From: Dehalogenimonas sp. W
GTDB lineage: Bacteria; Chloroflexota; Dehalococcoidia; Dehalococcoidales; Dehalococcoidaceae
Length of the DNA stretch: 64,000 nt
NCBI RefSeq assembly: GCF_037094495.1
Contig: NZ_CP146612.1
Span: 1,240,001 to 1,304,000 of the forward strand
Reading direction: 5' to 3'
Shown here: piece after piece, positions 1 through 64,000 of the stretch
Position numbering within the stretch: the first letter of the stretch is position 1
Layout of the letters: each line of letters opens with the position of its first letter
Translations under genes and position numbers: made by a program
The notes under the pieces: generated by a model
What the model saw: the letters and a program-made list of their open reading frames with translations, nothing else
Told to the model about the DNA's origin: nothing
Database searches by the model: none

Positions 1-616
1 TATTCCGGCCTTGGTTTCCGCTTTGAACGGCAAACTGGTGCTTGAAGGGGCGTCGCCGCTGGCTCAGAAGCTGGGTGAGACGGTATTTGACCCCAAACTT
101 TCGCTATTTGATGACCCCACAATCAGGTTGCGTCCGACCTCCCGACTCTGTGATGATGAGGCCGTTGCCAGCCGACGTATACCGTTGGTAGAACAAGGCA
201 AAGTGGCCAACTTTTACTACGATTTGAAAACCGCCGCCCGCGCCGGTAAAGTCAGCACCGGCAGCGGTTCCCGCGGCCGCGGCGGAGCGCCATCTCCTTC
301 GGTCAGTGCCCTGGTGGTTGCGCCAGGAGAAACCAGCTTTGAGTCAATGCTGGCGGAGATCAAAGATGGCCTGATTGTGGAATACCTGATGGGGGCGGAA
401 CAGGGGAATGTGCTGGGCGGAGATTTTTCCGGTAATGTTCTTTTGGGTTATCGGGTGGAAAACGGCCGGATAATCGGACGGGTTAAGGATACGGTGGTTG
501 CCGGAAACATCTATCAACTTTTAAAAGGCATCACCATTGGTTCCGATAGACGCTGGCAGGGCGGCTTGTACAGTCCTTCCATTTATTGCCCGGCGGTATC
601 GGTATCCACAAAATAG
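1..616 (+). CDS. TldD/PmbA family protein, C-terminal part (5' end outside window)
   Basis: The reading frame is open from the first bases and ends at TAG 614-616, so only about the last 204 residues are present. Glycine-rich stretches (GSGSRGRGG, LGGDFSGNVLLGYRVENG) and the end, with GSDRRWQGGLYSPSIYCPAVSVS, match the C-terminal domain of TldD/PmbA (TldE) proteins. In E. coli these form a heterodimeric metalloprotease that processes microcin B17 and CcdA. The zinc HExxxH motif belongs to the TldD-type subunit and would lie upstream if present, so TldD and TldE cannot be separated here. The PAC2 gene follows after 23 bp and is probably co-transcribed. Confidence 0.85.
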   Translation, partial: IPALVSALNGKLVLEGASPLAQKLGETVFDPKLSLFDDPTIRLRPTSRLCDDEAVASRRIPLVEQGKVANFYYDLKTAARAGKVSTGSGSRGRGGAPSPSVSALVVAPGETSFESMLAEIKDGLIVEYLMGAEQGNVLGGDFSGNVLLGYRVENGRIIGRVKDTVVAGNIYQLLKGITIGSDRRWQGGLYSPSIYCPAVSVSTK

Positions 617-639
617 ACGGCCCCATTGGAGGAATCAAG

Positions 640-1458
640 GTGAAAGGTTCAGTTAAAATTCTGGCTCGTCCCAAGCTGAAAGATCCATATATGCTGGCGG
701 CCTGGCCGGGTATTGCCAATGTGGCCTTGATTGTCGGGACGTTTCTGGCCCATAAACTTAATCCTAAACCCTTGGCGGAAGTGATTGCCCCGTACTTTTT
801 TGATCCCATCGGGGTGCTGGTTCAGAATAATCTGGTAGAGTCACCGCAATTTCCGGAAAGCCGGTTTTTCTATTGGAAAAATAAACCGGGTAAACGGGAC
901 TTGATTCTCTTTATCGGGGATGATCAGCCGCAAAACAAGACCTATGAGCTGGCCCACAGTGTTATTGATGTTGCCGAGCGATTCGGGGTGAAGCGGCTGT
1001 ACACCTGTGCTGCCGCTTTGACTCGCATCCATCATTCGGAGCAACCGAAAGTTTGGGGGGCGGCGACACAACCGGCGCTGCTTGAAGAGATTAAGCAATA
1101 CGATCTGGTTCTGGGCGGCGATCTGCAGATTTCCGGCCTTAACGGGTTGCTCCTGGGAGTGGCCAAGGACCGGAGGTTGGATGCCATGTGTCTCCTGGGT
1201 GAGGTGCCGCATTATGCCTCCCGGTTTCCCAATCCCACGGCCGCTCTGGCGATTACCGAAGTGCTGCTCAAGATGCTGGATGTGGATGTTGAACTGGATG
1301 AACTTAAGGAGCAGGCGGTTGAGGCCAGCAGCCGCTTAAAAGAAATGGCCGCTGAGGCCATGGGTGACTACATTGACTATTTTACCGAGCCGATTTGGGA
1401 GAGCGGCGGAGAATACGGAGACGAAGAAGAAGATGACGAAGCCGGATCACAGAACTGA
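640..1458 (+). CDS. PAC2 family protein (proteasome-assembly-chaperone-like)
   Basis: About 272 residues. The early AAWPGIANVALIVGTFL and later LGGDLQISGLNGLLLGVAKDRR segments fit the PAC2 fold, found in archaeal and actinobacterial proteins related to eukaryotic proteasome assembly chaperones. The bacterial function is not established. GTG at 640 is chosen because GGAGG lies 7 bp upstream and the conserved region starts just after it; the frame is open further upstream but overlaps the TldD-like gene. The C-terminus is very acidic (EYGDEEEDDEAG). Its 3' end overlaps the start of the HEAT-repeat gene, suggesting translational coupling. Confidence 0.8.
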   Translation: MKGSVKILARPKLKDPYMLAAWPGIANVALIVGTFLAHKLNPKPLAEVIAPYFFDPIGVLVQNNLVESPQFPESRFFYWKNKPGKRDLILFIGDDQPQNKTYELAHSVIDVAERFGVKRLYTCAAALTRIHHSEQPKVWGAATQPALLEEIKQYDLVLGGDLQISGLNGLLLGVAKDRRLDAMCLLGEVPHYASRFPNPTAALAITEVLLKMLDVDVELDELKEQAVEASSRLKEMAAEAMGDYIDYFTEPIWESGGEYGDEEEDDEAGSQN

Positions 1459-2413
1459 GCCCGGAGAACCAACTTTTGAGGGCGTTTTAGTCAAGCTGGC
1501 GAAAACGGGTACAGATTTCTCCAATTCCGAAATTGCCGCCCTCAGCCTGGCTTCACCCGAAGATAAACAGCTTTTTGCGCGTTATTGGGCAGAAATGGCT
1601 GAACCCCGCAAAGCGCAGGTTCTTGGTCGGATGCTGGAACTGGCGGAAGAGGACGCCAATCTGGACTTCAGTCCCTTATACCATATCCTTTTAGAGGATC
1701 CGCTGGCCCCGGTGCGGGCTGGTGCCGTCCAGGGGCTGTGGGAAAATGAAGACCCGTCGTTAATCCGCAGGTTTATTCCGTTGATGGAGAATGATCCTGA
1801 TGCCGGAGTTCGGGCAGCGGCGGCTCAAGGTCTGGGCCAGTTCGTTTTGATGGCCGAGCACGGCAAACTGCGGCGGGAAATACGGGATCAGTTGCTGGAA
1901 AAATTACTGGCCGTGTTCGGTAATTCTGAGGAGAAAGATGAAGTCAGGCGGCGAGCCCTGGAATCGGTGTCTTTTCTGTCCTGCCCTGAGGTTCGCCAGG
2001 CGATATTGGATTCGTATGATTCACCTGACCCTTTCGTTCGAGGTAGTGCCCTGTTTGCTGCCGGGCGTAATCTGGATCCCGGTTGGCTGGATATGCTGCT
2101 GGATGAGTTATCCAGCGACAATCCGGAACATCGTTATGAGGCGGTGGTCGCCTGCGGGGAGTACGAGGATGAACTGGCTGTTCCGCAGTTAATCCGCCTG
2201 ACTTTGGATGCGGATGTTGAAGTAAAAATGGCGGCCATTACCGCCCTGGGCAAAATCGGTGGGGCGGAGGCGAAGCAACATCTGCGTGACCTGACCGAAA
2301 GCGATGATTCGGCGGTGGCGGAAATGGCGGTTCAGGCTTTGAACGATATGGTTACCGATGATGAAGTCATGGACTTGCTGGCGGACGAAAATGGCCCGGT
2401 TCAGGGCGGCTGA
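1433..2413 (+). CDS. HEAT-repeat protein
   Basis: About 326 residues, almost entirely paired helices with HEAT/PBS-lyase-type repeats such as PLAPVRAGAVQGLWENEDPSLI, DAGVRAAAAQGLGQF and DVEVKMAAITALGKIGGAEAKQHL. Such alpha-solenoids act as protein-binding scaffolds; no catalytic motif is seen. ATG 1433 lies inside the end of the PAC2 gene with GGAG about 12 bp upstream. A longer start at 1364 would overlap PAC2 by a further 69 bp and encodes a low-quality N-terminus. The gene order TldD-like, PAC2, HEAT suggests a shared quality-control role, but that is inference. Intergenic rRNA promoter sequence follows. Confidence 0.8.
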   Translation: MTKPDHRTEPGEPTFEGVLVKLAKTGTDFSNSEIAALSLASPEDKQLFARYWAEMAEPRKAQVLGRMLELAEEDANLDFSPLYHILLEDPLAPVRAGAVQGLWENEDPSLIRRFIPLMENDPDAGVRAAAAQGLGQFVLMAEHGKLRREIRDQLLEKLLAVFGNSEEKDEVRRRALESVSFLSCPEVRQAILDSYDSPDPFVRGSALFAAGRNLDPGWLDMLLDELSSDNPEHRYEAVVACGEYEDELAVPQLIRLTLDADVEVKMAAITALGKIGGAEAKQHLRDLTESDDSAVAEMAVQALNDMVTDDEVMDLLADENGPVQGG

Positions 2414-2514
2414 TCAGGGGCAGTTCATTATCAAAAAGTTTGGTCAATAATTATTATTAGACGGGAGTGTCGCGGTTTACGATTGAATCAAAAGTTTCAT
2501 CACCCCATAAAGCC

Positions 2515-2544
2515 TTGACACGCCCTTGTCCCCTGTGATATTAT
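2515..2544 (+). promoter_or_regulatory. 16S rRNA promoter
   Basis: A consensus -35 TTGACA (2515-2520) and -10 TATTAT (2539-2544) are separated by 18 bp. They sit about 95 bp before the 16S 5' end and upstream of the processing arm, as expected for an rRNA promoter. The 2414-2636 gap otherwise holds only the leader. Confidence 0.8.
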
Positions 2545-2569
2545 TCTACTTCGTCAGCGATTGACGGGC

Positions 2570-2604
2570 ACCTTAACAACTGGATAGCGGAAGAAAAAAA
2601 AGCC
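2570..2604 (+). other. 5' arm of the 16S processing stalk
   Basis: This leader segment, containing CTGGATAGCGGAAGAAAAA, is almost fully complementary to 4202-4238 downstream of the 16S gene. Pairing would enclose the whole 16S in a long stalk of the type cut by RNase III, whose gene lies at 54810-55514. Seen directly by comparing the flanks. Confidence 0.85.
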
Positions 2605-2636
2605 AATTTTATTGCAGCGTAAATTCGTTTTAAAAT

Positions 2637-4137
<1,501 letters not shown>

Positions 4138-4201
4138 AAGGAATACGAGAGCCTCGCTCTCTATCCTAGGTCGGTCTTCAACGCGAGTTGAAGTATTTGA
4201 T

Positions 4202-4238
4202 TGGCTACCTTTTTCTTCCGCTATCCAGCGGTTAAGGT
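4202..4238 (+). other. 3' arm of the 16S processing stalk
   Basis: Complementary to 2570-2604, with CTTCCGCTATCCAG pairing to CTGGATAGCGGAAG and GGTTAAGG pairing to the CCTTAAC side. The match continues into the A-rich/T-rich inner part, giving roughly 30 paired bases with a few mismatches. Confidence 0.85.
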
Positions 4239-4260
4239 GAAATTGTTTCAGACACCAAAC

Positions 4261-4290
4261 AGCGGCGCGTTAAACAACGCGCCGCTTGAT
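4261..4290 (+). terminator. Terminator after 16S rRNA
   Basis: A perfect 11-bp stem AGCGGCGCGTT/AACGCGCCGCT with an AAAC loop is followed by TGATTTTA. It separates the 16S transcript from tRNA-Ile. Confidence 0.75.
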
Positions 4291-4338
4291 TTTAGGAGCA
4301 GTACTGGGTTAAAATTAGCTCCGTTCATTCACATTCCC

Positions 4339-4415
4339 GGGCCATTAGCTCAGTTGGTTAGAGCGCGGTCCTGATAAGACCGAGGTCCCTGGTTCGAGAC
4401 CAGGATGGCCCACCA
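4339..4415 (+). tRNA. tRNA-Ile (GAT)
   Basis: A 77-nt cloverleaf. The acceptor GGGCCAT pairs with ATGGCCC, the anticodon loop CTGATAA gives GAT, the T arm contains GGTTCGA, the discriminator is A and CCA is encoded. In most bacteria tRNA-Ile lies between 16S and 23S; here it remains behind the isolated 16S but beyond a terminator. Confidence 0.97.
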
Positions 4416-4430
4416 GTCAGAGTCCCAAAG

Positions 4431-4453
4431 AACCGCTTAAACGCGGTTTTTTC
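4431..4453 (+). terminator. Terminator after tRNA-Ile
   Basis: The AACCGC/GCGGTT stem is followed by a run of T residues (TTTTTTC), a standard intrinsic terminator. The rest of 4454-4665 holds no gene I can recognise. Confidence 0.85.
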
Positions 4454-4665
4454 TTTGCCGCCAGGGCATAACGATTGAAAAAACGCAGAATAGTGAAAAT
4501 AGTAGTGCTATTCTGATAGAATACCTTAGCCTGATTTCAAGTACCGCCTGCCTCCACGTGAGGAAAGGCTTTCAATAGACAAATACTCTGTTCCACCCGC
4601 AATACCTTCACCGATACTTTATGGGGACAGGCGCGTTGATTTCTTACAAAGGAGATTATGCCGCG

Positions 4666-5988
4666 ATGCAGTACAAACCATACACCTTGCATAATTTCAA
4701 AGATATCCCCCAAATCCGTACTCTAAGTGAGCAACAGATTAAAGACATTGAGATAGTTGGTACCGTTTTACCTTTTCGTACCAATAATTATGTCGTGGAT
4801 AATCTGATTAACTGGGATAAGGTTGCCGATGACCCGCTGTTTATCACCACTTTTCCGCAAAAAGGGATGCTGTCGCCAAATGACTATGAATTGATCAGGG
4901 AGTTTTTGGACGGTGGGGCAAATGCTGATGTTATCCAAAAAACCGCCGGGAAAATCAGGGCGAAGTTGAACCCTCACCCTGCCGGCCAACTACAACACAA
5001 TACTCCGACCGTTGAAGGCGAAATGCTGGAAGGTATTCAGCATAAATATCGTGAAACAGTGTTATTTTTTCCGGGTCAGGGGCAAACCTGCCATGCCTAT
5101 TGTACCTTCTGTTTCCGTTGGCCTCAGTTTGTCACCGGGATGGAGGATTTGAAGATAGCCTCGCGGGAGGTTGGGCGACTGGTAGACTACCTGAAAATTC
5201 GGCCAGAAGTGACCGATGTCCTGATTACCGGCGGCGACCCGATGGTGATGAAGGCCGGGATTTTGGCACGTTACCTTGAACCGTTACTGGAATTGCCGAA
5301 TCTGAAAACCATTCGTATCGGCACCCGGACGCTGTCGTTCTGGCCTCATCGCTATGTAACTGACACCGATGCTGAGGATGTGCTTGGGTTGTTCCGAAAG
5401 GTTGTTCAGGCGGGCAAACACCTGTCTTTTATGGCCCATTTTAATCATCCAGTTGAACTGAAACCTGATATTGTCAAAGAGGCTGTCAGGCTCATCCAGC
5501 AGACCGGGACGGTCGTCCGGACGCAATCGCCCCTGCTGAGGCACGTTAATGATTCTCCTGACGTATGGGCTGAATTGTGGCGGCAACAGACGACCCTGGG
5601 TTGTGTTCCTTATTATATGTTTATGGCTCGTGATACCGGCGCTCAACATTTCTTTTCAGTCACCTTGGCAGGCGCCTGGGAAATATATCAACAGGCCTTT
5701 CAAGCCGTAAGCGGCATCGGCCGAACCGCCGAAGGTCCGGTTATGTCCGCTTTGCCGGGTAAAATTCAGGTAATGGGAGCCACCACAATTGCTGGTGAGA
5801 AAGTATTTGCCTTGCGTATGGTTCAGGGACGCAACCCGGACTGGGTGAATCGGCCTTTCTTTGCCGCGTTTGATGAAAAAGCAGTTTGGTTTAATCAACT
5901 GAAACCTGCTTTCGGGGACGGCGAATTCTTTTTTGATGAGGAACTGGCTGCGCTGCTGGAGTCCGGCGAAACCGAATCAGATTTCTAG
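4666..5988 (+). CDS. Lysine-2,3-aminomutase-like (KamA family) radical SAM protein
   Basis: About 440 residues. The radical SAM cluster motif CxxxCxxC is C142-HAY-C146-TF-C149, followed by the typical VLITGGDPMVM segment. The overall pattern resembles KamA/EpmB, which use SAM and PLP to move an amino group (lysine to beta-lysine). Beta-lysine derivatives are known osmolytes, so the proVWX operon next door is suggestive, but no acetyltransferase partner (AblB) is adjacent. ATG 4666 is chosen for AAAGGAG about 11 bp upstream; an upstream ATG at 4621 has no good ribosome site. The substrate is not certain. Confidence 0.75.
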   Translation: MQYKPYTLHNFKDIPQIRTLSEQQIKDIEIVGTVLPFRTNNYVVDNLINWDKVADDPLFITTFPQKGMLSPNDYELIREFLDGGANADVIQKTAGKIRAKLNPHPAGQLQHNTPTVEGEMLEGIQHKYRETVLFFPGQGQTCHAYCTFCFRWPQFVTGMEDLKIASREVGRLVDYLKIRPEVTDVLITGGDPMVMKAGILARYLEPLLELPNLKTIRIGTRTLSFWPHRYVTDTDAEDVLGLFRKVVQAGKHLSFMAHFNHPVELKPDIVKEAVRLIQQTGTVVRTQSPLLRHVNDSPDVWAELWRQQTTLGCVPYYMFMARDTGAQHFFSVTLAGAWEIYQQAFQAVSGIGRTAEGPVMSALPGKIQVMGATTIAGEKVFALRMVQGRNPDWVNRPFFAAFDEKAVWFNQLKPAFGDGEFFFDEELAALLESGETESDF

Positions 5989-6051
5989 CTTTTTGTTGAA
6001 ATAATTCACGGGATACTGTTGGTAGCGCAACACTTGAATTGTTAGGGGTAA

Positions 6052-6086
6052 GAAGAAAGGGGTGGAAATTTCCACCCCTTTTCTTC
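6052..6086. terminator. Bidirectional terminator between convergent genes
   Basis: A near-perfect inverted repeat around GGGGTGGAAATTTCCACCCC, bordered by A-rich and T-rich arms, serves the KamA-like gene on the plus strand and proX on the minus strand. Confidence 0.85.
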
Positions 6087-6108
6087 AAAGCGCACCCTTG
6101 TAACCGTA

Positions 6109-7164
6109 TTAGCTAGCGGCGTCTATGGCGCCTTGGATCCAACTGTCAAACAATGTCTGATTAGCGGCAATCCATTCATTCGCATCCTGGACGATGTCTT
6201 CTGGCCGATTTTCACCTTGGAACATCTCATAGTTTTGCGCGAAGATATCTTCCAGCGGAATCTGCAGGTTTTTCAGGATGTAAGCGGCCGCCGGGTTGGC
6301 ATTCAGGAATGCTGAATTAGCGACCACCTGAATATTGTTGGCCGGCCAGCCCATGTTAAAGGGCTCGGCGGCACCGGCTTTACCAACCAGGTTAGCGACG
6401 AAGGTTTCGTCTTCAAGATCTGACTGGTCTGCTGGTAAAGTGGAGAATGGAACCTCCAGCCAGACCACGTCCTCACCGGGTACCAGTTCGTTCACAGTCC
6501 AATTTGGGGTCCAGGTGTAGAAAAAGACAGGTTCCCCCGCGTTGTATCTGGCGACTACGTCGGCCATAGCCGTATTGTAGGCGGCCTGGGTGGCGTTAAT
6601 ATAGTCATTCAACCCGTAAGCTTCCATCTGGTGCAGAATTACGGCTTCGCAGCCCCAGCCGGGGGGACAGGCAACCATATTAGCTTTATCATCGTTATCG
6701 GTATCAAACAAAGCCGCAATTTCGGGGTCTTTGAAGTCTTCAATACTGGTAATCCCATATTGCTCAGAGGTGGCTTTGTCAATCAGGTAGCCCTGCAGGG
6801 CGCCGCCCATGGCAAATTCACCCACAACTTCGCCTTTACCCTCAATGATGCTCAGATATTGATTATGCAGCGGGAACCAGCCATCAGCCCAGAAATCTAC
6901 ATCGCCGGTGGCAATGGCATTGTAGAAAACGGGGTTATCAAGCGTGATGGGGTCTTTGACATCATACCCTAGTTTCTCCAGGGCCTGAATGAAAACCTCG
7001 GTTTGGAACCAGCCAGTATCCCAGGTTGGTTGGGCAACATTTACGGTTGTGCCGTTGCCAGGTCCATCATCAGTGCTATCGTCGCTACAACCTGTAACCA
7101 GCAGAGACAGCGACAATACGACGGTAAAACCGACAAGCAATAGTTTGCGCATTTTGGAATTCAT
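6109..7164 (-). CDS. proX: Glycine betaine/proline ABC transporter substrate-binding lipoprotein
   Basis: 351 residues. A lipoprotein signal with a hydrophobic stretch ends in LVTGC (Cys about residue 26). It is followed by an acidic linker and a mature domain with VNVAQPTWDTGWFQTEVF, DVDFWADGWFPLHNQYL and VVWLEVPFS. Scattered Trp residues form the cation-pi cage in ProX/OpuAC proteins that bind quaternary ammonium compounds. It would be anchored outside the membrane and deliver substrate to ProW. AGGAGG precedes the ATG. It is the last gene of proV-proW-proX. Confidence 0.9.
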   Translation of the reverse strand: MNSKMRKLLLVGFTVVLSLSLLVTGCSDDSTDDGPGNGTTVNVAQPTWDTGWFQTEVFIQALEKLGYDVKDPITLDNPVFYNAIATGDVDFWADGWFPLHNQYLSIIEGKGEVVGEFAMGGALQGYLIDKATSEQYGITSIEDFKDPEIAALFDTDNDDKANMVACPPGWGCEAVILHQMEAYGLNDYINATQAAYNTAMADVVARYNAGEPVFFYTWTPNWTVNELVPGEDVVWLEVPFSTLPADQSDLEDETFVANLVGKAGAAEPFNMGWPANNIQVVANSAFLNANPAAAYILKNLQIPLEDIFAQNYEMFQGENRPEDIVQDANEWIAANQTLFDSWIQGAIDAAS

Positions 7165-7244
7165 GTTTTCCTCCTCTTAGAATATTTTCAACAATCTCCT
7201 CAGGTGCGCCATAAGGAGAAGTTAGAAACGGGGGTTTAACTCCG

Positions 7245-8153
7245 TCAGGTTTTTGTCTTCTTACGGAGTGATTTGAACAGGGTGACAGCTTTTTGGAATA
7301 AGCCAGTACCCTTTCTGGGTTGGGCAGTGGTTAAAGATTGGGACATTCGGTCAAGGATGATGGCAATGGCCACAATACCGATACCGCCGATGGCCGCGTA
7401 GCCGACATCATTACGTCCCAGACCGGTCCAAACCACCAGACCCAATCCGCTGGCACCGATAAGAGCGATGACGACCGCCATGGACATGGCCAGCATGAGA
7501 GTTTGGTTTAAACCGGCCATTATCGTAGGCATAGCCAGCGGTATTTGAATATTAAGCAGTATCTGGTTGCTGGTACCGCCGAAAGACCGTCCGGCTTCCA
7601 CCACATCTTTGGGCACCTGGCGGATACCCAGGTCGGTCAGTCGGATAATCGGCGGCAGGGCAAATACTATAACGGCAATCAGTCCGGGTACCAAACCGAC
7701 ACCGAAGAGCATTACTATGGGAACCAGATAGACAAACGCCGGAATTGTCTGCATGGCATCAAGCAAAGGCCTTATGATTCCCGCGAATTTGTTGCTGCGG
7801 GCAGCCAAAATTCCGGTTGGAACACCAACCAATATACAAAAGATGACGGCAGATAAGACCAGGGCCAAAGTGGTCATAGTTGCTTGCCATAAGCCCAGGA
7901 AACCCACAAAAGTCAAAGTGATTGCGCTTATTAAACCGAAAACCCAGCCTTTGAGACGCCAGCCAATTAGAAACACGACCAATAGAATAATCAGCGGCGG
8001 CAGCCATAGCAGGAAGTCTTCGGTCCCGCTCAAGGTGAAATCAAAAGGCTTTTTTACAACCTGGAAAAAACTGCGGGCATTGAGACTGATCCAGTTAACA
8101 GCTGACTGTATCCAATCGTCTAACGGGATTGTATAAAGGTTAAACGGCCACAT
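7245..8153 (-). CDS. proW: Glycine betaine/proline ABC transporter permease
   Basis: About 302 residues with several hydrophobic helices and the inner-membrane component signature region (VEAGRSFGGTSNQILLNIQIPLAMPTIMAG), which docks onto the ATPase. The ATG at 8153 (MWPFNLYT) follows GGAGG by 12 bp, the site lying within the end of proV. An upstream in-frame start at 8234 would sit deep inside proV. N-terminal residues before the first helix resemble the periplasmic/regulatory N-domain of ProW proteins. Confidence 0.9.
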   Translation of the reverse strand: MWPFNLYTIPLDDWIQSAVNWISLNARSFFQVVKKPFDFTLSGTEDFLLWLPPLIILLVVFLIGWRLKGWVFGLISAITLTFVGFLGLWQATMTTLALVLSAVIFCILVGVPTGILAARSNKFAGIIRPLLDAMQTIPAFVYLVPIVMLFGVGLVPGLIAVIVFALPPIIRLTDLGIRQVPKDVVEAGRSFGGTSNQILLNIQIPLAMPTIMAGLNQTLMLAMSMAVVIALIGASGLGLVVWTGLGRNDVGYAAIGGIGIVAIAIILDRMSQSLTTAQPRKGTGLFQKAVTLFKSLRKKTKT

Positions 8154-8157
8154 AAGG

Positions 8158-9378
8158 TTACTCAGCCTCCCTTTGGGTGGCGGCATCGTCGGTGTTGCCG
8201 TTGTTATTGGATTCGCTGCTAAGCGGCGAGACACTACTCAATACATCCAGCGGTTCCAGGATGCCGCGGAAACGACCCTTGTCGGAAACCACCGCAATCG
8301 GCAGGCTGTCGCCGCACAAGGTCAGCACTTCACCCAGCGGGGTGTTTTCCTCAGTTTGCGGAAAGTCGGTCATCATGACCTCTTCCAGCTTGAGGTCGCC
8401 TTTGCGCACTGCTTTGGCAATATCCTGATCGGTCACCAGCCCCACCGGTTTGCGCTGCCGATCAACTACATACATGGCATCTGATTTGGTCTGACGCAGC
8501 CGCACTGAGGCGGTTTTGACCGTGTCATGAGTAATTGTCAGTGTATCCGCTGGCTTCATTATGGAGGAAGCACTGAAAACCAGACCGCGGTTCACATCGG
8601 AGGTGAAAGCGGCGACATATTCGTCAGCCGGGCTGCTGACAATTTCTTCTGGAGTACCGATCTGCACGATGCGACCGTCCTTCATCACTGCGATATGGTC
8701 GCCCATTTTGAGCGCTTCGTTCAGATCGTGGGTGATGAAGATGATGGTTTTTTGTAAAGTCTGCTGCAGGTTGATCAGTTCATCCTGCATGTCCCGCCGG
8801 ATTAAAGGATCCAGAGCAGAGAATGGTTCATCCATCAGCAGGATTTCCGGGTCGGTCGCCAGCGCCCGCGCCAGCCCGACCCGCTGCTGCATACCACCGG
8901 ATAGATCTGCGGTCAGCCTGTCCCCCCAACCGTTCAGTCCGACAACGTCTAACGTATCCTGAGCCTTTTTACGATCCTCTTCCGTCAGAGTGCCCCGGAT
9001 TTTCAGTCCGAATTCAACATTTTCCAATACCGTTTTATGGGGCAGCAGGGCAAAATGCTGGAAAACCATGGCTATTTTGGTTCGGCGGATTTCTCGCAAT
9101 CGGCGGTCGTCCACTTTGGTGATATCCTCGTCGTCAATAAGAATGCTGCCGGCACTGGGATTATGCAGACGGTTCAGACAACGGATGATGGTGGATTTGC
9201 CGGAGCCGGAAAGACCCATAATCATAAAGGTCTCACCCTGAGTCACAGAAAACGAGGCGTCTATCACTGCGGGGATATTGCGAGATTTTTTCATAATCTC
9301 TTCCCGGGTAACGCCTTGCTTTAATTTTTCAATGGAGGATTCCGGGGCAGGTCCGAAAACCTTGTAAAGATTTTCCAC
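8158..9378 (-). CDS. proV: Glycine betaine/proline ABC transporter ATP-binding protein with CBS domains
   Basis: Contains Walker A GLSGSGKST (near residue 55), signature LSGGMQQRVGLARAL, Walker B ILLMDEPFSALD and the switch His in IFITHD. Two CBS modules occupy about residues 260-390; in OpuA/ProV these sense ionic strength or nucleotides. The start is uncertain. The GTG at 9378 begins inside the first conserved strand, while the in-frame codons before it read SNTKLR, as in homologues. GAGGAAG at 9402-9408 is placed for a start near 9399, where the codon is ATA. Upstream, an extended -10 TGTTATAAT lies at 9478-9486. Confidence 0.9.
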   Translation of the reverse strand: MENLYKVFGPAPESSIEKLKQGVTREEIMKKSRNIPAVIDASFSVTQGETFMIMGLSGSGKSTIIRCLNRLHNPSAGSILIDDEDITKVDDRRLREIRRTKIAMVFQHFALLPHKTVLENVEFGLKIRGTLTEEDRKKAQDTLDVVGLNGWGDRLTADLSGGMQQRVGLARALATDPEILLMDEPFSALDPLIRRDMQDELINLQQTLQKTIIFITHDLNEALKMGDHIAVMKDGRIVQIGTPEEIVSSPADEYVAAFTSDVNRGLVFSASSIMKPADTLTITHDTVKTASVRLRQTKSDAMYVVDRQRKPVGLVTDQDIAKAVRKGDLKLEEVMMTDFPQTEENTPLGEVLTLCGDSLPIAVVSDKGRFRGILEPLDVLSSVSPLSSESNNNGNTDDAATQREAE

Positions 9379-9681
9379 CCTTAATTTCGTGTTACTTATG
9401 ACTTCCTCGCTTTTGTGTCGGATTGGAGACCGGCGAAGCCGGAAAGTGGCCGTATCCGCGAAGTTCTATGGTTCAATATTATAACATATTAAAACATAAT
9501 GCAAGCGATAAATCGGATTAAATACAGGAGTATATGCGGATTACAGTTGCTGCCTAATGTTGAAAATGCTCGCCAATGCCTGAGAATTGATGTAGTAGAA
9601 ATATATTATCGCCGGAGAGTCCTGACTGGTGTTATGGGACTGAGTCTGCTTAAATTACCCCGTAACTTCACTGGAGGTGGT
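9379..9681. promoter_or_regulatory. Intergenic region between proV and the LOG-family gene
   Basis: Divergent 300-bp region. On the minus strand an extended -10 (TATAAT, plus-strand 9478-9483) likely drives proVWX, leaving a leader of about 70 nt. On the plus strand GGAGG at 9673-9677 belongs to the LOG-family gene. No gene is supported between them; the open frame from 9499 lacks a ribosome site. Confidence 0.5.
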
Positions 9682-10368
9682 ATGGTCAATAATTACGAGA
9701 TTAACGAACTTGGCAAGGAAGAATCATGGCGGATGTTTCGTATTATCGGTGAGTTCGTGGAGGGTTTTGATAAACTGTCCGGTGTCCGACCGGCCGTCAC
9801 TATATACGGATCCGCCCGGGTCAAACCGGATGAAAACCTTTATTCACTGACCGAAGAGATCGGTTACCGGTTAGGCCAGGAAGGGTTCTCTGTTATTACC
9901 GGAGGCGGCCCGGGATTGATGGAAGCGGCAAATAAAGGTGCTGCCCGCGCCGGTGTCACCTCGGTCGGTCTGAATATTCTGCTTCCCATGGAACAGCAAC
10001 CGAATAAATATGCCACTAAATCTTTGTCCTTCAATCATTTTTTTACCCGCAAAGTCATGCTGGTAAAATACGCCACCGCCTTCATCATCATGCCCGGCGG
10101 ACTGGGGACTCTGGATGAACTGACTGAAGTTTTAACGCTGATGCAAACTGAGAAAATCAGACCCTTCCCGGTGATTTTATTCGGCAGTGATTTTTGGAAT
10201 GGCTTTTTGGACTGGCTGCGGGGTATGGTGATGGGTCGGGAATATATTTCTAAAATAGATTGTGACCTTTTGCGCGTAACCGACAGTGTTGATGAAGTGA
10301 TTGAGATTATCCGTAAATGGCATCAGGAGCACAAACTGATCGGGCAGGGACTGGTTAACGGGCATTAA
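9682..10368 (+). CDS. LOG family (TIGR00730-type) nucleotide-binding protein
   Basis: About 228 residues. Rossmann-like fold with ITGGGPGLMEAANKGA and the signature PGGLGTLDELTEVLTLMQ (PGGxGTxxE). Characterised LOG proteins are cytokinin riboside 5'-monophosphate phosphoribohydrolases that release a base from a nucleotide monophosphate; other members hydrolyse AMP or are uncharacterised. The old label lysine decarboxylase is not supported by activity in this family. ATG 9682 is preceded by GGAGG 4 bp upstream. It is a single gene ending at a bidirectional terminator. Confidence 0.85.
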   Translation: MVNNYEINELGKEESWRMFRIIGEFVEGFDKLSGVRPAVTIYGSARVKPDENLYSLTEEIGYRLGQEGFSVITGGGPGLMEAANKGAARAGVTSVGLNILLPMEQQPNKYATKSLSFNHFFTRKVMLVKYATAFIIMPGGLGTLDELTEVLTLMQTEKIRPFPVILFGSDFWNGFLDWLRGMVMGREYISKIDCDLLRVTDSVDEVIEIIRKWHQEHKLIGQGLVNGH

Positions 10369-10400
10369 AGTTATCCCAGTGTGAAAACACGGGTGGAATT

Positions 10401-10434
10401 AAAAGAACCTGCCGGTCACGGCAGGTTCTTTTGC
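10401..10434. terminator. Bidirectional terminator
   Basis: The stem AAAAGAACCTGCCG/CGGCAGGTTCTTTT with a short loop lies between the convergent LOG-family and nifU-like genes and has A and T runs on its flanks for both directions. Confidence 0.9.
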
Positions 10435-10451
10435 TAGTCTTTTAATTGAAT

Positions 10452-10886
10452 CTAATGATGGTGTTCGTGCGATGATGGGGTCGGTTCAAAGGGCGGTTTT
10501 TCACCGCGGCGTTCGTAATAATTCTCAATCGCTTTTCTCAAAGCCTCTTCGGCCAGCACCGAACAGTGCATTTTGACCGGCGGCAGACCGCCCAGAGCCT
10601 CGGCAACGGCTTTGTTGGATATTTCCAGTGCCTCTTCTATGGTCTTGCCCTTAACCATCTCGGTTACCATGGAACTGGTGGCAATAGCGGCCCCGCATCC
10701 GAAGGTCTTAAAACTGGCATCGGTGATGATGCCGTCCTTGACCCGGATATAAAGCTCCATGACATCACCGCAAACGGGATTGCCCACCCGGCCGACGCCG
10801 TCGGGATTTTCCATCTCACCGATATTCCGCGGATTTTTAACGTGTTCTATGACTTGTTCGCTGTAAGCGGCAGGTCCGTTGCTCAT
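10452..10886 (-). CDS. NifU/IscU-type iron-sulfur cluster scaffold
   Basis: 144 residues. The three scaffold cysteines are visible in NPVCGD (C39), FGCGAA (C64) and MHCSVL (C107), the ligands on which IscU builds a 2Fe-2S cluster using sulfur from the desulfurase encoded immediately upstream. The protein ends in SHEHHH, a His-rich tail that is not part of the family core and might bind metal. Last gene of the sulfur operon, 9 bp after nifS. Confidence 0.93.
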   Translation of the reverse strand: MSNGPAAYSEQVIEHVKNPRNIGEMENPDGVGRVGNPVCGDVMELYIRVKDGIITDASFKTFGCGAAIATSSMVTEMVKGKTIEEALEISNKAVAEALGGLPPVKMHCSVLAEEALRKAIENYYERRGEKPPFEPTPSSHEHHH

Positions 10887-10895
10887 CTTATTCTC

Positions 10896-12065
10896 CTATT
10901 TTACTGCGCCCGGCGCCAGGGGCGACATCGCTCGTAATTTTTTTACAATACCGGGCAGAGTTTCAATCACCCGGTCAATATCTTCGTCATCGTTGAATTT
11001 ACCCAGGCTGAATCTGATGGAGCCGTGCGCCTCTTCTGCCAGACGACCGCAGGCCAGCAACACATGGGAAGGTTCCAGGCTGGAGGAACTGCAAGCGGAA
11101 CCGGTGGAGGCAGAGATCGCTTCAAAATCCAGGTGGAGCACCAGGGATTCACCTTCAACGTACTGGAAGGAGATATTGACATTGTTCGGCAGCCGTTCAG
11201 ACGGGTGCCCGTTCAAGGTAGCGTCGGGAATGCGCTCCAATAGTTCCGCGGCCAGGCGGTCGCGCAGGGCGGTGATTTTCTCGGTTTCGTCGTTCATTTC
11301 GGCCATGGCAATCTCGGCGGCCTTGCCGAAACCGACAATGCCGGGGACGTTCTCAGTGCCGGGGCGCTTGTGGCGTTCCTGGCTGCCGCCGGACAAAAGA
11401 GAGTCAATCCGAACGCCCTTTTTGATATAGAGCGCACCGATACCTTTGGGGCCGTAGAGCTTGTGACCGGACATGCTAAGCAGGTCGGCATTGAGGTCTC
11501 CGACGTTGACCGGAAGATGACCGGTCGTCTGTACGGCGTCAACGTGAAACAGGATGCCGTGCTGCCGGGCAATGCGGCCGATTTCGGCCACTGGCTGAAT
11601 CGTACCAATCTCGTTATTAGCATGCATGATGGATATCAGAATGGTCTTTGGCGTTATGGCTTTCTCCACGTCGCCCGGAGCAACCTTGCCGTAGCGGTCC
11701 ACCGGCAGGAAGGTCACTTCAAAGCCGTGTTTAGCCAGATACTCGCAGCTTTCAATTACGGCGTGATGCTCAATACTTGACGTAATGATATGGTTGCCTT
11801 TATCCGACCTGGCCCAGGCGGCACCCTTGATCGCCCAGTTATCCGCTTCAGTGCCGCCGCTGGTGAAGAATATTTCGTCATCCCGGGCGCCGATCAGAGC
11901 GGCGACCTGACTGCGGGCATGTTCCACGGCCACCCGTACCGTTTGTCCGGTGCTGTGAACTGATGACGGGTTACCGAACGACTCCTTCAGAAACGGCTGC
12001 ATCGCCTCCGCTACCCGGGAGTCAACCGGAGTGGTCGCCGAATTATCCAGATAAGCCTGTTTCAT
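10896..12065 (-). CDS. Cysteine desulfurase (NifS/IscS)
   Basis: 389 residues. PLP-dependent enzyme converting cysteine to alanine and enzyme-bound persulfide. The PLP lysine is in SMSGHKLYGPKGIGALY; the catalytic Cys loop is STGSACSSSSLEPSHVL; HAVIES and HANNEIGTIQP are also typical. It supplies sulfur to the adjacent scaffold. Located between cysK and the scaffold gene with short gaps, so it is part of one transcript. Confidence 0.95.
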   Translation of the reverse strand: MKQAYLDNSATTPVDSRVAEAMQPFLKESFGNPSSVHSTGQTVRVAVEHARSQVAALIGARDDEIFFTSGGTEADNWAIKGAAWARSDKGNHIITSSIEHHAVIESCEYLAKHGFEVTFLPVDRYGKVAPGDVEKAITPKTILISIMHANNEIGTIQPVAEIGRIARQHGILFHVDAVQTTGHLPVNVGDLNADLLSMSGHKLYGPKGIGALYIKKGVRIDSLLSGGSQERHKRPGTENVPGIVGFGKAAEIAMAEMNDETEKITALRDRLAAELLERIPDATLNGHPSERLPNNVNISFQYVEGESLVLHLDFEAISASTGSACSSSSLEPSHVLLACGRLAEEAHGSIRFSLGKFNDDEDIDRVIETLPGIVKKLRAMSPLAPGAVK

Positions 12066-12085
12066 TAAAAAGCCTCGTTTTGTCG

Positions 12086-13099
12086 TTAGACGCCAGGTTG
12101 GTTAGCTGAATAGACATCCTGAAACAGCCAGGTGGAGAGATAACGCTCGCCGGTATCGGGCAGTACCGCCACAATCAGCTTATCCTTCATCTCAGGTCGT
12201 TTGGCGACTTCCAGAGCCGCCCAGACGGCGGCGCCTGAAGAGATGCCGGCCAGGATGCCTTCTTCTTTAGCCAGGCGCCGGGCGGTGATCCCGGCGTTGT
12301 CATTACTCACCTGTATTATCTCATCAATGAGTTCAGTTCTCAAAACTGCCGGGATAAAACCGGCACCGATTCCCTGAATTTTGTGCGGTCCGGGCTTGCC
12401 GCCGGAAAGCACCGGTGAAGTTTCAGGTTCCACGGCGATGGTTTTGAAACCGGGTTTACGCTGCTTCAGTACCTCGGAGACACCGGTAATGGTGCCGCCG
12501 GTGCCGACTCCGGCTACCAGCACGTCCACCCGCCCTTCGGTATCGCGCCAGATTTCCTCGGCGGTGGTCAGTCGGTGAATTTCCGGATTGGCCGGGTTAT
12601 TAAATTGCTGCAGGATTATATAGCCCGGATTGTTGTCCGCAATTTCCTGAGCGCGGCGGATAGACCCGCCCATACCCTCAGCGCCCGGGGTGAGTACAAT
12701 CTCCGCTCCCAGAATAGCCAGGAGTTGCCGTCGTTCCATAGACATAGTTTCAGGCATGGTCAGAATGAGCCGGTAACCGCGGGCAGCCGCGGTAAAAGCC
12801 AGCGCGATGCCGGCATTACCTGAAGTCGGCTCTACGATGGTGGTTCCCGGTATGAGTTTGCCGCTGGCTTCGGCGTCGGTAATCATGGCCACACCGATGC
12901 GATCCTTGACGCTGTGCAGCGGATTAGAAGATTCAAGTTTGACCGCCACTTCGGCAACGGCGCCTTCAGTAAGGCGGTTCAGCCGCACCAGCGGCGTGTT
13001 GCCGATGGTCTCGGTGATGTCGGCAGCAATCCCGCGGGTAAGTGCCGGAAATTCCCGGTTTCTGAACTGAACTTTCCTGACTTCGGTTTCCCTGGTCAT
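12086..13099 (-). CDS. cysK: Cysteine synthase (O-acetylserine sulfhydrylase)
   Basis: 337 residues. The N-terminus is followed by [12 protein letters not shown]; the PLP lysine is in SVKDRIG; the substrate loop reads PTSGNAG (PTSGNTG in most CysK); the phosphate-binding loop is GTGGTITG. The first 25 residues form an extension over typical CysK. It makes cysteine from O-acetylserine and sulfide. Its ATG overlaps the metW stop by one base. No serine acetyltransferase is seen in the window. The Thr-to-Ala change in the loop may affect substrate preference. Confidence 0.92.
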
Positions 13100-13704
13100 T
13101 ATATATTCCCCCTGTTCGTATTGGTAATTAAATAAATGCCGGTTTGAGCCAGGATATTCGGCAACAACCTTACCCTGGCGTTACCGTTAAGGAAGTATTT
13201 CTGCTCAACCCTATAATCGTTTTCATGACAGAAGGCAGAAAAATCCGACAGGCTGAGGAAATGGAGATTGGGAGTATCGTACCACTGGTAGGGCAGCGCC
13301 TTGGTTACCGGTACTTTACCGATCACGCCCAATCGCCAGCGGGCGGAGATATAAGCAAAATTAGGCACACCCACGATAGCCTGTTTGCCTACCCGCAACG
13401 CTTCGGCAATGACTTCCTGAGGGTTTTTTACCTGCTGGAGGCATTGATTTAAGATGACATAATCAAAAGAATCATTGCCGTATTCCGTCAGTCCGTTATC
13501 AATATCCTGATGGGAAACCGACAGGCTGCGGGCCACACAGCGGTAGATAGCCTGTTCCGAAATTTCCACTCCGCGAGCCCTGACCTGTTTTTGCTCGTTC
13601 AAATAGGCCAGCAGGTCACCATCGCCACAACCGAGGTCCAGCACGCTGCTTCCCGGCTTGATCAGCCCGGCGATAATCCGGTGGTCTTTACTGACAGTAG
13701 TCAT
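13099..13704 (-). CDS. metW: Methionine biosynthesis protein MetW (SAM-dependent methyltransferase fold)
   Basis: 201 residues. Class I methyltransferase motif [15 protein letters not shown], then [14 protein letters not shown], followed by the MetW-typical [13 protein letters not shown] and [18 protein letters not shown]. MetW is commonly paired with MetX and is needed for, or stimulates, homoserine acylation in some bacteria. It overlaps metX by 4 bp (ATGA), indicating translational coupling. Confidence 0.92.
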
Positions 13705-14855
13705 GACAGTAGGCCTTCCGTCGGGTGCAGTTCCCGGCTGACCTTGCGCAGGAAATGGCTGATAAGATGGGTTTCTTCATCCACCTCCAGCAAAAAAGCA
13801 TCGTGACCGTAGGTGGAATTGATTTCGCAGTAGGTCACGTCAATTCCGGCGAGCTTACAGCCGCGCACCAGTTCCCGGGATTGATGCGCCGGGTACAGCC
13901 AGTCGCTCTTAAAGGCCAGCACCATAAAATGAATATTTCGGGCCACGGCCAGCGAATCCGGCAGGGACTTTTGTCCGGCCAGGTCGTACAGGTCAATCGC
14001 CCGGGTCAGGTATAAATATGAATTGGCGTCAAAACGTTTAACGAAAGAGTCGCCCTTATATTGCAGGTATCCGGCTACTTCAAAGTCGGTGCCCAGCTTG
14101 GCCCCGTCCTCCCGGCGTTCACGAAAACGCCGGCCGAATTTATCGGCCATGGACGCATCACTCATATAGGTGATATGACCAACCATCCGGGCCATCGCCA
14201 AACCGCGTTCGGGTGCTTTGCCGTCATAATAGCGTCCGTTGTTGAAGTGCGGGTCAGCCATGATGGACTGCCGGCCGACCTCATTAAAGGCTATCTGCTG
14301 CGGTGAGTGGTGGGTGGTCGTAGCGATAGCGATAACCGAGTTTAATCGTTCCGGATGATTGACCGCCCAGACCAGCGCCTGCATGCCGCCCATACTGCCG
14401 CCGGCCACCGCCAGTAGTTTGTCTATTCCGAAATGCTTCACCAGTTCCAGTTGCGCCTCCACCATGTCGCCGATGGTGATCAGCGGAAAATCCAGGCCGT
14501 ACGGCTCGCCGGTAGCCGGATTGGGTGAAGCCGGGCCAGTAGAACCCTGACAACCGCCGATGACGTTGGAGCAAATGATGAAATGCTCATCAGTGTTGAA
14601 AGCCTTGCCGGGTCCGACCATGGTGTCCCACCAGCCGGGTTTGCCGGTGGCGGCGTTTAATCCGGCGACATGGGCATCGCCGGTCAGCGCATGGCAGATT
14701 AACACCGCGTTGGAACGGTCTGCGTTCAATTGCCCGTAGGTCTCATAAGCCAGTATTACCGGCGCAATCACTTCGCCGGATTCCAGCGTCAACCGGTCAA
14801 TGGTAATGTATTGGGTCTTGACCAGTTCGGTAATTTTGGATGGTTGTTCGTTCAT
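13701..14855 (-). CDS. metX: Homoserine O-acetyltransferase
   Basis: 384 residues, alpha/beta-hydrolase fold. The nucleophile is in GGSMGGMQ, the catalytic Asp in KSDWLYP and the His in STYGHDAFLLE. It transfers an acyl group from acetyl-CoA (or succinyl-CoA; MetX specificity cannot be read reliably by eye) to homoserine, making the substrate for the MetY encoded 11 bp upstream. Confidence 0.93.
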   Translation of the reverse strand: MNEQPSKITELVKTQYITIDRLTLESGEVIAPVILAYETYGQLNADRSNAVLICHALTGDAHVAGLNAATGKPGWWDTMVGPGKAFNTDEHFIICSNVIGGCQGSTGPASPNPATGEPYGLDFPLITIGDMVEAQLELVKHFGIDKLLAVAGGSMGGMQALVWAVNHPERLNSVIAIATTTHHSPQQIAFNEVGRQSIMADPHFNNGRYYDGKAPERGLAMARMVGHITYMSDASMADKFGRRFRERREDGAKLGTDFEVAGYLQYKGDSFVKRFDANSYLYLTRAIDLYDLAGQKSLPDSLAVARNIHFMVLAFKSDWLYPAHQSRELVRGCKLAGIDVTYCEINSTYGHDAFLLEVDEETHLISHFLRKVSRELHPTEGLLS

Positions 14856-14866
14856 GGCTTCACGCC

Positions 14867-16183
<1,317 letters not shown>

Positions 16184-16211
16184 TTATTATAGCTGAAATA
16201 TCCAGACGGCA

Positions 16212-16655
16212 TCAGATATAGTACATATCGCCGTCCTGGGACATCTTGGCCTGCTGACGGCTCACCAGGTCAGCCAGGGTCGTCTGATTCAACACTTCGT
16301 TCATCGCCCGTCCCATATCGTTCCAGACATCTCTGGTAGGGCAATAACGGGCCCGGTCGCATTTATCCGGGCTGTGGATACAGTCCACCGGCTCAATGGG
16401 GCCTTCCAGCAGACTGACCACTTCGCTCAGTTTTATGGCATCAGGGGACTTGGCCAGTTTGAGGCCGCCTTTGGCGCCGCGGACGGATTGGACCAACCTG
16501 GCGTCAACCAGCGGGCCGACCAGATGCTCCAGGTATGACAGCGAGATTTGCTGACGTTTGGCGATATCCTTGAGAGGAATCACCTGATCTCCATAATTCT
16601 GGGCCAGGTCCAGCAGGGCGCGAGTACCGTAACGGGCTCTGGTGCTTAGTTTCAT
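16212..16655 (-). CDS. Rrf2/IscR-type transcriptional regulator
   Basis: About 147 residues. Winged helix MKLSTRARYGTRALLDLAQ...QISLSYLEHLVGPL, followed by a three-cysteine region C-x6-C-x5-C (CIHSPDK, then CDRARYC) like the 2Fe-2S-binding segment of IscR. The start at 16655 is set by GGAGG; an upstream ATG at 16694 lies in the promoter. As first gene of the sulfur/Fe-S operon it probably senses Fe-S or sulfur status and controls its own transcript through palindromes at the promoter. A CymR-like cysteine-supply role is an alternative. Confidence 0.88.
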   Translation of the reverse strand: MKLSTRARYGTRALLDLAQNYGDQVIPLKDIAKRQQISLSYLEHLVGPLVDARLVQSVRGAKGGLKLAKSPDAIKLSEVVSLLEGPIEPVDCIHSPDKCDRARYCPTRDVWNDMGRAMNEVLNQTTLADLVSRQQAKMSQDGDMYYI

Positions 16656-16673
16656 TAATTTTCCTCCGGCAAA

Positions 16674-16727
16674 GTTGATGAAAAGCATCAACAAACTGAT
16701 AATATCAGTTGGCTGTCACCCTGTCAA
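16674..16727 (-). promoter_or_regulatory. Promoter and two inverted repeats of the sulfur operon
   Basis: On the minus strand TTGACA (plus 16722-16727) and TATTAT (plus 16699-16704) are separated by exactly 17 bp. A 17-nt palindrome, AACTGATA and TATCAGTT around one base (16694-16710), covers the -10. A second repeat, GTTGATG/CATCAAC with a 5-nt spacer (16674-16692), lies in the early transcribed region. Both are suited to repressor binding by the Rrf2 product. Confidence 0.8.
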
Positions 16728-16792
16728 ATCCGGTTTGGGCGGAAACGCGACAGGAAGCCTGCGCCGCGGGGTTATCGGAAAAAGGGGCAATC

Positions 16793-16820
16793 TAAAAAAG
16801 GAGCCGTTGCTCAAAACGGC
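16793..16820 (-). terminator. Terminator overlapping the end of the receiver gene
   Basis: The stem GCCGTT/AACGGC (16803-16808 with 16815-16820) is followed on the minus strand by TCC and a T run. The stop codon of the receiver gene (16811-16813) sits in the loop. Confidence 0.75.
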
Positions 16821-17236
16821 ATTGTCAGCGAAGGACTGACATATCTCTTGCCGGCCATGGCGTGCCGGATAGCCGTGGCCACATGCTCAAAGCCATAATC
16901 TTTGAGGATATAGCAACTGGCACCGGCCTTCAGTGCCCGGATAACATAGGGCTCATCGCTGTGCATGGACAGTACCACTGTTTTTGTTTTTATTTTATTT
17001 TTCTGAATGGCCTCCGCCAGTTCAATCCCGGAATAATAGGGCATGGACAGGTCGGTGACCAGAACATCCGGTTTGTGGTGCATTGTCAGCGCCATGGCTT
17101 CAGCACCGTCGGCGGCCTCGCAAATTATCTGAAAATCAGGTTCAAATTCCAGTAACGAGCGTATGCCCTGGCGGACAATCTTGTGGTCGTCGGCCAGAAT
17201 GATTGTTATCCGGTGGTTATGGCTGTTAGTTGTCAT
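16811..17236 (-). CDS. Stand-alone response-regulator receiver of the NarL type
   Basis: 141 residues. Receiver domain ITIILADDHKIVRQGIRSLL, phosphoacceptor Asp in VLVTDLSMPYYSG, conserved Ser in VLSMHS and Lys in YILKDYG. This is typical of NarL/FixJ regulators, but the protein stops about 20 residues after the receiver and has no LuxR-type helix-turn-helix. The stop lies inside a terminator hairpin, so the short form looks like the intended end rather than a recent frameshift. The adjacent HisKA_3-type kinase is the probable partner. Confidence 0.85.
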   Translation of the reverse strand: MTTNSHNHRITIILADDHKIVRQGIRSLLEFEPDFQIICEAADGAEAMALTMHHKPDVLVTDLSMPYYSGIELAEAIQKNKIKTKTVVLSMHSDEPYVIRALKAGASCYILKDYGFEHVATAIRHAMAGKRYVSPSLTMPF

Positions 17237-17302
17237 ATTGTTAATATATTACAAACTCCGTTGAGTTAAAATCCGTATTAATACGCGATTATTACGAATA
17301 AC

Positions 17303-20300
17303 TTACTGAAATTCTCTCAGCGGCAACTTCACCGTGACCACGGTCCCCTGACCGGTGTTTGAATTAACGGAGAATTGGCCGCCCAGCAGTGTCGCCCGTT
17401 CTCGCATAGCGGAAAGTCCGGTAGAACTGCCGGCGCTCAACTCGGCGGCACTGAAACCTTTGCCCCGGTCGGAAATATAGAGCATAATCGCTGAATCTTT
17501 TACCATTATTTTAACTTCAGCTTCCAGAACACCGGCATAGCGCAGGACGTTGGTCAGGGCCTCCTGAATGATGCGGAAAATGCCGATATTCATTTCTGCT
17601 GACAACTCCGGCAGGTTATCATGGTGGAAAATGACTTTTAATTCTGCCTGCTCTTTGAGTTGCTTGAACTGCCATTCCAGCGCAGGTATCAGTCCCAGGT
17701 CATCCAGAATACCGGGACGAAGTGACAAAGACAGGTTTCGTACCTGTTTGATAATCTCCGTGATCGTATTAGAGATTTCCTTAAGCACCGGGCGTAACTC
17801 CTCGGTAGCAACTTGCTCCGCTTTACCCAGCAGCAGTTTCACAACGGTCAGGCTTTGCCCTGTCTGATCATGAAGTTCGCGGGCAATCGCCCGTTTTTCT
17901 TGTTCCTGGGCGGATAGCAGACGGTTGGAAAGGGACCGCAGAGAAGCTTCCGCCTTTGCCCGGTATTCAAGTTGCTCCAGGAGTTTATCATGGGCTGACA
18001 CTAGTTCCCGGGTGCGTTCCTTAATGCGGGCTTCCAATTCAGAGGTCATATTCTGCAATAATTGTTCTGCCTGTTTTCGGTTCGTGATGTTGGTAAAAAT
18101 ACCGACGTTAGCAATGATCTCGTTGTTTTTATTCCTGACCGGAGTGGTTGCTCCCATTACTGTTATAGGATCTTTACCCTCACGGGTAACCAGTATTTCT
18201 TCGTTGGTGACTGTTTCGCCGTTCTTCACCGTTCGATACATGGGCCAATCTGATGTGGCATATTGTCGGCCATCAGAATGAAAACAACACAGGGCTTCAA
18301 ATCTGGATATGTTTTCAGGAATCTGCCCAAAAATATTAACAATCTCGCTGTTGGTCATCAGTAAACTGCCTTCTGTGTCCCGAAGGATTACCCCGGAAGG
18401 TAGCTGGTCGATGGTATTTTGCAGCAACAGGTGTTGTTTTTCCAACAACATTAGAAGGTTTTCACGTTCGGCCTCAACGGTTTTCCGCCGATTGATATCC
18501 TTGATGATATGGACGGTTCCGATGCAGCGGCCTTCCTGATCAATGATGGGGGAGGTGGTAGCTTCAACGTAAATATCCAGTTTGGGTTCAAATAATTCCT
18601 CACTCACCGTCCGGCCGCTGGCCATGGTTCGGGCGTGCGGGCAAATGGCGTGCGGTCGAGCGGAGTTGTGAACGATGTCATGGCAGAGCCGGCCGACCGC
18701 TTCTGCCGGGGATATGTTGAATATCCTGCCGAAAGCCTGATTGGCGCGGACGATGCAGTGCCGGCTGTCCAGCAGTATCACCGCGTCATTAATAGAGTCA
18801 AAGGTTGCCTGCCACTCTTGAGCGGCCTGGCGTAATTTCTCCTCGTTTACTTTGCGCTCGGTTGTATCGTAAAATATTGTTGCGAAGCGCCCGGGCGCTG
18901 GTGAGTAAGCTTTTACCTGATACCATTTTCCGATACTGGTGCTATAATTTTCAAAGGTGACCGGGATGCCGCTGACCGCCACTTTACCATAGGTCTCAAT
19001 CCAGGAAGATTCTATGCCGGGAATCACCTCACGGACATTCTTCCCAATCACATCTCCTGCCTTCAAGCCGGTTGTCTCTTCAAAAGCGGCATTGACTTCA
19101 ATGAAACGGTAGTCAATCGGAGTTCCGGCTTCATCAACAATGATTTCGTGCAGAGCGAAAGCTTCGGTCATAGTTGTGAAAAGGTCCCGGTATTTTCCTT
19201 CGCTCTCCCGGAGTGCCTTCTCTTGCATTTTACGTTCAGTGATATCTTCGGTGATGCCGAAACCGCCGAGCAGTTCTCCGGAATCATTCGTTTCCAGGAA
19301 AGCTTTTTCACGGACCCACTTTTCGCGACCCTCAACAATAATCCGATGTTCAATGTCGTAAGGCTCGCCTTTGAGGGCTGCTTTCCAGCATCCATCCACA
19401 TGCTGGCGGTCATCGGAATGGATAGTCCCCAGAAAGGTTTCGTAAGTCAACGGAATACCCTTGGGGATTCCGAAAATCCTATGGTTTTCATCCGACCAAC
19501 TCAAAACGTCCTTCTGGACGTCCAATCGCCAACTGCCGATATGCCCAACCGTCTGAGCCCGGTTAAGATCCTCCCGGGTTTGGGTCAACGTTGCTTCTAT
19601 TTGTTTACGGGTAGATATTTCCTGTATCAAACGGTCATTTATCAGCGCCAGTTCTTTGGCACGATTTTCAAAACGCTCTTCACTCTTTTTCAAATTATGA
19701 AATAAAATGCTGAAAGGCCGGGAGATTCCAGTTTCAATCAGCGCTTTGTAAATAAAGTAATAAGAAACTACTAGCAAGGAATGCCCAAGGGTATTCATCA
19801 AGCCGTAAGCGTCAGCATAGAGAGTCAAAGTCATTTCCGAACTTATGTTAACGCCCATGGCGATAATCAAGTATCTAAATACGTTGCCGCTGAATTGACC
19901 TCGTTTCTTGTATAGAAGAATAATCGCGCCAAGCAGGATACCGGAAATGATGAACTCACTGATTATCTTGAAAGCAGTTAATCCATTTTCCGGGGTGAAT
20001 GTCGCCGGGAAAATCGGCCAGATCAGAATGGAAGTTATGATTAACGATGTGGTCAAGGCATATGCGCCAAAAGCAGGGCCGATTTTCAATCGGCGTGAGA
20101 GATATCTCGTTGCCGACAGCAGGGTCAGAGCTTGTAGATAACGGGCGGCAATCCAAAACTGAGCAGCCAGGTTGGTAGGTTCAAAATCCTGAAAAACGCC
20201 CATGCCGCGGTAAGACAGGGTGTGAAAAGCATTGAGCAGACTGACGAACAAGAAGCCGATACCTATTAACAACAGATAATCGTTGTCCAGAAACTTTCGG

Positions 20301-20470
20301 GCGTTCCAGGCGATAATGAAAACACTGAAAGCGACTACCACACCGAAAAGCTCAATAAAGCTGTGAAACAACAGGTAATCCACCTGGCTAAGCAGGTACA
20401 AACCAATAAAGGCCAGGAAGGAAATTATTATTACGATGGCGGGTGATTTGAAACCTAAAAAATTATTCAT
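17303..20470 (-). CDS. Membrane-bound multi-PAS histidine kinase (HisKA_3 type)
   Basis: 1055 residues. About residues 8-250 form a block of hydrophobic helices resembling a MASE3 sensor domain. Then come a coiled segment (KKSEERFENRAKELALINDRL), four PAS-like modules (around QTVGHIGSWRLD, YRDLFTTMTEAFALHE, WQATFDSINDAVILLD, LLQNTIDQLPSGVILRD), a dimerisation/phosphoacceptor region RAIARELHDQTGQSLTVVKLL and an HATPase_c domain with DRGKGFS. The HisKA_3 type pairs with NarL-family regulators, matching the neighbouring receiver. The signal is unknown. Such PAS kinases are common next to rdh operons, but none is adjacent here. Confidence 0.9.
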   Translation of the reverse strand: MNNFLGFKSPAIVIIISFLAFIGLYLLSQVDYLLFHSFIELFGVVVAFSVFIIAWNARKFLDNDYLLLIGIGFLFVSLLNAFHTLSYRGMGVFQDFEPTNLAAQFWIAARYLQALTLLSATRYLSRRLKIGPAFGAYALTTSLIITSILIWPIFPATFTPENGLTAFKIISEFIISGILLGAIILLYKKRGQFSGNVFRYLIIAMGVNISSEMTLTLYADAYGLMNTLGHSLLVVSYYFIYKALIETGISRPFSILFHNLKKSEERFENRAKELALINDRLIQEISTRKQIEATLTQTREDLNRAQTVGHIGSWRLDVQKDVLSWSDENHRIFGIPKGIPLTYETFLGTIHSDDRQHVDGCWKAALKGEPYDIEHRIIVEGREKWVREKAFLETNDSGELLGGFGITEDITERKMQEKALRESEGKYRDLFTTMTEAFALHEIIVDEAGTPIDYRFIEVNAAFEETTGLKAGDVIGKNVREVIPGIESSWIETYGKVAVSGIPVTFENYSTSIGKWYQVKAYSPAPGRFATIFYDTTERKVNEEKLRQAAQEWQATFDSINDAVILLDSRHCIVRANQAFGRIFNISPAEAVGRLCHDIVHNSARPHAICPHARTMASGRTVSEELFEPKLDIYVEATTSPIIDQEGRCIGTVHIIKDINRRKTVEAERENLLMLLEKQHLLLQNTIDQLPSGVILRDTEGSLLMTNSEIVNIFGQIPENISRFEALCCFHSDGRQYATSDWPMYRTVKNGETVTNEEILVTREGKDPITVMGATTPVRNKNNEIIANVGIFTNITNRKQAEQLLQNMTSELEARIKERTRELVSAHDKLLEQLEYRAKAEASLRSLSNRLLSAQEQEKRAIARELHDQTGQSLTVVKLLLGKAEQVATEELRPVLKEISNTITEIIKQVRNLSLSLRPGILDDLGLIPALEWQFKQLKEQAELKVIFHHDNLPELSAEMNIGIFRIIQEALTNVLRYAGVLEAEVKIMVKDSAIMLYISDRGKGFSAAELSAGSSTGLSAMRERATLLGGQFSVNSNTGQGTVVTVKLPLREFQ

Positions 20471-20476
20471 GGCTCC

Positions 20477-21232
20477 TTAATCACCTGACTCTTGCCTGTT
20501 TATATCAACTATCCGGCGCTTAACGATATCAATCACGTCTTCTGGGTGGTGAATAGTCCAGGCTTCTTTAACCAGCCCTTTGGCGTGAATGGCTGCGTTA
20601 GTAAATGGCGTGGCCATGGCCACCACGTTCATGCCGGCGCGCATTGCGGCGGTGATGCCGTTGACCGAGTCTTCCAGCACCAGACACTCAATCGGCTTGA
20701 CGGACAATACCTGGGCGGCTTTAAGATAGATTTCCGGGTCGGGTTTCCCGCGGTTTATATCTTCAGCCGTGAGTACCGCATCCAGCAACCCGCCGATATC
20801 CAGCGATTCCACGACGTGGTTAACGTCCCGGCGTTTGGAAAGAGTGGTCAGCGCGGTTACGCAACCCATTTGCCGGGCCATTTTCAGAATGGCAACGTTG
20901 AAAGGCCATTGGTTGTCCCGGAGTATCTGAGGGTCGGCCACCATCTTATCGTATATCCGATAACGGATGGCCGTCAGTGCGTCCCATGGCTGGGCGGCGC
21001 CGTATTGGGGCATCAGTTCACGGAGGTGTTTTTCCAGCCCCAGTTTTTCCATGACGTGACGGGAGGTCTCTTCGCGGGAAGCACCGATGACTTCGGCATA
21101 GGCTTTGCCGGCCCGGTCATCAGGCTTGTTGGTGCCCAATATCTCCTGTACCGCCAGGTCATAAGCCCGTGCCTTCAGCTTTTCCGTCTGTACCAGTACG
21201 CCGTCCAGATCAAAGATAAAAGCCCGGATCAT
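20477..21232 (-). CDS. HAD-superfamily hydrolase (beta-phosphoglucomutase/phosphatase-like)
   Basis: 251 residues. Motif I FIFDLDGVLVQTE (nucleophile and acid Asp), motif II ALTTLSKRRD, and motif III/IV region GKPDPEIYLKAAQ...CLVLEDSVNGITAAMRAG. The cap insertion after motif I fits subfamily I, which includes beta-phosphoglucomutases and small phosphatases. The substrate cannot be told. It lies 6 bp upstream of the histidine kinase in the same direction and diverges from the GH38 gene. Confidence 0.85.
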   Translation of the reverse strand: MIRAFIFDLDGVLVQTEKLKARAYDLAVQEILGTNKPDDRAGKAYAEVIGASREETSRHVMEKLGLEKHLRELMPQYGAAQPWDALTAIRYRIYDKMVADPQILRDNQWPFNVAILKMARQMGCVTALTTLSKRRDVNHVVESLDIGGLLDAVLTAEDINRGKPDPEIYLKAAQVLSVKPIECLVLEDSVNGITAAMRAGMNVVAMATPFTNAAIHAKGLVKEAWTIHHPEDVIDIVKRRIVDINRQESGD

Positions 21233-21238
21233 GACCCC

Positions 21239-21266
21239 TTTACCTCGCTGATATATATTGTATAAT
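21239..21266 (+). promoter_or_regulatory. Promoter of the GH38 gene
   Basis: TTTACC (21239-21244) and TATAAT (21261-21266) are spaced by 16 bp. They lie about 45 bp before the ATG, which has GGGAGAG upstream. Confidence 0.6.
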
Positions 21267-21312
21267 GCTAAAGCAGGCGGGCTTCAAGGTCAAATGAAAC
21301 GGGAGAGATGCG

Positions 21313-23901
21313 ATGAAAACCATCTACCTGGTTCCGCACAGCCATTATGACGCGGTCTGGGCGTTTACTAAAGAAGACTATTTTTTCATCAATATTGAAA
21401 AAATCCTGAAACCGGCGATAGATATGATGGCTGATCCGGGCTATCGCTTTTTGATTGAACAGACCGCCCTTCTGGAAGAAATTGAGCATCGCAATCCCAG
21501 CCTGTTTGCCGATATCAGTCAATATGTCGCAACGGGTCAGATTGAGATAGCCGGTGGTGAGTATTTGATGTCGGATACCATGCTGCCCGGCGGTGAAACA
21601 CTGGTGCGGCAGATCCTTTTCGGGAAAAATTATGTTCGGGAAAAACTGGGAGTGGCGACCCCGGTGATGTGGGGTGCCGACGCTTTCGGGTTTAACGCCC
21701 AGATGCCTCAGATATACCTCAAAGCCGGTTTCCGTTATTTTGCCTTCCGGCGCGGTGCTGACCGTCCCGCTCCCACCGAATTCTGGTGGCAGGGGTTGGA
21801 CGGCAGCCGAATTCTGACTCACTGGATGCCGCTGGGCTACCGCGCCGGCTTATTTTTGGATGAATTGGATGACAGTTATCAGAAGCTGGCTCCGGTGGCG
21901 GCCACTGAACATATCCTGATGCCGTCCGGCAGCGGCTCCATTCCACCCCAGCCGGAAACCGCTGCTGCGGTCAGGCGATGGAACCGGCGGCATAAAGATG
22001 CCCGCATGGTTGTATCGCGGGCTCGTGATTTTTTCCAGGCCTTGGAAAAGTCCGCTGACGGTCTTGAAATTCGTACCGGGGAACAGTATTCCGGGCATTA
22101 TTCCCGTGTTTTTCCTCACTGTACCTCCAGCCGGATGTGGCTGAAGCAACAACAACGCCATTATGAACACCGGATTCTCGCCAGCGAAAAATGGGTCACC
22201 ATGGGCTGGTTGCTGGGCGTGCCGTATCCGGTGGACGCTTTTCGCGACAGTTGGAAAAAAGTGTTGTGGGGTGCCTTTCACGATGTTGCGCCGGGAACAG
22301 GCATGGATGAAGGCTATGAAGAAGCGCATCATAATTACGACTATTTGAACAGTCATCTTACCCAGGTGCTTTCCAGCTTTCTGGAGCTTGTGCAGGATAA
22401 TCTGGCCGCCCCGGCGGACATTATTGTATTTAACCCGTTGTCCTGGCCGGTGCGGAACTGGGTGGAAGTGGAGTTGGGTTTTGACCGCGGGGTGATCCGG
22501 CGTATCGGCGGTTTATTCGGTGGCGGCAGCGATGTGGAAGTGGAGATACTTGAGGCCACGCGTTACTCCGATGATTCCTACCATACGGTGAGATTGGGGT
22601 TCGTGGCCGCGGTGCCTGCATTCGGGTTTTGTACCTATCGGATTGTTAAAAACGGCCTTAAACCCCCCTCCGGTTCCCGGTTGAGAAACCGGGGCAACAG
22701 CATCCAGAATCAGTTTTTCCGTTTGGAGATTGACCCGGGCAACGGCTTGCTGGATCTGTATATGGACGGCAAACACCTGTGTTTCGGCAATGAGTTGGTG
22801 GTAGAGGAGGAAACCGGCGACCTGTACTATCACCGGCAAAATATGGCCGGTGATATCCGGACTGAAAGTGAGGCGGGAGTGACTTTCGGCCGCTTTCGCA
22901 TGAAGCACTTTGAAATTGAAAAAACGCCGTTACGGCGGGTGGTACGGATGGAGAGCGACTACTATTCTCTCATCTGGCCGTATCGGCTTCAGGATAAACT
23001 GCGGCCGGTTTTGTGGCGACACAGTTATTTGTCGGTATCAAAAACAATCGTTGTTTATCATGACATTCCCCGCATAGATTGCGTAATCCGCATTGATAAT
23101 CGCCATCCTCAGATGCAGCTCCGGTTGAAATTTGCCACCGATATCAAATCGCCGCAGTATACTTCCGAAATCCAGTTCGGTGCCGTGAGCCGCCCGGTTA
23201 ACCAATCCAAAGACACCGGCACCGGTGATGAGGTAGAGAAGCCGTCAGGTATTTTTCCGGCCCAGAACTGGGTGGATTATTCCGATGATGAACGGGGTCT
23301 CACGCTGGTCAACAAGGGCTTGCCATCACATGAGGTGTGCGACGGAGCGATCTATACCACCTTATTACGCAGCATCCTGATGCTGTCTTCCGACGGTATC
23401 ACCGGACCTGCTGTGCCGACGCCGGATGCCCAGGAGTTCAAAAAATATACTTACGAATACTCCCTATTCCCCCACCACGGGGACTGGAAAACAGCCCGGT
23501 CTTATCAGGTCGGCCATGAGGTAAACACTGGTCTCTCCGCCTTTCAACTCCACCTCAGTCCGCGGCGGCGCAAGGTATTTCCGGAGGCCTTTTCCTTTAT
23601 TGAAGCCTCACCCGGCAACATTATTCTCTCGGCGTGTAAGCGGGCAGAAGACGGCAGCGGTATTATCCTGAGGCTTTATGAGGCGGGTGGTGAAGAAACC
23701 GCGGCGGTGGTGCGGTTTTTCAGTCCGGTAAGCGCCGGGACAGTTACGCCGGCCGATGACAACGGGTTGATCCGGCATCCGTCAGGGGTGAAACTGGTTA
23801 ATCTCCTGGAAGAGGAAATAGAAGATCTTGGTCACGACGCGGGCTCCATCAATCTGGAGTTCAAACCATTTGAAATCGTCAGTTTGAAGATAATCTTTTA
23901 G
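21313..23901 (+). CDS. Glycoside hydrolase family 38 alpha-mannosidase-like protein
   Basis: 862 residues, no signal peptide, so probably cytoplasmic. The N-terminal zinc motif is PHSHYDAVW (HxHxD type); the nucleophile region is MWGADAFGFNAQMPQIY; another metal His lies in WGAFHDVAPGTGMDEGYE. A C-terminal beta-rich GH38 domain follows (KTIVVYHDIPRIDCVIRIDNRH). GH38 enzymes cleave alpha-linked mannose with a retaining, zinc-dependent mechanism. An unexpected catabolic-looking enzyme for an organohalide respirer; a role in trimming its own glycans or in mannosylglycerate-type osmolyte turnover is possible but not shown. Confidence 0.85.
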   Translation: MKTIYLVPHSHYDAVWAFTKEDYFFINIEKILKPAIDMMADPGYRFLIEQTALLEEIEHRNPSLFADISQYVATGQIEIAGGEYLMSDTMLPGGETLVRQILFGKNYVREKLGVATPVMWGADAFGFNAQMPQIYLKAGFRYFAFRRGADRPAPTEFWWQGLDGSRILTHWMPLGYRAGLFLDELDDSYQKLAPVAATEHILMPSGSGSIPPQPETAAAVRRWNRRHKDARMVVSRARDFFQALEKSADGLEIRTGEQYSGHYSRVFPHCTSSRMWLKQQQRHYEHRILASEKWVTMGWLLGVPYPVDAFRDSWKKVLWGAFHDVAPGTGMDEGYEEAHHNYDYLNSHLTQVLSSFLELVQDNLAAPADIIVFNPLSWPVRNWVEVELGFDRGVIRRIGGLFGGGSDVEVEILEATRYSDDSYHTVRLGFVAAVPAFGFCTYRIVKNGLKPPSGSRLRNRGNSIQNQFFRLEIDPGNGLLDLYMDGKHLCFGNELVVEEETGDLYYHRQNMAGDIRTESEAGVTFGRFRMKHFEIEKTPLRRVVRMESDYYSLIWPYRLQDKLRPVLWRHSYLSVSKTIVVYHDIPRIDCVIRIDNRHPQMQLRLKFATDIKSPQYTSEIQFGAVSRPVNQSKDTGTGDEVEKPSGIFPAQNWVDYSDDERGLTLVNKGLPSHEVCDGAIYTTLLRSILMLSSDGITGPAVPTPDAQEFKKYTYEYSLFPHHGDWKTARSYQVGHEVNTGLSAFQLHLSPRRRKVFPEAFSFIEASPGNIILSACKRAEDGSGIILRLYEAGGEETAAVVRFFSPVSAGTVTPADDNGLIRHPSGVKLVNLLEEEIEDLGHDAGSINLEFKPFEIVSLKIIF

Positions 23902-23954
23902 TCATTTCGGTAAAAAACTTAGTCTGCCGGCACGGGCAGCACATGGCGGCCGGT

Positions 23955-24935
23955 TCAGCCGCTGCCGGCCCCGGCGCTGCAAGCGAAGCAGTGACCGGCA
24001 AAGTTTATGGTGCGGTTTATCAGTCGGTCATAATCAAACTCAAAAATCGTCTGCGATGTATCCGGGTTCAAACCTCGGTCCAACGCCAGGTTGAAATCAC
24101 AGTCGTATAGCCGGCCGTCCGGGCCGACGCTGACCAGTGTTCTGCAGGTGGCGGCTTTGATGGCCGTTTCATCTGAAGCCTGGATCAACCCGTTCATATA
24201 TTCATCGTAACCGCCGGTTCGCTGCAAATCCGTGGCGTAGCGTCCCGCCGGAATATTGGTTACCGTCAGCAAGTCATTAAATTTAATGCCGTACTCTCCC
24301 AATACTTCGTGAAATCGGCTTTCCAGGAGGACGCGTTTGGTGGCGCTCAGCGGACCGTCATGGTTGGTCACCAGTTTTAATATAAGTTCCGGCCGGCTGC
24401 CGTAACCGACAGCATTGAGCTGCCTCAGGGATTTCAGGCTTTTTTCAAAGACGCCTCGGCCCCGGATTTGGTCGGCGGCGTCTTTTTCCCAGGCGGGCAT
24501 TGAGGCAAGTAATTCCACCCGGTTGGCGGCAAAAAACTCCGGCAGGTATGTCCGGGATTCCCCGGTCAGCGGATGGCCGTCCAGCGTAACCGTCAGGTTG
24601 TGCCGTACGGTAACTTTTTTGTCCAGGTGCCGGATAGCACCCACCAGAGCTTCAAAACCGGGGTGCAGTTCCGGAGCGCCGCCGGTAATGTCAACGCTTC
24701 GGATGGCGGCATTGCTGGCAATGACCGACAGACAGGCATCCATAACGGCTTTGCTCATGTGAAGAGGCATTTCGGGTGAGGCGCTCAGATGACAGTGGTG
24801 ACAAGCCTGGTTGCACAACCTGGTAATATTCAGCCACAGGGTTTCAATGCCGACCGGGTGTAATGACAGGTCATGGGCCGTCATCCAGGTGCCGAAGTTG
24901 TACTTTTCGGTCATGGTGTCAGATTGTTTGGGCAT
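23955..24935 (-). CDS. ArsS-like radical SAM protein (arsenosugar-biosynthesis type)
   Basis: About 326 residues. The N-terminal radical SAM site reads LWLNITRLCNQACHHCHLSAS (CxxxCxxC), followed by SVDITGGAPELHPGF. The C-terminal domain contains YDCDFNLALD and GHCFACSAGAGSG, characteristic of the ArsS family (formerly annotated rSAM_SeCys). ArsS couples dimethylarsenate with the deoxyadenosyl radical to start arsenosugar synthesis. Family members usually end in a CxAGAGSSC-like motif; here the protein stops at GAGSG and lacks the final Cys. ATG 24935 overlaps the upstream transferase stop; 24914 is an alternative start. No arsM methyltransferase is in the window. Confidence 0.75.
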   Translation of the reverse strand: MPKQSDTMTEKYNFGTWMTAHDLSLHPVGIETLWLNITRLCNQACHHCHLSASPEMPLHMSKAVMDACLSVIASNAAIRSVDITGGAPELHPGFEALVGAIRHLDKKVTVRHNLTVTLDGHPLTGESRTYLPEFFAANRVELLASMPAWEKDAADQIRGRGVFEKSLKSLRQLNAVGYGSRPELILKLVTNHDGPLSATKRVLLESRFHEVLGEYGIKFNDLLTVTNIPAGRYATDLQRTGGYDEYMNGLIQASDETAIKAATCRTLVSVGPDGRLYDCDFNLALDRGLNPDTSQTIFEFDYDRLINRTINFAGHCFACSAGAGSG

Positions 24936-26256
24936 ATTCCTGCTCATTTATTGTGTCGGTGTTTCGGTTAGCCAGCCAATCCTGCCAATCAGTGACGGTG
25001 TCAATGTCACCCAGGGGCGGCAACAGATGGACGGTTTGCTTCATTTTGGCGGCGGCGTGCAGCGTTTTTTCCAGCACCTGCCCGCTGCTCCAGGGGATGT
25101 TTCGGAACAATTCCGTAGCGGGTTCGTTCAAGCCGACCAGGTAATAACCGCCGTCCGGTGACGGGCCGAGGACGATATCGTGGCGGTGCAGTGCGACGAA
25201 GGCCGCTTCAAGGATGCCGGAGTCCATATCAGGGACATCGCTGGCAGCGATAATGACCGCTGCCGCGCCGTTTTTGAAAGATGCGGTGAAGCCATGGCTC
25301 AGCCGGACGCCGAGATCTCCAGACGGCTGCGTCATGATTTCATACCGGGCACCGGTCCAGTCTGACACTCGCGCTCGGTCGGTGCCGTCGGCAATATAAG
25401 CAATTGTCTGTGTCGGCCCGGCCAACCGGTCGGCGGCGGTAAACAGTCGTTCGGCACACCGGCGGTAGATGCTGGCTGCTGCGGCCGGGCTGGAACCGGC
25501 CGCCAGGCGCGTCTTAACCTTGCCCGGTTCCGGATAGCGGGTCATCATCAGCAGAACGCGTTTGCCGATCCGCTGGTTTCGCTGTTCGTAGATATCGGCT
25601 AGTCGGTTTGCCGGGGTACCCATCCGGTATCGGGCAATGTACCAGGCGTTCAGGAGGGATTGTTTTACCGGCCCGTTGAGGGCAAACCGACGGGCGGAAG
25701 TGGTGACGTTGAGCCGAAATCGGTGAATTCGGGTGATTTTATCGGCCCGCTGCAGTAATTCCAAATCTTCAAAAAGGCGCTGCTTTGGGAAACCGCCGAT
25801 GGTGTTGAAAAAATCTTTTCTTACCGTAATGCAGGCGTCTCCAAAGCGGGTTTTACCCTGATGCCGGGTGGTATAAATTGTAATCAAATTCAGCAGCCAG
25901 TGCTTGCGGTCAAAGCCCAACCGGAAAGTGCCGATTTTTATCGCCGGGTCGGCAAATAAGCATGCCAGGTATTTTTCAGCATCGGGCGGCAGGAGTGTAT
26001 CGGCATGCAGAAACAGAATGACGTCACCCATGGCGGCGGCGGCCCCAGCATTGCATTGCGGGCCGCGCCCAAGGGGTGCAGTGAGCAGTTTTACCTTGCA
26101 TCCTTCGGCAATACTGAGTGTCTGATCGCTGGAGCCGCCGTCGGCGACAATAATCTCCGCTGAAGGCAGCGCGGTGCGGACGGCGGTAATGCAACGCCGG
26201 ATGGTGGTTGCCTCATTCAGGGTCGGGATGACCACGCTAAAAGAAATCACAGTCAC
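24919..26256 (-). CDS. Fused transferase: GT2-like domain plus DUF2064-like domain
   Basis: 445 residues. Residues 1 to about 225 are a family-2 glycosyltransferase (SVVIPTLNEATTIRRC, IIVADGGSSDQT, LGRGPQCNAGAAAAMGDVILFLHADTLLP). Residues 230-430 are a DUF2064/TIGR04282-type nucleotidyl-transferase-like domain (MMTRYPEPGKVKTRLAAG, IIAASDVPDMDSGIL, LGPSPDGGYYLVGL). These correspond to the rSAM-associated transferases 2 and 1, normally separate genes beside ArsS-like proteins. It overlaps the ArsS-like start, so the two are translationally linked. A role in building or extending a sugar on the radical SAM product is inferred. Confidence 0.85.
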   Translation of the reverse strand: MTVISFSVVIPTLNEATTIRRCITAVRTALPSAEIIVADGGSSDQTLSIAEGCKVKLLTAPLGRGPQCNAGAAAAMGDVILFLHADTLLPPDAEKYLACLFADPAIKIGTFRLGFDRKHWLLNLITIYTTRHQGKTRFGDACITVRKDFFNTIGGFPKQRLFEDLELLQRADKITRIHRFRLNVTTSARRFALNGPVKQSLLNAWYIARYRMGTPANRLADIYEQRNQRIGKRVLLMMTRYPEPGKVKTRLAAGSSPAAAASIYRRCAERLFTAADRLAGPTQTIAYIADGTDRARVSDWTGARYEIMTQPSGDLGVRLSHGFTASFKNGAAAVIIAASDVPDMDSGILEAAFVALHRHDIVLGPSPDGGYYLVGLNEPATELFRNIPWSSGQVLEKTLHAAAKMKQTVHLLPPLGDIDTVTDWQDWLANRNTDTINEQEYAQTI

Positions 26257-26361
26257 ATTGTTCCTGATTATATCAGTTTAAGCGTTATTACCGACAATGA
26301 TTGATAAAAATACAGCACCGGGGCATGCCCCGGTGCTGCCTGTTACCGCGTTCAACCTATG

Positions 26362-26757
26362 CTACTGGGCGCGGGTATATTTCATGCCGCGGCCGATGCC
26401 GCTCTGTGTAAGTTTGCCGCCGGCGACCGCTTCCTTAACGGTTTTTCTGATGAGGTTATCGGAACATTCGGGTGCGGTTTTCAGTACCTGCTGTTTAATG
26501 ACGCCGAAGCCCCGGGCTCTTTTGAAGAAACCACTGTCATACAGGCTGTCAATTACCTCGCCGCAGGTATCTTTCTTCTTTTTGCGGCCGGCCGTGGCGG
26601 TTTTGGCCGGGCGTCCGGCTTTGCGTCCCGGCAATGGTTCAGCGGTTACTGCGTCATCAAGCAGAAAGCGCCCCATGTGTTTTTCTACAAATTCCACCGG
26701 GCCTTCCAGTTCAATTACGCCTTCTTGAAGATCAATTAATACTCGTGCAGTTGTCAT
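26362..26757 (-). CDS. Small basic protein of unknown function, possible DNA-binding C-terminus
   Basis: 131 residues. I do not recognise a named family. The N-terminal 40 residues are a beta-type segment (ARVLIDLQEGVIELEGPVEFVEKHMGRF). A basic linker follows (GRKAGRPAKTATAGRKKKK), with an AT-hook-like RKAGRPAK. The C-terminal helical part (EVIDSLYDSGFFKRARGFGVIKQQV...NLIRKTVKEAVAGGKLTQSG) resembles a winged helix. A promoter and a 19-nt inverted repeat directly upstream suggest autoregulation. Confidence 0.65.
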   Translation of the reverse strand: MTTARVLIDLQEGVIELEGPVEFVEKHMGRFLLDDAVTAEPLPGRKAGRPAKTATAGRKKKKDTCGEVIDSLYDSGFFKRARGFGVIKQQVLKTAPECSDNLIRKTVKEAVAGGKLTQSGIGRGMKYTRAQ

Positions 26758-27115
26758 TTGAATCCCTCAATTCTTTCTTAACTTAAAATAAGTTAAGTAA
26801 TTATAACTATGAAAAACAGCAATTGTAAAGGGGTTTTTTATTCAATATTTTCCCGGAAACAAATGATATGGCGTACATGTGCCAGGCATACTGGTTTTAG
26901 CCAGAATTATTGTGGTTGCTGCCGATAATCAGTTGCCAACGATGAAAAAATGTGAATAACCAACGGACGGGGCAAAGAGGGAGTAATTACGGGTTCGGCT
27001 CAAAAACGACCGGAAAGTCCGCGGGTTGACGTTGTACTTGAACAATCCTTCAACGAAAGCCTATAATAGCCGGGTTCGTTGAACCAACGCTCAATACGCC
27101 TGAAGAGGAGCCGCT
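26758..27115. promoter_or_regulatory. Divergent intergenic region with two promoters and an inverted repeat
   Basis: Minus strand: TTTACA (plus 26824-26829) and TATAAT (plus 26800-26805) spaced by 18 bp, followed by the inverted repeat TTAACTTA-aaa-TAAGTTAA (26778-26796) at the predicted transcript start. Plus strand: TTGAAC (27038-27043) and TATAAT (27062-27067), 18 bp apart, drive the acyl-CoA dehydrogenase gene. The middle (26850-27000) shows nothing I can assign. Confidence 0.65.
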
Positions 27116-28264
27116 GTGGAATATTTTTTGGATGAACTTCAAACTACCGTTCGGGACCTGGCGCGTACCATTGCTGAAGAAAAGGTGTTGCCGGTGCGGG
27201 CGGAACTGGATGAAAAAGAAGAGTTTCCGACGGAAATAATGAAAGAAATCGCCGCTGCGGGCTTATTCGGCATCGCTATTCCGGAAGAATTGGGCGGCAT
27301 CGGCGGCGGTGCGTTTGAGCTTTGCCTGGCCACCGAGCAGCTGGCCCGGGTCTGCGGCGGCACCGCGGTTACCTATGCGGCTAATTTTCTGGGTGCCGAT
27401 ATCCTGATTGATAACGGTTCTGAAGAACAAAAGGCCCGCTTTCTGCCAGATATTGCCAGCGGGGCCAAGATGTGTGCCTTTGCCATTACTGAAGAGTCGG
27501 CCGGTTCCGACGCCGCCGCGGTTAAAACTACGGCGGTGAAGACGGACAAGTGTTATCTGCTAAACGGCAGTAAACGCTTTATCACCAATGGCGGCGATGC
27601 CCAACTGTACACGGTTATTGTCTGTACCGATCCCGGCAAGGGTGCTCGCGGTCTGTCAGCGCTGATTGTGGAAAAAGGCACTCCGGGCTTCACTTTCGGC
27701 CGCAAGGAGAAGAAGATGGGTATCCGTGCTTCTTCAACCAGAGAACTGCTGTTTGATGACTGCGTGGTGCCTTTTGAGAACCTCATCGGCCGGGAAGGCA
27801 TGGGCTTCTTCTACGCCATGAAACTTTTTGAGAAGTCCCGCCCCGGCATCGGCGCTCAGGCGGTCGGTATCGCTCAGGGGGCTTTTGAGGCGGCGCTGGA
27901 CCACGCTCGCAACCGGGTGCAGTTCGGTGAGCCGGTTTTCAACTTCCAGGCCGTCCAGCACATGCTGGCTAACATGGCGATGGATATTGAGGCGGCGCGA
28001 GCGCTTATTTACGCCAGCGCCCGGACCATTGACTCCGGTCTGCAGAAAAGCGGCAATTTAGAATCAGCCATGAGCAAGGTGTACGCCTCCGATGTTGCCA
28101 TGCGGGTGGCTACTGATGCGGTGCAGATTATGGGCGGCGTCGGCTACATGCGGGATTATCCGGCGGAAAAATACATGCGTGATGCCAAGATTACCCAGCT
28201 CTATGAAGGCACCAATCAGGTGCTGCGCAATATCATCGCCAGCGAATTACGCAAGAAATACTAA
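27116..28264 (+). CDS. Acyl-CoA dehydrogenase
   Basis: 382 residues, full length for the short/medium-chain FAD family. Signature regions are CAFAITEESAGSDAAAVKT, RFITNGG, GMGFFYAMKLFEKSRPGIGAQAVGIAQGAFE, the catalytic-base region YMRDAKITQLYEGTNQVLRNIIA (Glu in YEGTNQ) and IMGGVGYMRDYPAEKYMRD. It oxidises acyl-CoA thioesters to the enoyl form, passing electrons to an ETF; no etfAB is nearby. GTG 27116 is preceded by GAGGAG. Substrate chain length cannot be set from sequence by eye. Confidence 0.92.
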   Translation: MEYFLDELQTTVRDLARTIAEEKVLPVRAELDEKEEFPTEIMKEIAAAGLFGIAIPEELGGIGGGAFELCLATEQLARVCGGTAVTYAANFLGADILIDNGSEEQKARFLPDIASGAKMCAFAITEESAGSDAAAVKTTAVKTDKCYLLNGSKRFITNGGDAQLYTVIVCTDPGKGARGLSALIVEKGTPGFTFGRKEKKMGIRASSTRELLFDDCVVPFENLIGREGMGFFYAMKLFEKSRPGIGAQAVGIAQGAFEAALDHARNRVQFGEPVFNFQAVQHMLANMAMDIEAARALIYASARTIDSGLQKSGNLESAMSKVYASDVAMRVATDAVQIMGGVGYMRDYPAEKYMRDAKITQLYEGTNQVLRNIIASELRKKY

Positions 28265-28283
28265 CCGGTTTTAATTTAGATTG

Positions 28284-28315
28284 ACAAAAGGGAAGGCCAC
28301 AGGCCTTCCCTTTTG
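28284..28315 (+). terminator. Terminator after the acyl-CoA dehydrogenase gene
   Basis: ACAAAAGGGAAGGCC pairs with GGCCTTCCCTTTTGT, with T residues in the distal arm. Confidence 0.85.
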
Positions 28316-28358
28316 TATTGTATCGCCGGAAGAATGGTTTTAAGTTTAGCTTCGGCCA

Positions 28359-28382
28359 CAAAAAAACCCCGTTCTTCAACGG
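28359..28382 (-). terminator. Terminator after purF
   Basis: On the minus strand CCGTT-GAAG-AACGG is followed by GG and seven T residues. Between it and the purF stop lies a short repetitive stretch with recurring AGCTGA units. Confidence 0.75.
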
Positions 28383-28419
28383 AGCTGAAAGCTGACAACT
28401 GATAGCTGAAGGCTGGTAT

Positions 28420-29901
28420 CTAGTAATTTACCGCCGATACTTCCTCAGCGCCCAGGGTTTCGGTAATACTGCCCTTTTTTCGGCGGGCGGTCATGCCTTC
28501 CAGCGCCAGTTTATCCATCTCAAGCTGTACTGGTACCGGGTATTCGCCGGTGAAACAGGCCAGGCAGAACCGGTCTTTGGGGGCGCCCACAGCGCGAATC
28601 AAGCCGTCAACACTTAGGAAACCAAGTGAATCAGCGCCAATATAGTCCTTGATTTCCGGCACGGTCATCTGCGCGGCAATCAGCTCGCGGCGCGAAGCCA
28701 TGTCCACTCCGAAGAAACAGGGGTGGCAGATAGGCGGGGCACACACCCGCATATGCACTTCTTTAGCGCCGGCGCGTTTCAATAATTTGATGACCTGGGG
28801 TGTGGTGGTGCCGCGGACGATGGAATCATCAACCAGTACCACTCTTTTACCGTCCAGTACTGATTTCAGGGGATTGAATTTGAGTTTGACCCCCAAATCC
28901 CGGATTCGCTGAGTGGGCTCAATAAAAGTTCGCCCCATATAACGGTTTTTAATCAGGCCTTCAGCCGGGGGAATGCCGCTTTCCAAGGCGTAACCGGCCC
29001 CGGCGGGAGTGGCGGAATCCGGGACACCGATTACCAGGTCAGCCTCAACCGGGAACTCCTTAGCCAGCTCGGCGCCCATGGCCTTGCGGGCGGAGTACAG
29101 CAACCGGTCGTTCATGATGGAATCCGGTCGGGCGAAGTAGATATACTCAAAGATGCACAGGGCTTGTTTATCGGAATTTTCCTTGTAGCTTTCCAGTCCG
29201 TTAGCGTTAATGCGGATAATTTCTCCGGGTTCAATCTCCCGGACCAGGTCCGCACCGATATGACCCAGGGCGCAGGTTTCGGAAGAGACCACCCAACCGT
29301 TGTTGCCGATGGTGCCCAGACACAATGGGCGTACTCCCAGCGGGTCACGCATGGCATACAGGGTGTCCCTGGTCAGAATGGTACCGGAATAGGCACCCTG
29401 TAACCGGCCCATGGCGTGGCGGATGCGCTCGGTCAGGTCGGCATAGGGGGCGGCCATTATCAGGTTGGCGATAACTTCGGAATCGGTGGTGGTGTGAAAC
29501 TCGTAGCCCAGTTCTTCCAGCTCCCGGCGAAGGGGCTCGGCGTTGGTGATGTTGCCGTTGTGAGCCAGGGCCATCTGGTTGTCGCCCTGGCCGACCAGAA
29601 CCGGTTGCGCGTTTTGAGAACAAGAAGAACCGGCAGTGGAATAGCGATTGTGGCCGATGGCGATATGGCCGTTGAGCTTGTTCAGGGCCTTTTCGGTAAA
29701 TACCTGAGAGACCAGCCCCATTCTGGCATGAAAAAAGATGGTTTTCCCGTCGGCTGTGGCGATGCCGGAAGACTCCTGTCCCCGGTGCTGCAGTGAGAAG
29801 AGGGCAAAGAAAGAAATGCGGGCAACTTCTTCAGCGGGAGCATAGATTCCAAAGACACCGCACTCTTCTCGCGGCGATTCAGAACTTAAAGGCCATTTCA
29901 C
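28420..29901 (-). CDS. purF: Amidophosphoribosyltransferase (first step of purine synthesis)
   Basis: About 493 residues. It transfers glutamine amide nitrogen to PRPP. From GTG 29901 a 13-residue propeptide precedes the nucleophile Cys (REECGVFGIY), as in the processed Bacillus-type enzyme. The PRPP loop is VVLVDDSIVRGTTTPQ. Cysteines in ICHPCFFG and FCLACFTGEYP, with CIFEYIYFARPDS, are the ligands of the 4Fe-4S cluster of this subtype. A longer frame to 30024 reads through the promoter and lacks conserved sequence. No Shine-Dalgarno site precedes the GTG; the promoter is placed for a leaderless mRNA. Confidence 0.95.
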   Translation of the reverse strand: MKWPLSSESPREECGVFGIYAPAEEVARISFFALFSLQHRGQESSGIATADGKTIFFHARMGLVSQVFTEKALNKLNGHIAIGHNRYSTAGSSCSQNAQPVLVGQGDNQMALAHNGNITNAEPLRRELEELGYEFHTTTDSEVIANLIMAAPYADLTERIRHAMGRLQGAYSGTILTRDTLYAMRDPLGVRPLCLGTIGNNGWVVSSETCALGHIGADLVREIEPGEIIRINANGLESYKENSDKQALCIFEYIYFARPDSIMNDRLLYSARKAMGAELAKEFPVEADLVIGVPDSATPAGAGYALESGIPPAEGLIKNRYMGRTFIEPTQRIRDLGVKLKFNPLKSVLDGKRVVLVDDSIVRGTTTPQVIKLLKRAGAKEVHMRVCAPPICHPCFFGVDMASRRELIAAQMTVPEIKDYIGADSLGFLSVDGLIRAVGAPKDRFCLACFTGEYPVPVQLEMDKLALEGMTARRKKGSITETLGAEEVSAVNY

Positions 29902-29937
29902 TTGATTAATTATAGGGGCTAATGCCTTGTGGGTCAA
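29899..29937 (-). promoter_or_regulatory. purF promoter placed for leaderless initiation
   Basis: On the minus strand TTGACC (plus 29932-29937), 17 bp, TATAAT (plus 29909-29914), then only 7 nt before the GTG at 29901-29899. Transcription would start at or next to the G of the start codon. Confidence 0.75.
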
Positions 29938-29974
29938 TTCAAAGGGGAGCCAGACCGTGTCAGACACCGGTATA

Positions 29975-30003
29975 TTGAAAGCTCGGAGGTACAATGATAA
30001 TAT
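29975..30003 (+). promoter_or_regulatory. Promoter of the RND exporter gene
   Basis: TTGAAA (29975-29980) and TAATAT (29998-30003) are separated by 17 bp, upstream of GAGG and ATG 30046. Confidence 0.6.
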
Positions 30004-30045
30004 CCGTATTGAACACTTTTTCAAATAAATCGGTTGAGGCGTAAC

Positions 30046-32223
30046 ATGGATAAAATCGCGGCTTTTGTCACCGGTAAGCCCAGGGTTATTATCGCCATCG
30101 TTGTCCTGGTCAACATCGCGGCACTGTTGTCATTTTTCCGTTTCAGCCTGGACACCGATTTCCTCAACTTCTTCGCCGATGACAACCCTGAGGTTGCCGC
30201 GTATTTTGACCTGAATCAAAAGTACGACACCGGCGAAGCGGTGACGGTCCTGCTTGAAAGTGACCAGGGCTTGCTCAACGCCGGCAATCTAGTGGCCATA
30301 TTCAATCTTCAGTCTGAAATTTCCGGGATAGGCGATGTCAGTCAATCGCAAAGCTTCATTCCGCCTCAGATTGTTGTCGGCGGAACGCCGGTGCCGGTGA
30401 CTGCCGAGTTTATCAGTCAGAATGGGCCGGTGCTGGCGCAGTTCATTGACCAGCAATATTTTATGACCGGGCAATTTTTGTCGGCTGACCGACAGAGCGG
30501 GATTTTGGTGGTCAGCGTTGAAGTCGGTGCGGATTCCGGGCCGGTGGTAGATGCTTTGAGACAGATTATCGCCGACTATCCGGAACTGTCACCTGCGCTG
30601 GCGGGTAATCCCGTTATTAAGGACACTATTGTCGGCTATCTGGTGACCATTTTGTTTATCCTGTTGCCGTTTGCCGTCGGCTTAATATTACTGGTCTTTT
30701 ATCTGATCTTACGGAATCGGCGGCTTACGCCGCTAGCAATGCTGCCAGCCGGTATCGCTGCGCTGTGGACTTTCGGCACTATTTTCTGGGGCGGTTTTGA
30801 ATTGTCGCTGGTGACGGTCATCACCCCGATTTTTATCATCGTCATTGGTTCAGCTTACGGTTTGCACTTTATCAGCCATTTTCAGGAAAATCTGGCCCGC
30901 TTCAGCGATAAGCAGACGGCTATTCGGGAAACACTGCAAATGGTGGGCACGCCGATTATCCTGGCCACGCTGACTACCATGGCCGGTTTTGGCTCTCTGA
31001 TGTTCGGCGACGCGGTTCCCATGCGCCAAATGGGCTTATTCGTCACTCTGGGTATCGGCTACGCCGGGTTGCTGGCAATCTTCTTTGTACCGGCGGTATT
31101 GAGCCACCTGAATCTGGGTACCGCGGTGCCGCCTCCGGCATCCCGGCGGCTGGGTGATCTGGTCGGCCGCGCCTCCTCTCATCGCTGGTCAATTTTTATG
31201 TTTTTCACCGCAATTGTCATCGCCGCTGCGGTATTTATCCCCAAACTGGAAGTGGTCTCCAATCAACTGATGTTTTTCAAGGAAAGTTCGGAAATTCGCC
31301 AGGCCTCGGCTCAGATTGAGGAGCATTTCGGCAGCGCCCAGCCGCTGTTCGGTGAGATCGTTTCCGATATGGGCGCTGAGGCGGTTTTTAACGCTGAAGA
31401 AGCCGCCCGTTTACTGGCGGTAGAGCGGGACCTGGAAGCACAGCCCGGTATCAGAAGCGTCACTTCAGTATTTGACCTGATCGCCGGCTTCAGCCGGATG
31501 AGTACCGGACTTGATGCCTACCCGGCAAATCCAGCTATCGTACAGGCCTTTCTGGCGCAACTCGGCGACGGCACAAAGAGCTGGATATCCGATGATGCTT
31601 TTCGGATGTTCATCCGGCCGGTGGATATTGAAGCGGATGAAATTGACGGTATTCTGGCCTGGGCGGCCGCTGAGCCTTCGGTCAAAGTTATTACCGGGAT
31701 GCCGATTCTCTTTGACCAGTTCAACCAGATCGTAGTGGATAGTCAGGTGCGCAGTCTGGGACTGGCTTTGGTGCTGGTGTTTCTGATGTTGTTGATAACC
31801 CTGAGAAGCCTCAAGGCGGCCGTGGTGGGCTTATTGCCTATTGTTCTGACCATTGCCGCCGTCCTGACCTTCCTGGTGGTCAGTAACTTTAATTTGAATG
31901 TCCTGACGGCGAATTTGTCCGCCATCGTTATCGGCGTCGGCGTGGACTATTCCATTCATCTGATTTCCGGAATCTATTACTTCCGCCGGCAGGGGCTTGA
32001 AGGCAGCGAGGCGGTTGAGGCTGCCATCGGTTCGGTTTCCCGGCCGGTTCTGGCCAATGCCTATGGTTTGAGCATCGGTCTTTCGGTCCTGTTCTTCTCG
32101 CCGCTCTTAATTCATATTCAGGCATCGGCGGTGATGTGGGTGGCCATGGTCATTTCTTCAGCTGCGGCACTGCTGATAATTCCCCAGTTTTATCGCGGTC
32201 GCCGAGGCCCGGTCAAACTATGA
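30046..32223 (+). CDS. RND-superfamily (MMPL/HAE3-like) exporter
   Basis: About 725 residues. Two homologous halves, each with one N-terminal helix (IIAIVVLVNIAALLSFF; WSIFMFFTAIVIAAAVFI), a large extracytoplasmic loop and a group of about five helices. The sterol-sensing-like helices include VTVITPIFIIVIGSAYGLHFISHF and ANLSAIVIGVGVDYSIHLISGIYYF, with charged residues typical of proton-coupled RND pumps. Single-polypeptide members of this type occur in archaea, Chloroflexota and actinobacteria and are proposed to move hydrophobic lipids or hopanoids. No partner genes are adjacent. Confidence 0.85.
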   Translation: MDKIAAFVTGKPRVIIAIVVLVNIAALLSFFRFSLDTDFLNFFADDNPEVAAYFDLNQKYDTGEAVTVLLESDQGLLNAGNLVAIFNLQSEISGIGDVSQSQSFIPPQIVVGGTPVPVTAEFISQNGPVLAQFIDQQYFMTGQFLSADRQSGILVVSVEVGADSGPVVDALRQIIADYPELSPALAGNPVIKDTIVGYLVTILFILLPFAVGLILLVFYLILRNRRLTPLAMLPAGIAALWTFGTIFWGGFELSLVTVITPIFIIVIGSAYGLHFISHFQENLARFSDKQTAIRETLQMVGTPIILATLTTMAGFGSLMFGDAVPMRQMGLFVTLGIGYAGLLAIFFVPAVLSHLNLGTAVPPPASRRLGDLVGRASSHRWSIFMFFTAIVIAAAVFIPKLEVVSNQLMFFKESSEIRQASAQIEEHFGSAQPLFGEIVSDMGAEAVFNAEEAARLLAVERDLEAQPGIRSVTSVFDLIAGFSRMSTGLDAYPANPAIVQAFLAQLGDGTKSWISDDAFRMFIRPVDIEADEIDGILAWAAAEPSVKVITGMPILFDQFNQIVVDSQVRSLGLALVLVFLMLLITLRSLKAAVVGLLPIVLTIAAVLTFLVVSNFNLNVLTANLSAIVIGVGVDYSIHLISGIYYFRRQGLEGSEAVEAAIGSVSRPVLANAYGLSIGLSVLFFSPLLIHIQASAVMWVAMVISSAAALLIIPQFYRGRRGPVKL

Positions 32224-32233
32224 CATGGCTTAA

Positions 32234-32263
32234 TTGAAACCTGATACCGGAAACGGCTATAAT
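32234..32263 (+). promoter_or_regulatory. Promoter of the tRNA-His/tRNA-Arg pair
   Basis: TTGAAA (32234-32239) and TATAAT (32258-32263), 18 bp apart, lie 12 bp upstream of tRNA-His. Confidence 0.7.
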
Positions 32264-32275
32264 TACGGCTTGCGC

Positions 32276-32352
32276 GGTGGGTATAGCCGAGTGGTTAAGG
32301 CGTCAGGTTGTGGCCCTGAAGATCGTGGGTTCGATCCCCACTACCCACCCCA
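32276..32352 (+). tRNA. tRNA-His (GTG)
   Basis: The anticodon loop TTGTGGC gives GTG. The acceptor GTGGGTA/TACCCAC carries the extra 5' G (32276) opposite discriminator C (32349), the identity element of tRNA-His. CCA is encoded. Confidence 0.97.
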
Positions 32353-32366
32353 GTTTGCTTTTCCCC

Positions 32367-32442
32367 GCGCCTGTAGCTCAGTGGATAGAGCATTGGTCTT
32401 CGGAACCAAGGGCCGTGGGTTCGAATCCCTCCAGGCGCGCCA
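32367..32442 (+). tRNA. tRNA-Arg (TCG), integration site
   Basis: 76 nt. The acceptor GCGCCTG/CAGGCGC, anticodon loop CTTCGGA (anticodon TCG), T loop TTCGAAT, discriminator G and encoded CCA are intact. From loop position 32 (32398) to 32444 the sequence is repeated exactly at 34795-34841, so this gene served as the attachment site of the following element and remains functional. Confidence 0.97.
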
Positions 32443-32444
32443 GT
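32398..32444 (+). repeat. Left attachment-site repeat (inside tRNA-Arg)
   Basis: A 47-bp sequence from the anticodon loop through CCA plus two bases, identical to 34795-34841. Confidence 0.9.
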
Positions 32445-32859
32445 ATTAAAGAAAAAATTTGCCCTCTTCTTGGATTCGGGAGAGGGCTTTTGTGTTCTTG
32501 CTAAGAATATCCTAACAGAGGGCTTCAATTAGGCGAATGGATTTTGGTTATAACTAGGTATCCAAACCTTTAGCAGGCGTATCCTGTAAGCCCCGGTTCT
32601 ACCGTGCCTCATGTAACCGGTTTCCTTGGTGTCCACATTTGTGGAATAATTTATTCCAATTGTGTGTCACTGTATTTGGCCGGAGAGGTTGCCGTCGATT
32701 TTGGAGAATACTTACTCATCATCCCATAGAACCTCACCTTCAAGTATTTATAGCGTCATCTGGCGCTTTCAAAATGATTGTTGACAAGTAATTCGGAATC
32801 AGGAGGAACCACAGTGAATCAAGAATTGCCGTTATTTTGTTGAATGACGATATAAGTGG
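32443..32859. other. Gene-free left end of the island
   Basis: It begins with a terminator hairpin GCCCTCT/AGAGGGC (32461-32487) followed by TTTTGTG, ending the tRNA transcript. A 17-nt palindrome TGGAATAA-t-TTATTCCA lies at 32642-32658. AGGAGG (32801-32806) stands before GTG 32814, but the frame stops after nine codons (MNQELPLFC). This looks like the leftover start of a lost gene. I see no other coding signal. Confidence 0.5.
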
Positions 32860-33339
32860 CTAAGGATATAGTCCTCTCATTCGCCAAACAAAACACGTAT
32901 AACTCTCAAAATCAACATTTAGTTCGCCGCAAACGTCTGGTATCTTTTTTTGGACTCCAGTTTTTCGTTTATCAGATACCTCGCAAGACACCACAGTACC
33001 TTTCGATACGATGGCATGAGAGATAATATATGGATCAGCCTTCCCACCCAATAACTCAAGGTCAACATCGGATAGGTCATCACCATAATTTCGGAGTACG
33101 GTGGGAAGTGCGGATACACACTTAGCGCCGGATTCCTTCTTCAGATTCGTATGTCTTGATAAAAACTTCTTCAGGCCGTCTTTTTTACAGTCAATTTCCT
33201 CAAGGACTTCCTCTGGAATTATAATCTCTTCATTCGAAGCAAGGTTGTCAAACCATGACCAAAAGGCTTTATTTGGCCCATTAGGGGGAAAATCATCTTT
33301 GTAAGCGTGAATCAAACAGCATGTGTCAAAAATATACAT
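32860..33339 (-). CDS. DUF4411 family protein (PIN-like nuclease fold)
   Basis: About 159 residues. It starts MYIFDTCCLIHAYKD, with the first PIN acidic residue at D5. Later acidic positions are in EEVLEEIDCKKDGLKKF, GGKADPYIISHAI and CEVSDKRKTGVQKKIPDVC. This is the DUF4411 pattern, related to PIN/VapC RNase toxins. The start at 33339 is 4 bp after the ImmA-type stop; the frame extends upstream without conserved sequence. By analogy it would be the toxin or effector of the pair, with the peptidase/XRE protein as controlling partner; activity is inferred. Confidence 0.82.
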   Translation of the reverse strand: MYIFDTCCLIHAYKDDFPPNGPNKAFWSWFDNLASNEEIIIPEEVLEEIDCKKDGLKKFLSRHTNLKKESGAKCVSALPTVLRNYGDDLSDVDLELLGGKADPYIISHAIVSKGTVVSCEVSDKRKTGVQKKIPDVCGELNVDFESYTCFVWRMRGLYP

Positions 33340-33343
33340 CGCC

Positions 33344-34579
33344 CTATCCAAAAACTTGGTTGAAAGCATCTATTTTTACTCGTATGAGACCGGATACTTC
33401 GATTTCAGAGATTAGGCCATCTCTTGCAGCACTGGATATGGTATGCAATAACGCACTCCCAAGTGCGTATTTCATCCTTTTGTTGTACCCAGGCCCAGAG
33501 TCTTTTTTCCTTTTCCGCTTTTCTTGAATGAATTCTTTGATTTGTTTCCATTCTTCCTGATATGCATCATACCAGCGCCAGTATTCTGATGAACTAATCT
33601 TATTTAATTGAAATAGTTTAATTGCAACAACAATCGGACTCACCTTTGCTAGTTTTGCAATTCGTCTTATTACAGCGTCGTTATCATATCCGATTGTGAA
33701 TAATTCCCAATCTTTAAGTATCGCATCTTCAGGGACAAGAAACTCCGATGCTACAAGGTCGCAAAATTTCTCAGTAGAAGGCTTTTCTGATGGTGCCTCT
33801 ACACTCCAAATATCTGTGTTGGAAATACACGCGTCTCCAAGCCAAAGATGGGTCAGTTCGTGAATGAGAGTAAAAATATTCGCCGTCTTGGTGTCGTTGG
33901 GATTAATGACTACGAAAGGTGCCATGGGGTCACTAAGTGTAAAGCCCCTGAAGACCTCAGGCGCAAAGTCAGTATGATAACTACCAAGATTACCTTGAAA
34001 AATGACAAAAATACCCTTAGACTCAGCTTTTTGACGGATTAAGTTAAGTTTTCCATCGATGGTTTTTGATTTAATATATCCAGTTGGTTCAAAGCCAAGA
34101 TATTCCCGTATGATTACAGCGAGCGATTTTGGACTGAGGCTAGTTTTGGCTGTTCCGATGAAACCAAGAGGGGGAGTGTTTGAAGAAATGAGTAAGTCAC
34201 GAGTTATTTTTTGAATCCCTTCAATTCTTCGGATCAAAGCGGAGAACTCAGCTTCAAATGATTCCTGAGCCGATTCGTATTTACCAAAAACTCGAAAATC
34301 TACTAAGCCCCGCTCCTTTTTGGGAGGGGCTGTCAAAAAAAATGTTAATACTGTCCTGCGATAAGCGTGAGCTAGTTTTTTAAGTTGGCTGAACGTGGGT
34401 GTCTCGATGCCATTTTCCCAACTCTCCAGCCTAAGAGCAGGGCTCAAACTTTCTGTTTTGATATTAGCGCCATGCCCGGCTTTCATTCCTGCTTTAAAGG
34501 CAGCACGAGTAGGAGTGAGTTTTGCTTGTAGTCTGGCCCACTTCAACATATTTGGATTAATTGGGATTTCTTGTTTCAT
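33344..34579 (-). CDS. XRE-family HTH protein with ImmA/IrrE zinc metallopeptidase domain
   Basis: About 411 residues. N-terminal helix-turn-helix (MLKWARLQAKLTPTRAAFKAG ... LRLESWENGIETPTFSQLKKLA). Middle/C-terminal ImmA/IrrE (COG2856) domain with IFTLIHELTHLWLG (HExxH at about 240-244) and a downstream FCDLVASEFLVP glutamate region completing zinc binding. Relatives cleave repressors (ImmA) or regulators (DdrO, by IrrE). Promoter on the minus strand: TTGCTA, 17 bp, TATAAT (plus 34634-34639, 34611-34616). Adjacency to DUF4411 suggests a toxin-antitoxin-like or defence module. Confidence 0.88.
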   Translation of the reverse strand: MKQEIPINPNMLKWARLQAKLTPTRAAFKAGMKAGHGANIKTESLSPALRLESWENGIETPTFSQLKKLAHAYRRTVLTFFLTAPPKKERGLVDFRVFGKYESAQESFEAEFSALIRRIEGIQKITRDLLISSNTPPLGFIGTAKTSLSPKSLAVIIREYLGFEPTGYIKSKTIDGKLNLIRQKAESKGIFVIFQGNLGSYHTDFAPEVFRGFTLSDPMAPFVVINPNDTKTANIFTLIHELTHLWLGDACISNTDIWSVEAPSEKPSTEKFCDLVASEFLVPEDAILKDWELFTIGYDNDAVIRRIAKLAKVSPIVVAIKLFQLNKISSSEYWRWYDAYQEEWKQIKEFIQEKRKRKKDSGPGYNKRMKYALGSALLHTISSAARDGLISEIEVSGLIRVKIDAFNQVFG

Positions 34580-34940
34580 AAGAATGTTAGATTGCACACT
34601 CGTGCTGGGGATTATAGTTCAACAAATACTAAATAGCAAGAAAGATTAAGGTCTATTACCGCTAACAAAATGCTTACAGATGGAGCACTACAAAAAACTG
34701 AATTGCAATATTTTACGAATAAATTAGGCTAATGATAGCAAGAAAACAAACTTGATTGGTTGTCCCTGAGGCCTTGCGGTAATGTTCTTTCGGACTTCGG
34801 AACCAAGGGCCGTGGGTTCGAATCCCTCCAGGCGCGCCAGTTTTCCTATCTTAATTTCTTCATCAGTTACGCCCGTTAAAGGGCTGGTTTTACCTGACCG
34901 TTAATTTGCCTCGTTACTCACCTCAGGGTACACTTTAGCC
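34580..34940. other. Right end of the island and attachment repeat
   Basis: Contains the minus-strand promoter of the ImmA-type gene (34611-34639), about 150 bp of A+T-rich sequence with no gene seen, the right 47-bp repeat (34795-34841), then chromosomal sequence with the arfB promoter. Confidence 0.6.
34795..34841 (+). repeat. Right attachment-site repeat (partial tRNA-Arg copy)
   Basis: Exact copy of 32398-32444. It lacks the 5' acceptor strand and D arm, so it is not a tRNA gene. Confidence 0.9.
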
Positions 34941-34941
34941 G
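34906..34941 (+). promoter_or_regulatory. arfB promoter, possibly leaderless
   Basis: TTGCCT (34906-34911), 17 bp, TACACT (34929-34934), then 6 nt to GTG 34941. No Shine-Dalgarno site is present. Confidence 0.5.
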
Positions 34942-35366
34942 TGATACCGATTACCTCCGCCATTGCTATTGCCGAAACCGAGATTACTGAATCTTTTGTC
35001 CGGGCTTCCGGACCGGGTGGGCAGAACGTCAACAAATTGGCCACCGCGGTGCAGTTGCGGTTTGACCTGGTTAATTCCCCGTCGCTGCCGGATGACATAA
35101 AGGCTCGGCTCAGGGATTTGGCTGGTAGCCGGGTTACGGAAGACGGCGTACTTATTATTGACTCCCGGCGTTTTCGCACCCAGAAGCGTAACCGGGAAGA
35201 CGCGATGGAGCGGCTGGTAGCAATTATACGTCAGGCGGCTCAGCCGCCGCCGATTCGTTATAAAACCAGACCGACCCTGGCTTCCAAATTGCGCCGCTTA
35301 GACAGCAAACGGCGAGGCGCCGACATCAAGCGCGGGCGTGGCCGGGTGGACCCGGGACGTGAATAA
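34941..35366 (+). CDS. arfB: ArfB-like peptidyl-tRNA hydrolase (ribosome rescue)
   Basis: 141 residues. The GGQ motif (residues 26-28, in RASGPGGQNVNK) catalyses peptide release. The basic C-terminal tail (YKTRPTLASKLRRLDSKRRGADIKRGRGR) is the part that enters the empty mRNA channel of stalled ribosomes in ArfB/YaeJ. Length and tail separate it from RF1/RF2. It rescues ribosomes lacking a stop codon. Confidence 0.92.
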   Translation: MIPITSAIAIAETEITESFVRASGPGGQNVNKLATAVQLRFDLVNSPSLPDDIKARLRDLAGSRVTEDGVLIIDSRRFRTQKRNREDAMERLVAIIRQAAQPPPIRYKTRPTLASKLRRLDSKRRGADIKRGRGRVDPGRE

Positions 35367-35466
35367 CCGGGTTTGCACTGCTGCTCGCTCCATATGATAA
35401 TAGTGTGCCGAACGAAACAAGTTTTATTTAGCAGGCTTTGGCTGCTCTGAGGAGATACTTCGCCCG

Positions 35467-37263
35467 ATGGCCCACGTTAATATCCAGAATGTTTCACTGA
35501 GTTTCGGCGGGTATCCGCTGTTTGAGGGCATTAACCTTACGGTGGAGCGCGGTGAAAAAGTGGCCCTGGTCGGGCGCAACGGGTCAGGAAAATCCACCTT
35601 GCTCAAATTGATTGCCGGGCTGATTCAACCGCATTCGGGCAGCATTGCCGTCCAAAAAGACATACGGGTGGCTTACCTGGACCAGTTGGTGCCGGGGGAA
35701 ACGCCCGGCTCCCTGTTTGAGGTGGTTAAATCCGGTTCAGGCCGGCTGCACCACCTGACGGAATCGGAATTGGAACGCAAGGCCGGGAAAATAATCTCCC
35801 AATTCGGGCTGGACGGTGACTGGGTCTTTAATGAACTTTCAGCCGGGCTGAAGCGTCAAGCCCTGCTGGCTAAAGCCCTTATGGCCGAGCCGGATATTCT
35901 GCTGTTAGACGAACCTACCAACCATTTGGACATTGATTCCATTAAACGCCTGGAAGATACCGTGTTGAAGTTTCGCGGTTCGGTCATACTGGTCACCCAT
36001 GACCGTGAATTTTTGCAGCAGATTGCTACCCGCATCGTAGAGATTGACCGTGGCAAACTCTTTGACCAGACCTGTGACTATCAGACCTTTCTGGAACGCC
36101 GTGAGGCGGCTGAAGAAATTGAAGCCACCGAAAATGTTTTATTTGATAAAAAGCTGGAGAAGGAAGAGGTCTGGATCCGTACCGGCATCAAAGCCCGGCG
36201 CACCCGGAATGAAGGTCGGGTGCGGGCTTTGGAAAAAATGCGGCAGACCCGACAGTCCCGCCGGCTGAAGCCGGGAGCGGTCAGGCTGACCAACCAGAAA
36301 GCCGTAAACTCCGGCAATCTGGTCGTTGAAGTTGAAGACGTCAATTTCAGCTATGAAGGCATGCCTGTAATCAAGGGTTTTAACACCACCATAATGAAAG
36401 GTGACCGGGTCGGCATCCTCGGCCCCAACGGCAGCGGCAAGACCACGTTGTTGCGCTTGCTGCTGGGGGAACTGCAGCAGGCCTCCGGCACCATCCGCCT
36501 GGGCACTAATCTGGAAATAAGTTATTCCGACCAATTGCGCGGACAACTGGATGAAACCAGGACCTTAATGGAGAATGTTTGCGAGGGCAGTGATACAGTT
36601 ACCATCAACGGCCGGTCGCGCAATATTTATGGTTATTTACAGGATTTTGAGTTTTCTCGTGAACAGGCACTATCTTACGTCTCCTGCCTTTCGGGCGGGG
36701 AACGTAACCGGCTGGTGCTGGCCAGACTGTTTACCCGTCCGTCAAACCTGCTGGTGCTGGATGAACCGACCAACGATCTTGACCTGGAAACACTGGAAAT
36801 CCTGGAGGACTACCTGCTGAAATACCAGGGCACCATCCTGATGGTCAGCCATGACCGGGCTTTTATCAACAATGTCGTCACCAGCACCCTGGTTTTTGAG
36901 GGTGACGGCACGGTTAATGAGTATATCGGCGGTTATGATGACTGGCTGCGCCAGCGGCCGGTTGATGAAAAGCCTGGCAAAGCAGCGACATCAAAAACAG
37001 TGTCGGAAAAACCCCGGCGCCAACCGGTGAAATTCGGCTTCCGCCAGCAAAAAGAATTGGAAACCTTGCCGCACACCATCCAGGCACTGGAAACAGAGCA
37101 TGAGGCGCTGTATCAGGAAATGGGTAACCCCGCCATCTACAAGAATGACGTCTCGGCACTCACCGCCAGACAGGACCGAATCAAAGAGATTGACCAGTTA
37201 CTGGCTTCGCATTATGCCCGGTGGGAGGAGTTGGAGCAACTGCACGCTGAAGCCGCTCAATGA
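35467..37263 (+). CDS. uup: ABC-F family ATPase (Uup-like)
   Basis: 598 residues, two nucleotide-binding domains and no membrane segment. Walker A sites are GRNGSGKST and GPNGSGKTT, Walker B sites LLLDEPTNHLD and LVLDEPTNDLD. The second signature is LSGGERNR but the first reads LSAGLKRQ. A linker of charged helices joins the domains, and the C-terminus (about residues 530-595) is a predicted coiled coil typical of Uup. ABC-F proteins act on ribosomes; Uup also affects DNA structure processing. The 3' end overlaps a convergent GIY-YIG gene. Confidence 0.9.
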   Translation: MAHVNIQNVSLSFGGYPLFEGINLTVERGEKVALVGRNGSGKSTLLKLIAGLIQPHSGSIAVQKDIRVAYLDQLVPGETPGSLFEVVKSGSGRLHHLTESELERKAGKIISQFGLDGDWVFNELSAGLKRQALLAKALMAEPDILLLDEPTNHLDIDSIKRLEDTVLKFRGSVILVTHDREFLQQIATRIVEIDRGKLFDQTCDYQTFLERREAAEEIEATENVLFDKKLEKEEVWIRTGIKARRTRNEGRVRALEKMRQTRQSRRLKPGAVRLTNQKAVNSGNLVVEVEDVNFSYEGMPVIKGFNTTIMKGDRVGILGPNGSGKTTLLRLLLGELQQASGTIRLGTNLEISYSDQLRGQLDETRTLMENVCEGSDTVTINGRSRNIYGYLQDFEFSREQALSYVSCLSGGERNRLVLARLFTRPSNLLVLDEPTNDLDLETLEILEDYLLKYQGTILMVSHDRAFINNVVTSTLVFEGDGTVNEYIGGYDDWLRQRPVDEKPGKAATSKTVSEKPRRQPVKFGFRQQKELETLPHTIQALETEHEALYQEMGNPAIYKNDVSALTARQDRIKEIDQLLASHYARWEELEQLHAEAAQ

Positions 37264-37540
37264 GACTGTCAAGCCGGTGATCATCCGTAATCAGTTTTTC
37301 CTTTTGATGCTTAGGTAGTTTTTTTACCTTGAGCTCCACCCGTAATGCCAGGCTTCGGGGGCCGATATTTTTTCGGAACACAATGGTAAGCGGCCCGCGG
37401 CCCCTCAGGTATTTCGCCCCGGCGGGGCCTTTCTGCCGGTGTTCGGCAAATCGCCGGTCAACATCAAGGGCGATGCCGGTATATAAACTACCGTCACCGC
37501 ATCTGATCAAGTACAGGTGCCAGGTCATGGATTCAGTCAT
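37181..37540 (-). CDS. GIY-YIG nuclease-domain protein (UvrC N-terminal-like)
   Basis: 119 residues. The core runs WHLYLIRCGDGSLYTGIALDVDRRFAEHRQKGPAGAKYLRGRGPLTIVF, giving the YxI...YTG motif, catalytic Arg and EH of small GIY-YIG proteins (YhbQ/YazA type). The last 25 residues (AVAPTPPTGHNAKPVTGQSL) are proline-rich, lie outside the domain and are encoded opposite the uup 3' end (83-bp overlap). An internal start at 37528 is possible. Confidence 0.85.
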   Translation of the reverse strand: MTESMTWHLYLIRCGDGSLYTGIALDVDRRFAEHRQKGPAGAKYLRGRGPLTIVFRKNIGPRSLALRVELKVKKLPKHQKEKLITDDHRLDSLIERLQRAVAPTPPTGHNAKPVTGQSL

Positions 37541-37726
37541 TGTTGAGATGATTTATTACTTCTGATTTGGCCTATTGTACCGCTAAATCAATCTGTGAAG
37601 CGAAGCGACTGTGGAAATGGTTTGGCGCATTTATTACTTGAGGATCGTTGGTTCCTTTGACCGGATAAAAACGAAGGCATATAATCGGAATGTTATTTTC
37701 AAACACATGACAAGCGGGGACAAAGG

Positions 37727-39004
37727 ATGAATCTGGTTCTGGCCAGGGCATGCACTAATACTTGCCCTTATTGTTTTGAATCCGGCGAACGTGAAAAAGG
37801 TAAAGCCGGCCTGGTATCCATGGAAAACGTCATGAAGCTGGCTGTCTGGGCGCGGCAATCTCAGTTGCCGTACCTTTCGCTGCTGGGCGGTGAACCGTTT
37901 TTGCACCCGGAACTTCCCGCCATTGTAACGTTGTTTCGTAAAACCAGTCCGGGCACCGGACTGCGTATTCTGACCGGGGGCATATTCAAAAACCGGCTGC
38001 TGGAAGCCATTAACCCGGAGGATGCCGGCATTATTTTTAACGTTAATGAACCCCGGGACTACCGCAACCCCAAACATTTTGACAAGGTCATCAATAATAT
38101 AGAAACTGCTATCCGGCGGGGTTTTCGGGTGATTCTGGGTTTTAATGTCTGGCGGCCGGACTTTGACCCCATGTTTATGCCGGAACTGGCTCACCGGTTG
38201 GGGCGTACTAATTTTCGCTGGACGATTGCCAACCCCCAGCGTAATTTTCCGTCTTCGGTTGTCAGCCCGGAGCAATTCGGTGAAACCGCCGACCGGTGTT
38301 TTGAAATGCTGCAGGAAGCCGCCCGCCTCAAAATAGAAGGTCTGCTGGATTGTCCGCTGCCGATGTGTTTTTTCACTGATGCCCAGTTAGGCTGGATAGG
38401 CCAGTACCACAACAGCATCGCCTCCCGGATGGGGGCCTGCGAGCCGGTGATGGATGTCACTCCGGAATTGGAAGCAGTCCGGTGCTTTGCGTTATCGGAT
38501 ACCCAGCGGGTCAAGGTGACCGATTTCGGCAGCGAACAGGAAATGAGCGATTGGTTCCGGTTGAATACGGACTATCAATTGCTGAACAGCGGGATATTCC
38601 CGCACTGCGTGGATTGTCCTCATTTCCAAAGCGGACGCTGTTTCGGCGGTTGCCTCGCCTGGCATCAGGATAAGATTACTGAAGGTGCCGAACCGCCCGG
38701 AACGGCACTCGCGGTAGCCATGCAGACCCTTTTAGATGCCGGTCAGCCGGAAGCAGCGCTGGAGAAATATGAATCTACCGGTTTTTGGGCCAGGACTGTG
38801 GTGCCGATGATCGTTGCGGCGATGGCCGCTACCGAACTGAAACGCTGGGATTTGGTGGTGCGTTATGCTACCGAAGCCCACGATCAAACCACTGAACCCG
38901 ATATTAAGGCCGTGGCGTCACAGTTGCTGGCCGGGGTGCCGACCGGCCGGTTTGAGGCGGCCGATGACGACGATGATGTGCCGCCGTTTGTAGTCTGTTC
39001 CTGA
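37727..39004 (+). CDS. Radical SAM protein with SPASM-like cysteines and helical C-terminus
   Basis: 425 residues. Radical SAM motif ARACTNTCPYCFE (CxxxCxxC) starts at about residue 9, followed by LSLLGGEPFLHPEL. A second cysteine group, HCVDCPHFQSGRCFGGC, at about residues 290-310 resembles the auxiliary cluster of SPASM/twitch proteins that modify peptides. Residues 325-405 form alpha-helical repeats reminiscent of TPR. The end is an acidic run followed by VPPFVVCS, with a Cys next to last. No precursor peptide gene is recognised nearby. Substrate unknown. Confidence 0.8.
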   Translation: MNLVLARACTNTCPYCFESGEREKGKAGLVSMENVMKLAVWARQSQLPYLSLLGGEPFLHPELPAIVTLFRKTSPGTGLRILTGGIFKNRLLEAINPEDAGIIFNVNEPRDYRNPKHFDKVINNIETAIRRGFRVILGFNVWRPDFDPMFMPELAHRLGRTNFRWTIANPQRNFPSSVVSPEQFGETADRCFEMLQEAARLKIEGLLDCPLPMCFFTDAQLGWIGQYHNSIASRMGACEPVMDVTPELEAVRCFALSDTQRVKVTDFGSEQEMSDWFRLNTDYQLLNSGIFPHCVDCPHFQSGRCFGGCLAWHQDKITEGAEPPGTALAVAMQTLLDAGQPEAALEKYESTGFWARTVVPMIVAAMAATELKRWDLVVRYATEAHDQTTEPDIKAVASQLLAGVPTGRFEAADDDDDVPPFVVCS

Positions 39005-39079
39005 TTATCTGAATAACCACGCTATTCTTCGCCGGCCGACATTCGGTCCCGGTTGATTGAACGGGAGTTAATTATATCT

Positions 39080-41023
39080 ATGTCCATGGGGCACGGTTTT
39101 CCTTATTTTTACGCCAACATTGAGGGTAAGCCACCACGGGTAACCGGCGGGCTGATCCGGCGCATTCTGGCGTACGCCAGGCCATACCGCTGGTTGATTA
39201 TTGCCATGATTGTGGTCACCATGACCACCACCGGTCTGGCGCTGGCGACGCCGCTTATTCTGCGGGATTTAATTGATAACACCATTCCTGCCGGGGACCT
39301 GACCCGCCTGGGCTGGCTGATTGCCGCTCTGATTACGGTGCCGATGGCAACTAGTGTCTTGAACGTGATTCAGCGCCGCCTGAATGCCAAAGTCGGTGAG
39401 GGCGTGGTTTATGACCTTAGGGTGGCGCTGTTTGGCCACCTCCAGCGAATGGCCCTGAGCTTCTTTACCAATACCAAAGTCGGCGAACTCATGAGCCGGC
39501 TCAATAACGACGTTGTCGGCGCGCAGACTGCTATCAGTAACACCTTTGTCAGTATTTTTTCCAGTCTGGTGCAGGCAGTGGTGCTTTTCTCAGTGATGAT
39601 GTTATTGGAATGGCGGCTGACTCTGATCAGTCTGCTGGTATTACCGTTATTCTTGGTGGCCGGGCGTAAATTAGGCCGGCGCTTACAAATGATAGCCCGT
39701 GACCAGATGGATCTGAATGCCCGCATGAATGCCGTCATGCACGAACTCCTTAACATCTCCGGCGCCTTACTGGTCAAGCTGTTCGGCCGTACTGCCGTGG
39801 AAGACGAGCGCTTTCGGGAACGGGCTGCCGGCGTAAGGGATGCGGGGGTGCAGCGCGCGGTTACCGGCATGATTTTCTTCGTCAGTATCGGTCTGCTCAG
39901 CGCCCTGGGTGTTGCCCTTATCTACGGTGTCGGTAGTTATCTGGTTATTCAAGGTTCATTGTCCGTCGGTACCATCGTTGCGCTGGCCGCCTACCTGGGC
40001 AGTCTGTATACGGCCCTTCAGACACTGACCAACGCACCAGTGGACTTCGCCACCTCCATGGTCAGCTTTGAGCGGGTGTTTGAAGTGCTGGACCTGCCGC
40101 ATGAAATCTACGAAAAACTCGATGCCCGGGTCCTTAGTGAAGTTCGCGGTGTGCTGGCCTTTGAAGATGTCAGTTTTAAGTATGAAGTCAATGAACAGGC
40201 GCTGCTCAAAGATGTCCGCCGGGTCGGCGACATGCAGGAAGTGGAAGCCGTATTATCAAATGGCGCCGTTAAAAAGCCTGGAGCGCCCGTTGATGCCGTC
40301 AATGATGAAGCCTTAAGCCAGGCGCGGGAATGGGTCTTAAATCACGTTTCCTTCAAGGCTGAACCCGGTCACCTGGTCGCCCTCGTGGGACCCAGCGGCG
40401 CCGGTAAAACCACCATGACCTATCTTATTCCACGTCTTTATGACCCCACTTCCGGCCGTATTACCATAGACGGCATTGATTTGAAGGGGGTCACCCTGTC
40501 TTCGCTAACCGAACAGATCGGTATGGTCACCCAGGAAACTCATCTTTTCCATGATACCATTCAGGTAAATCTGCTCTATGCCCGTCCGGATGCCACTCAG
40601 GCGCAGGTTGAGGCCGCCGCTCGGGCCGCCAACATCCATGATTTCATCATGGGGCTGCCGGCGCGGTACGACACCGTGGTCGGGGAGCGTGGTTACCGCT
40701 TGTCCGGCGGCGAAAAACAGCGGCTGGCGCTGGCCCGGGTCATTCTTAAAGACCCGCGTATTCTGGTATTGGATGAGGCCACCAGTTCCCTTGATTCAGA
40801 GTCTGAAGCCTTGATCCAGGATGCTCTGAAGCGGGTAATGGCCGGGCGCACCAGCATCGTCATTGCTCACCGGCTCTCCACTGTTCTGGCGGCAGACCAG
40901 ATATTAGTGCTGGACCGGGGAAAGATCGTTGAATCCGGCACTCATGCCGTTCTGATGGCCAACGGCGGCCTGTATGCCCGGTTATATGAAACTCAATTTC
41001 GTCGGAAAGCCGGCGAGTTATAA
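39080..41023 (+). CDS. ABC exporter, fused permease and ATPase (MsbA/MdlB-like)
   Basis: About 647 residues. A six-helix type I exporter domain occupies about residues 25-330. The ATPase has Walker A GPSGAGKTT, signature LSGGEKQRLALARV, Walker B ILVLDEATSSLD and switch IVIAHRLS. Between the first strand of the ATPase (FEDVSFKYEV) and the next (VLNHVSFKAEPG) lies an insertion of about 55 residues. A half-transporter that would dimerise; the substrate is unknown. ATG 39080 has GGGAG 12 bp upstream; TTG 39053 is an alternative. Confidence 0.88.
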   Translation: MSMGHGFPYFYANIEGKPPRVTGGLIRRILAYARPYRWLIIAMIVVTMTTTGLALATPLILRDLIDNTIPAGDLTRLGWLIAALITVPMATSVLNVIQRRLNAKVGEGVVYDLRVALFGHLQRMALSFFTNTKVGELMSRLNNDVVGAQTAISNTFVSIFSSLVQAVVLFSVMMLLEWRLTLISLLVLPLFLVAGRKLGRRLQMIARDQMDLNARMNAVMHELLNISGALLVKLFGRTAVEDERFRERAAGVRDAGVQRAVTGMIFFVSIGLLSALGVALIYGVGSYLVIQGSLSVGTIVALAAYLGSLYTALQTLTNAPVDFATSMVSFERVFEVLDLPHEIYEKLDARVLSEVRGVLAFEDVSFKYEVNEQALLKDVRRVGDMQEVEAVLSNGAVKKPGAPVDAVNDEALSQAREWVLNHVSFKAEPGHLVALVGPSGAGKTTMTYLIPRLYDPTSGRITIDGIDLKGVTLSSLTEQIGMVTQETHLFHDTIQVNLLYARPDATQAQVEAAARAANIHDFIMGLPARYDTVVGERGYRLSGGEKQRLALARVILKDPRILVLDEATSSLDSESEALIQDALKRVMAGRTSIVIAHRLSTVLAADQILVLDRGKIVESGTHAVLMANGGLYARLYETQFRRKAGEL

Positions 41024-41045
41024 CCTGTAAGAACGTTTTTTGCCG

Positions 41046-41501
41046 ATGCCTGATGTTGTTATCCGCCGCGCCGCCAAAGAAGATGCCCCGATCGTTTTGT
41101 CTTTGATTCGGGCGCTGGCTGAATATGAAAAACTGGTACCCCCGGATCAAGCCGCCCGGGAACGTTTCACCGCTGAGATGAACGCGGAACGGCCGCGGTT
41201 TGAAGTTTACCTTGCCGAATACCAGGAGATGGCCGTGGGTTACGCCATTGTGTTTGAGACCTACGGTAGTTTTCAGGCCCGGCCAAAGCTGTATATTGAA
41301 GATTTGTTTGTCTTGACTGAATACCGGCGGCTCGGTATAGGGAAAGCCCTTTTTCAGGCGCTCATAGTGGCTGGCCGGGAGCGGGGCTGTGGTGCCGTGG
41401 AATGGGCCGCCCTGGATTGGAATATCAACGCCCACCGATTTTACCAGCAAATGGGTGGCCGACATCAGGAACAGTGGCAGCTATTTCGGCTGGAATTATA
41501 A
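41046..41501 (+). CDS. GNAT-family N-acetyltransferase (diamine acetyltransferase-like)
   Basis: About 151 residues. The acetyl-CoA site is LYIEDLFVLTEYRRLGIGKALFQAL, followed by WAALDWNINAHRFYQQMG. The YIEDLFV and WNxxAxxFYxxxGA-like pattern is that of spermidine/spermine-type (SAT) acetyltransferases. It lies 22 bp after the ABC exporter. ATG 41046 and TTG 41040 are both possible. Confidence 0.82.
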   Translation: MPDVVIRRAAKEDAPIVLSLIRALAEYEKLVPPDQAARERFTAEMNAERPRFEVYLAEYQEMAVGYAIVFETYGSFQARPKLYIEDLFVLTEYRRLGIGKALFQALIVAGRERGCGAVEWAALDWNINAHRFYQQMGGRHQEQWQLFRLEL

Positions 41502-41590
41502 GAATTTAATCCTCGTCAAAAAATATAGACAGCGGCGTATAGCTTATTGTAAACTTGGCACATTCAAATCTTTTTATTGGAGGAGCCCAG

Positions 41591-42364
41591 GTGAAAAAAA
41601 AATTAGCCTTTTTGTTCCTGACCATGGCTTTGATAGCCGCGGTTGCCCTGCCGGGTTGCAGTAATGACAATGATGACCCGGATCCCACCTCAGGCCTGAC
41701 TAAAATCAGAGTCGCTACCGACGCGACCTGGCCGCCTTTTGAGTACATTGACACCGCGACCAACAAAATTGTCGGTTTTGATATTGACCTGATGCTGGCG
41801 ATTGCTGAAAAGGCCGGCCTGGAAGTTGAGTTCGTTAATGTGGAATGGGATCCTTTGCTGGCCGGCGTATCTCAGGGCACCTATGACGCTGCCATTTCCT
41901 CAATTACTATCAAACCGGATCGCTTGGAAGCTATGAGTTTCTCTGACCCCTATTTCGTGGCCGGTCAGATCATCGTGGTTCGTGCCGGTAACACCGATAT
42001 TGCCGGTGAAAACAGTCTCGCGGGTAAAAAGGTCGGCGTTCAGTCCGGTACTACCGGTGATGATGAAGTCAGTGAGATCTCCGGCGTTGACAGGGTCGCT
42101 TACGACGAAATCGGTCTGGCCTTTGCCGCGCTACTCGGTAATCAAATTGACGCGGTAGTCTGCGACACCCCGGTTGCCGATGGATACGTGACCAAATACA
42201 ATACTGAGTTGAAGACGGTCGGTGAAGTCCTGACAACTGAGGAATACGGTATTGCGTTGCCAAAAAGTAACACCGCCCTCCTGGCCAAGATCAACGCTGG
42301 TTTAGCGGCGGTCATAGCCGAAGGCAAAATAGAAGAGCTGGTTCTGAAGTGGCTGGTCAGCTAA
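41591..42364 (+). CDS. Amino-acid ABC transporter substrate-binding lipoprotein
   Basis: About 257 residues. GTG 41591 follows GGAGGAG. Signal peptide with lipobox ALPGC, then the family-3 solute-binding core: RVATDATWPPFEYID, KIVGFDIDLMLAIAEKAG, WDPLLAGVSQGTYDAAISSITIKPDRLEAMSFSDPYFVAG and KKVGVQSGTTG. It binds a polar amino acid outside the membrane (GlnH/HisJ type). An intercistronic hairpin follows before the permease. Confidence 0.9.
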   Translation: MKKKLAFLFLTMALIAAVALPGCSNDNDDPDPTSGLTKIRVATDATWPPFEYIDTATNKIVGFDIDLMLAIAEKAGLEVEFVNVEWDPLLAGVSQGTYDAAISSITIKPDRLEAMSFSDPYFVAGQIIVVRAGNTDIAGENSLAGKKVGVQSGTTGDDEVSEISGVDRVAYDEIGLAFAALLGNQIDAVVCDTPVADGYVTKYNTELKTVGEVLTTEEYGIALPKSNTALLAKINAGLAAVIAEGKIEELVLKWLVS

Positions 42365-42373
42365 ATTGATTTT

Positions 42374-42403
42374 AAGAGGGGGGTGCGTTGTAACCCCCCT
42401 CTT
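42374..42403 (+). promoter_or_regulatory. Intercistronic hairpin between binding-protein and permease genes
   Basis: AAGAGGGGGGT pairs with ACCCCCCTCTT around an 8-nt loop, without a proper T run. It probably stabilises the binding-protein mRNA or gives partial termination, a common arrangement where the binding protein is needed in excess. Confidence 0.7.
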
Positions 42404-42414
42404 TGATTTCTGAT

Positions 42415-43242
42415 ATGACAGAGCAAAATAAAATCTCCGGGCCGGAAGAAGAGCTGAGTTTTGTAACCGGCGGTGAGGTCAATGTCCGCCATGACACCTG
42501 GTGGTGGCTGGTAGCGGCGGTAGTTGGTCTGGTGGTTTTGCTGGTTGTCGTCAAACCGGACCCGTTCAAGGATCTGGTAGTCTTTGCTCGTGACGGCATC
42601 GCTGTTACTATTCTGGTTACCGTTGTTTCTTATCTCTTGATGCTGGTGCTGGGGCTGTTCGGTGGCTTGGGACGACTGGCCAAGAATAAGTTAATCTATG
42701 GTATTTCCACCCTGTATGTGGAAATCATCCGCGGCATTCCTTTGCTCGTCCAATTGATCGGCTGGTATTTTGCTTCTCCAGTGGTCATTCAGCGAGTCGG
42801 TGAATGGCTGAATTTTGCCCCTTTGATGCAATACCGCGCGGATCCCATTGTCACCGCCATTATTGCCATTACTGTTTGCTACGGCGCCTACATGAGTGAG
42901 ATTGTCCGCGCCGGTATCCAAAGCATCCCCAAAGGCCAGATGGAAGCGGCCCGTTCGCTCGGCATGAACCATTTCCAGGCGATGCGCTTTGTGGTTCTGC
43001 CACAGGCGTTCCGGGTGATTTTACCACCGATGGGCAACGAATTTATCGCTTTGCTCAAAGATTCATCGCTGGTTTCCGTAGTTGCGGTGGCCGACCTCAC
43101 CCGCCGGGGTCGGGAGTTCATGTCAGCTCATTTCAATCCCATAGAAACCTGGACCATGGTGGCACTGCTTTATCTGGTGATGACGTTGCTGGCGGCGCGG
43201 CTGGTTTCTTATATTGAGAAAAAGACCAAGTACGAAAGATAG
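42415..43242 (+). CDS. Amino-acid ABC transporter permease
   Basis: About 275 residues. A cytoplasmic N-terminus and an early helix ([18 protein letters not shown]) are followed by the HisM/GlnP-type core, with [18 protein letters not shown] and the EAA loop [32 protein letters not shown]. The extra N-terminal helix makes it longer than minimal GlnP. Confidence 0.9.
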
Positions 43243-43244
43243 CC

Positions 43245-43985
43245 ATGGCAGAACCAATTATCAAGATAGAAAATATTCATAAAAACTTCGGCCGGGTGCA
43301 AGCCCTGCGGGGCGTCAGCCTCAACGTTGAAGCCGGGGAAGTCGTGGTAATCATCGGTCCGTCCGGTTCGGGTAAATCAACCCTTCTCCGGTGCATTAAC
43401 CGTCTGGAAGAATACAATTCCGGCAAGATTACTGTTGACGGTATCCCGCTGGATACTACTCAGAACATCAACGCCGTTCGCCGTGAAGTCGGTATGGTGT
43501 TTCAATCGTTCAATCTATTTTCTCACCTGTCGGTGTTGGACAACCTGGTGCTGGCTCAACGGCAGGTACGCAAACGCAACAAGGCGGAAGCCGAGGATAC
43601 CGCCCGGCAACTGCTCAAAAAAGTTGGTATTCCGGAAAAAGAAAATGCCTACCCCGGCCAACTCAGCGGCGGGCAGCAACAGCGGGTCGCCATCGCCCGT
43701 GCCCTGGCGATGAATCCCAAGGTAATGCTTTTTGATGAGCCGACCTCAGCGCTGGATCCGGAAATGATCAAAGAAGTGCTGGACGTAATGACCAATCTGG
43801 CGTCTGAAGGCATGACCATGGTGGTGGTCTCGCACGAAATGGGTTTCGCCCGCGCCGCAGCCAACCGCATGATTTTCATGGATGAGGGCCTGATTGTAGA
43901 AACCGCCACCCCCCATGATTTCTTTACCAATCCTCAGCAGGAACGCTCCCGGGCTTTCCTGTCAAAAGTCCTGCATATACATTAG
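43245..43985 (+). CDS. Amino-acid ABC transporter ATP-binding protein
   Basis: 246 residues. Walker [10 protein letters not shown], signature [15 protein letters not shown], Walker [16 protein letters not shown] and switch [15 protein letters not shown], all as in GlnQ/HisP. It begins 2 bp after the permease stop. Together the three genes encode one polar amino-acid importer. Confidence 0.93.
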
Positions 43986-44028
43986 TTATAAGCCTTAAAA
44001 TGCGCTGATTAACCAGTCAGGGTCACTA

Positions 44029-44496
44029 TCAGCCTAAGATTTCCGCCTCATACAGCAGATAGTGGCTCCGTTGCATACCCAGCGCCTGATAAGTCCGCTG
44101 CGCCGGTTTGTTATGCTGGTCCACATAAAGCCGGATTTCCGGCACGCCGCCGTCCGCCTGGGCGGCTGTTTTAATATATTGATACAGACTGCGGTACAGT
44201 CCGCGCCGCCGGTATTCCGGAGCAACGTAGACACTCTGAATCCACCAGATAACACCGTTGCGCCAGTCGCTCCACTCATAGGTGATCATAGTCTGGGCGG
44301 CGGGCCGGCCGTCAATTTCCGCAATAATATAAAACCCGAAGTTGGGATGCCCCATGAAATAGGTGACGCCGTCGGTCACTGTGTCCCGGTTCAAGTGTCG
44401 ATTTTCGGTTTCCAGCGCCAGTGCCAGATTATAACCGGCGATAATCGGAATATCATCGGCCCCGGCGCGGCGGATAAAGGGCTGATTTTTGTTCAT
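44029..44496 (-). CDS. GNAT-family N-acetyltransferase
   Basis: 155 residues. The acetyl-CoA loop is SVYVAPEYRRRGLYRSLYQYI, followed by YVDQHNKPAQRTYQALGM. It is convergent with the amino-acid transporter ATPase, with no clear terminator between. Substrate unknown; unrelated by sequence to the GNAT genes at 41 and 60 kb beyond the shared fold. Confidence 0.85.
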   Translation of the reverse strand: MNKNQPFIRRAGADDIPIIAGYNLALALETENRHLNRDTVTDGVTYFMGHPNFGFYIIAEIDGRPAAQTMITYEWSDWRNGVIWWIQSVYVAPEYRRRGLYRSLYQYIKTAAQADGGVPEIRLYVDQHNKPAQRTYQALGMQRSHYLLYEAEILG

Positions 44497-44562
44497 CTGC
44501 TTTCCTCGCGAGCGTATAGTCCCAACCGATTGTAACCCATATTATTTCATCGTGCCAGCCTA

Positions 44563-44591
44563 TTGACAAAGGCTATTAGATAATATATGCT
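44563..44591 (+). promoter_or_regulatory. Promoter of the zinc-ribbon gene
   Basis: TTGACA (44563-44568) and TATGCT (44586-44591) are 17 bp apart. The 5' leader is about 95 nt and ends in a strong GGAGGT site before ATG 44692. Confidence 0.6.
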
Positions 44592-44691
44592 GATTCCCAG
44601 TTGTTCAGTTCGCGTCATTAGTACCGCGCCCAAAGCCCAAGTATGGATGACCGCAACTCTCACAACGAGTATTAAGAGAGGAGGTCATCAA

Positions 44692-45000
44692 ATGGCGTTC
44701 GAGGACAAACAAATCCAGTGTTCCGATTGCGGAACTACCTTCACTTTCAGCGCTGCGGACCAGGAATTCTTCCAGTCCAAGGGTTACACTAATGAACCCA
44801 AGCGGTGTGCTGCTTGCCGTTCGGCCCGTAAGGCTGAGCGTGGTGGTGGTGGCGGTGGTTTCGGCGGCGGCAGGCCGACCCAGATGTTCCCCGCCGTATG
44901 CGCTGCATGCGGTCAGGACACTCAGGTTCCCTTCCAGCCCCGCGGCGACAAGCCGGTTTATTGCAGCGACTGTTTCCGCAAAGTCGGCTCCAGTCGGTAA
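44692..45000 (+). CDS. Double zinc-ribbon protein
   Basis: 102 residues. Four CxxC pairs form two ribbons: IQCSDCGTTF with RCAACRSARK, and VCAACGQDTQVPF with YCSDCFRKVG (the CxxC-x17-CxxC type). They are joined by a glycine-rich linker with a GGGGGGFGGG run. The strong ribosome site and long leader imply high expression. Such proteins are widespread in Chloroflexota and candidate phyla; nucleic-acid binding is likely, the exact role unknown. Confidence 0.85.
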   Translation: MAFEDKQIQCSDCGTTFTFSAADQEFFQSKGYTNEPKRCAACRSARKAERGGGGGGFGGGRPTQMFPAVCAACGQDTQVPFQPRGDKPVYCSDCFRKVGSSR

Positions 45001-45019
45001 TCTACCAACATGAAACTAA

Positions 45020-45048
45020 GAAAGGGCGGCCCTCAGGGCCGCCCTTTC
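45020..45048. terminator. Terminator after the zinc-ribbon gene
   Basis: AAAGGGCGGCCCT/AGGGCCGCCCTTT hairpin between convergent genes; T residues lie in the distal arm. Confidence 0.8.
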
Positions 45049-45082
45049 CGTTTGTCAATACAAATTCAATCAGAGCTGACTG

Positions 45083-45385
45083 TTACTTTTTGGCCGGCGG
45101 CGCCAGCCGGTCCTGCAAAACACCTGATGATTCCATAAGCGCGGCCCGGATCTGTTTGGCCAGGTCCAGGGCTTCGTCGGCCACGGCGCTGACTTTGGCA
45201 ATGTGCTCCGCGGCGACTCTGGCCGCTTCACCGGCGGCCTTTTCTCCGGCTTGCTGGGCAGCCAGGGCGGCCTCACGGGCGGTTTTAGCGGCTGCATCGG
45301 CTAACCGGATGCTGTCGTCAATCTCATCAAGGATTTGCGGCAGCGGTTTGGACATAATCCTGCTGGTAATGGGTTGGTCAGCCAT
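45083..45385 (-). CDS. Small alpha-helical protein of unknown function
   Basis: 100 residues. Residues 18-90 are one Ala-rich, heptad-like helical region (DDSIRLADAAAKTAREAALAAQQAGEKAAGEAARVAAEH), suggesting a coiled coil. No signal peptide or catalytic motif. GGAGG precedes the ATG at good spacing, supporting a real gene. I do not recognise a family. Confidence 0.7.
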   Translation of the reverse strand: MADQPITSRIMSKPLPQILDEIDDSIRLADAAAKTAREAALAAQQAGEKAAGEAARVAAEHIAKVSAVADEALDLAKQIRAALMESSGVLQDRLAPPAKK

Positions 45386-45500
45386 AAATATTCCTCCACA
45401 ACGCTTTTTTCAACTTACTTGCCATATATATTATAGTCCTCTTTGCAGGAGATAGTAACCCTTTGCTTTCGTATCCAACTGGACATAAAAAATAATACTA

Positions 45501-46703
45501 TCAGTCCAACCTGATCGGGACAATCCGGTTACCCAGGTCTTCAGTGCTGTGGTGAGTAATTCTGACATAGTTATCGGTATAGCCCGTCCAGGTGCCGCCG
45601 CCACATTCCTCAAAAAGCACTTCAAAAACCTGTCCGGTCAGACTTTGCCGGAAGGCCGTTTCACAGGACGAGGCCGTCTCCAGAAGTCGTTGTACCCGGT
45701 GTTGGGTGATTCGGGGCTCAACCTGGTGCGGCATCCCGACGGCGGCGGTCCCGGGCCGGGGTGAAAAGGGGAATATATGCAGTCGGGCAAAGCCGATGTC
45801 CTGAATGAATGCCAGACTTTCGTTAAACTCGCCGTCAGTTTCACCGGGAAAACCGGCAATGATGTCGGTGGTAATGGCGGCGGCCGGAGCGACAGTCCGG
45901 ATTAAAGTCACCGCCTGCCGGTAAGCCCCGGTATCATACCGCCGGCGCATGCGCCGCAATACCGTGTCGGAACCGCTCTGTAAAGACAGGTGAAAATGGC
46001 GGCACAGTCTGGGGTTGCGCCATAATTCAATCAGCGCCGGGGTGATTTCCCGCGGTTGCACGGAAGAAACTCTGATGCGCTCTATAGTGGTCTGTTCAAT
46101 TATCCGGCGGAGCAAGCCGGTTAGGTCAAATTCACCGTCCCGGTATTCACCGATTTCGGTACCGGTCACTACGATTTCGCGGTAACCTTCGGTCTGCCGC
46201 GTCTTGATTTCTTCAATCACTGCTTCCGCGGGCACACTACTTTTGACCGGTCTGACCGTTGGGACGATGCAATAGGCGCAGTGATGGTCGCAACCTGCCT
46301 GAATTTTTATCAACGATCGGGTACGGGGCAGTTCTGGAACGTAAAGTGCCTTGTCCGGCTGAAATCCCAGCCGTCTGATTTCCGCCGCGATATCCGCCTT
46401 GCCGGTCATACTGACTACCGCCGCCACCCCGGGCAGGGCGGTGATGGCCTGAACCTGGCGCTCGGCATAACAGCCGGTAACCACCACGGCAATGTCGCGG
46501 CCGGTCTTCCGGGCTGACCGAACCGCCTGGCGCGCCTTGCGGTCGGCCACATGAGTGACGGTGCAGGTATTCAGAATCAGGACATCAGCCCCGGTCAAAC
46601 GGTCCACCACACGGTAACCCGCTGCCGCTAATTGGCGCCGCATGGCTTCGGTTTCCGCCTGGTTAAGTTTACAGCCGAAAGTATCAATATGAACGCGGGT
46701 CAT
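45501..46703 (-). CDS. mtaB: tRNA t6A37 methylthiotransferase (MtaB-like)
   Basis: About 400 residues. N-terminal MTTase domain with FGCKLNQAE and LNTCTVTHVADRKARQAVR; radical SAM motif GCDHHCAYCIVPTVR; SGSDTVLRRMRRRYDTGAY; C-terminal TRAM-like part. It converts t6A to ms2t6A at position 37 of ANN-decoding tRNAs using two 4Fe-4S clusters. The start is ATG 46703; it lacks a Shine-Dalgarno site, and TATAAT ends 7 nt upstream. Confidence 0.9.
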   Translation of the reverse strand: MTRVHIDTFGCKLNQAETEAMRRQLAAAGYRVVDRLTGADVLILNTCTVTHVADRKARQAVRSARKTGRDIAVVVTGCYAERQVQAITALPGVAAVVSMTGKADIAAEIRRLGFQPDKALYVPELPRTRSLIKIQAGCDHHCAYCIVPTVRPVKSSVPAEAVIEEIKTRQTEGYREIVVTGTEIGEYRDGEFDLTGLLRRIIEQTTIERIRVSSVQPREITPALIELWRNPRLCRHFHLSLQSGSDTVLRRMRRRYDTGAYRQAVTLIRTVAPAAAITTDIIAGFPGETDGEFNESLAFIQDIGFARLHIFPFSPRPGTAAVGMPHQVEPRITQHRVQRLLETASSCETAFRQSLTGQVFEVLFEECGGGTWTGYTDNYVRITHHSTEDLGNRIVPIRLD

Positions 46704-46719
46704 ACGGCACATTATACCA
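46701..46719 (-). promoter_or_regulatory. mtaB extended -10 promoter, likely leaderless
   Basis: On the minus strand TGGTATAAT (TATAAT at plus 46711-46716) precedes ATG 46703 by 7 nt, the same distance as at purF. The -35 is weak, consistent with an extended -10. Confidence 0.55.
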
Positions 46720-46750
46720 GAAACCAGGCAACAAAATTGTTATTTAGTCT

Positions 46751-46804
46751 TTGACCGGGTCCCGGAGCTTCGGTATAATGGCAATATAATCACATTATAT
46801 TGCC
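46751..46804 (+). promoter_or_regulatory. nrpR promoter with a perfect palindromic operator
   Basis: TTGACC (46751-46756), 17 bp, TATAAT (46774-46779). Directly after the -10 begins a perfect inverted repeat: arm GGCAATATAAT (46780-46790), 3-nt spacer CAC, complementary arm (46794-46804). It covers the predicted transcription start, an ideal position for repression by the gene product. Confidence 0.85.
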
Positions 46805-46823
46805 GTATATGGAGGATCAAACC

Positions 46824-47828
46824 ATGGCCAAGATAGACAGCCGGGAAGTAGAACGGGAGAAACTTGCCATATTGCGGGTGCTGGGCAGTGCTTCCGGTGC
46901 CATCGGCAGCCAGGTGATTGCCCGCCGGCTGCGGGACGAGTACGGCATAGAGCTCTCCGAACGGGCGGTGCGTTATCACCTGGGCTTGCTGGATACTCAG
47001 GGCTGGACGGATAAAGTGTCCCGGCGCAGCGGCCGGGTTATCACAAACGCCGGTCTGGAAGAACTGGGAAATGCCCGGGTCACCGACAAAGTCGGCTTTG
47101 TGTCGGACAAGATTGAACTGCTGGCCTACCAGAGCACCTTTGACGTCAATCGTCAGGAGGGGTTGATACCGGTTAATATTTCATTTTTCCCCGCCGCCCA
47201 GATTAAAGAAGCGCTGAAAGCCATGGCGCCGGTTTTCCGTGCCGGCATCTGTGTTTCGGACAAGGTGGCGATAGCGGAATCGGGCGGCAATCTCGGCGGC
47301 GTCACCGTACCGGACGGCTATACCGGTTTAGCCACTGTCTGCAGTATTATCATCAATGCCACGCTGCTGAAGGCAGGTGTTCCCATGGACTCACGTTTCG
47401 GCGGCACCCTGCAGTATCGCCAGAACCGCCCGTGGCGTTTTTCAGACCTGATCCATTACTCCGGTTCCTCGCTTGATCCTTCAGAAATATTCATTGCCGG
47501 CCGCATGACCGGCGTATCTGAAACAGCCCGACGCGGCTCCGGTAAAATCCTGGCAAATTTCCGGGAGGTCCCGGCGATGAGCCTGCCGCTGGTACGGGAA
47601 TTGATTGCCAAATTGGAAAAAGCGGGTGTCCGCGGACTGGTAGACATCGGTGAAAGCGGCAAACCGGTGTGTGAAGTGCCGGTGGGTTTGAATAAAGCGG
47701 GATTGGTGCTTTGCGGCGGTTTAAATCCGGTGGCGGCGGCGGCTGAAGCCGGCATCACCACCCGTAACCGGGCGATGAGCGGGTTGATGGACTATCGGAG
47801 CCTGATGCGCTTCAGTGAAATAGCCTGA
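46824..47828 (+). CDS. NrpR-like transcriptional repressor (winged helix plus DUF128)
   Basis: About 334 residues. N-terminal winged helix (KLAILRVLGSASGAIGSQVIARRL ... SERAVRYHLGLLDTQGW), then a linker with KVGFVSDKIELLAYQSTFD and one NrpR (DUF128) effector domain (GLIPVNISFF, LATVCSIIINATLLKAGVPMDSRFGG, GLVLCGGLNPVAAAAEAG). In methanogens NrpR represses nitrogen-assimilation genes and is relieved by 2-oxoglutarate. Bacterial copies are few. GGAGG precedes ATG 46824 by 8 bp. The operator-like palindrome upstream suggests autoregulation; the wider regulon is not visible here. Confidence 0.88.
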   Translation: MAKIDSREVEREKLAILRVLGSASGAIGSQVIARRLRDEYGIELSERAVRYHLGLLDTQGWTDKVSRRSGRVITNAGLEELGNARVTDKVGFVSDKIELLAYQSTFDVNRQEGLIPVNISFFPAAQIKEALKAMAPVFRAGICVSDKVAIAESGGNLGGVTVPDGYTGLATVCSIIINATLLKAGVPMDSRFGGTLQYRQNRPWRFSDLIHYSGSSLDPSEIFIAGRMTGVSETARRGSGKILANFREVPAMSLPLVRELIAKLEKAGVRGLVDIGESGKPVCEVPVGLNKAGLVLCGGLNPVAAAAEAGITTRNRAMSGLMDYRSLMRFSEIA

Positions 47829-47834
47829 AATAAT

Positions 47835-47860
47835 GACCGGGGCATGGAAATGCCCCGGTC
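47835..47860. terminator. Hairpin between convergent nrpR and ferritin-like genes
   Basis: GACCGGGGCAT/ATGCCCCGGTC with a GGAA loop; no T run, so termination is probable rather than certain. Confidence 0.6.
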
Positions 47861-47886
47861 GCAATGTCGCCTGAAAAATAGCTGTT

Positions 47887-48363
47887 TTATAGCTGGGCTT
47901 TAATTTCCGCCAGCTTCCGCAGGTGGGCTTTTTCTTCGGAGATAACCGTGGCAATGGCCTCAGCGGCGTCGCCGGACATGATCTCCCGTAATTGTTCATA
48001 GAAGAGGATAGCGTCCTTTTCCGCCTCAATTCCGACCTCTACCGCCTGTTTGTCGGTGTCAGCCTGGGTCACCAGTTCCGAGGCCGCCAGGTCATCGTTG
48101 AACACCGATGATTCCACCAGGGCCTGGAAATAAGCCCCGTATTCCTCGGAGTCATAGCCCTCGCCGGCGGTCGCCGGCGCTTCGTTCAATAATTTCTGAA
48201 AAGTCTGGATGTGGCCGTGTTCCATGGCTGCCAGGGCCAGGAATGCCTGTTTCATGCCTTCTGAGCCACAGGACCGCGCCAGCGTGTCGTAAAAGGCCGC
48301 CCCGCGGCGCTCAACGGCAATGGCAATGTTAAACAGTTCCGCCGGACTAAAGGAAATGGTCAT
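47887..48363 (-). CDS. Ferritin-like di-iron protein (rubrerythrin type, without rubredoxin domain)
   Basis: 158 residues, four-helix bundle. Metal-ligand motifs: AVERRGAAFYDTLA, AAMEHGHIQTF (ExxH), GIEAEKDAILFYEQL and ISEEKAHLRKL (ExxH). This is the rubrerythrin/erythrin pattern lacking the C-terminal rubredoxin. Probably reduces peroxide or stores iron; next to SOD it forms an oxidative-stress pair. GGAGG lies before the ATG. Confidence 0.88.
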   Translation of the reverse strand: MTISFSPAELFNIAIAVERRGAAFYDTLARSCGSEGMKQAFLALAAMEHGHIQTFQKLLNEAPATAGEGYDSEEYGAYFQALVESSVFNDDLAASELVTQADTDKQAVEVGIEAEKDAILFYEQLREIMSGDAAEAIATVISEEKAHLRKLAEIKAQL

Positions 48364-48401
48364 GGTCTGCCTCCTGAATCAGTTTATTTTTTCGGGAAAA
48401 T

Positions 48402-48980
48402 CTATTTCAAACGGGCTTCGCAGGCCGCCCAGTCAATATTATTGAAAAAGGCACCGATATAGTCGGCTCTTTTCAGGCCGTAACCTAGCATAAAGGCATG
48501 TTCCCATACATCCATCACCAGCACCGGCTGACAACCGGCCAGGTGCCCGGATTCGTGAAGGTTGATCCAGGAGTTGAACAGCCGGCCGGTTTCAGTATCC
48601 TGATACAGTACCACCCAGCCGACCCCGCGGAGCGCGCCCGTGGCGCGGAAGTCGGCTTCCCAGGCGGCAAAACTACCCCATTGTTTGGCTGTTTCAGCTA
48701 CCAGACGGCCGTTCGGGGCCGGAGTGCCGCTACCGCCCAGATTGCCGAAATAATATTCATGCAGCCGCATACCATTCCATTCAAAACCGAAACGGCGCTG
48801 CAATTCGGCATATTCCGGCGTCGCGGCCTTACCGGCCTTACTGAGTCCGTCAATCAAGTCAATGAGATTATTGGTGTTCTTGACATAACCCTGATACAGG
48901 GTGAAATGGTTGTTCAACAACCCCTCGGAAAAACCTGCCATCCCTGATAGACGGCTGAAGTCCTTTGCGGTATAGCTCAT
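48402..48980 (-). CDS. Iron/manganese superoxide dismutase family protein
   Basis: About 192 residues. Metal ligands visible as NNHFTLYQGYV (His), RLHEYYF (His) and LVMDVWEHAFMLGYG (Asp and His). The middle region (LGGSGTPAPNGRLV, then GVGWVVLYQDTETGRLFNSW) fits the Fe/Mn SOD fold. It would dismutate superoxide in the cytoplasm of an otherwise strictly anaerobic lineage. AGGAGG favours the second of two adjacent ATGs (48980). Confidence 0.88.
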   Translation of the reverse strand: MSYTAKDFSRLSGMAGFSEGLLNNHFTLYQGYVKNTNNLIDLIDGLSKAGKAATPEYAELQRRFGFEWNGMRLHEYYFGNLGGSGTPAPNGRLVAETAKQWGSFAAWEADFRATGALRGVGWVVLYQDTETGRLFNSWINLHESGHLAGCQPVLVMDVWEHAFMLGYGLKRADYIGAFFNNIDWAACEARLK

Positions 48981-49048
48981 CATCGTCCTCCTTATTCAGT
49001 GCTTCCATTATATAGCACCGGGAAATGGGCGCAAACAGTCTGCCGGGC

Positions 49049-49549
49049 TCAGTCCGGTTTGGGGATGCCGGCCGCTTCCATTACCAGTTCGGTCAGCCGC
49101 GGCAGGGCGGCGGCTACCTCCGGAGTGAACTCCAGCGACGGTTCCAGACTGCCCGGTTCCACGCCGAAGAAGGTAAAATCCTCCGGCAGTTCCCCGGTCA
49201 GGCCGAGAAAAAAGACCGCTTCCACCACCCCCATGTCATGGGCCGACCGCATACCCGCCGCCGCATCCTGCAGTTCCCTGACTCCGAACTTATACAGTGT
49301 ACCGGGCGGCCCGTCGCCGCAGACAGCGTCAACAATAATGACTTTCCGGCGGCCGCGGATCAGGTCTACGATGACTAGCTGGGATGTACCGCCGTCCAGC
49401 ACCTCAACGCCCTTTGGCAGGGGGTACTTCATGATTCGCTCGGCCACGCGGACGCCGGCGCCTTCATCAGACAGCAGAATATTGCCTACTCCCAGCACCA
49501 ATACCGGTTCCGGCGGTGTTTCGCTCAGGTAATCAACGGTCTCGGTCAT
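49049..49549 (-). CDS. Hydrogenase maturation protease (HyaD/HycI family)
   Basis: 166 residues. LVLGVGNILLSDEGAGVRVAE carries the first nickel-binding acidic residue; LDGGTSQLVIVDLIRGRRKVIIVDAV and a later MGVVEAVFFLG region complete the family pattern. It removes the C-terminal peptide of a NiFe-hydrogenase large subunit after metal insertion. No hydrogenase gene is in this window, so its client lies elsewhere; Dehalococcoidia rely on uptake hydrogenases. Confidence 0.9.
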   Translation of the reverse strand: MTETVDYLSETPPEPVLVLGVGNILLSDEGAGVRVAERIMKYPLPKGVEVLDGGTSQLVIVDLIRGRRKVIIVDAVCGDGPPGTLYKFGVRELQDAAAGMRSAHDMGVVEAVFFLGLTGELPEDFTFFGVEPGSLEPSLEFTPEVAAALPRLTELVMEAAGIPKPD

Positions 49550-49737
49550 CGCACCTCACCAGTTTAGTATCGGGATAAATTGCGTTTGGTTTCTTCAAAT
49601 TGTGCCGCTGAATTATAACATATCTGCCTGAAGCCGCCGCTGCCGGCTATTAACGCCCTGACTGACTTATGCTACAATTATGGAGTTCCGTCCGGGTAGT
49701 CATCCCCCGGACAGATAATCAGCTGACAGGAGATATG

Positions 49738-50229
49738 ATGGACAAGACACAGGTCAAGACAGTCAGTGAACCCAGTTCACGGACCCTTTCGGTTAATGAA
49801 GATCAGCCTATTGAAAAGGCTATCCGTCAGTTTGTGAAACAACCGGACGTGCATACCCTGTTCATCGTTGACGACAAGGGCAAACTGAAAGGGCTGGTGA
49901 AACTGCACTATATCCTCAACTGGGTCAAGTTGAAGCTGAATATGGATGTTGCCAACCGTTCCAATATGCGGGTGGCCGGCGCCTTTCAGGCTTTTGAAAT
50001 TATGAAGCTTTGTCAGTCGCAGACCATCGGCGATATCATCTCCGAAACCCCGTCGGTGAAGGAAACCGACACCCTGGATCAGGCGCTCCACATCATGGTG
50101 CATGAGCAGCTGGTTGAATTGCCGGTGGTGGATGGCGCCGGCAAACTGATCGGTGAAGTAAAACTGACCCACTTGCTGGCCCGGATGCTGGAAGATAGTC
50201 CTGACTCCGAACCAATCTGTAAAATTTAG
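49738..50229 (+). CDS. CBS-domain pair protein
   Basis: About 163 residues consisting of two CBS motifs (residues 10-75 with LFIVDDKGKLKGLVKLHYIL; 95-155 with LPVVDGAGKLIGEVKLTHLLARML) separated by a helical segment. CBS pairs bind adenine nucleotides or SAM and regulate partner proteins; no partner domain is fused. AGGAG 5 bp upstream supports ATG 49738. A Cys-containing tail (SEPICKI) ends the protein. Confidence 0.85.
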   Translation: MDKTQVKTVSEPSSRTLSVNEDQPIEKAIRQFVKQPDVHTLFIVDDKGKLKGLVKLHYILNWVKLKLNMDVANRSNMRVAGAFQAFEIMKLCQSQTIGDIISETPSVKETDTLDQALHIMVHEQLVELPVVDGAGKLIGEVKLTHLLARMLEDSPDSEPICKI

Positions 50230-50300
50230 CCGGGCTGAACTACCCGAGGCTTGGTGTTTAACGCCTGACAACAACCGCCAATGTCGGCCGCGACCATCAG

Positions 50301-50891
50301 TCAGTCAATCGCCTCTAACTTACGGCCCGCTTCAAAAGCCGCCACGTTGGTCTGCCGGAACCGGGCGGGCAACGCCGCCTCAATGATGCTCTGGAGCTTT
50401 GCGGGCTCAATGCCCAAAAACCTGACAGCATAGCCCAGTAGAATCGTGTTCACCATTTTGGCATTGCCCAGCGCCTCCGCCGTGGCGGTGCCGGGCACCA
50501 GATGCACTGAAGGCGTAATCCGCTGAAAAGCTGCCTGCACCGCCGCATCACCGGGGTACGCGGCAGTACCCAGCGTCACCGAAAGCGGCGGCAGCATCAG
50601 GTTATTAATAATCGCGATGCCTTCCGGTTTCAGGAAATGCGCCCAGCGCACGGCTTCCAGTTTTTCAAAAGCCAGCAGCAGATCAACCTCCCCCGCCGGT
50701 ATCAGCGGTGAGGCTACCTGCTCCGCGTAACGCAGGTGACTGACCACGCTGCCCCCGCGCTGGGCCATCCCCAGGGTATCGGTCTTTTTAACCTCAAATC
50801 CGGCGCTCAGGGCGGCTTCAGCCAGAATATTGGAAGCCAGCACCACCCCCTGACCGCCGACCCCGACAATAAGAATATTCATGCCGTTCAT
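50301..50891 (-). CDS. iorB: Indolepyruvate:ferredoxin oxidoreductase, beta subunit
   Basis: About 196 residues. Pyruvate/ketoisovalerate oxidoreductase gamma-type fold: MNILIVGVGGQGVVLASNILAEAA, KTDTLGMAQRGGSVVSHLRY, AHFLKPEGIAIINN. With IorA it oxidatively decarboxylates aryl pyruvates to aryl-acetyl-CoA and reduces ferredoxin, or works in reverse for amino-acid synthesis. Its ATG overlaps the iorA stop (ATGA). Confidence 0.92.
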   Translation of the reverse strand: MNGMNILIVGVGGQGVVLASNILAEAALSAGFEVKKTDTLGMAQRGGSVVSHLRYAEQVASPLIPAGEVDLLLAFEKLEAVRWAHFLKPEGIAIINNLMLPPLSVTLGTAAYPGDAAVQAAFQRITPSVHLVPGTATAEALGNAKMVNTILLGYAVRFLGIEPAKLQSIIEAALPARFRQTNVAAFEAGRKLEAID

Positions 50892-52684
50892 GACGCTGTC
50901 TCCGCTTCTACAATGGCGCCCCGCGGGCAAACCTGCTGGCAAATGGTGCAGTATTCACCGACACAGACACTGCGGTCAATAAAAATATGGCCGTCTTCAT
51001 CGCGCTGGATGGCGGAACAGCCCACCAGCAGGCAGGCGCCGCAATCGTCGCATTTTTCATTTACCAGCCGGGGCTTGCCCCGCTTCCGGGTCAGGGTGGG
51101 GCAGTCGCCCCGGACAATGACCACAGCCAGTTGCCCGGCGGCCAGTCCCTGTTTCACGGCGTTACGCACGGCTTTGAGGTCAAAGGCGTCAACCACGGTG
51201 ACGTCCGCCACCCCGGCGCCCCGGACCAGATTCTCAATGACGACATTATTCCGCCGTTCGCCGGCCGGCGACACGCCGGAGCCGGGATGTCCCTGGTGCC
51301 CGGTCATAGCGGTGGTGGCATTATCCAGAATCAGCACGCAGATGTTGGCTTGATTGTAAACGGCATTCAGCAGGCTGTTGATGCCGGAATGCATGAAAGT
51401 GGAATCGCCGATAACCGCCAGCGGTTTTTCCGGCAATCCCGCCCGGGCCATCCCCGCGGCCTGAGAGATACCGGCCCCCATACAGCCGCAGGTGTCCATC
51501 GCCGACAGCGGCGCGTAGGCCCCCAGCGTGTAACAACCTATGTCGCCGCAGATAGTCAGCCTGGGCGGACGCGCCTGCCGCCCCGGCAGTACCGAACGGT
51601 GTCCCAGGCTGCTCAGTGTAAAATAGATGCCGGCATGGGGACAGCCGGGGCATAATAAAGGCGGACGTTTGGCGAGCTCCGTATCTCCCGCTGCCGCCGG
51701 ATTTCCCGGTCGGGTCAGGCCGGCTCCGGCGGCAGCCGCCCGGATGATGTCGGGCGAATACTCACCGGTTCGGGGGAAAGCGGCCTTGCCGATGACACTA
51801 AGCCCCATGGCCTTGAGCTGGAGTTCCAGAAAACCGTCATTTTCCTCAATAACCATAATCCGGCTGACCCCGGCGGTAAATTCTTTTATCTTGCGTTCCG
51901 GCAGGGGATAGGAGAGGCCGAGTTTCAGAAAGGACGCTTCAGGGAACACCTCCCGGGCATAATGAAAGGAAATACCGCTGGTGATAATCCCCAGCTCCGC
52001 CGAACCGTTTATGATGTGATTACATTCGGCAGTTTCACCCCATGCCGCCAGTTTTTCCAACCGCTCCGTCAGTTTCGGCCAGCGGCCGCGGGCGGCACCG
52101 GGCAGCATCACCAGCTTGGCCGGTTCATGCACAAATTGCGGCGTCAGGGTTATGGCGGCGGGCTCGACGGGCTGAACCACGCTTTTGGAATGACACACCC
52201 GGGTGGTCGGCCGCAACAGCACCGGCGTATCAAATTCTTCACTCAGTTCAAAGGCCAGCCGGGTGAAGGTGTAGGCTTCCTGAGAGTCAGCCGGCTCCAG
52301 GCAAGGCACCCGGCCCAGCCGGGCATAATTACGGCTGTCCTGCTCATTCTGGGAACTGTGAATACCCGGGTCGTCGGCGGATATGATAACCAGCCCGCCG
52401 CGGACACCGGTGGTAGCCGCGGCCATGAAGGCGTCGGCAGCCACGTTCAGGCCTACGTGTTTCATGGAAGCCATGGCCCGGACGCCGGTATAACTGGCGC
52501 CCAGCGCAACCTCTACAGCCACGGCCTCATTGGATGACCATTCGGTATAAATTTCGGGGAAACGGGCGGCCGCTTCCAGTATTTCAGTAGACGGCGTGCC
52601 GGGATAGGCCGCGGCCACCCTGACGCCGGCGTGCGCCGCACCCAGGGCGATTGCTTCATTGCCGGAAAGTAGTTGTCGTTCCAA
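50888..52684 (-). CDS. iorA: Indolepyruvate:ferredoxin oxidoreductase, alpha subunit
   Basis: About 598 residues. N-terminal pyrimidine domain (AAAYPGTPSTEIL, MASMKHVGLNVAADAFM), C-terminal TPP domain (GDIGCYTLGAYAPLSAMDTCGCMGAGISQAAG, VIGDSTFMHSGINSLLNAVYNQAN) and a ferredoxin-like end with CDDCGACLLVGC and CTICQQVCPRGA for two 4Fe-4S clusters. TTG 52684 is chosen because GAGG precedes it by 5 bp and the longer frame from 52711 would start at the -10 box. Confidence 0.93.
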   Translation of the reverse strand: MERQLLSGNEAIALGAAHAGVRVAAAYPGTPSTEILEAAARFPEIYTEWSSNEAVAVEVALGASYTGVRAMASMKHVGLNVAADAFMAAATTGVRGGLVIISADDPGIHSSQNEQDSRNYARLGRVPCLEPADSQEAYTFTRLAFELSEEFDTPVLLRPTTRVCHSKSVVQPVEPAAITLTPQFVHEPAKLVMLPGAARGRWPKLTERLEKLAAWGETAECNHIINGSAELGIITSGISFHYAREVFPEASFLKLGLSYPLPERKIKEFTAGVSRIMVIEENDGFLELQLKAMGLSVIGKAAFPRTGEYSPDIIRAAAAGAGLTRPGNPAAAGDTELAKRPPLLCPGCPHAGIYFTLSSLGHRSVLPGRQARPPRLTICGDIGCYTLGAYAPLSAMDTCGCMGAGISQAAGMARAGLPEKPLAVIGDSTFMHSGINSLLNAVYNQANICVLILDNATTAMTGHQGHPGSGVSPAGERRNNVVIENLVRGAGVADVTVVDAFDLKAVRNAVKQGLAAGQLAVVIVRGDCPTLTRKRGKPRLVNEKCDDCGACLLVGCSAIQRDEDGHIFIDRSVCVGEYCTICQQVCPRGAIVEAETAS

Positions 52685-52710
52685 ATTTGCCTCGCAACAG
52701 TGGATATTCA

Positions 52711-52739
52711 AGGATAGATTAAGGTCTTTGTCCTGTCAA
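52711..52739 (-). promoter_or_regulatory. iorAB promoter
   Basis: On the minus strand TTGACA (plus 52734-52739), 17 bp, TATCCT (plus 52711-52716). It excludes initiation at 52711 and supports TTG 52684. Confidence 0.7.
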
Positions 52740-52810
52740 ACTTTCGGGATTAGACCCACGATGAATATGCCGTAAATGATATGAAATCCTAAAAAAGCTT
52801 AACTCTCCTA

Positions 52811-52839
52811 TTGACTATTATGGTAAAATTAATTATAGG
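52811..52839 (+). promoter_or_regulatory. mobA promoter
   Basis: TTGACT (52811-52816), 17 bp, TATAGG (52834-52839), about 30 bp before the TTG start. Confidence 0.6.
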
Positions 52840-52868
52840 AGCGGCTTGAGTAAAGCCTGAACCGTGAT

Positions 52869-53495
52869 TTGGATTTAAGCTGTATCGTTCTGGCCGGGGG
52901 ACGCGGGTTGCGCCTCGGCCGTAATAAAGCGCTTGAGCAGATTGACCGCCAGACCCTGATACAACGTTCTGTCTCAAGGCTTCTTTTTTTGGACACTGAA
53001 ATTATTGTCGTTACCGGGCCGCATAACACCGACCTGGGGCTGGAGAATTTCAGTAATGTCCGTATGGTGATTGATGCTTTTCCAGGCCGCGGCCCGCTGG
53101 TTGGTATTTATACCGGATTACTGAATTCGCGCTCCGATAAAAACCTGGTGACCGCCTGTGATATGCCGTTTGTGAATCCGGATTTGCTGCGCTATATGGC
53201 AGAACGCGCCGCCGGCTGTGACGCGGTGGTGCCGCGGGTGGGGCAGGAAGTGGAACCCCTGCACGCCATTTACGGCAAGAATTGCCTGCCCCAGGTCAAG
53301 TACCTGCTGGATGAAGGCACGTACAGCGTCACTGAGTTGTTCCGGCGGGTACGGGTCAGGTATGTTGAAGCTGAGGAGATTAACCGGTTTGACCCGGAGC
53401 ACCGCTCGTTTTTTAACATCAACAACGAAGATGATTTAAGTCTGGCCCGGGAGGCGGTTAACCGGGAAAAACTGTCGCCCACGGGCACCGCGTAA
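52869..53495 (+). CDS. mobA: Molybdenum cofactor guanylyltransferase
   Basis: 208 residues. Nucleotidyltransferase fold: IVLAGGRGLRLGRNKAL (GTP site), GRGPLVGIYTGL, VTACDMPFVNPDLL (metal Asp) and FFNINNEDDL. It attaches GMP to molybdopterin to give the guanine dinucleotide cofactor used by formate dehydrogenase-like enzymes. The start codon is TTG with no strong ribosome site; a stop codon 18 bp upstream rules out much longer forms. Confidence 0.9.
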   Translation: MDLSCIVLAGGRGLRLGRNKALEQIDRQTLIQRSVSRLLFLDTEIIVVTGPHNTDLGLENFSNVRMVIDAFPGRGPLVGIYTGLLNSRSDKNLVTACDMPFVNPDLLRYMAERAAGCDAVVPRVGQEVEPLHAIYGKNCLPQVKYLLDEGTYSVTELFRRVRVRYVEAEEINRFDPEHRSFFNINNEDDLSLAREAVNREKLSPTGTA

Positions 53496-53537
53496 TTGAT
53501 AAACTGATTTATTATATATTTTTGGAAGGGAACCACA

Positions 53538-54266
53538 TTGATTCACAACGCCGCCCAATTTGATTTTAAGGCCCCGGAGTCCATCTCCCGGGCGCGACGG
53601 GTTTTAATTAAGCCTTCAGCCCATCTCAGCGCCGGTTATCCGGTCAGCACCAGCCGGGAGCTGCTGGCCAAGATTATCAAAGGTATCCGCTGGATCAGCG
53701 ATGCCGATATTGTGCTGCTGGAGGGTACCCCCAACGGTTCCCCCATGCAGTCGGTTTATCAGTCGCTGACCTATGATTTCCCCCGGGTGCTGATGCTGGA
53801 CGTCAAGGATTCCACCTGGGTTGAGGTGGATAACCCGCTGACCAAACCGTTTATCATTCCCACTTTCTGGGTGCCGAACATTATCTTGTCATCTGATTAC
53901 CTGATCAGTGTAGCCCCGCTCAAGGTGGTCAAAGGGCAGGGACAGATGACTATCGCTAATTTGATGTCGCTGCTGCCGGTGGTCAAGTACGGCGGCGTGC
54001 GGGACGGCTGGAAGACACTGCACGCCCTGGGGCTGGATAAGGTCCTGGCTGACCTGTATTTTACCCTGCCGTTTGATATGGGCATCGTAGAAGCCCGTCA
54101 GAAATTAATCAGCGACGGTGATCCAATGCATGGTACGGTGGAAGATGTCGGCAAGATATTCATCGGCAAGCCGTTTGATGTGGACCTTGAAGTCACCGAA
54201 TCCCTCGGTATCAAGGCCGATTATATTGAAAACATTAAGCTGGGTCGTGAGGAAGTAGAATTCTAG
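53538..54266 (+). CDS. DUF362 domain protein
   Basis: 242 residues. VLIKPSAHLSAGYPVSTSRELLAKIIKGI, IVLLEGTPNG, SVAPLKVVKGQGQMTIANLMSLLPVVKYGG and a terminal region match DUF362, a family of uncharacterised anaerobe proteins often with ferredoxin modules; no Cys cluster is present here. TTG 53538 has GGAAGGG upstream. Follows mobA by 42 bp, likely the same transcript. Confidence 0.8.
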   Translation: MIHNAAQFDFKAPESISRARRVLIKPSAHLSAGYPVSTSRELLAKIIKGIRWISDADIVLLEGTPNGSPMQSVYQSLTYDFPRVLMLDVKDSTWVEVDNPLTKPFIIPTFWVPNIILSSDYLISVAPLKVVKGQGQMTIANLMSLLPVVKYGGVRDGWKTLHALGLDKVLADLYFTLPFDMGIVEARQKLISDGDPMHGTVEDVGKIFIGKPFDVDLEVTESLGIKADYIENIKLGREEVEF

Positions 54267-54293
54267 CGGCGTCGCTGTTTTGCGAAATTAAAT

Positions 54294-54326
54294 AAAAACT
54301 GCCGGTTGTGCCGGCAGTTTTTATTT
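54294..54326 (+). terminator. Terminator after the DUF362 gene
   Basis: AAACTGCCGG/CCGGCAGTTT stem followed by TTATTTT; also usable on the minus strand for the rnc-acyP transcript. Confidence 0.85.
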
Positions 54327-54338
54327 TCCTAACAATGT

Positions 54339-54611
54339 TTAGCGTACTTCAAAAACCGGGAACCCCCCGGTCGGCGGAAGCTCTGCAATTTCCACCGCTT
54401 TAACCCGGGCCAGCAGCGGGCCTTTTTTCAGGGCGCTGATAAACTGCCGCACCTGGATTTCAGGGCCTTCGGCAATGGCTTCTACGGAACCGTCGGGCAG
54501 GTTGGTCACATAGCCGGTGAGGCCGCGGCGCTCAGCCTCTCTGATGGTGAAATCACGAAAGCCGACGCCCTGCACCCGTCCGGTCACCGTAATGCGCGCC
54601 GCAAAAACCAT
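54339..54611 (-). CDS. acyP: Acylphosphatase
   Basis: 90 residues. RITVTGRVQGVGFRDFTIREAERRGLTGYVTNLPDGSVEAIAEG contains the phosphate loop (VQGVGFR) and the catalytic Asn of YVTNLPDG. It hydrolyses acyl phosphates. Its ribosome site (GAGGG, 54616-54620) lies in the arm of a hairpin that overlaps the stop of the small gene 14 bp upstream, pointing to translational coupling. Confidence 0.93.
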   Translation of the reverse strand: MVFAARITVTGRVQGVGFRDFTIREAERRGLTGYVTNLPDGSVEAIAEGPEIQVRQFISALKKGPLLARVKAVEIAELPPTGGFPVFEVR

Positions 54612-54617
54612 AGAGCC

Positions 54618-54646
54618 CTCAAGGGTTATACGCCCTTGAGTTTTTT
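54618..54646 (+). terminator. Hairpin with plus-strand T run; sequesters acyP ribosome site on minus strand
   Basis: CTCAAGGG/CCCTTGAG stem (54618-54625 with 54633-54640) followed on the plus strand by six T. On the minus strand the same hairpin includes the stop codon of the 46-codon gene in its loop and part of the acyP Shine-Dalgarno in its arm. Confidence 0.65.
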
Positions 54647-54766
54647 ACCTTTCTTAATCACCTCCACCGGCGGCGGCGGGGGGATGAATTCGCTGGTTAC
54701 GCCGCTTTGCTTTGTGTCTTTCTTGACCTTTTTCTGTTCGCGGCCGCTCTTGTCTCGCTGTCCCAT
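54626..54766 (-). CDS. Small basic protein, 46 residues
   Basis: Short gene between rnc and acyP. ATG 54766 has AGAGGT 6 bp upstream. The product is highly charged: MGQRDKSGREQKKVKKDTKQ, then a segment with FIPPPPPVEVI and a basic end (KKGKKLKGV). No family recognised. The proline run between two lysine-rich parts suggests nucleic-acid or ribosome association. The ribosome site, gene order and coupling to acyP support it being real. Confidence 0.7.
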   Translation of the reverse strand: MGQRDKSGREQKKVKKDTKQSGVTSEFIPPPPPVEVIKKGKKLKGV

Positions 54767-54809
54767 AATGTTTTACCTCTATTCCAATATAATCTAATGT
54801 TAACAAAGC

Positions 54810-55514
54810 CTAATCGGAGTGTAAAGTATTGTCCAACCGCTTTAGCGCCTGCCCGGCAGCGGCTGATTCCGCCTCCTTCTTACTCAGGCCCTGACCGCTG
54901 CCCAGCACCTGCCCGTTCATACTCACTTCCGCGGTAAAGGTGCGGCGGTGGGCCGCCCCGGTGCTTCGGGTTATCCGGTATTCCGGCGTAGTGTGATACT
55001 CCCCCTGAACCAGCTCCTGCAAGCGGCTTTTGGAATCGTCCACCGTGCTCAGGCTGATCAACTGCTTGAAGGCCTCCGCAAACAGGCGGTCAATGAAACT
55101 GCCGGCGGCGGCATGTCCCTGATCCAGATATACCGCGGCAATCAGCGCCTCCAGCGCCCGGGCCAGATTAGCCGGCTTCCGGCGCCCGCCGCTGCTGATT
55201 TCGCCCCGGCCCATGAATAAATCTTCCCCCAGGCCGATGTCCCCGGCCAAACCGGCCAGCGTATCCCGGCGTACCAGCAGGGAACGGTAACGGGTGAGCG
55301 TTCCCTCCGTCTCCCCGGGGAAATCCCGGTACAGCCTCTCGGCGATCCACAGTCCCAGCACGGCATCACCCAGAAACTCCAGCCGTTCGTTGGGGACCAG
55401 TTTATTGCCCGGGGTTTCGTTGACATAAGAACTGTGAATCAGCGCCAGTTCCAGGAGCGCCGGGTCATTGAACCGGACGCCCAGACGGTCTTGCAGTTTT
55501 GCGTATTTATCCAT
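54810..55514 (-). CDS. rnc: Ribonuclease III
   Basis: About 234 residues. The signature ERLEFLGDAVLGL with catalytic Asp and Glu, then EALIAAVYLDQG, forms the nuclease domain (1-155). A double-stranded-RNA-binding domain follows (DSKSRLQELVQGEYHTTPEYRI ... GSGQGLSKKEAESAAAGQALKRL). It processes rRNA precursors; the long 16S flanking stalk in this window is a likely substrate. ATG 55514 (MDKYAK) is preferred; 55526 is possible. Confidence 0.95.
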   Translation of the reverse strand: MDKYAKLQDRLGVRFNDPALLELALIHSSYVNETPGNKLVPNERLEFLGDAVLGLWIAERLYRDFPGETEGTLTRYRSLLVRRDTLAGLAGDIGLGEDLFMGRGEISSGGRRKPANLARALEALIAAVYLDQGHAAAGSFIDRLFAEAFKQLISLSTVDDSKSRLQELVQGEYHTTPEYRITRSTGAAHRRTFTAEVSMNGQVLGSGQGLSKKEAESAAAGQALKRLDNTLHSD

Positions 55515-55584
55515 TACAGTTAGCATAATTTCTGGCGCTCAGGGTGTCAATATTAGCCGGTACTAGTGCTAAGGCATTAAATCC

Positions 55585-55613
55585 TTGACTAAGCGCTTCT
55601 GAAGGTTTATTAT
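55585..55613 (+). promoter_or_regulatory. Promoter of the 38-residue membrane protein
   Basis: TTGACT (55585-55590), 17 bp, TATTAT (55608-55613), near-consensus. Confidence 0.7.
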
Positions 55614-55641
55614 ATTGAAAAACAATCTCAGGAGGCGGGAA

Positions 55642-55758
55642 TTGAAAGGTTTACTTGACAATCTGGTTGCCTTGGCCGTCATTGCCGGCACGGCTTTTGT
55701 TACCTTCGGTATTGCGTATGTCCTTTTCTGGGGCTTCATGAACCATAACCCCGTCTAG
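55642..55758 (+). CDS. Small single-helix membrane protein, 38 residues
   Basis: TTG 55642 follows AGGAGG by 5-8 bp and a near-consensus promoter. The product has one hydrophobic helix spanning most of its length (NLVALAVIAGTAFVTFGIAYVLFWGF) and ends FMNHNPV. Too short for an RdhB anchor, which has two or three helices. Family unknown; such proteins often belong to membrane complexes. Confidence 0.7.
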   Translation: MKGLLDNLVALAVIAGTAFVTFGIAYVLFWGFMNHNPV

Positions 55759-55806
55759 AGTTTCCGGCCCTTAACTTAAAAACCTGATCCGATCCAGCTT
55801 TCGCGG

Positions 55807-55836
55807 TTGCGATGGCTGGGTCGGTTTCGTTATAAT
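55807..55836 (+). promoter_or_regulatory. Promoter of tRNA-Gln/tRNA-Glu
   Basis: TTGCGA (55807-55812), 18 bp, TATAAT (55831-55836), 11 bp before tRNA-Gln. Confidence 0.6.
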
Positions 55837-55847
55837 GTCCTTCGCGT

Positions 55848-55921
55848 TGGGGATTCGTCTAGTGGTAGGACAGCAGACTCTGAATCTGCATACCCAGGTT
55901 CGAACCCTGGATCCCCAGCCA
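55848..55921 (+). tRNA. tRNA-Gln (CTG)
   Basis: Acceptor TGGGGAT/ATCCCCA, anticodon loop CTCTGAA (CTG), T loop TTCGAAC, discriminator G, CCA encoded. A 5' U is typical of tRNA-Gln. Confidence 0.96.
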
Positions 55922-55931
55922 ATTTCAATCT

Positions 55932-56008
55932 GGCGCATTCGTCTAGCGGCCTAGGACGCTGCCCTCTCAAGGCAGAAATCACGGGTTCGAATCCCGTATG
56001 CGCTACCA
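55932..56008 (+). tRNA. tRNA-Glu (CTC)
   Basis: Acceptor GGCGCAT/ATGCGCT (one G-U pair), anticodon loop CTCTCAA (CTC), T arm ACGGG-TTCGAAT-CCCGT, CCA encoded. Confidence 0.95.
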
Positions 56009-56476
56009 GTACATCTGCCTGCCACAACCCTGGTATCATGGTTTTAGGCTGGTGATGCTTTTAAAGACATTAAACCACGCACCGTTGGCCGCTAAACCCC
56101 AAAAAGAGACAATTCGTCGGGACATGTTGTTGGTATAAGTGGGGGGACGACAACGTTCGGTATGCGTGCCACTGAACTGGGGACCTTACTTATCGCGATA
56201 TCAAACAAATTAGAAAAACGTTAGGTATCGGTTGAAGGCAAAGTTGACCGGCAGAGAACCCTTTCCCCTTATTCGGGCTACCAGGTGGATTGCATGCGAA
56301 ATATTAATCGGCATAAATTTAATTAAAAACTTAAATTAAGGGCTGGGGTAAGACCCAGCCCTTAATTTATCGTATTCTGATAACGATGAATTCGTTAAGC
56401 GACTAGCTGTCAATCACCAAGCCAAGAGCGACTATTTGAGTCCATATATTTTTCGCTCTTGGGGGTAAAGTTAAAA
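56009..56476. other. Gene-free region downstream of rdhA
   Basis: Holds no credible gene on either strand. In particular there is no small multi-helix frame for an RdhB anchor in the position where it is usual. The 15-bp hairpin AAATTAAGGGCTGGG/CCCAGCCCTTAATTT (56333-56347 with 56354-56368) is the likely rdhA terminator. Confidence 0.65.
56333..56368. terminator. Terminator downstream of rdhA
   Basis: Perfect 15-bp inverted repeat with a 6-nt loop, A/T-rich outer arms giving a T run in either direction. Confidence 0.8.
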
Positions 56477-57844
56477 CTATTTCGCATACCACGCGCGCGG
56501 AGACCATTCTCTAGCCCAGACTTCTTCGGCATCCCATTGGCCTCCATAGCCCATGAAATCATCCATATTTCTGAAAAATCCATTAAAGAGACTGGTTTTT
56601 GAGGCTGTGATCTTAATCAGTTCATGAACATTTGCTACATCATATTTGCTGAAAGGGCATTCCCTGAAACAAATTCCGCAGAGAGTATTTGTCTCTAACC
56701 AGAATCCCATACAGTTTTTGGAATTTTCGAACCAGGCCTTGTGACCTTTATTGTTCCATTCACCCTTGGTTTCCCAATAAGGTTCTTTTTCGAAGCTAAG
56801 GGCACCACTTGGACATGCATCAGCGCATTTCATGCAAGAGGTGCAGAATTCTTTCAGTCCGATATCAATTGGTTTATCCGGTGCCATTGGGAAATCAGTT
56901 AACAATGTGGTCATATAGAAACTCGGACCGAACTGTGGTGAAACCAAACGGTTTGTCCTGGTTAATTCAGCCATACCACCGGCGATACTTAAAGGAACGT
57001 CAAGAGCCGGGGTATTTGGAATAGCGCTGTATCCAATGTATCTTAAGAATTCAGAGAGACGTGGTTTAACCGCCGTATACAAAACATCAATGGAATCCCT
57101 GCCGGAGGCATCTCCCAAAGGGCTTACTCGGACTTTGGTTATCGGCGTTGCCCAACGGATTGCAAGGGAAACAGCATAACGGAATTTTTTAGGGATAATA
57201 GTCAATCCAGGTTCTTCGGAATATTCTTCAACATCTCTGAATTCGATTTTAGCCTTGCCGGTATGAGCATAAAAAAATCTTTCATCAAGTTCAGTTACTG
57301 TTACAAGGTCAACACCATAAAACCTGGCAGCATTCTTTAATGTTCGGGTGTTTTCTTCCGGAGTTCCACTCCATTTGCCGACACCCAATTCTTCTGGTTG
57401 GACCATTACCATATTCATCGAATTACCTTTAATCCATGTGGGCGTATTCAAAACATCATTGACGACCTGACTCGCGGTGCGACCTCCAAATTTAAGAGCC
57501 AAATCTCGTCGGCTGTACCCGTTGACCGCGTTCTTACAGTTTTCTATGGTATTTGCTTTTGCATCATCTCGAAGCTGTCCAAATTCTGCCGGAGTATAAC
57601 CATAGATGGTGGGGACTCTTTGATCATATCGACTATACTCTTCATTGAACTCAAACATCTTGGGGTTTTCTATTTCTTCTACCCACCATTTTCTTTCGGT
57701 GTCTTTGTATCCTGGCATAGAAATCAATTCATCAATGTCATGGAAACCAGGTGCTACCAATCCGGCAGCACCCAAGCCGGCTCCGGTAAGTCCGAGGCCT
57801 TTCATAAAATCTCTTCTACTTACAGTACTGTGAAATTTAGACAT
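56477..57844 (-). CDS. Reductive dehalogenase catalytic subunit (RdhA), orphan
   Basis: 455 residues. Tat signal with SRRDFMKGLGLTG (twin Arg at 10-11) and a hydrophobic stretch, so the enzyme is exported folded. Two Fe-S motifs near the C-terminus: C334xxCxxCxxxC344P, and C378 with C389xxCxxxC396P. The middle region should bind the corrinoid. RdhA uses cobamide to remove halogens from organohalides as terminal electron acceptor. ATG 57844 has AGGAGG and matches the usual start; an in-frame ATG at 57916 also has a good site (AAAGGAG). No rdhB lies beside it. Substrate cannot be inferred. Confidence 0.95.
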   Translation of the reverse strand: MSKFHSTVSRRDFMKGLGLTGAGLGAAGLVAPGFHDIDELISMPGYKDTERKWWVEEIENPKMFEFNEEYSRYDQRVPTIYGYTPAEFGQLRDDAKANTIENCKNAVNGYSRRDLALKFGGRTASQVVNDVLNTPTWIKGNSMNMVMVQPEELGVGKWSGTPEENTRTLKNAARFYGVDLVTVTELDERFFYAHTGKAKIEFRDVEEYSEEPGLTIIPKKFRYAVSLAIRWATPITKVRVSPLGDASGRDSIDVLYTAVKPRLSEFLRYIGYSAIPNTPALDVPLSIAGGMAELTRTNRLVSPQFGPSFYMTTLLTDFPMAPDKPIDIGLKEFCTSCMKCADACPSGALSFEKEPYWETKGEWNNKGHKAWFENSKNCMGFWLETNTLCGICFRECPFSKYDVANVHELIKITASKTSLFNGFFRNMDDFMGYGGQWDAEEVWAREWSPRAWYAK

Positions 57845-58296
57845 TAAATAACCTCCTTTATTCTCGGTAAGGTCTTTCCCTCTGCCACTCGGTCTCTCCC
57901 GGGAGTCATTGTTCATCGGAACTCCTTTTTCGCATTTCACTCACAAGGATATTCTTGTCTTTGATAACTTCATTGCTGATTTGTCGTTGAAGCACAAACC
58001 GAACACCCTGAAGGGGTACTGTAGCATGGAAAGAAAAGTTAAACATCGTACCAAAGAACTAATAAGTCTAAGCATTTAGTATAATAAGATAATATACGCA
58101 AGTATATATACTAAGGTATATGAAAGTATGAATCACATCAATATAGCTACATGGAAGCCTAGTCGAAATAGTAACTTTCAAAATCAGGCTTCCAATCGCT
58201 TTTCAGGACGGAATAATATAAACAGCATTTTTCAAGAGGGGAGACATAAACAAGCCTAAGCAGTATGCTGTGCCTAATCGCGGCGCGGAGCATAAT
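57845..58296. promoter_or_regulatory. A+T-rich region upstream of rdhA
   Basis: On the minus strand this is the rdhA leader. It contains a second ribosome site plus in-frame ATG at 57916, and an A/T-rich stretch near 58075-58135 with palindrome AGTATATATACT (58101-58112) followed by related GGTATATGAAAGTAT, suitable for a regulator such as MarR. No gene seen. No confident -35/-10 pair could be assigned. Confidence 0.45.
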
Positions 58297-58851
58297 CTAA
58301 GGCAGATAAGAAATGGTCATGATAGCCGCCATCGTTTCTGGGCCATCATTTCTATACTGGTGAGCGCAATTTGCCTGGAAGCTCATGAAGTTTTCCGCGG
58401 CAACCTTAATCGGTTCACTACCGACCGTGATCTCTAATGCGCCGCGCAAGACAAAAACATGCTCCTCGGCGTTGCCCTGATGGGGCTCGGCATCCAGCGT
58501 TATCCCCGCGTCTATTTCCAAATAATAGGTTTCAAAAGCCCTCTCAGGATCAAACACTATCATGGGGAAGATTCGGTATCCCGGGACATCCCCGGTGATG
58601 GGCCCGGCCTGTTTGAAGGATTTTACCGTGATTTCCTGATTCCTGTCTCTGAGCAGGGCGGTGAACGGCAACCGCAGCCCGTTGGCAATTTTCCAGATGG
58701 TCGCGACGGTCGGGTTGGACTGACCGATCTCTATTTGCCGCAGCATACTCTTGCTCACGCCTGTCATCTCAGAGAGGATTTCCAGGCTGAGATTGCGGGA
58801 TTCACGGATATTCTGCAGGTTGGCTGCCAGTGAGTTATGCCGTTGTTCCAT
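58297..58851 (-). CDS. XRE-family regulator with cupin domain
   Basis: 184 residues. Helix-turn-helix SLAANLQNIRESRNLSLEILSEMTGVSKSMLRQIEIGQSNPTVATIWKIA; C-terminal cupin (GITLDAEPHQGNAEEHVFVLRGALEITVG ... FMSFQANCAHQYRN). This architecture usually senses a small molecule and controls a neighbouring transport or catabolic gene. Divergent from the LysE-type gene across a shared operator-like inverted repeat. Confidence 0.9.
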   Translation of the reverse strand: MEQRHNSLAANLQNIRESRNLSLEILSEMTGVSKSMLRQIEIGQSNPTVATIWKIANGLRLPFTALLRDRNQEITVKSFKQAGPITGDVPGYRIFPMIVFDPERAFETYYLEIDAGITLDAEPHQGNAEEHVFVLRGALEITVGSEPIKVAAENFMSFQANCAHQYRNDGPETMAAIMTISYLP

Positions 58852-58863
58852 AAAACAATCCCC

Positions 58864-58921
58864 TTGACGTTATAACGCACGGAGAGTACACTATAACAAT
58901 CATTTATTCGTTATAGTGTAC
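58864..58921. promoter_or_regulatory. Divergent control region with a 12-12-12 inverted repeat
   Basis: Perfect repeat GTACACTATAAC (58886-58897), 12-nt spacer, GTTATAGTGTAC (58910-58921). A shorter palindrome CGTTATAACG lies at 58868-58877. On the plus strand TTGACG (58864-58869), 17 bp, TACACT (58887-58892) forms a promoter whose -10 is inside the first arm, so a bound regulator would block lysE-type transcription. Confidence 0.8.
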
Positions 58922-58952
58922 CACTAGAACACGATGATGCCAAGGAGTCCCG

Positions 58953-59564
58953 GTGAACGCAGAATTCGGCACCCTAATATCGTTTGTTTTGATAAGCTCT
59001 TTTACGCCGGGGCCCAACAATATCTCCTGCGCTTCCATGGGCATTCTCCATGGCTACCGGAAAACCCGGGGCTATCTGTCGGGCATCATGGCCGGCTATT
59101 TTCTCGTGCTGCTGCTATGCAGTCTGGCCTCCAGAAGCCTGCTGGAGGTGTTTCCGTCCTTTGAGATCGTTATCCGGATAGTCGGAGCGCTGTACATCCT
59201 CTGGCTGGCGTGGCATACGGTACAAGCGAGCTATGACTTTGACGAGCAGAACCAGCGGGTAATGGGTTTTTCCAGGGGGTTCTTCCTGCAGTTGCTCAAT
59301 CCCAAGGGCATTCTTTTCGGGTTGACCCTCTATTCCACGTTTCTAGCGAGTGTCACCGGGACTCCCGTATATTTGATATTGTCGGTTTTGGTTATGGTCG
59401 GCGTCGGCTTCGCCTCAATCTCCACCTGGACCCTGTTTGGAGCGGCCATCAGGGTTCACCTGAAGCACCGGACGATCAAACTAGCGGTTAATATCGGTCT
59501 GGCGGCGCTCCTGGTATTTACCGCGTTTGAAATATCGGGCATTCCTGAACTGCTGGCTGTCTGA
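58953..59564 (+). CDS. LysE/RhtB-family amino-acid exporter
   Basis: 203 residues, six hydrophobic segments. The N-terminal SSFTPGPNNISCASMGILHGYRKT carries the family PGPN motif; GFFLQLLNPKGILFGLTLYSTF has the second conserved NPK. It exports an amino acid or related amine. GTG 58953 has AAGGAG upstream. Controlled, by position, by the divergent XRE-cupin protein. Confidence 0.9.
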   Translation: MNAEFGTLISFVLISSFTPGPNNISCASMGILHGYRKTRGYLSGIMAGYFLVLLLCSLASRSLLEVFPSFEIVIRIVGALYILWLAWHTVQASYDFDEQNQRVMGFSRGFFLQLLNPKGILFGLTLYSTFLASVTGTPVYLILSVLVMVGVGFASISTWTLFGAAIRVHLKHRTIKLAVNIGLAALLVFTAFEISGIPELLAV

Positions 59565-59658
59565 GAACCGGGCCATTGCTGAATACCCCGGCATCCCGGA
59601 GTTTCAAATGGACCGTATTTGCCGTTCAGTCAATTCTGACCCCGCAGAATTAAATCAG

Positions 59659-60696
59659 CTAAAGGCTTTTTCCTAATAAAACGAATTCCTTGCCGTCATC
59701 GGCAATGAAACGTTTCGCCAGATTTTGGGGCGGCAGGTTGTCTGATAATATCCAGGACGCCTCCAGATACTCGTAGCCCTTTTTTAGCAGGTTCCTGGCC
59801 AGATGGGAACCCATCAAGGCCCCCACCCCTTTTGTCTTCCAGCCGGGCACCACTCCGATTGAAATAACCCGTCCCCGCTTAATCTCCTGGTTTCTAAAGG
59901 ACTGGTAAACATCCGGCAGGCAGATAAGCAGTCCCACCGCCTCACCCGCAGCGTCTTCGGCAATGATTATAAGTTCGGGATCAATAAATGGCAGGAGTGA
60001 TGCCACCATTTCCCGGTCCTGCTCCAGTGTCCGGGGCGTATAATTATGACTGCCGGCGAAGATGGTATTCTGCAGGCGGTTAAAGATCACTATTTCGCCG
60101 GGTAACCGGTTGAGGTTGAATTCCCGGGTGGTGAAGCCGCTGAGTTTTACTTCCGGTAGTTTGGCGGAGCTACGGCTGTAATTGAATGTTCTCATGGTTG
60201 CCGTCACCCGATACCCCAGCTTGCGGAATATCTCCGGATAGTACGGAGGATTGTAATTGGTCAGGATAGTCTGCGGCTGGTCAAACCCGGACACCAGTAG
60301 CCCGACCAGCAGATTATCCACCTTCGGTGCCAGCACCGACTTCGCCCCCGCCGTGCGTAAAAAGCTCTCGCACTCTTTAAGAATCGCCCCTCCGGCGTCC
60401 TGATGGTTTTCCAGAGCCTCAAAAAAGCCGATCCACCCGATCAGGCCGCCGTCTTCATCAACCGACCCCTTGTTCAGGATAGCGCAGCCTCTGGCCACCG
60501 GGTGTTCATTCTTCAGGGCTACAAATGGCTGGATGATAATCTCGTCACTGTTATGACGGGCTTTGTACCGTTGCAGAAAAGCTTGGTCAGATTCCGCCAC
60601 CCGGATTGGATTCTGCGCGTACACCTGTCGGGCTGTTTCCAGAAAGGCGTTGATGCCGGGCCTGTCATCGGGTCCGGTAAGCTTAATGATGTTCAC
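59659..60696 (-). CDS. GNAT-fold N-acetyltransferase-like protein
   Basis: 345 residues, longer than single-domain GNATs. The C-terminal part has VISIGVVPGWKTKGVGALMGSHLARNLLKKGYEYLEASWI, the acetyl-CoA loop and following helix; the N-terminal half (RVAESDQAFLQRYKARHN ... GWIGFFEALENHQDAGGAIL) resembles a second divergent GNAT copy. Begins 1 bp after the PaaK-like stop, so co-translated with it. Substrate unknown. Confidence 0.75.
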   Translation of the reverse strand: MNIIKLTGPDDRPGINAFLETARQVYAQNPIRVAESDQAFLQRYKARHNSDEIIIQPFVALKNEHPVARGCAILNKGSVDEDGGLIGWIGFFEALENHQDAGGAILKECESFLRTAGAKSVLAPKVDNLLVGLLVSGFDQPQTILTNYNPPYYPEIFRKLGYRVTATMRTFNYSRSSAKLPEVKLSGFTTREFNLNRLPGEIVIFNRLQNTIFAGSHNYTPRTLEQDREMVASLLPFIDPELIIIAEDAAGEAVGLLICLPDVYQSFRNQEIKRGRVISIGVVPGWKTKGVGALMGSHLARNLLKKGYEYLEASWILSDNLPPQNLAKRFIADDGKEFVLLGKSL

Positions 60697-60697
60697 C

Positions 60698-62008
60698 CTA
60701 AAATTTCCTGATTACCCGGATATATTTTTTGGATACCGGGTTTATTTCCGGCGGCTTGTTGGTGAAAACGACGCTGCATAAAACCCCGCCGGCCTTTTTT
60801 ATCCACCTGGCCAGATTTTCCGTCACCGCCTTTTCAATTTCGGCGCGGTTAGCGTTTTCTTTTATTATGAGCCGGACTTCAATGGCATCAACAGCATGCT
60901 GGATGACCTGATAATCAATAATCGCATCAGAGGCATGGATAACCGCCTTTTGGACGTAATCGGGGAAGAGATAACAAATCTCCGTATTGACGCCTTTTAG
61001 TTGAAAAACGTCGTTTGCCCGGCCATGAATCCGCTCCACCACCCTGAAGCATGAACCGCAGGCGCAGGGTTTGTCGCTGATTTCCAGCACATCATTCAGT
61101 GAATAGCGGATGATCGGCTGGGTGGTCCGGTAGAGGTCGGTTACCACGACATTTTTAGCCTGGCCCAGAGTATCCCCGGTATCTTCCAGTTCCACCAGCA
61201 TAATATCTTCATTCAGGTGCAGCTTCCCCATGCGGCAGGTAGAAGCGATAAAACCTTCCGATCCCTGGTAGATTTGGATTATCCGCGTTCCAAACGCCGT
61301 TTCTATCTCGGTCTTAATCTCGTCAGTCAGCACTTCAGCGTATGAAATAACGGCCTCAACCGCGTGTTTAATCTCCTGATGCTGTCGGGCGATCATTACC
61401 AGCAGTGAGGGCGGTCCGGCGATGATGTTCAATGCCTTGTCGTTGATCGTCTGAATGTATTCCTCAACGGGGTGCGTGTAATCCATATATACAATCTTAA
61501 GACCGAAACTCTGCACTTCCATAAAGGCGGGGTTATTAGTTCTGAGGGTAAATAGCACCCTGCGGTTTTTAATGCTCTTCGGGATACCGTTCCGCGCCCA
61601 GAGCAGACAACTGTATAACTCTCGTTCACCTTCTGACAGCACCGTTAAACCCTTGTTGCCTGAGGTGCCGGAAGATACACCCACGGAGAATTCACCTTGA
61701 TACAGCCCCAGGGCGCCTTCTTTTTCCTGTTTTAACTGGAAGTCAATGAGTTCAGCCTTCTTCAAACCGGCCGTATTGATTTCGTCAAAATGGGTCATCA
61801 TTTCCGCTTTATCCAGCTTCGGCACCGTTGCAAAGGCCGGAATGGGTTGCCCGGAGAATAATCGGTTGTAATACGGGGAGTTTTTTACGGCGGTGTTAAG
61901 TATGACGGCGGCTCTTTTTTCCTGATGCCGGCGCAGAGTTTCAGCACTCCAGCTATAAAAATGCTGGTTCAGGCGATACACCGTCCACAGCTTGCTCAGT
62001 ATATTCAA
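60698..62008 (-). CDS. Phenylacetate-CoA ligase-like adenylate-forming enzyme
   Basis: 436 residues. VGVSSGTSGNKGLTVLS is the AMP/ATP-binding loop; QIYQGSEGFIASTCRMGKLHLNEDIMLVELED and VVTDLYRTTQPIIRYSLNDV are typical of the PaaK/coenzyme F390 synthetase group. A CGSCF segment (CACGSCFRVVERIHGRANDVF) matches the C-rich turn of this family. It adenylates a carboxylate; the substrate and thiol acceptor are unknown. Middle gene of a three-gene operon. Confidence 0.82.
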   Translation of the reverse strand: MNILSKLWTVYRLNQHFYSWSAETLRRHQEKRAAVILNTAVKNSPYYNRLFSGQPIPAFATVPKLDKAEMMTHFDEINTAGLKKAELIDFQLKQEKEGALGLYQGEFSVGVSSGTSGNKGLTVLSEGERELYSCLLWARNGIPKSIKNRRVLFTLRTNNPAFMEVQSFGLKIVYMDYTHPVEEYIQTINDKALNIIAGPPSLLVMIARQHQEIKHAVEAVISYAEVLTDEIKTEIETAFGTRIIQIYQGSEGFIASTCRMGKLHLNEDIMLVELEDTGDTLGQAKNVVVTDLYRTTQPIIRYSLNDVLEISDKPCACGSCFRVVERIHGRANDVFQLKGVNTEICYLFPDYVQKAVIHASDAIIDYQVIQHAVDAIEVRLIIKENANRAEIEKAVTENLARWIKKAGGVLCSVVFTNKPPEINPVSKKYIRVIRKF

Positions 62009-62040
62009 TCAACACTCCGTCAGCACCGGGATTGCGCGCC

Positions 62041-63372
62041 TCAGGCATGGTGCTTCAAACCGGCCTGAACGTCCTGATAAACCTTGCGGGTGATCCCGTA
62101 TTTTTGTAACACCACAGCGGCCAGTACCAGAAATACCCCCGGAATCAAGCCGAAGGCCAGCCTGACGGCGACAATAGCTTCCGGTGTCTGCACTTCCAGT
62201 GTGCCGTCATAGCCGAAGGTGCCGAGGAAAAATCCCAGCAGTAGTCCGGAGGTCGCTATGCCTATTTGATGAATGGTCATCCAGGAGCCGAAGTACACCG
62301 CCTCATGTCTGACGCCGTTCTTATGCGCGTAATAATCCACCAGGTCAGGCACAAATGAGTAGGGGATTAACAGGTAAGCTGACATAATGACGCCCAGGAG
62401 GCCGCATCCCGCGAAAAACAACAGGGTTGAGCCTTCCTGAACCAGCAGCCCGACCCCCAGCAGAACCACCGCACCCAGGGTGTTGGCTATCAGCAGTAAC
62501 CTTCTCTTATCAAACCTCCGGGTCAGTTTGTACCATACCGGAATCAACAGCGCGGCGGTAATCGTGTAGATTGCCACGCCATAGGTACTGCTGCCGGTAT
62601 CCACCAGGATATATTTAGCGAAGTAGGGGATTGAGGCCATCAGGCAGCCGGTGGCGATCGCGCCGAGATATTTGAAAACCAGCAGAATAACGACATATTT
62701 TTCTTTGACCAGGCCCCAATACTGGCTCAGATTGATTTTGATCGGCCCGGTCACCGTGGCCGATACCTGCTCCAACCCTTTGATGCTGTTGGCCGCCACC
62801 ACCAGCGTAATCGCGGTGAAAACACCAAAACCAGCCGCCATATACTTAAGCCCCAGCGCTTCATCGGTAAAGGAGGAAACCAGCAGTGCCACACTGCCGC
62901 CCAGAATTATCCCCATGGTGGAAAAGACCGCCCTGATGCCGATAATCTGAGTTCGTTCGTCATAGTCCTTAGTCGCCACCGGCACCACGGCCATATAGGG
63001 GACGGACACAAAGGCATAAGCGGTGGAATATATCAGCATGCTGACCACCGCCAGTACATACTTTATCCCTTCGTCCAGCGATGCCGGGATTAACCACAGC
63101 AGGATAAAGCTGATGGCAAAAGGCACCGCGCCGAACAAAATGAACAGCCTTTTAGCGCCGAAAGTTGATTTAACGCGGTCATTGAACGCGCCGATCAGCG
63201 GGTTGGCGATTCCTTCCCATACTTTACCGATGAAAACCACCGTCCCGGCCAGCCAGGGAGTGATCCCCAGAATGTCGGTGAGGTAGTACAGAAAGAAGAA
63301 ACCGACAATGAAATAGGAAATGGAAATCCCGAAATCCCCGAAAGAATAGCCGATTTTTCTGGTTACTTTCAT
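62041..63372 (-). CDS. MFS/GPH-family cation symporter
   Basis: 443 residues with about 12 hydrophobic helices. The N-terminal KIGYSFGDFGISISYFIVGFFFLYYLTDILGI and KVWEGIANPLIGAFNDRVKSTFGAKRLFILFGA match glycoside-pentoside-hexuronide:cation symporters (YSFGDFG, DPxxG-like region NPLIGAFNDR). Substrates in the family include sugars and other organic solutes. First gene of the operon with the ligase-like and GNAT-like genes, probably importing or exporting their compound. Confidence 0.85.
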   Translation of the reverse strand: MKVTRKIGYSFGDFGISISYFIVGFFFLYYLTDILGITPWLAGTVVFIGKVWEGIANPLIGAFNDRVKSTFGAKRLFILFGAVPFAISFILLWLIPASLDEGIKYVLAVVSMLIYSTAYAFVSVPYMAVVPVATKDYDERTQIIGIRAVFSTMGIILGGSVALLVSSFTDEALGLKYMAAGFGVFTAITLVVAANSIKGLEQVSATVTGPIKINLSQYWGLVKEKYVVILLVFKYLGAIATGCLMASIPYFAKYILVDTGSSTYGVAIYTITAALLIPVWYKLTRRFDKRRLLLIANTLGAVVLLGVGLLVQEGSTLLFFAGCGLLGVIMSAYLLIPYSFVPDLVDYYAHKNGVRHEAVYFGSWMTIHQIGIATSGLLLGFFLGTFGYDGTLEVQTPEAIVAVRLAFGLIPGVFLVLAAVVLQKYGITRKVYQDVQAGLKHHA

Positions 63373-63547
63373 CGTGAGTTACTCAAATCCGGTATTAACC
63401 GATCCATATTTCCTCACTCGGCGGATTGTGCCGCCCCCGTTCTGCTACGGCGCGTTGCCGTATAATAGCACAGAATAGATATGTTCGGTGGATTTACAGG
63501 TAGAGCATGGGAAAGGGGCTTTATCTGAGTTGAATATTATAAATGTC

Positions 63548-63576
63548 TTGCACCTTGTGTATTACGACCTTATAAT
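63548..63576 (+). promoter_or_regulatory. Promoter of the terminal plus-strand operon
   Basis: TTGCAC (63548-63553), 17 bp, TATAAT (63571-63576). Transcription would begin near 63583, just before AGGAGG at 63587-63592. Confidence 0.7.
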
Positions 63577-63599
63577 GGCTTGAATTAGGAGGACTATCT

Positions 63600-63629
63600 G
63601 TGCGCTTTATAAGGAACGATCTTGGATAA
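63600..63629 (+). CDS. Possible nine-codon leader peptide
   Basis: GTG 63600 follows a perfect AGGAGG by 7 bp and encodes MRFIRNDLG before TAA 63627-63629. It overlaps the start of the next small frame (TTG 63622). It may be a leader or coupling cistron; a chance occurrence cannot be excluded. Confidence 0.35.
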   Translation: MRFIRNDLG

Positions 63630-63732
63630 CCTAAAAACTAAGAGTGAAATTATCGTGAACGTTCTCCAAGAAGGCTTAAAGCACCTTGTGTGGAGTAATC
63701 AAGAGGTTAGCGGAGGCGCAATGGTGTTATGA
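63622..63732 (+). CDS. Small protein, 36 residues, coupled to metallophosphoesterase
   Basis: TTG 63622 with AAGGA upstream. The sequence starts MDNLKTKSEIIVNVLQEGLK and continues HLVWSNQEVSGGAMVL. The stop TGA shares bases with the ATG of the metallophosphoesterase gene (ATGA), the classic coupling signature, and the in-frame stop at 63610 limits it upstream. Amphipathic helix likely; no family recognised. Confidence 0.55.
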   Translation: MDNLKTKSEIIVNVLQEGLKHLVWSNQEVSGGAMVL

Positions 63733-64000
63733 AACCTTTTTCCATTCTCCATATATCTGACCTCCACCGCTCGCCTCACGACCCGATTTCGAATGCTGAA
63801 CTCATTTCAGCTCTAGTCAAAGATCGTGACCGCTATGTTTACGAAGACCCCAAAATCGGGGTTCCTGAAGCTATAGTGGTTTGTGGCGACATAATACAAG
63901 GGGTATCGCTTGGCTCAGTGGACTATGAAACTCAGTTAACCCAGCAATACACAGTCGCAGAAGAATTTCTTGATGAGCTCGTACGGCGTTTTTTGGACGG
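63729..64000 (+). CDS. Calcineurin-like metallophosphoesterase, N-terminal part (runs off the window)
   Basis: About 90 residues visible. FSILHISDLHRSPHDP gives the first metal motif (DxH), and AIVVCGDIIQGVSLGSVDYETQ the GD motif of the second (GDxx). The region between has a 30-residue insertion. ATG 63729 overlaps the stop of the 36-codon gene. Members with large C-terminal NTPase domains occur in defence islands, but the rest of the gene is outside the window, so the class is open. Confidence 0.75.
   Translation, partial: MKPFSILHISDLHRSPHDPISNAELISALVKDRDRYVYEDPKIGVPEAIVVCGDIIQGVSLGSVDYETQLTQQYTVAEEFLDELVRRFLD

Follow-up and report, generated by a model that had tools for sequence, protein, structure and literature searches.

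Pairs of genes encoding a COG2856-Xre protein and a PIN-domain protein were predicted to be toxin-antitoxin systems by Makarova 2009 (PMC2701414). In NetFlax, ImmA-PIN pairs are listed beside RosmerTA, and the ImmA node D25 occurs with PIN-like domains (PMC10440598). In the VapBC52 system, VapB52, for which CapP and IrrE were named as relatives, binds VapC52 with a 1:2 stoichiometry and, in response to ssDNA, removes its own N-terminal domain by cleavage close to an FR motif; VapC52 cleaves tRNAs in the anticodon or variable loops and protects against a mycobacteriophage (PMC13273310). As far as islands are concerned, a definition of cis-mobilizable elements (CIME) is available (PMC5704250), and 15 Dehalococcoides islands located at ssrA (tmRNA) and lacking an integration module were proposed to be CIME (PMC3146451).

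We analysed a stretch of 64,000 nucleotides of Dehalogenimonas sp. W (hereafter the window), in which an island of about 2.4 kb lies between a tRNA-Arg(TCG) gene and a second copy of its 3' end. This island is very probably the remnant of an integrative element, the integrase of which has decayed while a toxin-antitoxin pair was kept intact. The features of the locus are the following.

32277-32352, plus strand: tRNA-His(GTG), a resident gene next to the target on its upstream side (ARAGORN and Rfam)
32367-32442, plus strand: tRNA-Arg(TCG), integration target, left intact (ARAGORN and Rfam)
32398-32444, plus strand: attL core, from the anticodon loop to just past the CCA, 47/47 identical to 34795-34841
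32455-32857, minus strand: fossil tyrosine integrase, of which the C-terminal part is left, matching residues about 164-295 of a relative of 309 aa, from DNA match, tblastn and frameshift alignment
32461-32487, plus strand: terminator-like stem with a T run, downstream of the tRNAs and inside the island (a match to the consensus only, not exceeding that of shuffled sequences)
32860-33339, minus strand: DUF4411 PIN-domain predicted toxin, 159 aa from ATG 33339, with a longer ORF from ATG 33369 (Pfam PF14367, 1.5e-23)
33344-34579, minus strand: XRE and IrrE/ImmA-type (M78) peptidase, predicted antitoxin (Pfam PF06114, 4.8e-13)
34611-34639, minus strand: promoter-like TTGCTA-17-TATAAT before the gene pair (consensus match only)
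34795-34841, plus strand: attR core, the displaced tRNA-Arg 3' end (47-bp match to the attL core)

The island and its tRNA-Arg site

An exact 47-bp repeat of the tRNA-Arg end about 2.4 kb downstream, noticed in an earlier sequence-only reading, was borne out (32398-32444 = 34795-34841). The core lies inside two slightly longer segments, 32395-32447 and 34792-34844, which are identical at 51/53 positions. In the single-contig genome of 1,772,240 bp this att repeat is present in two copies only (E 5.7e-19 for the second copy), and the remaining matches, at 75-80%, correspond to different tRNAs; an exact search of viral contigs with the att core gave no match. The same reading described the interior as A+T-rich, and in fact its G+C content is about 41%, as compared to about 54% outside. 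Two intact ORFs are found in the island, both on the minus strand, encoding an XRE plus Peptidase_M78 protein and a DUF4411/PIN protein; the 4-bp gap attributed to the two genes is correct if DUF4411 starts at ATG 33339. The claim that the island carries only these two genes holds for intact ORFs, none being present apart from the pair, and fails for the interior as a whole, which also contains an integrase gene broken by stops and frameshifts (32455-32857). An inverted 27-bp near-repeat (32489-32515 / 34724-34750; 7/2000 shuffles) was considered as a pair of arm sites and set aside, since its left copy lies inside the coding region of the fossil integrase.

The sequence-only reading proposed a comparison of this locus across Dehalogenimonas genomes for empty or differently filled sites. 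The tRNA-His/tRNA-Arg pair is kept in relatives, and in three genomes of the same genus (G001, G005 and G006) it is present without the island; the genes upstream of the tRNA pair are syntenic in G001 and G005. The right flank (34941-37540, encoding an arfB-like protein, an ABC-F ATPase and a GIY-YIG protein) is missing at the tRNA-Arg locus of the same three genomes. The variable region therefore exceeds the att-bounded island and, since the right flank also varies among relatives, the absence of the island was read at the tRNA pair rather than from a precise empty-site alignment. Elsewhere in the class, a second copy of this tRNA-Arg 3' half encloses an interior of 184 bp in G003, 1.29 kb in G049, 6.35 kb in G309 and 8.4 kb in G449; in the G309 and G449 elements an intact integrase adjoins the tRNA. 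These duplications indicate that tRNA-Arg(TCG) is a recurrent target.

Some of these sites have features of their own. In G003 (L064), the tRNA-Arg gene at 14912-14987 is accompanied by an exact second 3' half at 14684-14728, and the 184-bp interior, which contains a 12-bp-period repeat (TGTCGTCTTTC-TTGTCGTCTTT), represents an almost empty scar. The 1.29-kb island at tRNA-Arg(TCG) of G049 (C58, 4901-6194; L145) contains one trypsin-like gene (Trypsin_2, phrog_7688), has pristine ends with no trace of an integrase, and carries at both ends a 67-bp arm-like direct repeat containing the tandem TTTGCTATTCCG-TTTGCTATTC; this island would be the stronger case for an element truly lacking an integrase. 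A 22-bp motif, TTTGCTATTCCGTTTGCTATTC, which had no control matches, was found in L325, L330 (G004), L326, L328, L329 and L332. It identifies an arm module, conserved over about 160 bp, in front of the displaced 3' ends of tRNA genes in five genomes. The site is tRNA-Arg(TCG) and, in G004, the end of a different tRNA, before which the module is found twice, at positions about 120 kb from each other.

A homologous gene pair in G001 lies at a chromosomal locus without an adjoining tRNA, as would be expected if the pair simply belonged to the chromosome and the repeat had arisen by duplication of the tRNA. This explanation has to face the exact 47-bp repeat, the A+T-rich interior, the absence of the island in relatives and the integrase fossil, and we regard it as extremely improbable.

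The gene pair

Both proteins encoded in the island are homologous to the chains of a solved complex (PDB 9vzy), with profile E values of 2e-49 and 3e-25. When single sequences were used, the antitoxin matched 9vzy_A with E 1.9e-12 and the DUF4411 protein, which was also matched as PIN_4, gave E 3.4e-7 with 9vzy_D. The related entry 9vzz has a D-to-A toxin chain, which fits the VapC52 D6A construct of PMC13273310, and we infer that 9vzy and 9vzz belong to that study. The Pfam match of the antitoxin to HTH_3 is weak; in PADLOC this protein matched RmrA (3.5e-10) and also capP. A possible earlier start of its gene is GTG at 34597.

In an alignment of 28 antitoxin sequences (417-aa numbering), residues H246, E247 and H250 of the HELTH zinc site were present in 28/28, and position 276 was E in 27, as in our protein, and D in 1. 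The DFR motif at 100-102, between the N-terminal and the peptidase domains, was similarly conserved (D100 and R102 in 28/28; position 101 is F in 24 and L in 4). The switch position of VapB52, C229, corresponds to Ser259, with Ser in 24/28 and Cys in 0/28 of the aligned sequences; a Cys two residues before Ser259 is found in this protein only. As for the toxin, the PIN acidic tetrad (D15, E58, D112 and E130 in the 169-aa numbering) is intact, as it is in 26/26 relatives. Structural comparison of the AlphaFold models, made via the C.Csp231I, BswR, CapP, IrrE and VapC chains, showed similarity of the antitoxin to C.Csp231I and BswR in its N-terminal domain and to CapP and IrrE in its middle domain, while the DUF4411 model (pLDDT 88) matches VapC structures with Z 10-13.

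DUF4411 was found in 37 of 400 genomes of the phylum, nearly always adjoining the peptidase gene. Conversely, at loci found with the antitoxin (peptidase) profile alone, DUF4411 is directly downstream of the antitoxin in 72/79 genome loci and 55/57 viral contigs (together 127/136). The antitoxin gene comes first, and the median intergenic gap over 156 pairs is -1 nt. No close relative of the window antitoxin was found in the viral contigs. This co-conservation, together with the solved complex of homologues, supports the earlier suggestion of a toxin-antitoxin or defence module. Judged by sequence, the pair is a predicted toxin-antitoxin module of the recently described VapBC52 type and, by analogy, it probably serves as an anti-phage module.

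Any tRNA was nearby in 15 of 169 pair loci; therefore, the pair is a general cargo, and the link with a tRNA is particular to the locus described here. One convincing second case is L224 (311-4689, Campylobacterota contig JAADIZ010000050.1), where the same pair is flanked by a tRNA-Ser and, on the other side, by 22 nt of the 3' end of this tRNA; a transposase-like gene is present there, and no integrase was seen.

By homology with VapBC52, the antitoxin would hold and repress the toxin. A damage- or phage-derived signal, which is ssDNA in the case of VapB52, might then induce the peptidase to cut its own N-terminal domain at DFR, and the tRNA-cutting nuclease set free in this way may stop growth or block the phage. 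The peptidase had already been proposed to act as a release switch: self-cleavage is known for the homologue VapB52 (PMC13273310), in agreement with this proposal, while the cysteine switch does not carry over, being Ser259 here. With Ser259, the protein provides a naturally occurring variant of the proposed cysteine switch, which could be used to test that model.

A fossil integrase and the origin of the island

The 418 bp between the tRNA and DUF4411 contain no open gene. The first clue to a fossil was a 29-bp DNA match within an integrase gene of G047, obtained in a DNA search of 60 relatives. The minus-strand translation of this stretch (...PLRPNTVTHNWNKLFHKCGHQGNRLHEAR) corresponds to an integrase box whose last residue is the arginine of HxxR, which is retained ('RLHEAR' ending at 32602). 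In tblastn, the box was 47% identical to the integrase over 36 aa (E 2e-8, with a short subject), and a second collinear piece was found upstream of it. A frameshift-tolerant protein-to-DNA alignment over 32854-32455 gave a score of 107, as compared to a mean of 34 (s.d. 5, maximum 51) for 200 dinucleotide shuffles and to 31 for the plus strand of the same stretch. Higher scores were obtained with the integrases of G010 (128, the best tried; 29/68 identical, 2 stops, 2 frameshifts) and G041 (124; 3 stops, 3 frameshifts). The catalytic tyrosine codon reads Leu ('DILS', 32511 downwards, as we read it in the register of the G047 protein). The 3' end of the fossil faces tRNA-Arg, and an integrase gene placed against the tRNA is the usual arrangement.

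Pfam gave no match to the fossil integrase frames. No N-terminal half of the integrase was found upstream of the fossil, the similarity ending at the DUF4411 stop codon; the right flank, scanned for integrase remnants, contained none, and a profile built from 21 integrase sequences had no match in the island flanks. An intact integrase was not found within the island or at its edges. Nevertheless, the statement that the island has no integrase turned out to be incorrect, since a dead one lies at 32455-32857 with a score well above the shuffle maximum, and for this reason the island does not belong among elements lacking an integrase of their own. The loss of the integrase occurred either at this site or prior to the arrival of the island, which was not built without one.

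Integrases of the class of the fossil occur in 39/61 genomes of the order. In the genome under study, in which the sequence-only reading had proposed to search for an integrase with the same 47-bp target, none of that kind is intact, and there were zero matches at 1e-10. The PF00589 matches of this genome are XerC/D-like proteins, two short zinc-ribbon recombinases and one stop-broken fragment; the housekeeping recombinases scored 36 and 39 against the fossil, which is background. The stop-broken fragment (G000 C1:1623349-1623519, outside the window; L072) lies about 0.6 kb from tRNA-Lys(CTT) and is probably another decayed tRNA island of this genome. The two zinc-ribbon proteins (L073 and L074; G000 C1:764027 and 836970, both beyond the limits of the window) are tyrosine recombinases related to each other; each is about 237 aa long and contains the zinc ribbon (CPxCG...FCPxCG) in its interior. 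A similar one is present in G047 C29.

The missing recombinase had been taken to imply movement in trans. This implication is not supported, as the fossil inside the island removes its main premise and no intact integrase of the kind exists in the genome. A decayed remnant of cis-mobilizable type is the simplest reading, over a unit built for movement in trans. According to this scheme, an integrative element would have entered the 3' half of tRNA-Arg(TCG) by means of its tyrosine integrase, and the integrase gene beside the tRNA has lost its N-terminal part and decayed by stops and frameshifts.

The att core has 0/47 changes, as compared to an estimated 0.07-0.34 neutral substitutions per site in the integrase, a decay estimate that rests on 4-6 disabling integrase mutations and an assumed indel rate. 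Under neutral decay, the chance of zero changes in 47 bp would be about 0.0004-0.09, which is suggestive only. Since the att copies are identical and the integrase is strongly decayed, the latter was possibly dead before the present insertion. In that case, a non-autonomous tRNA element of about 2 kb, carrying the toxin-antitoxin pair and with its own integrase already dead at entry, would last have been moved in trans by the integrase of another element that recognises the same tRNA-Arg ends. The attraction of several element families to tRNA-Arg(TCG) is in line with such an event, as is the 1.29-kb island of G049 at the same site, with its pristine ends, 67-bp repeats and lack of any integrase trace. 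However, there is no cognate integrase in the genome now, recombination between the copies, chance or indel-rich mutation could keep short repeats alike, and the decay estimate has the basis given above; we consider this course of events rather unlikely.

The gene pair, which spans 1.76 kb, would be expected to contain 34-41 disabling mutations if it were as unconstrained as the integrase, and none was seen; therefore the pair is under selection or arrived later. A later arrival would mean two layers, an old element having left the fossil and the att site, and the pair having been inserted or recombined into this scar afterwards. Two layers would agree with the end of integrase similarity at the DUF4411 stop codon, beyond which none was found, and with the rarity of tRNAs near the pair elsewhere. 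However, a single att pair is present and no second junction is visible, which makes such a history decidedly unlikely in our opinion. In the preferred reading of a decayed remnant, the action of the toxin, or the cost incurred if the antitoxin were lost, would explain why the pair survived while its vehicle decayed. The island represents the ordinary fate of an integrative element at an informative stage, in which the integrase is rotting and the ends and the pair are kept. A minimal island 'without integrase' is easily misread when, as here, the cargo has outlived a decayed vehicle.

Comparison with described systems

Like CIME, the island is flanked by att sites, uses a target of the tRNA/tmRNA kind, has no working integrase or transfer gene and is a product of decay. 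It differs from the CIME comparators in being only 2.4 kb long and in its still visible integrase fossil, and no tandem partner is apparent. The Dehalococcoides ssrA islands depend on serine recombinases and have tmRNA as their target, whereas the target here is tRNA-Arg. As in the tRNA islands of Islander (PMC4383910), the intact tDNA and the displaced fragment mark the two ends; however, Islander requires an integrase gene, which is a pseudogene in our case.

With regard to the cargo, a fused XRE-zinc peptidase beside a PIN nuclease, an arrangement abundant in phages, is shared with the COG2856-Xre plus PIN pairs and with NetFlax D25/RosmerTA. RosmerTA toxins vary, and no PADLOC model matches the DUF4411 toxin of the island, unlike its antitoxin. 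With respect to VapBC52 (Rv2514c/Rv2515c), the proteins described here, known from their sequences, are remote homologues with Ser in place of the switch Cys. A module of this type, the activation of which by ssDNA was described only recently, is now placed in a Dehalococcoidia genome, and it has in common with VapBC52 the same two protein families, the zinc site with its third ligand, the DFR motif, the PIN acidic tetrad and the partnership between an XRE-peptidase and DUF4411.
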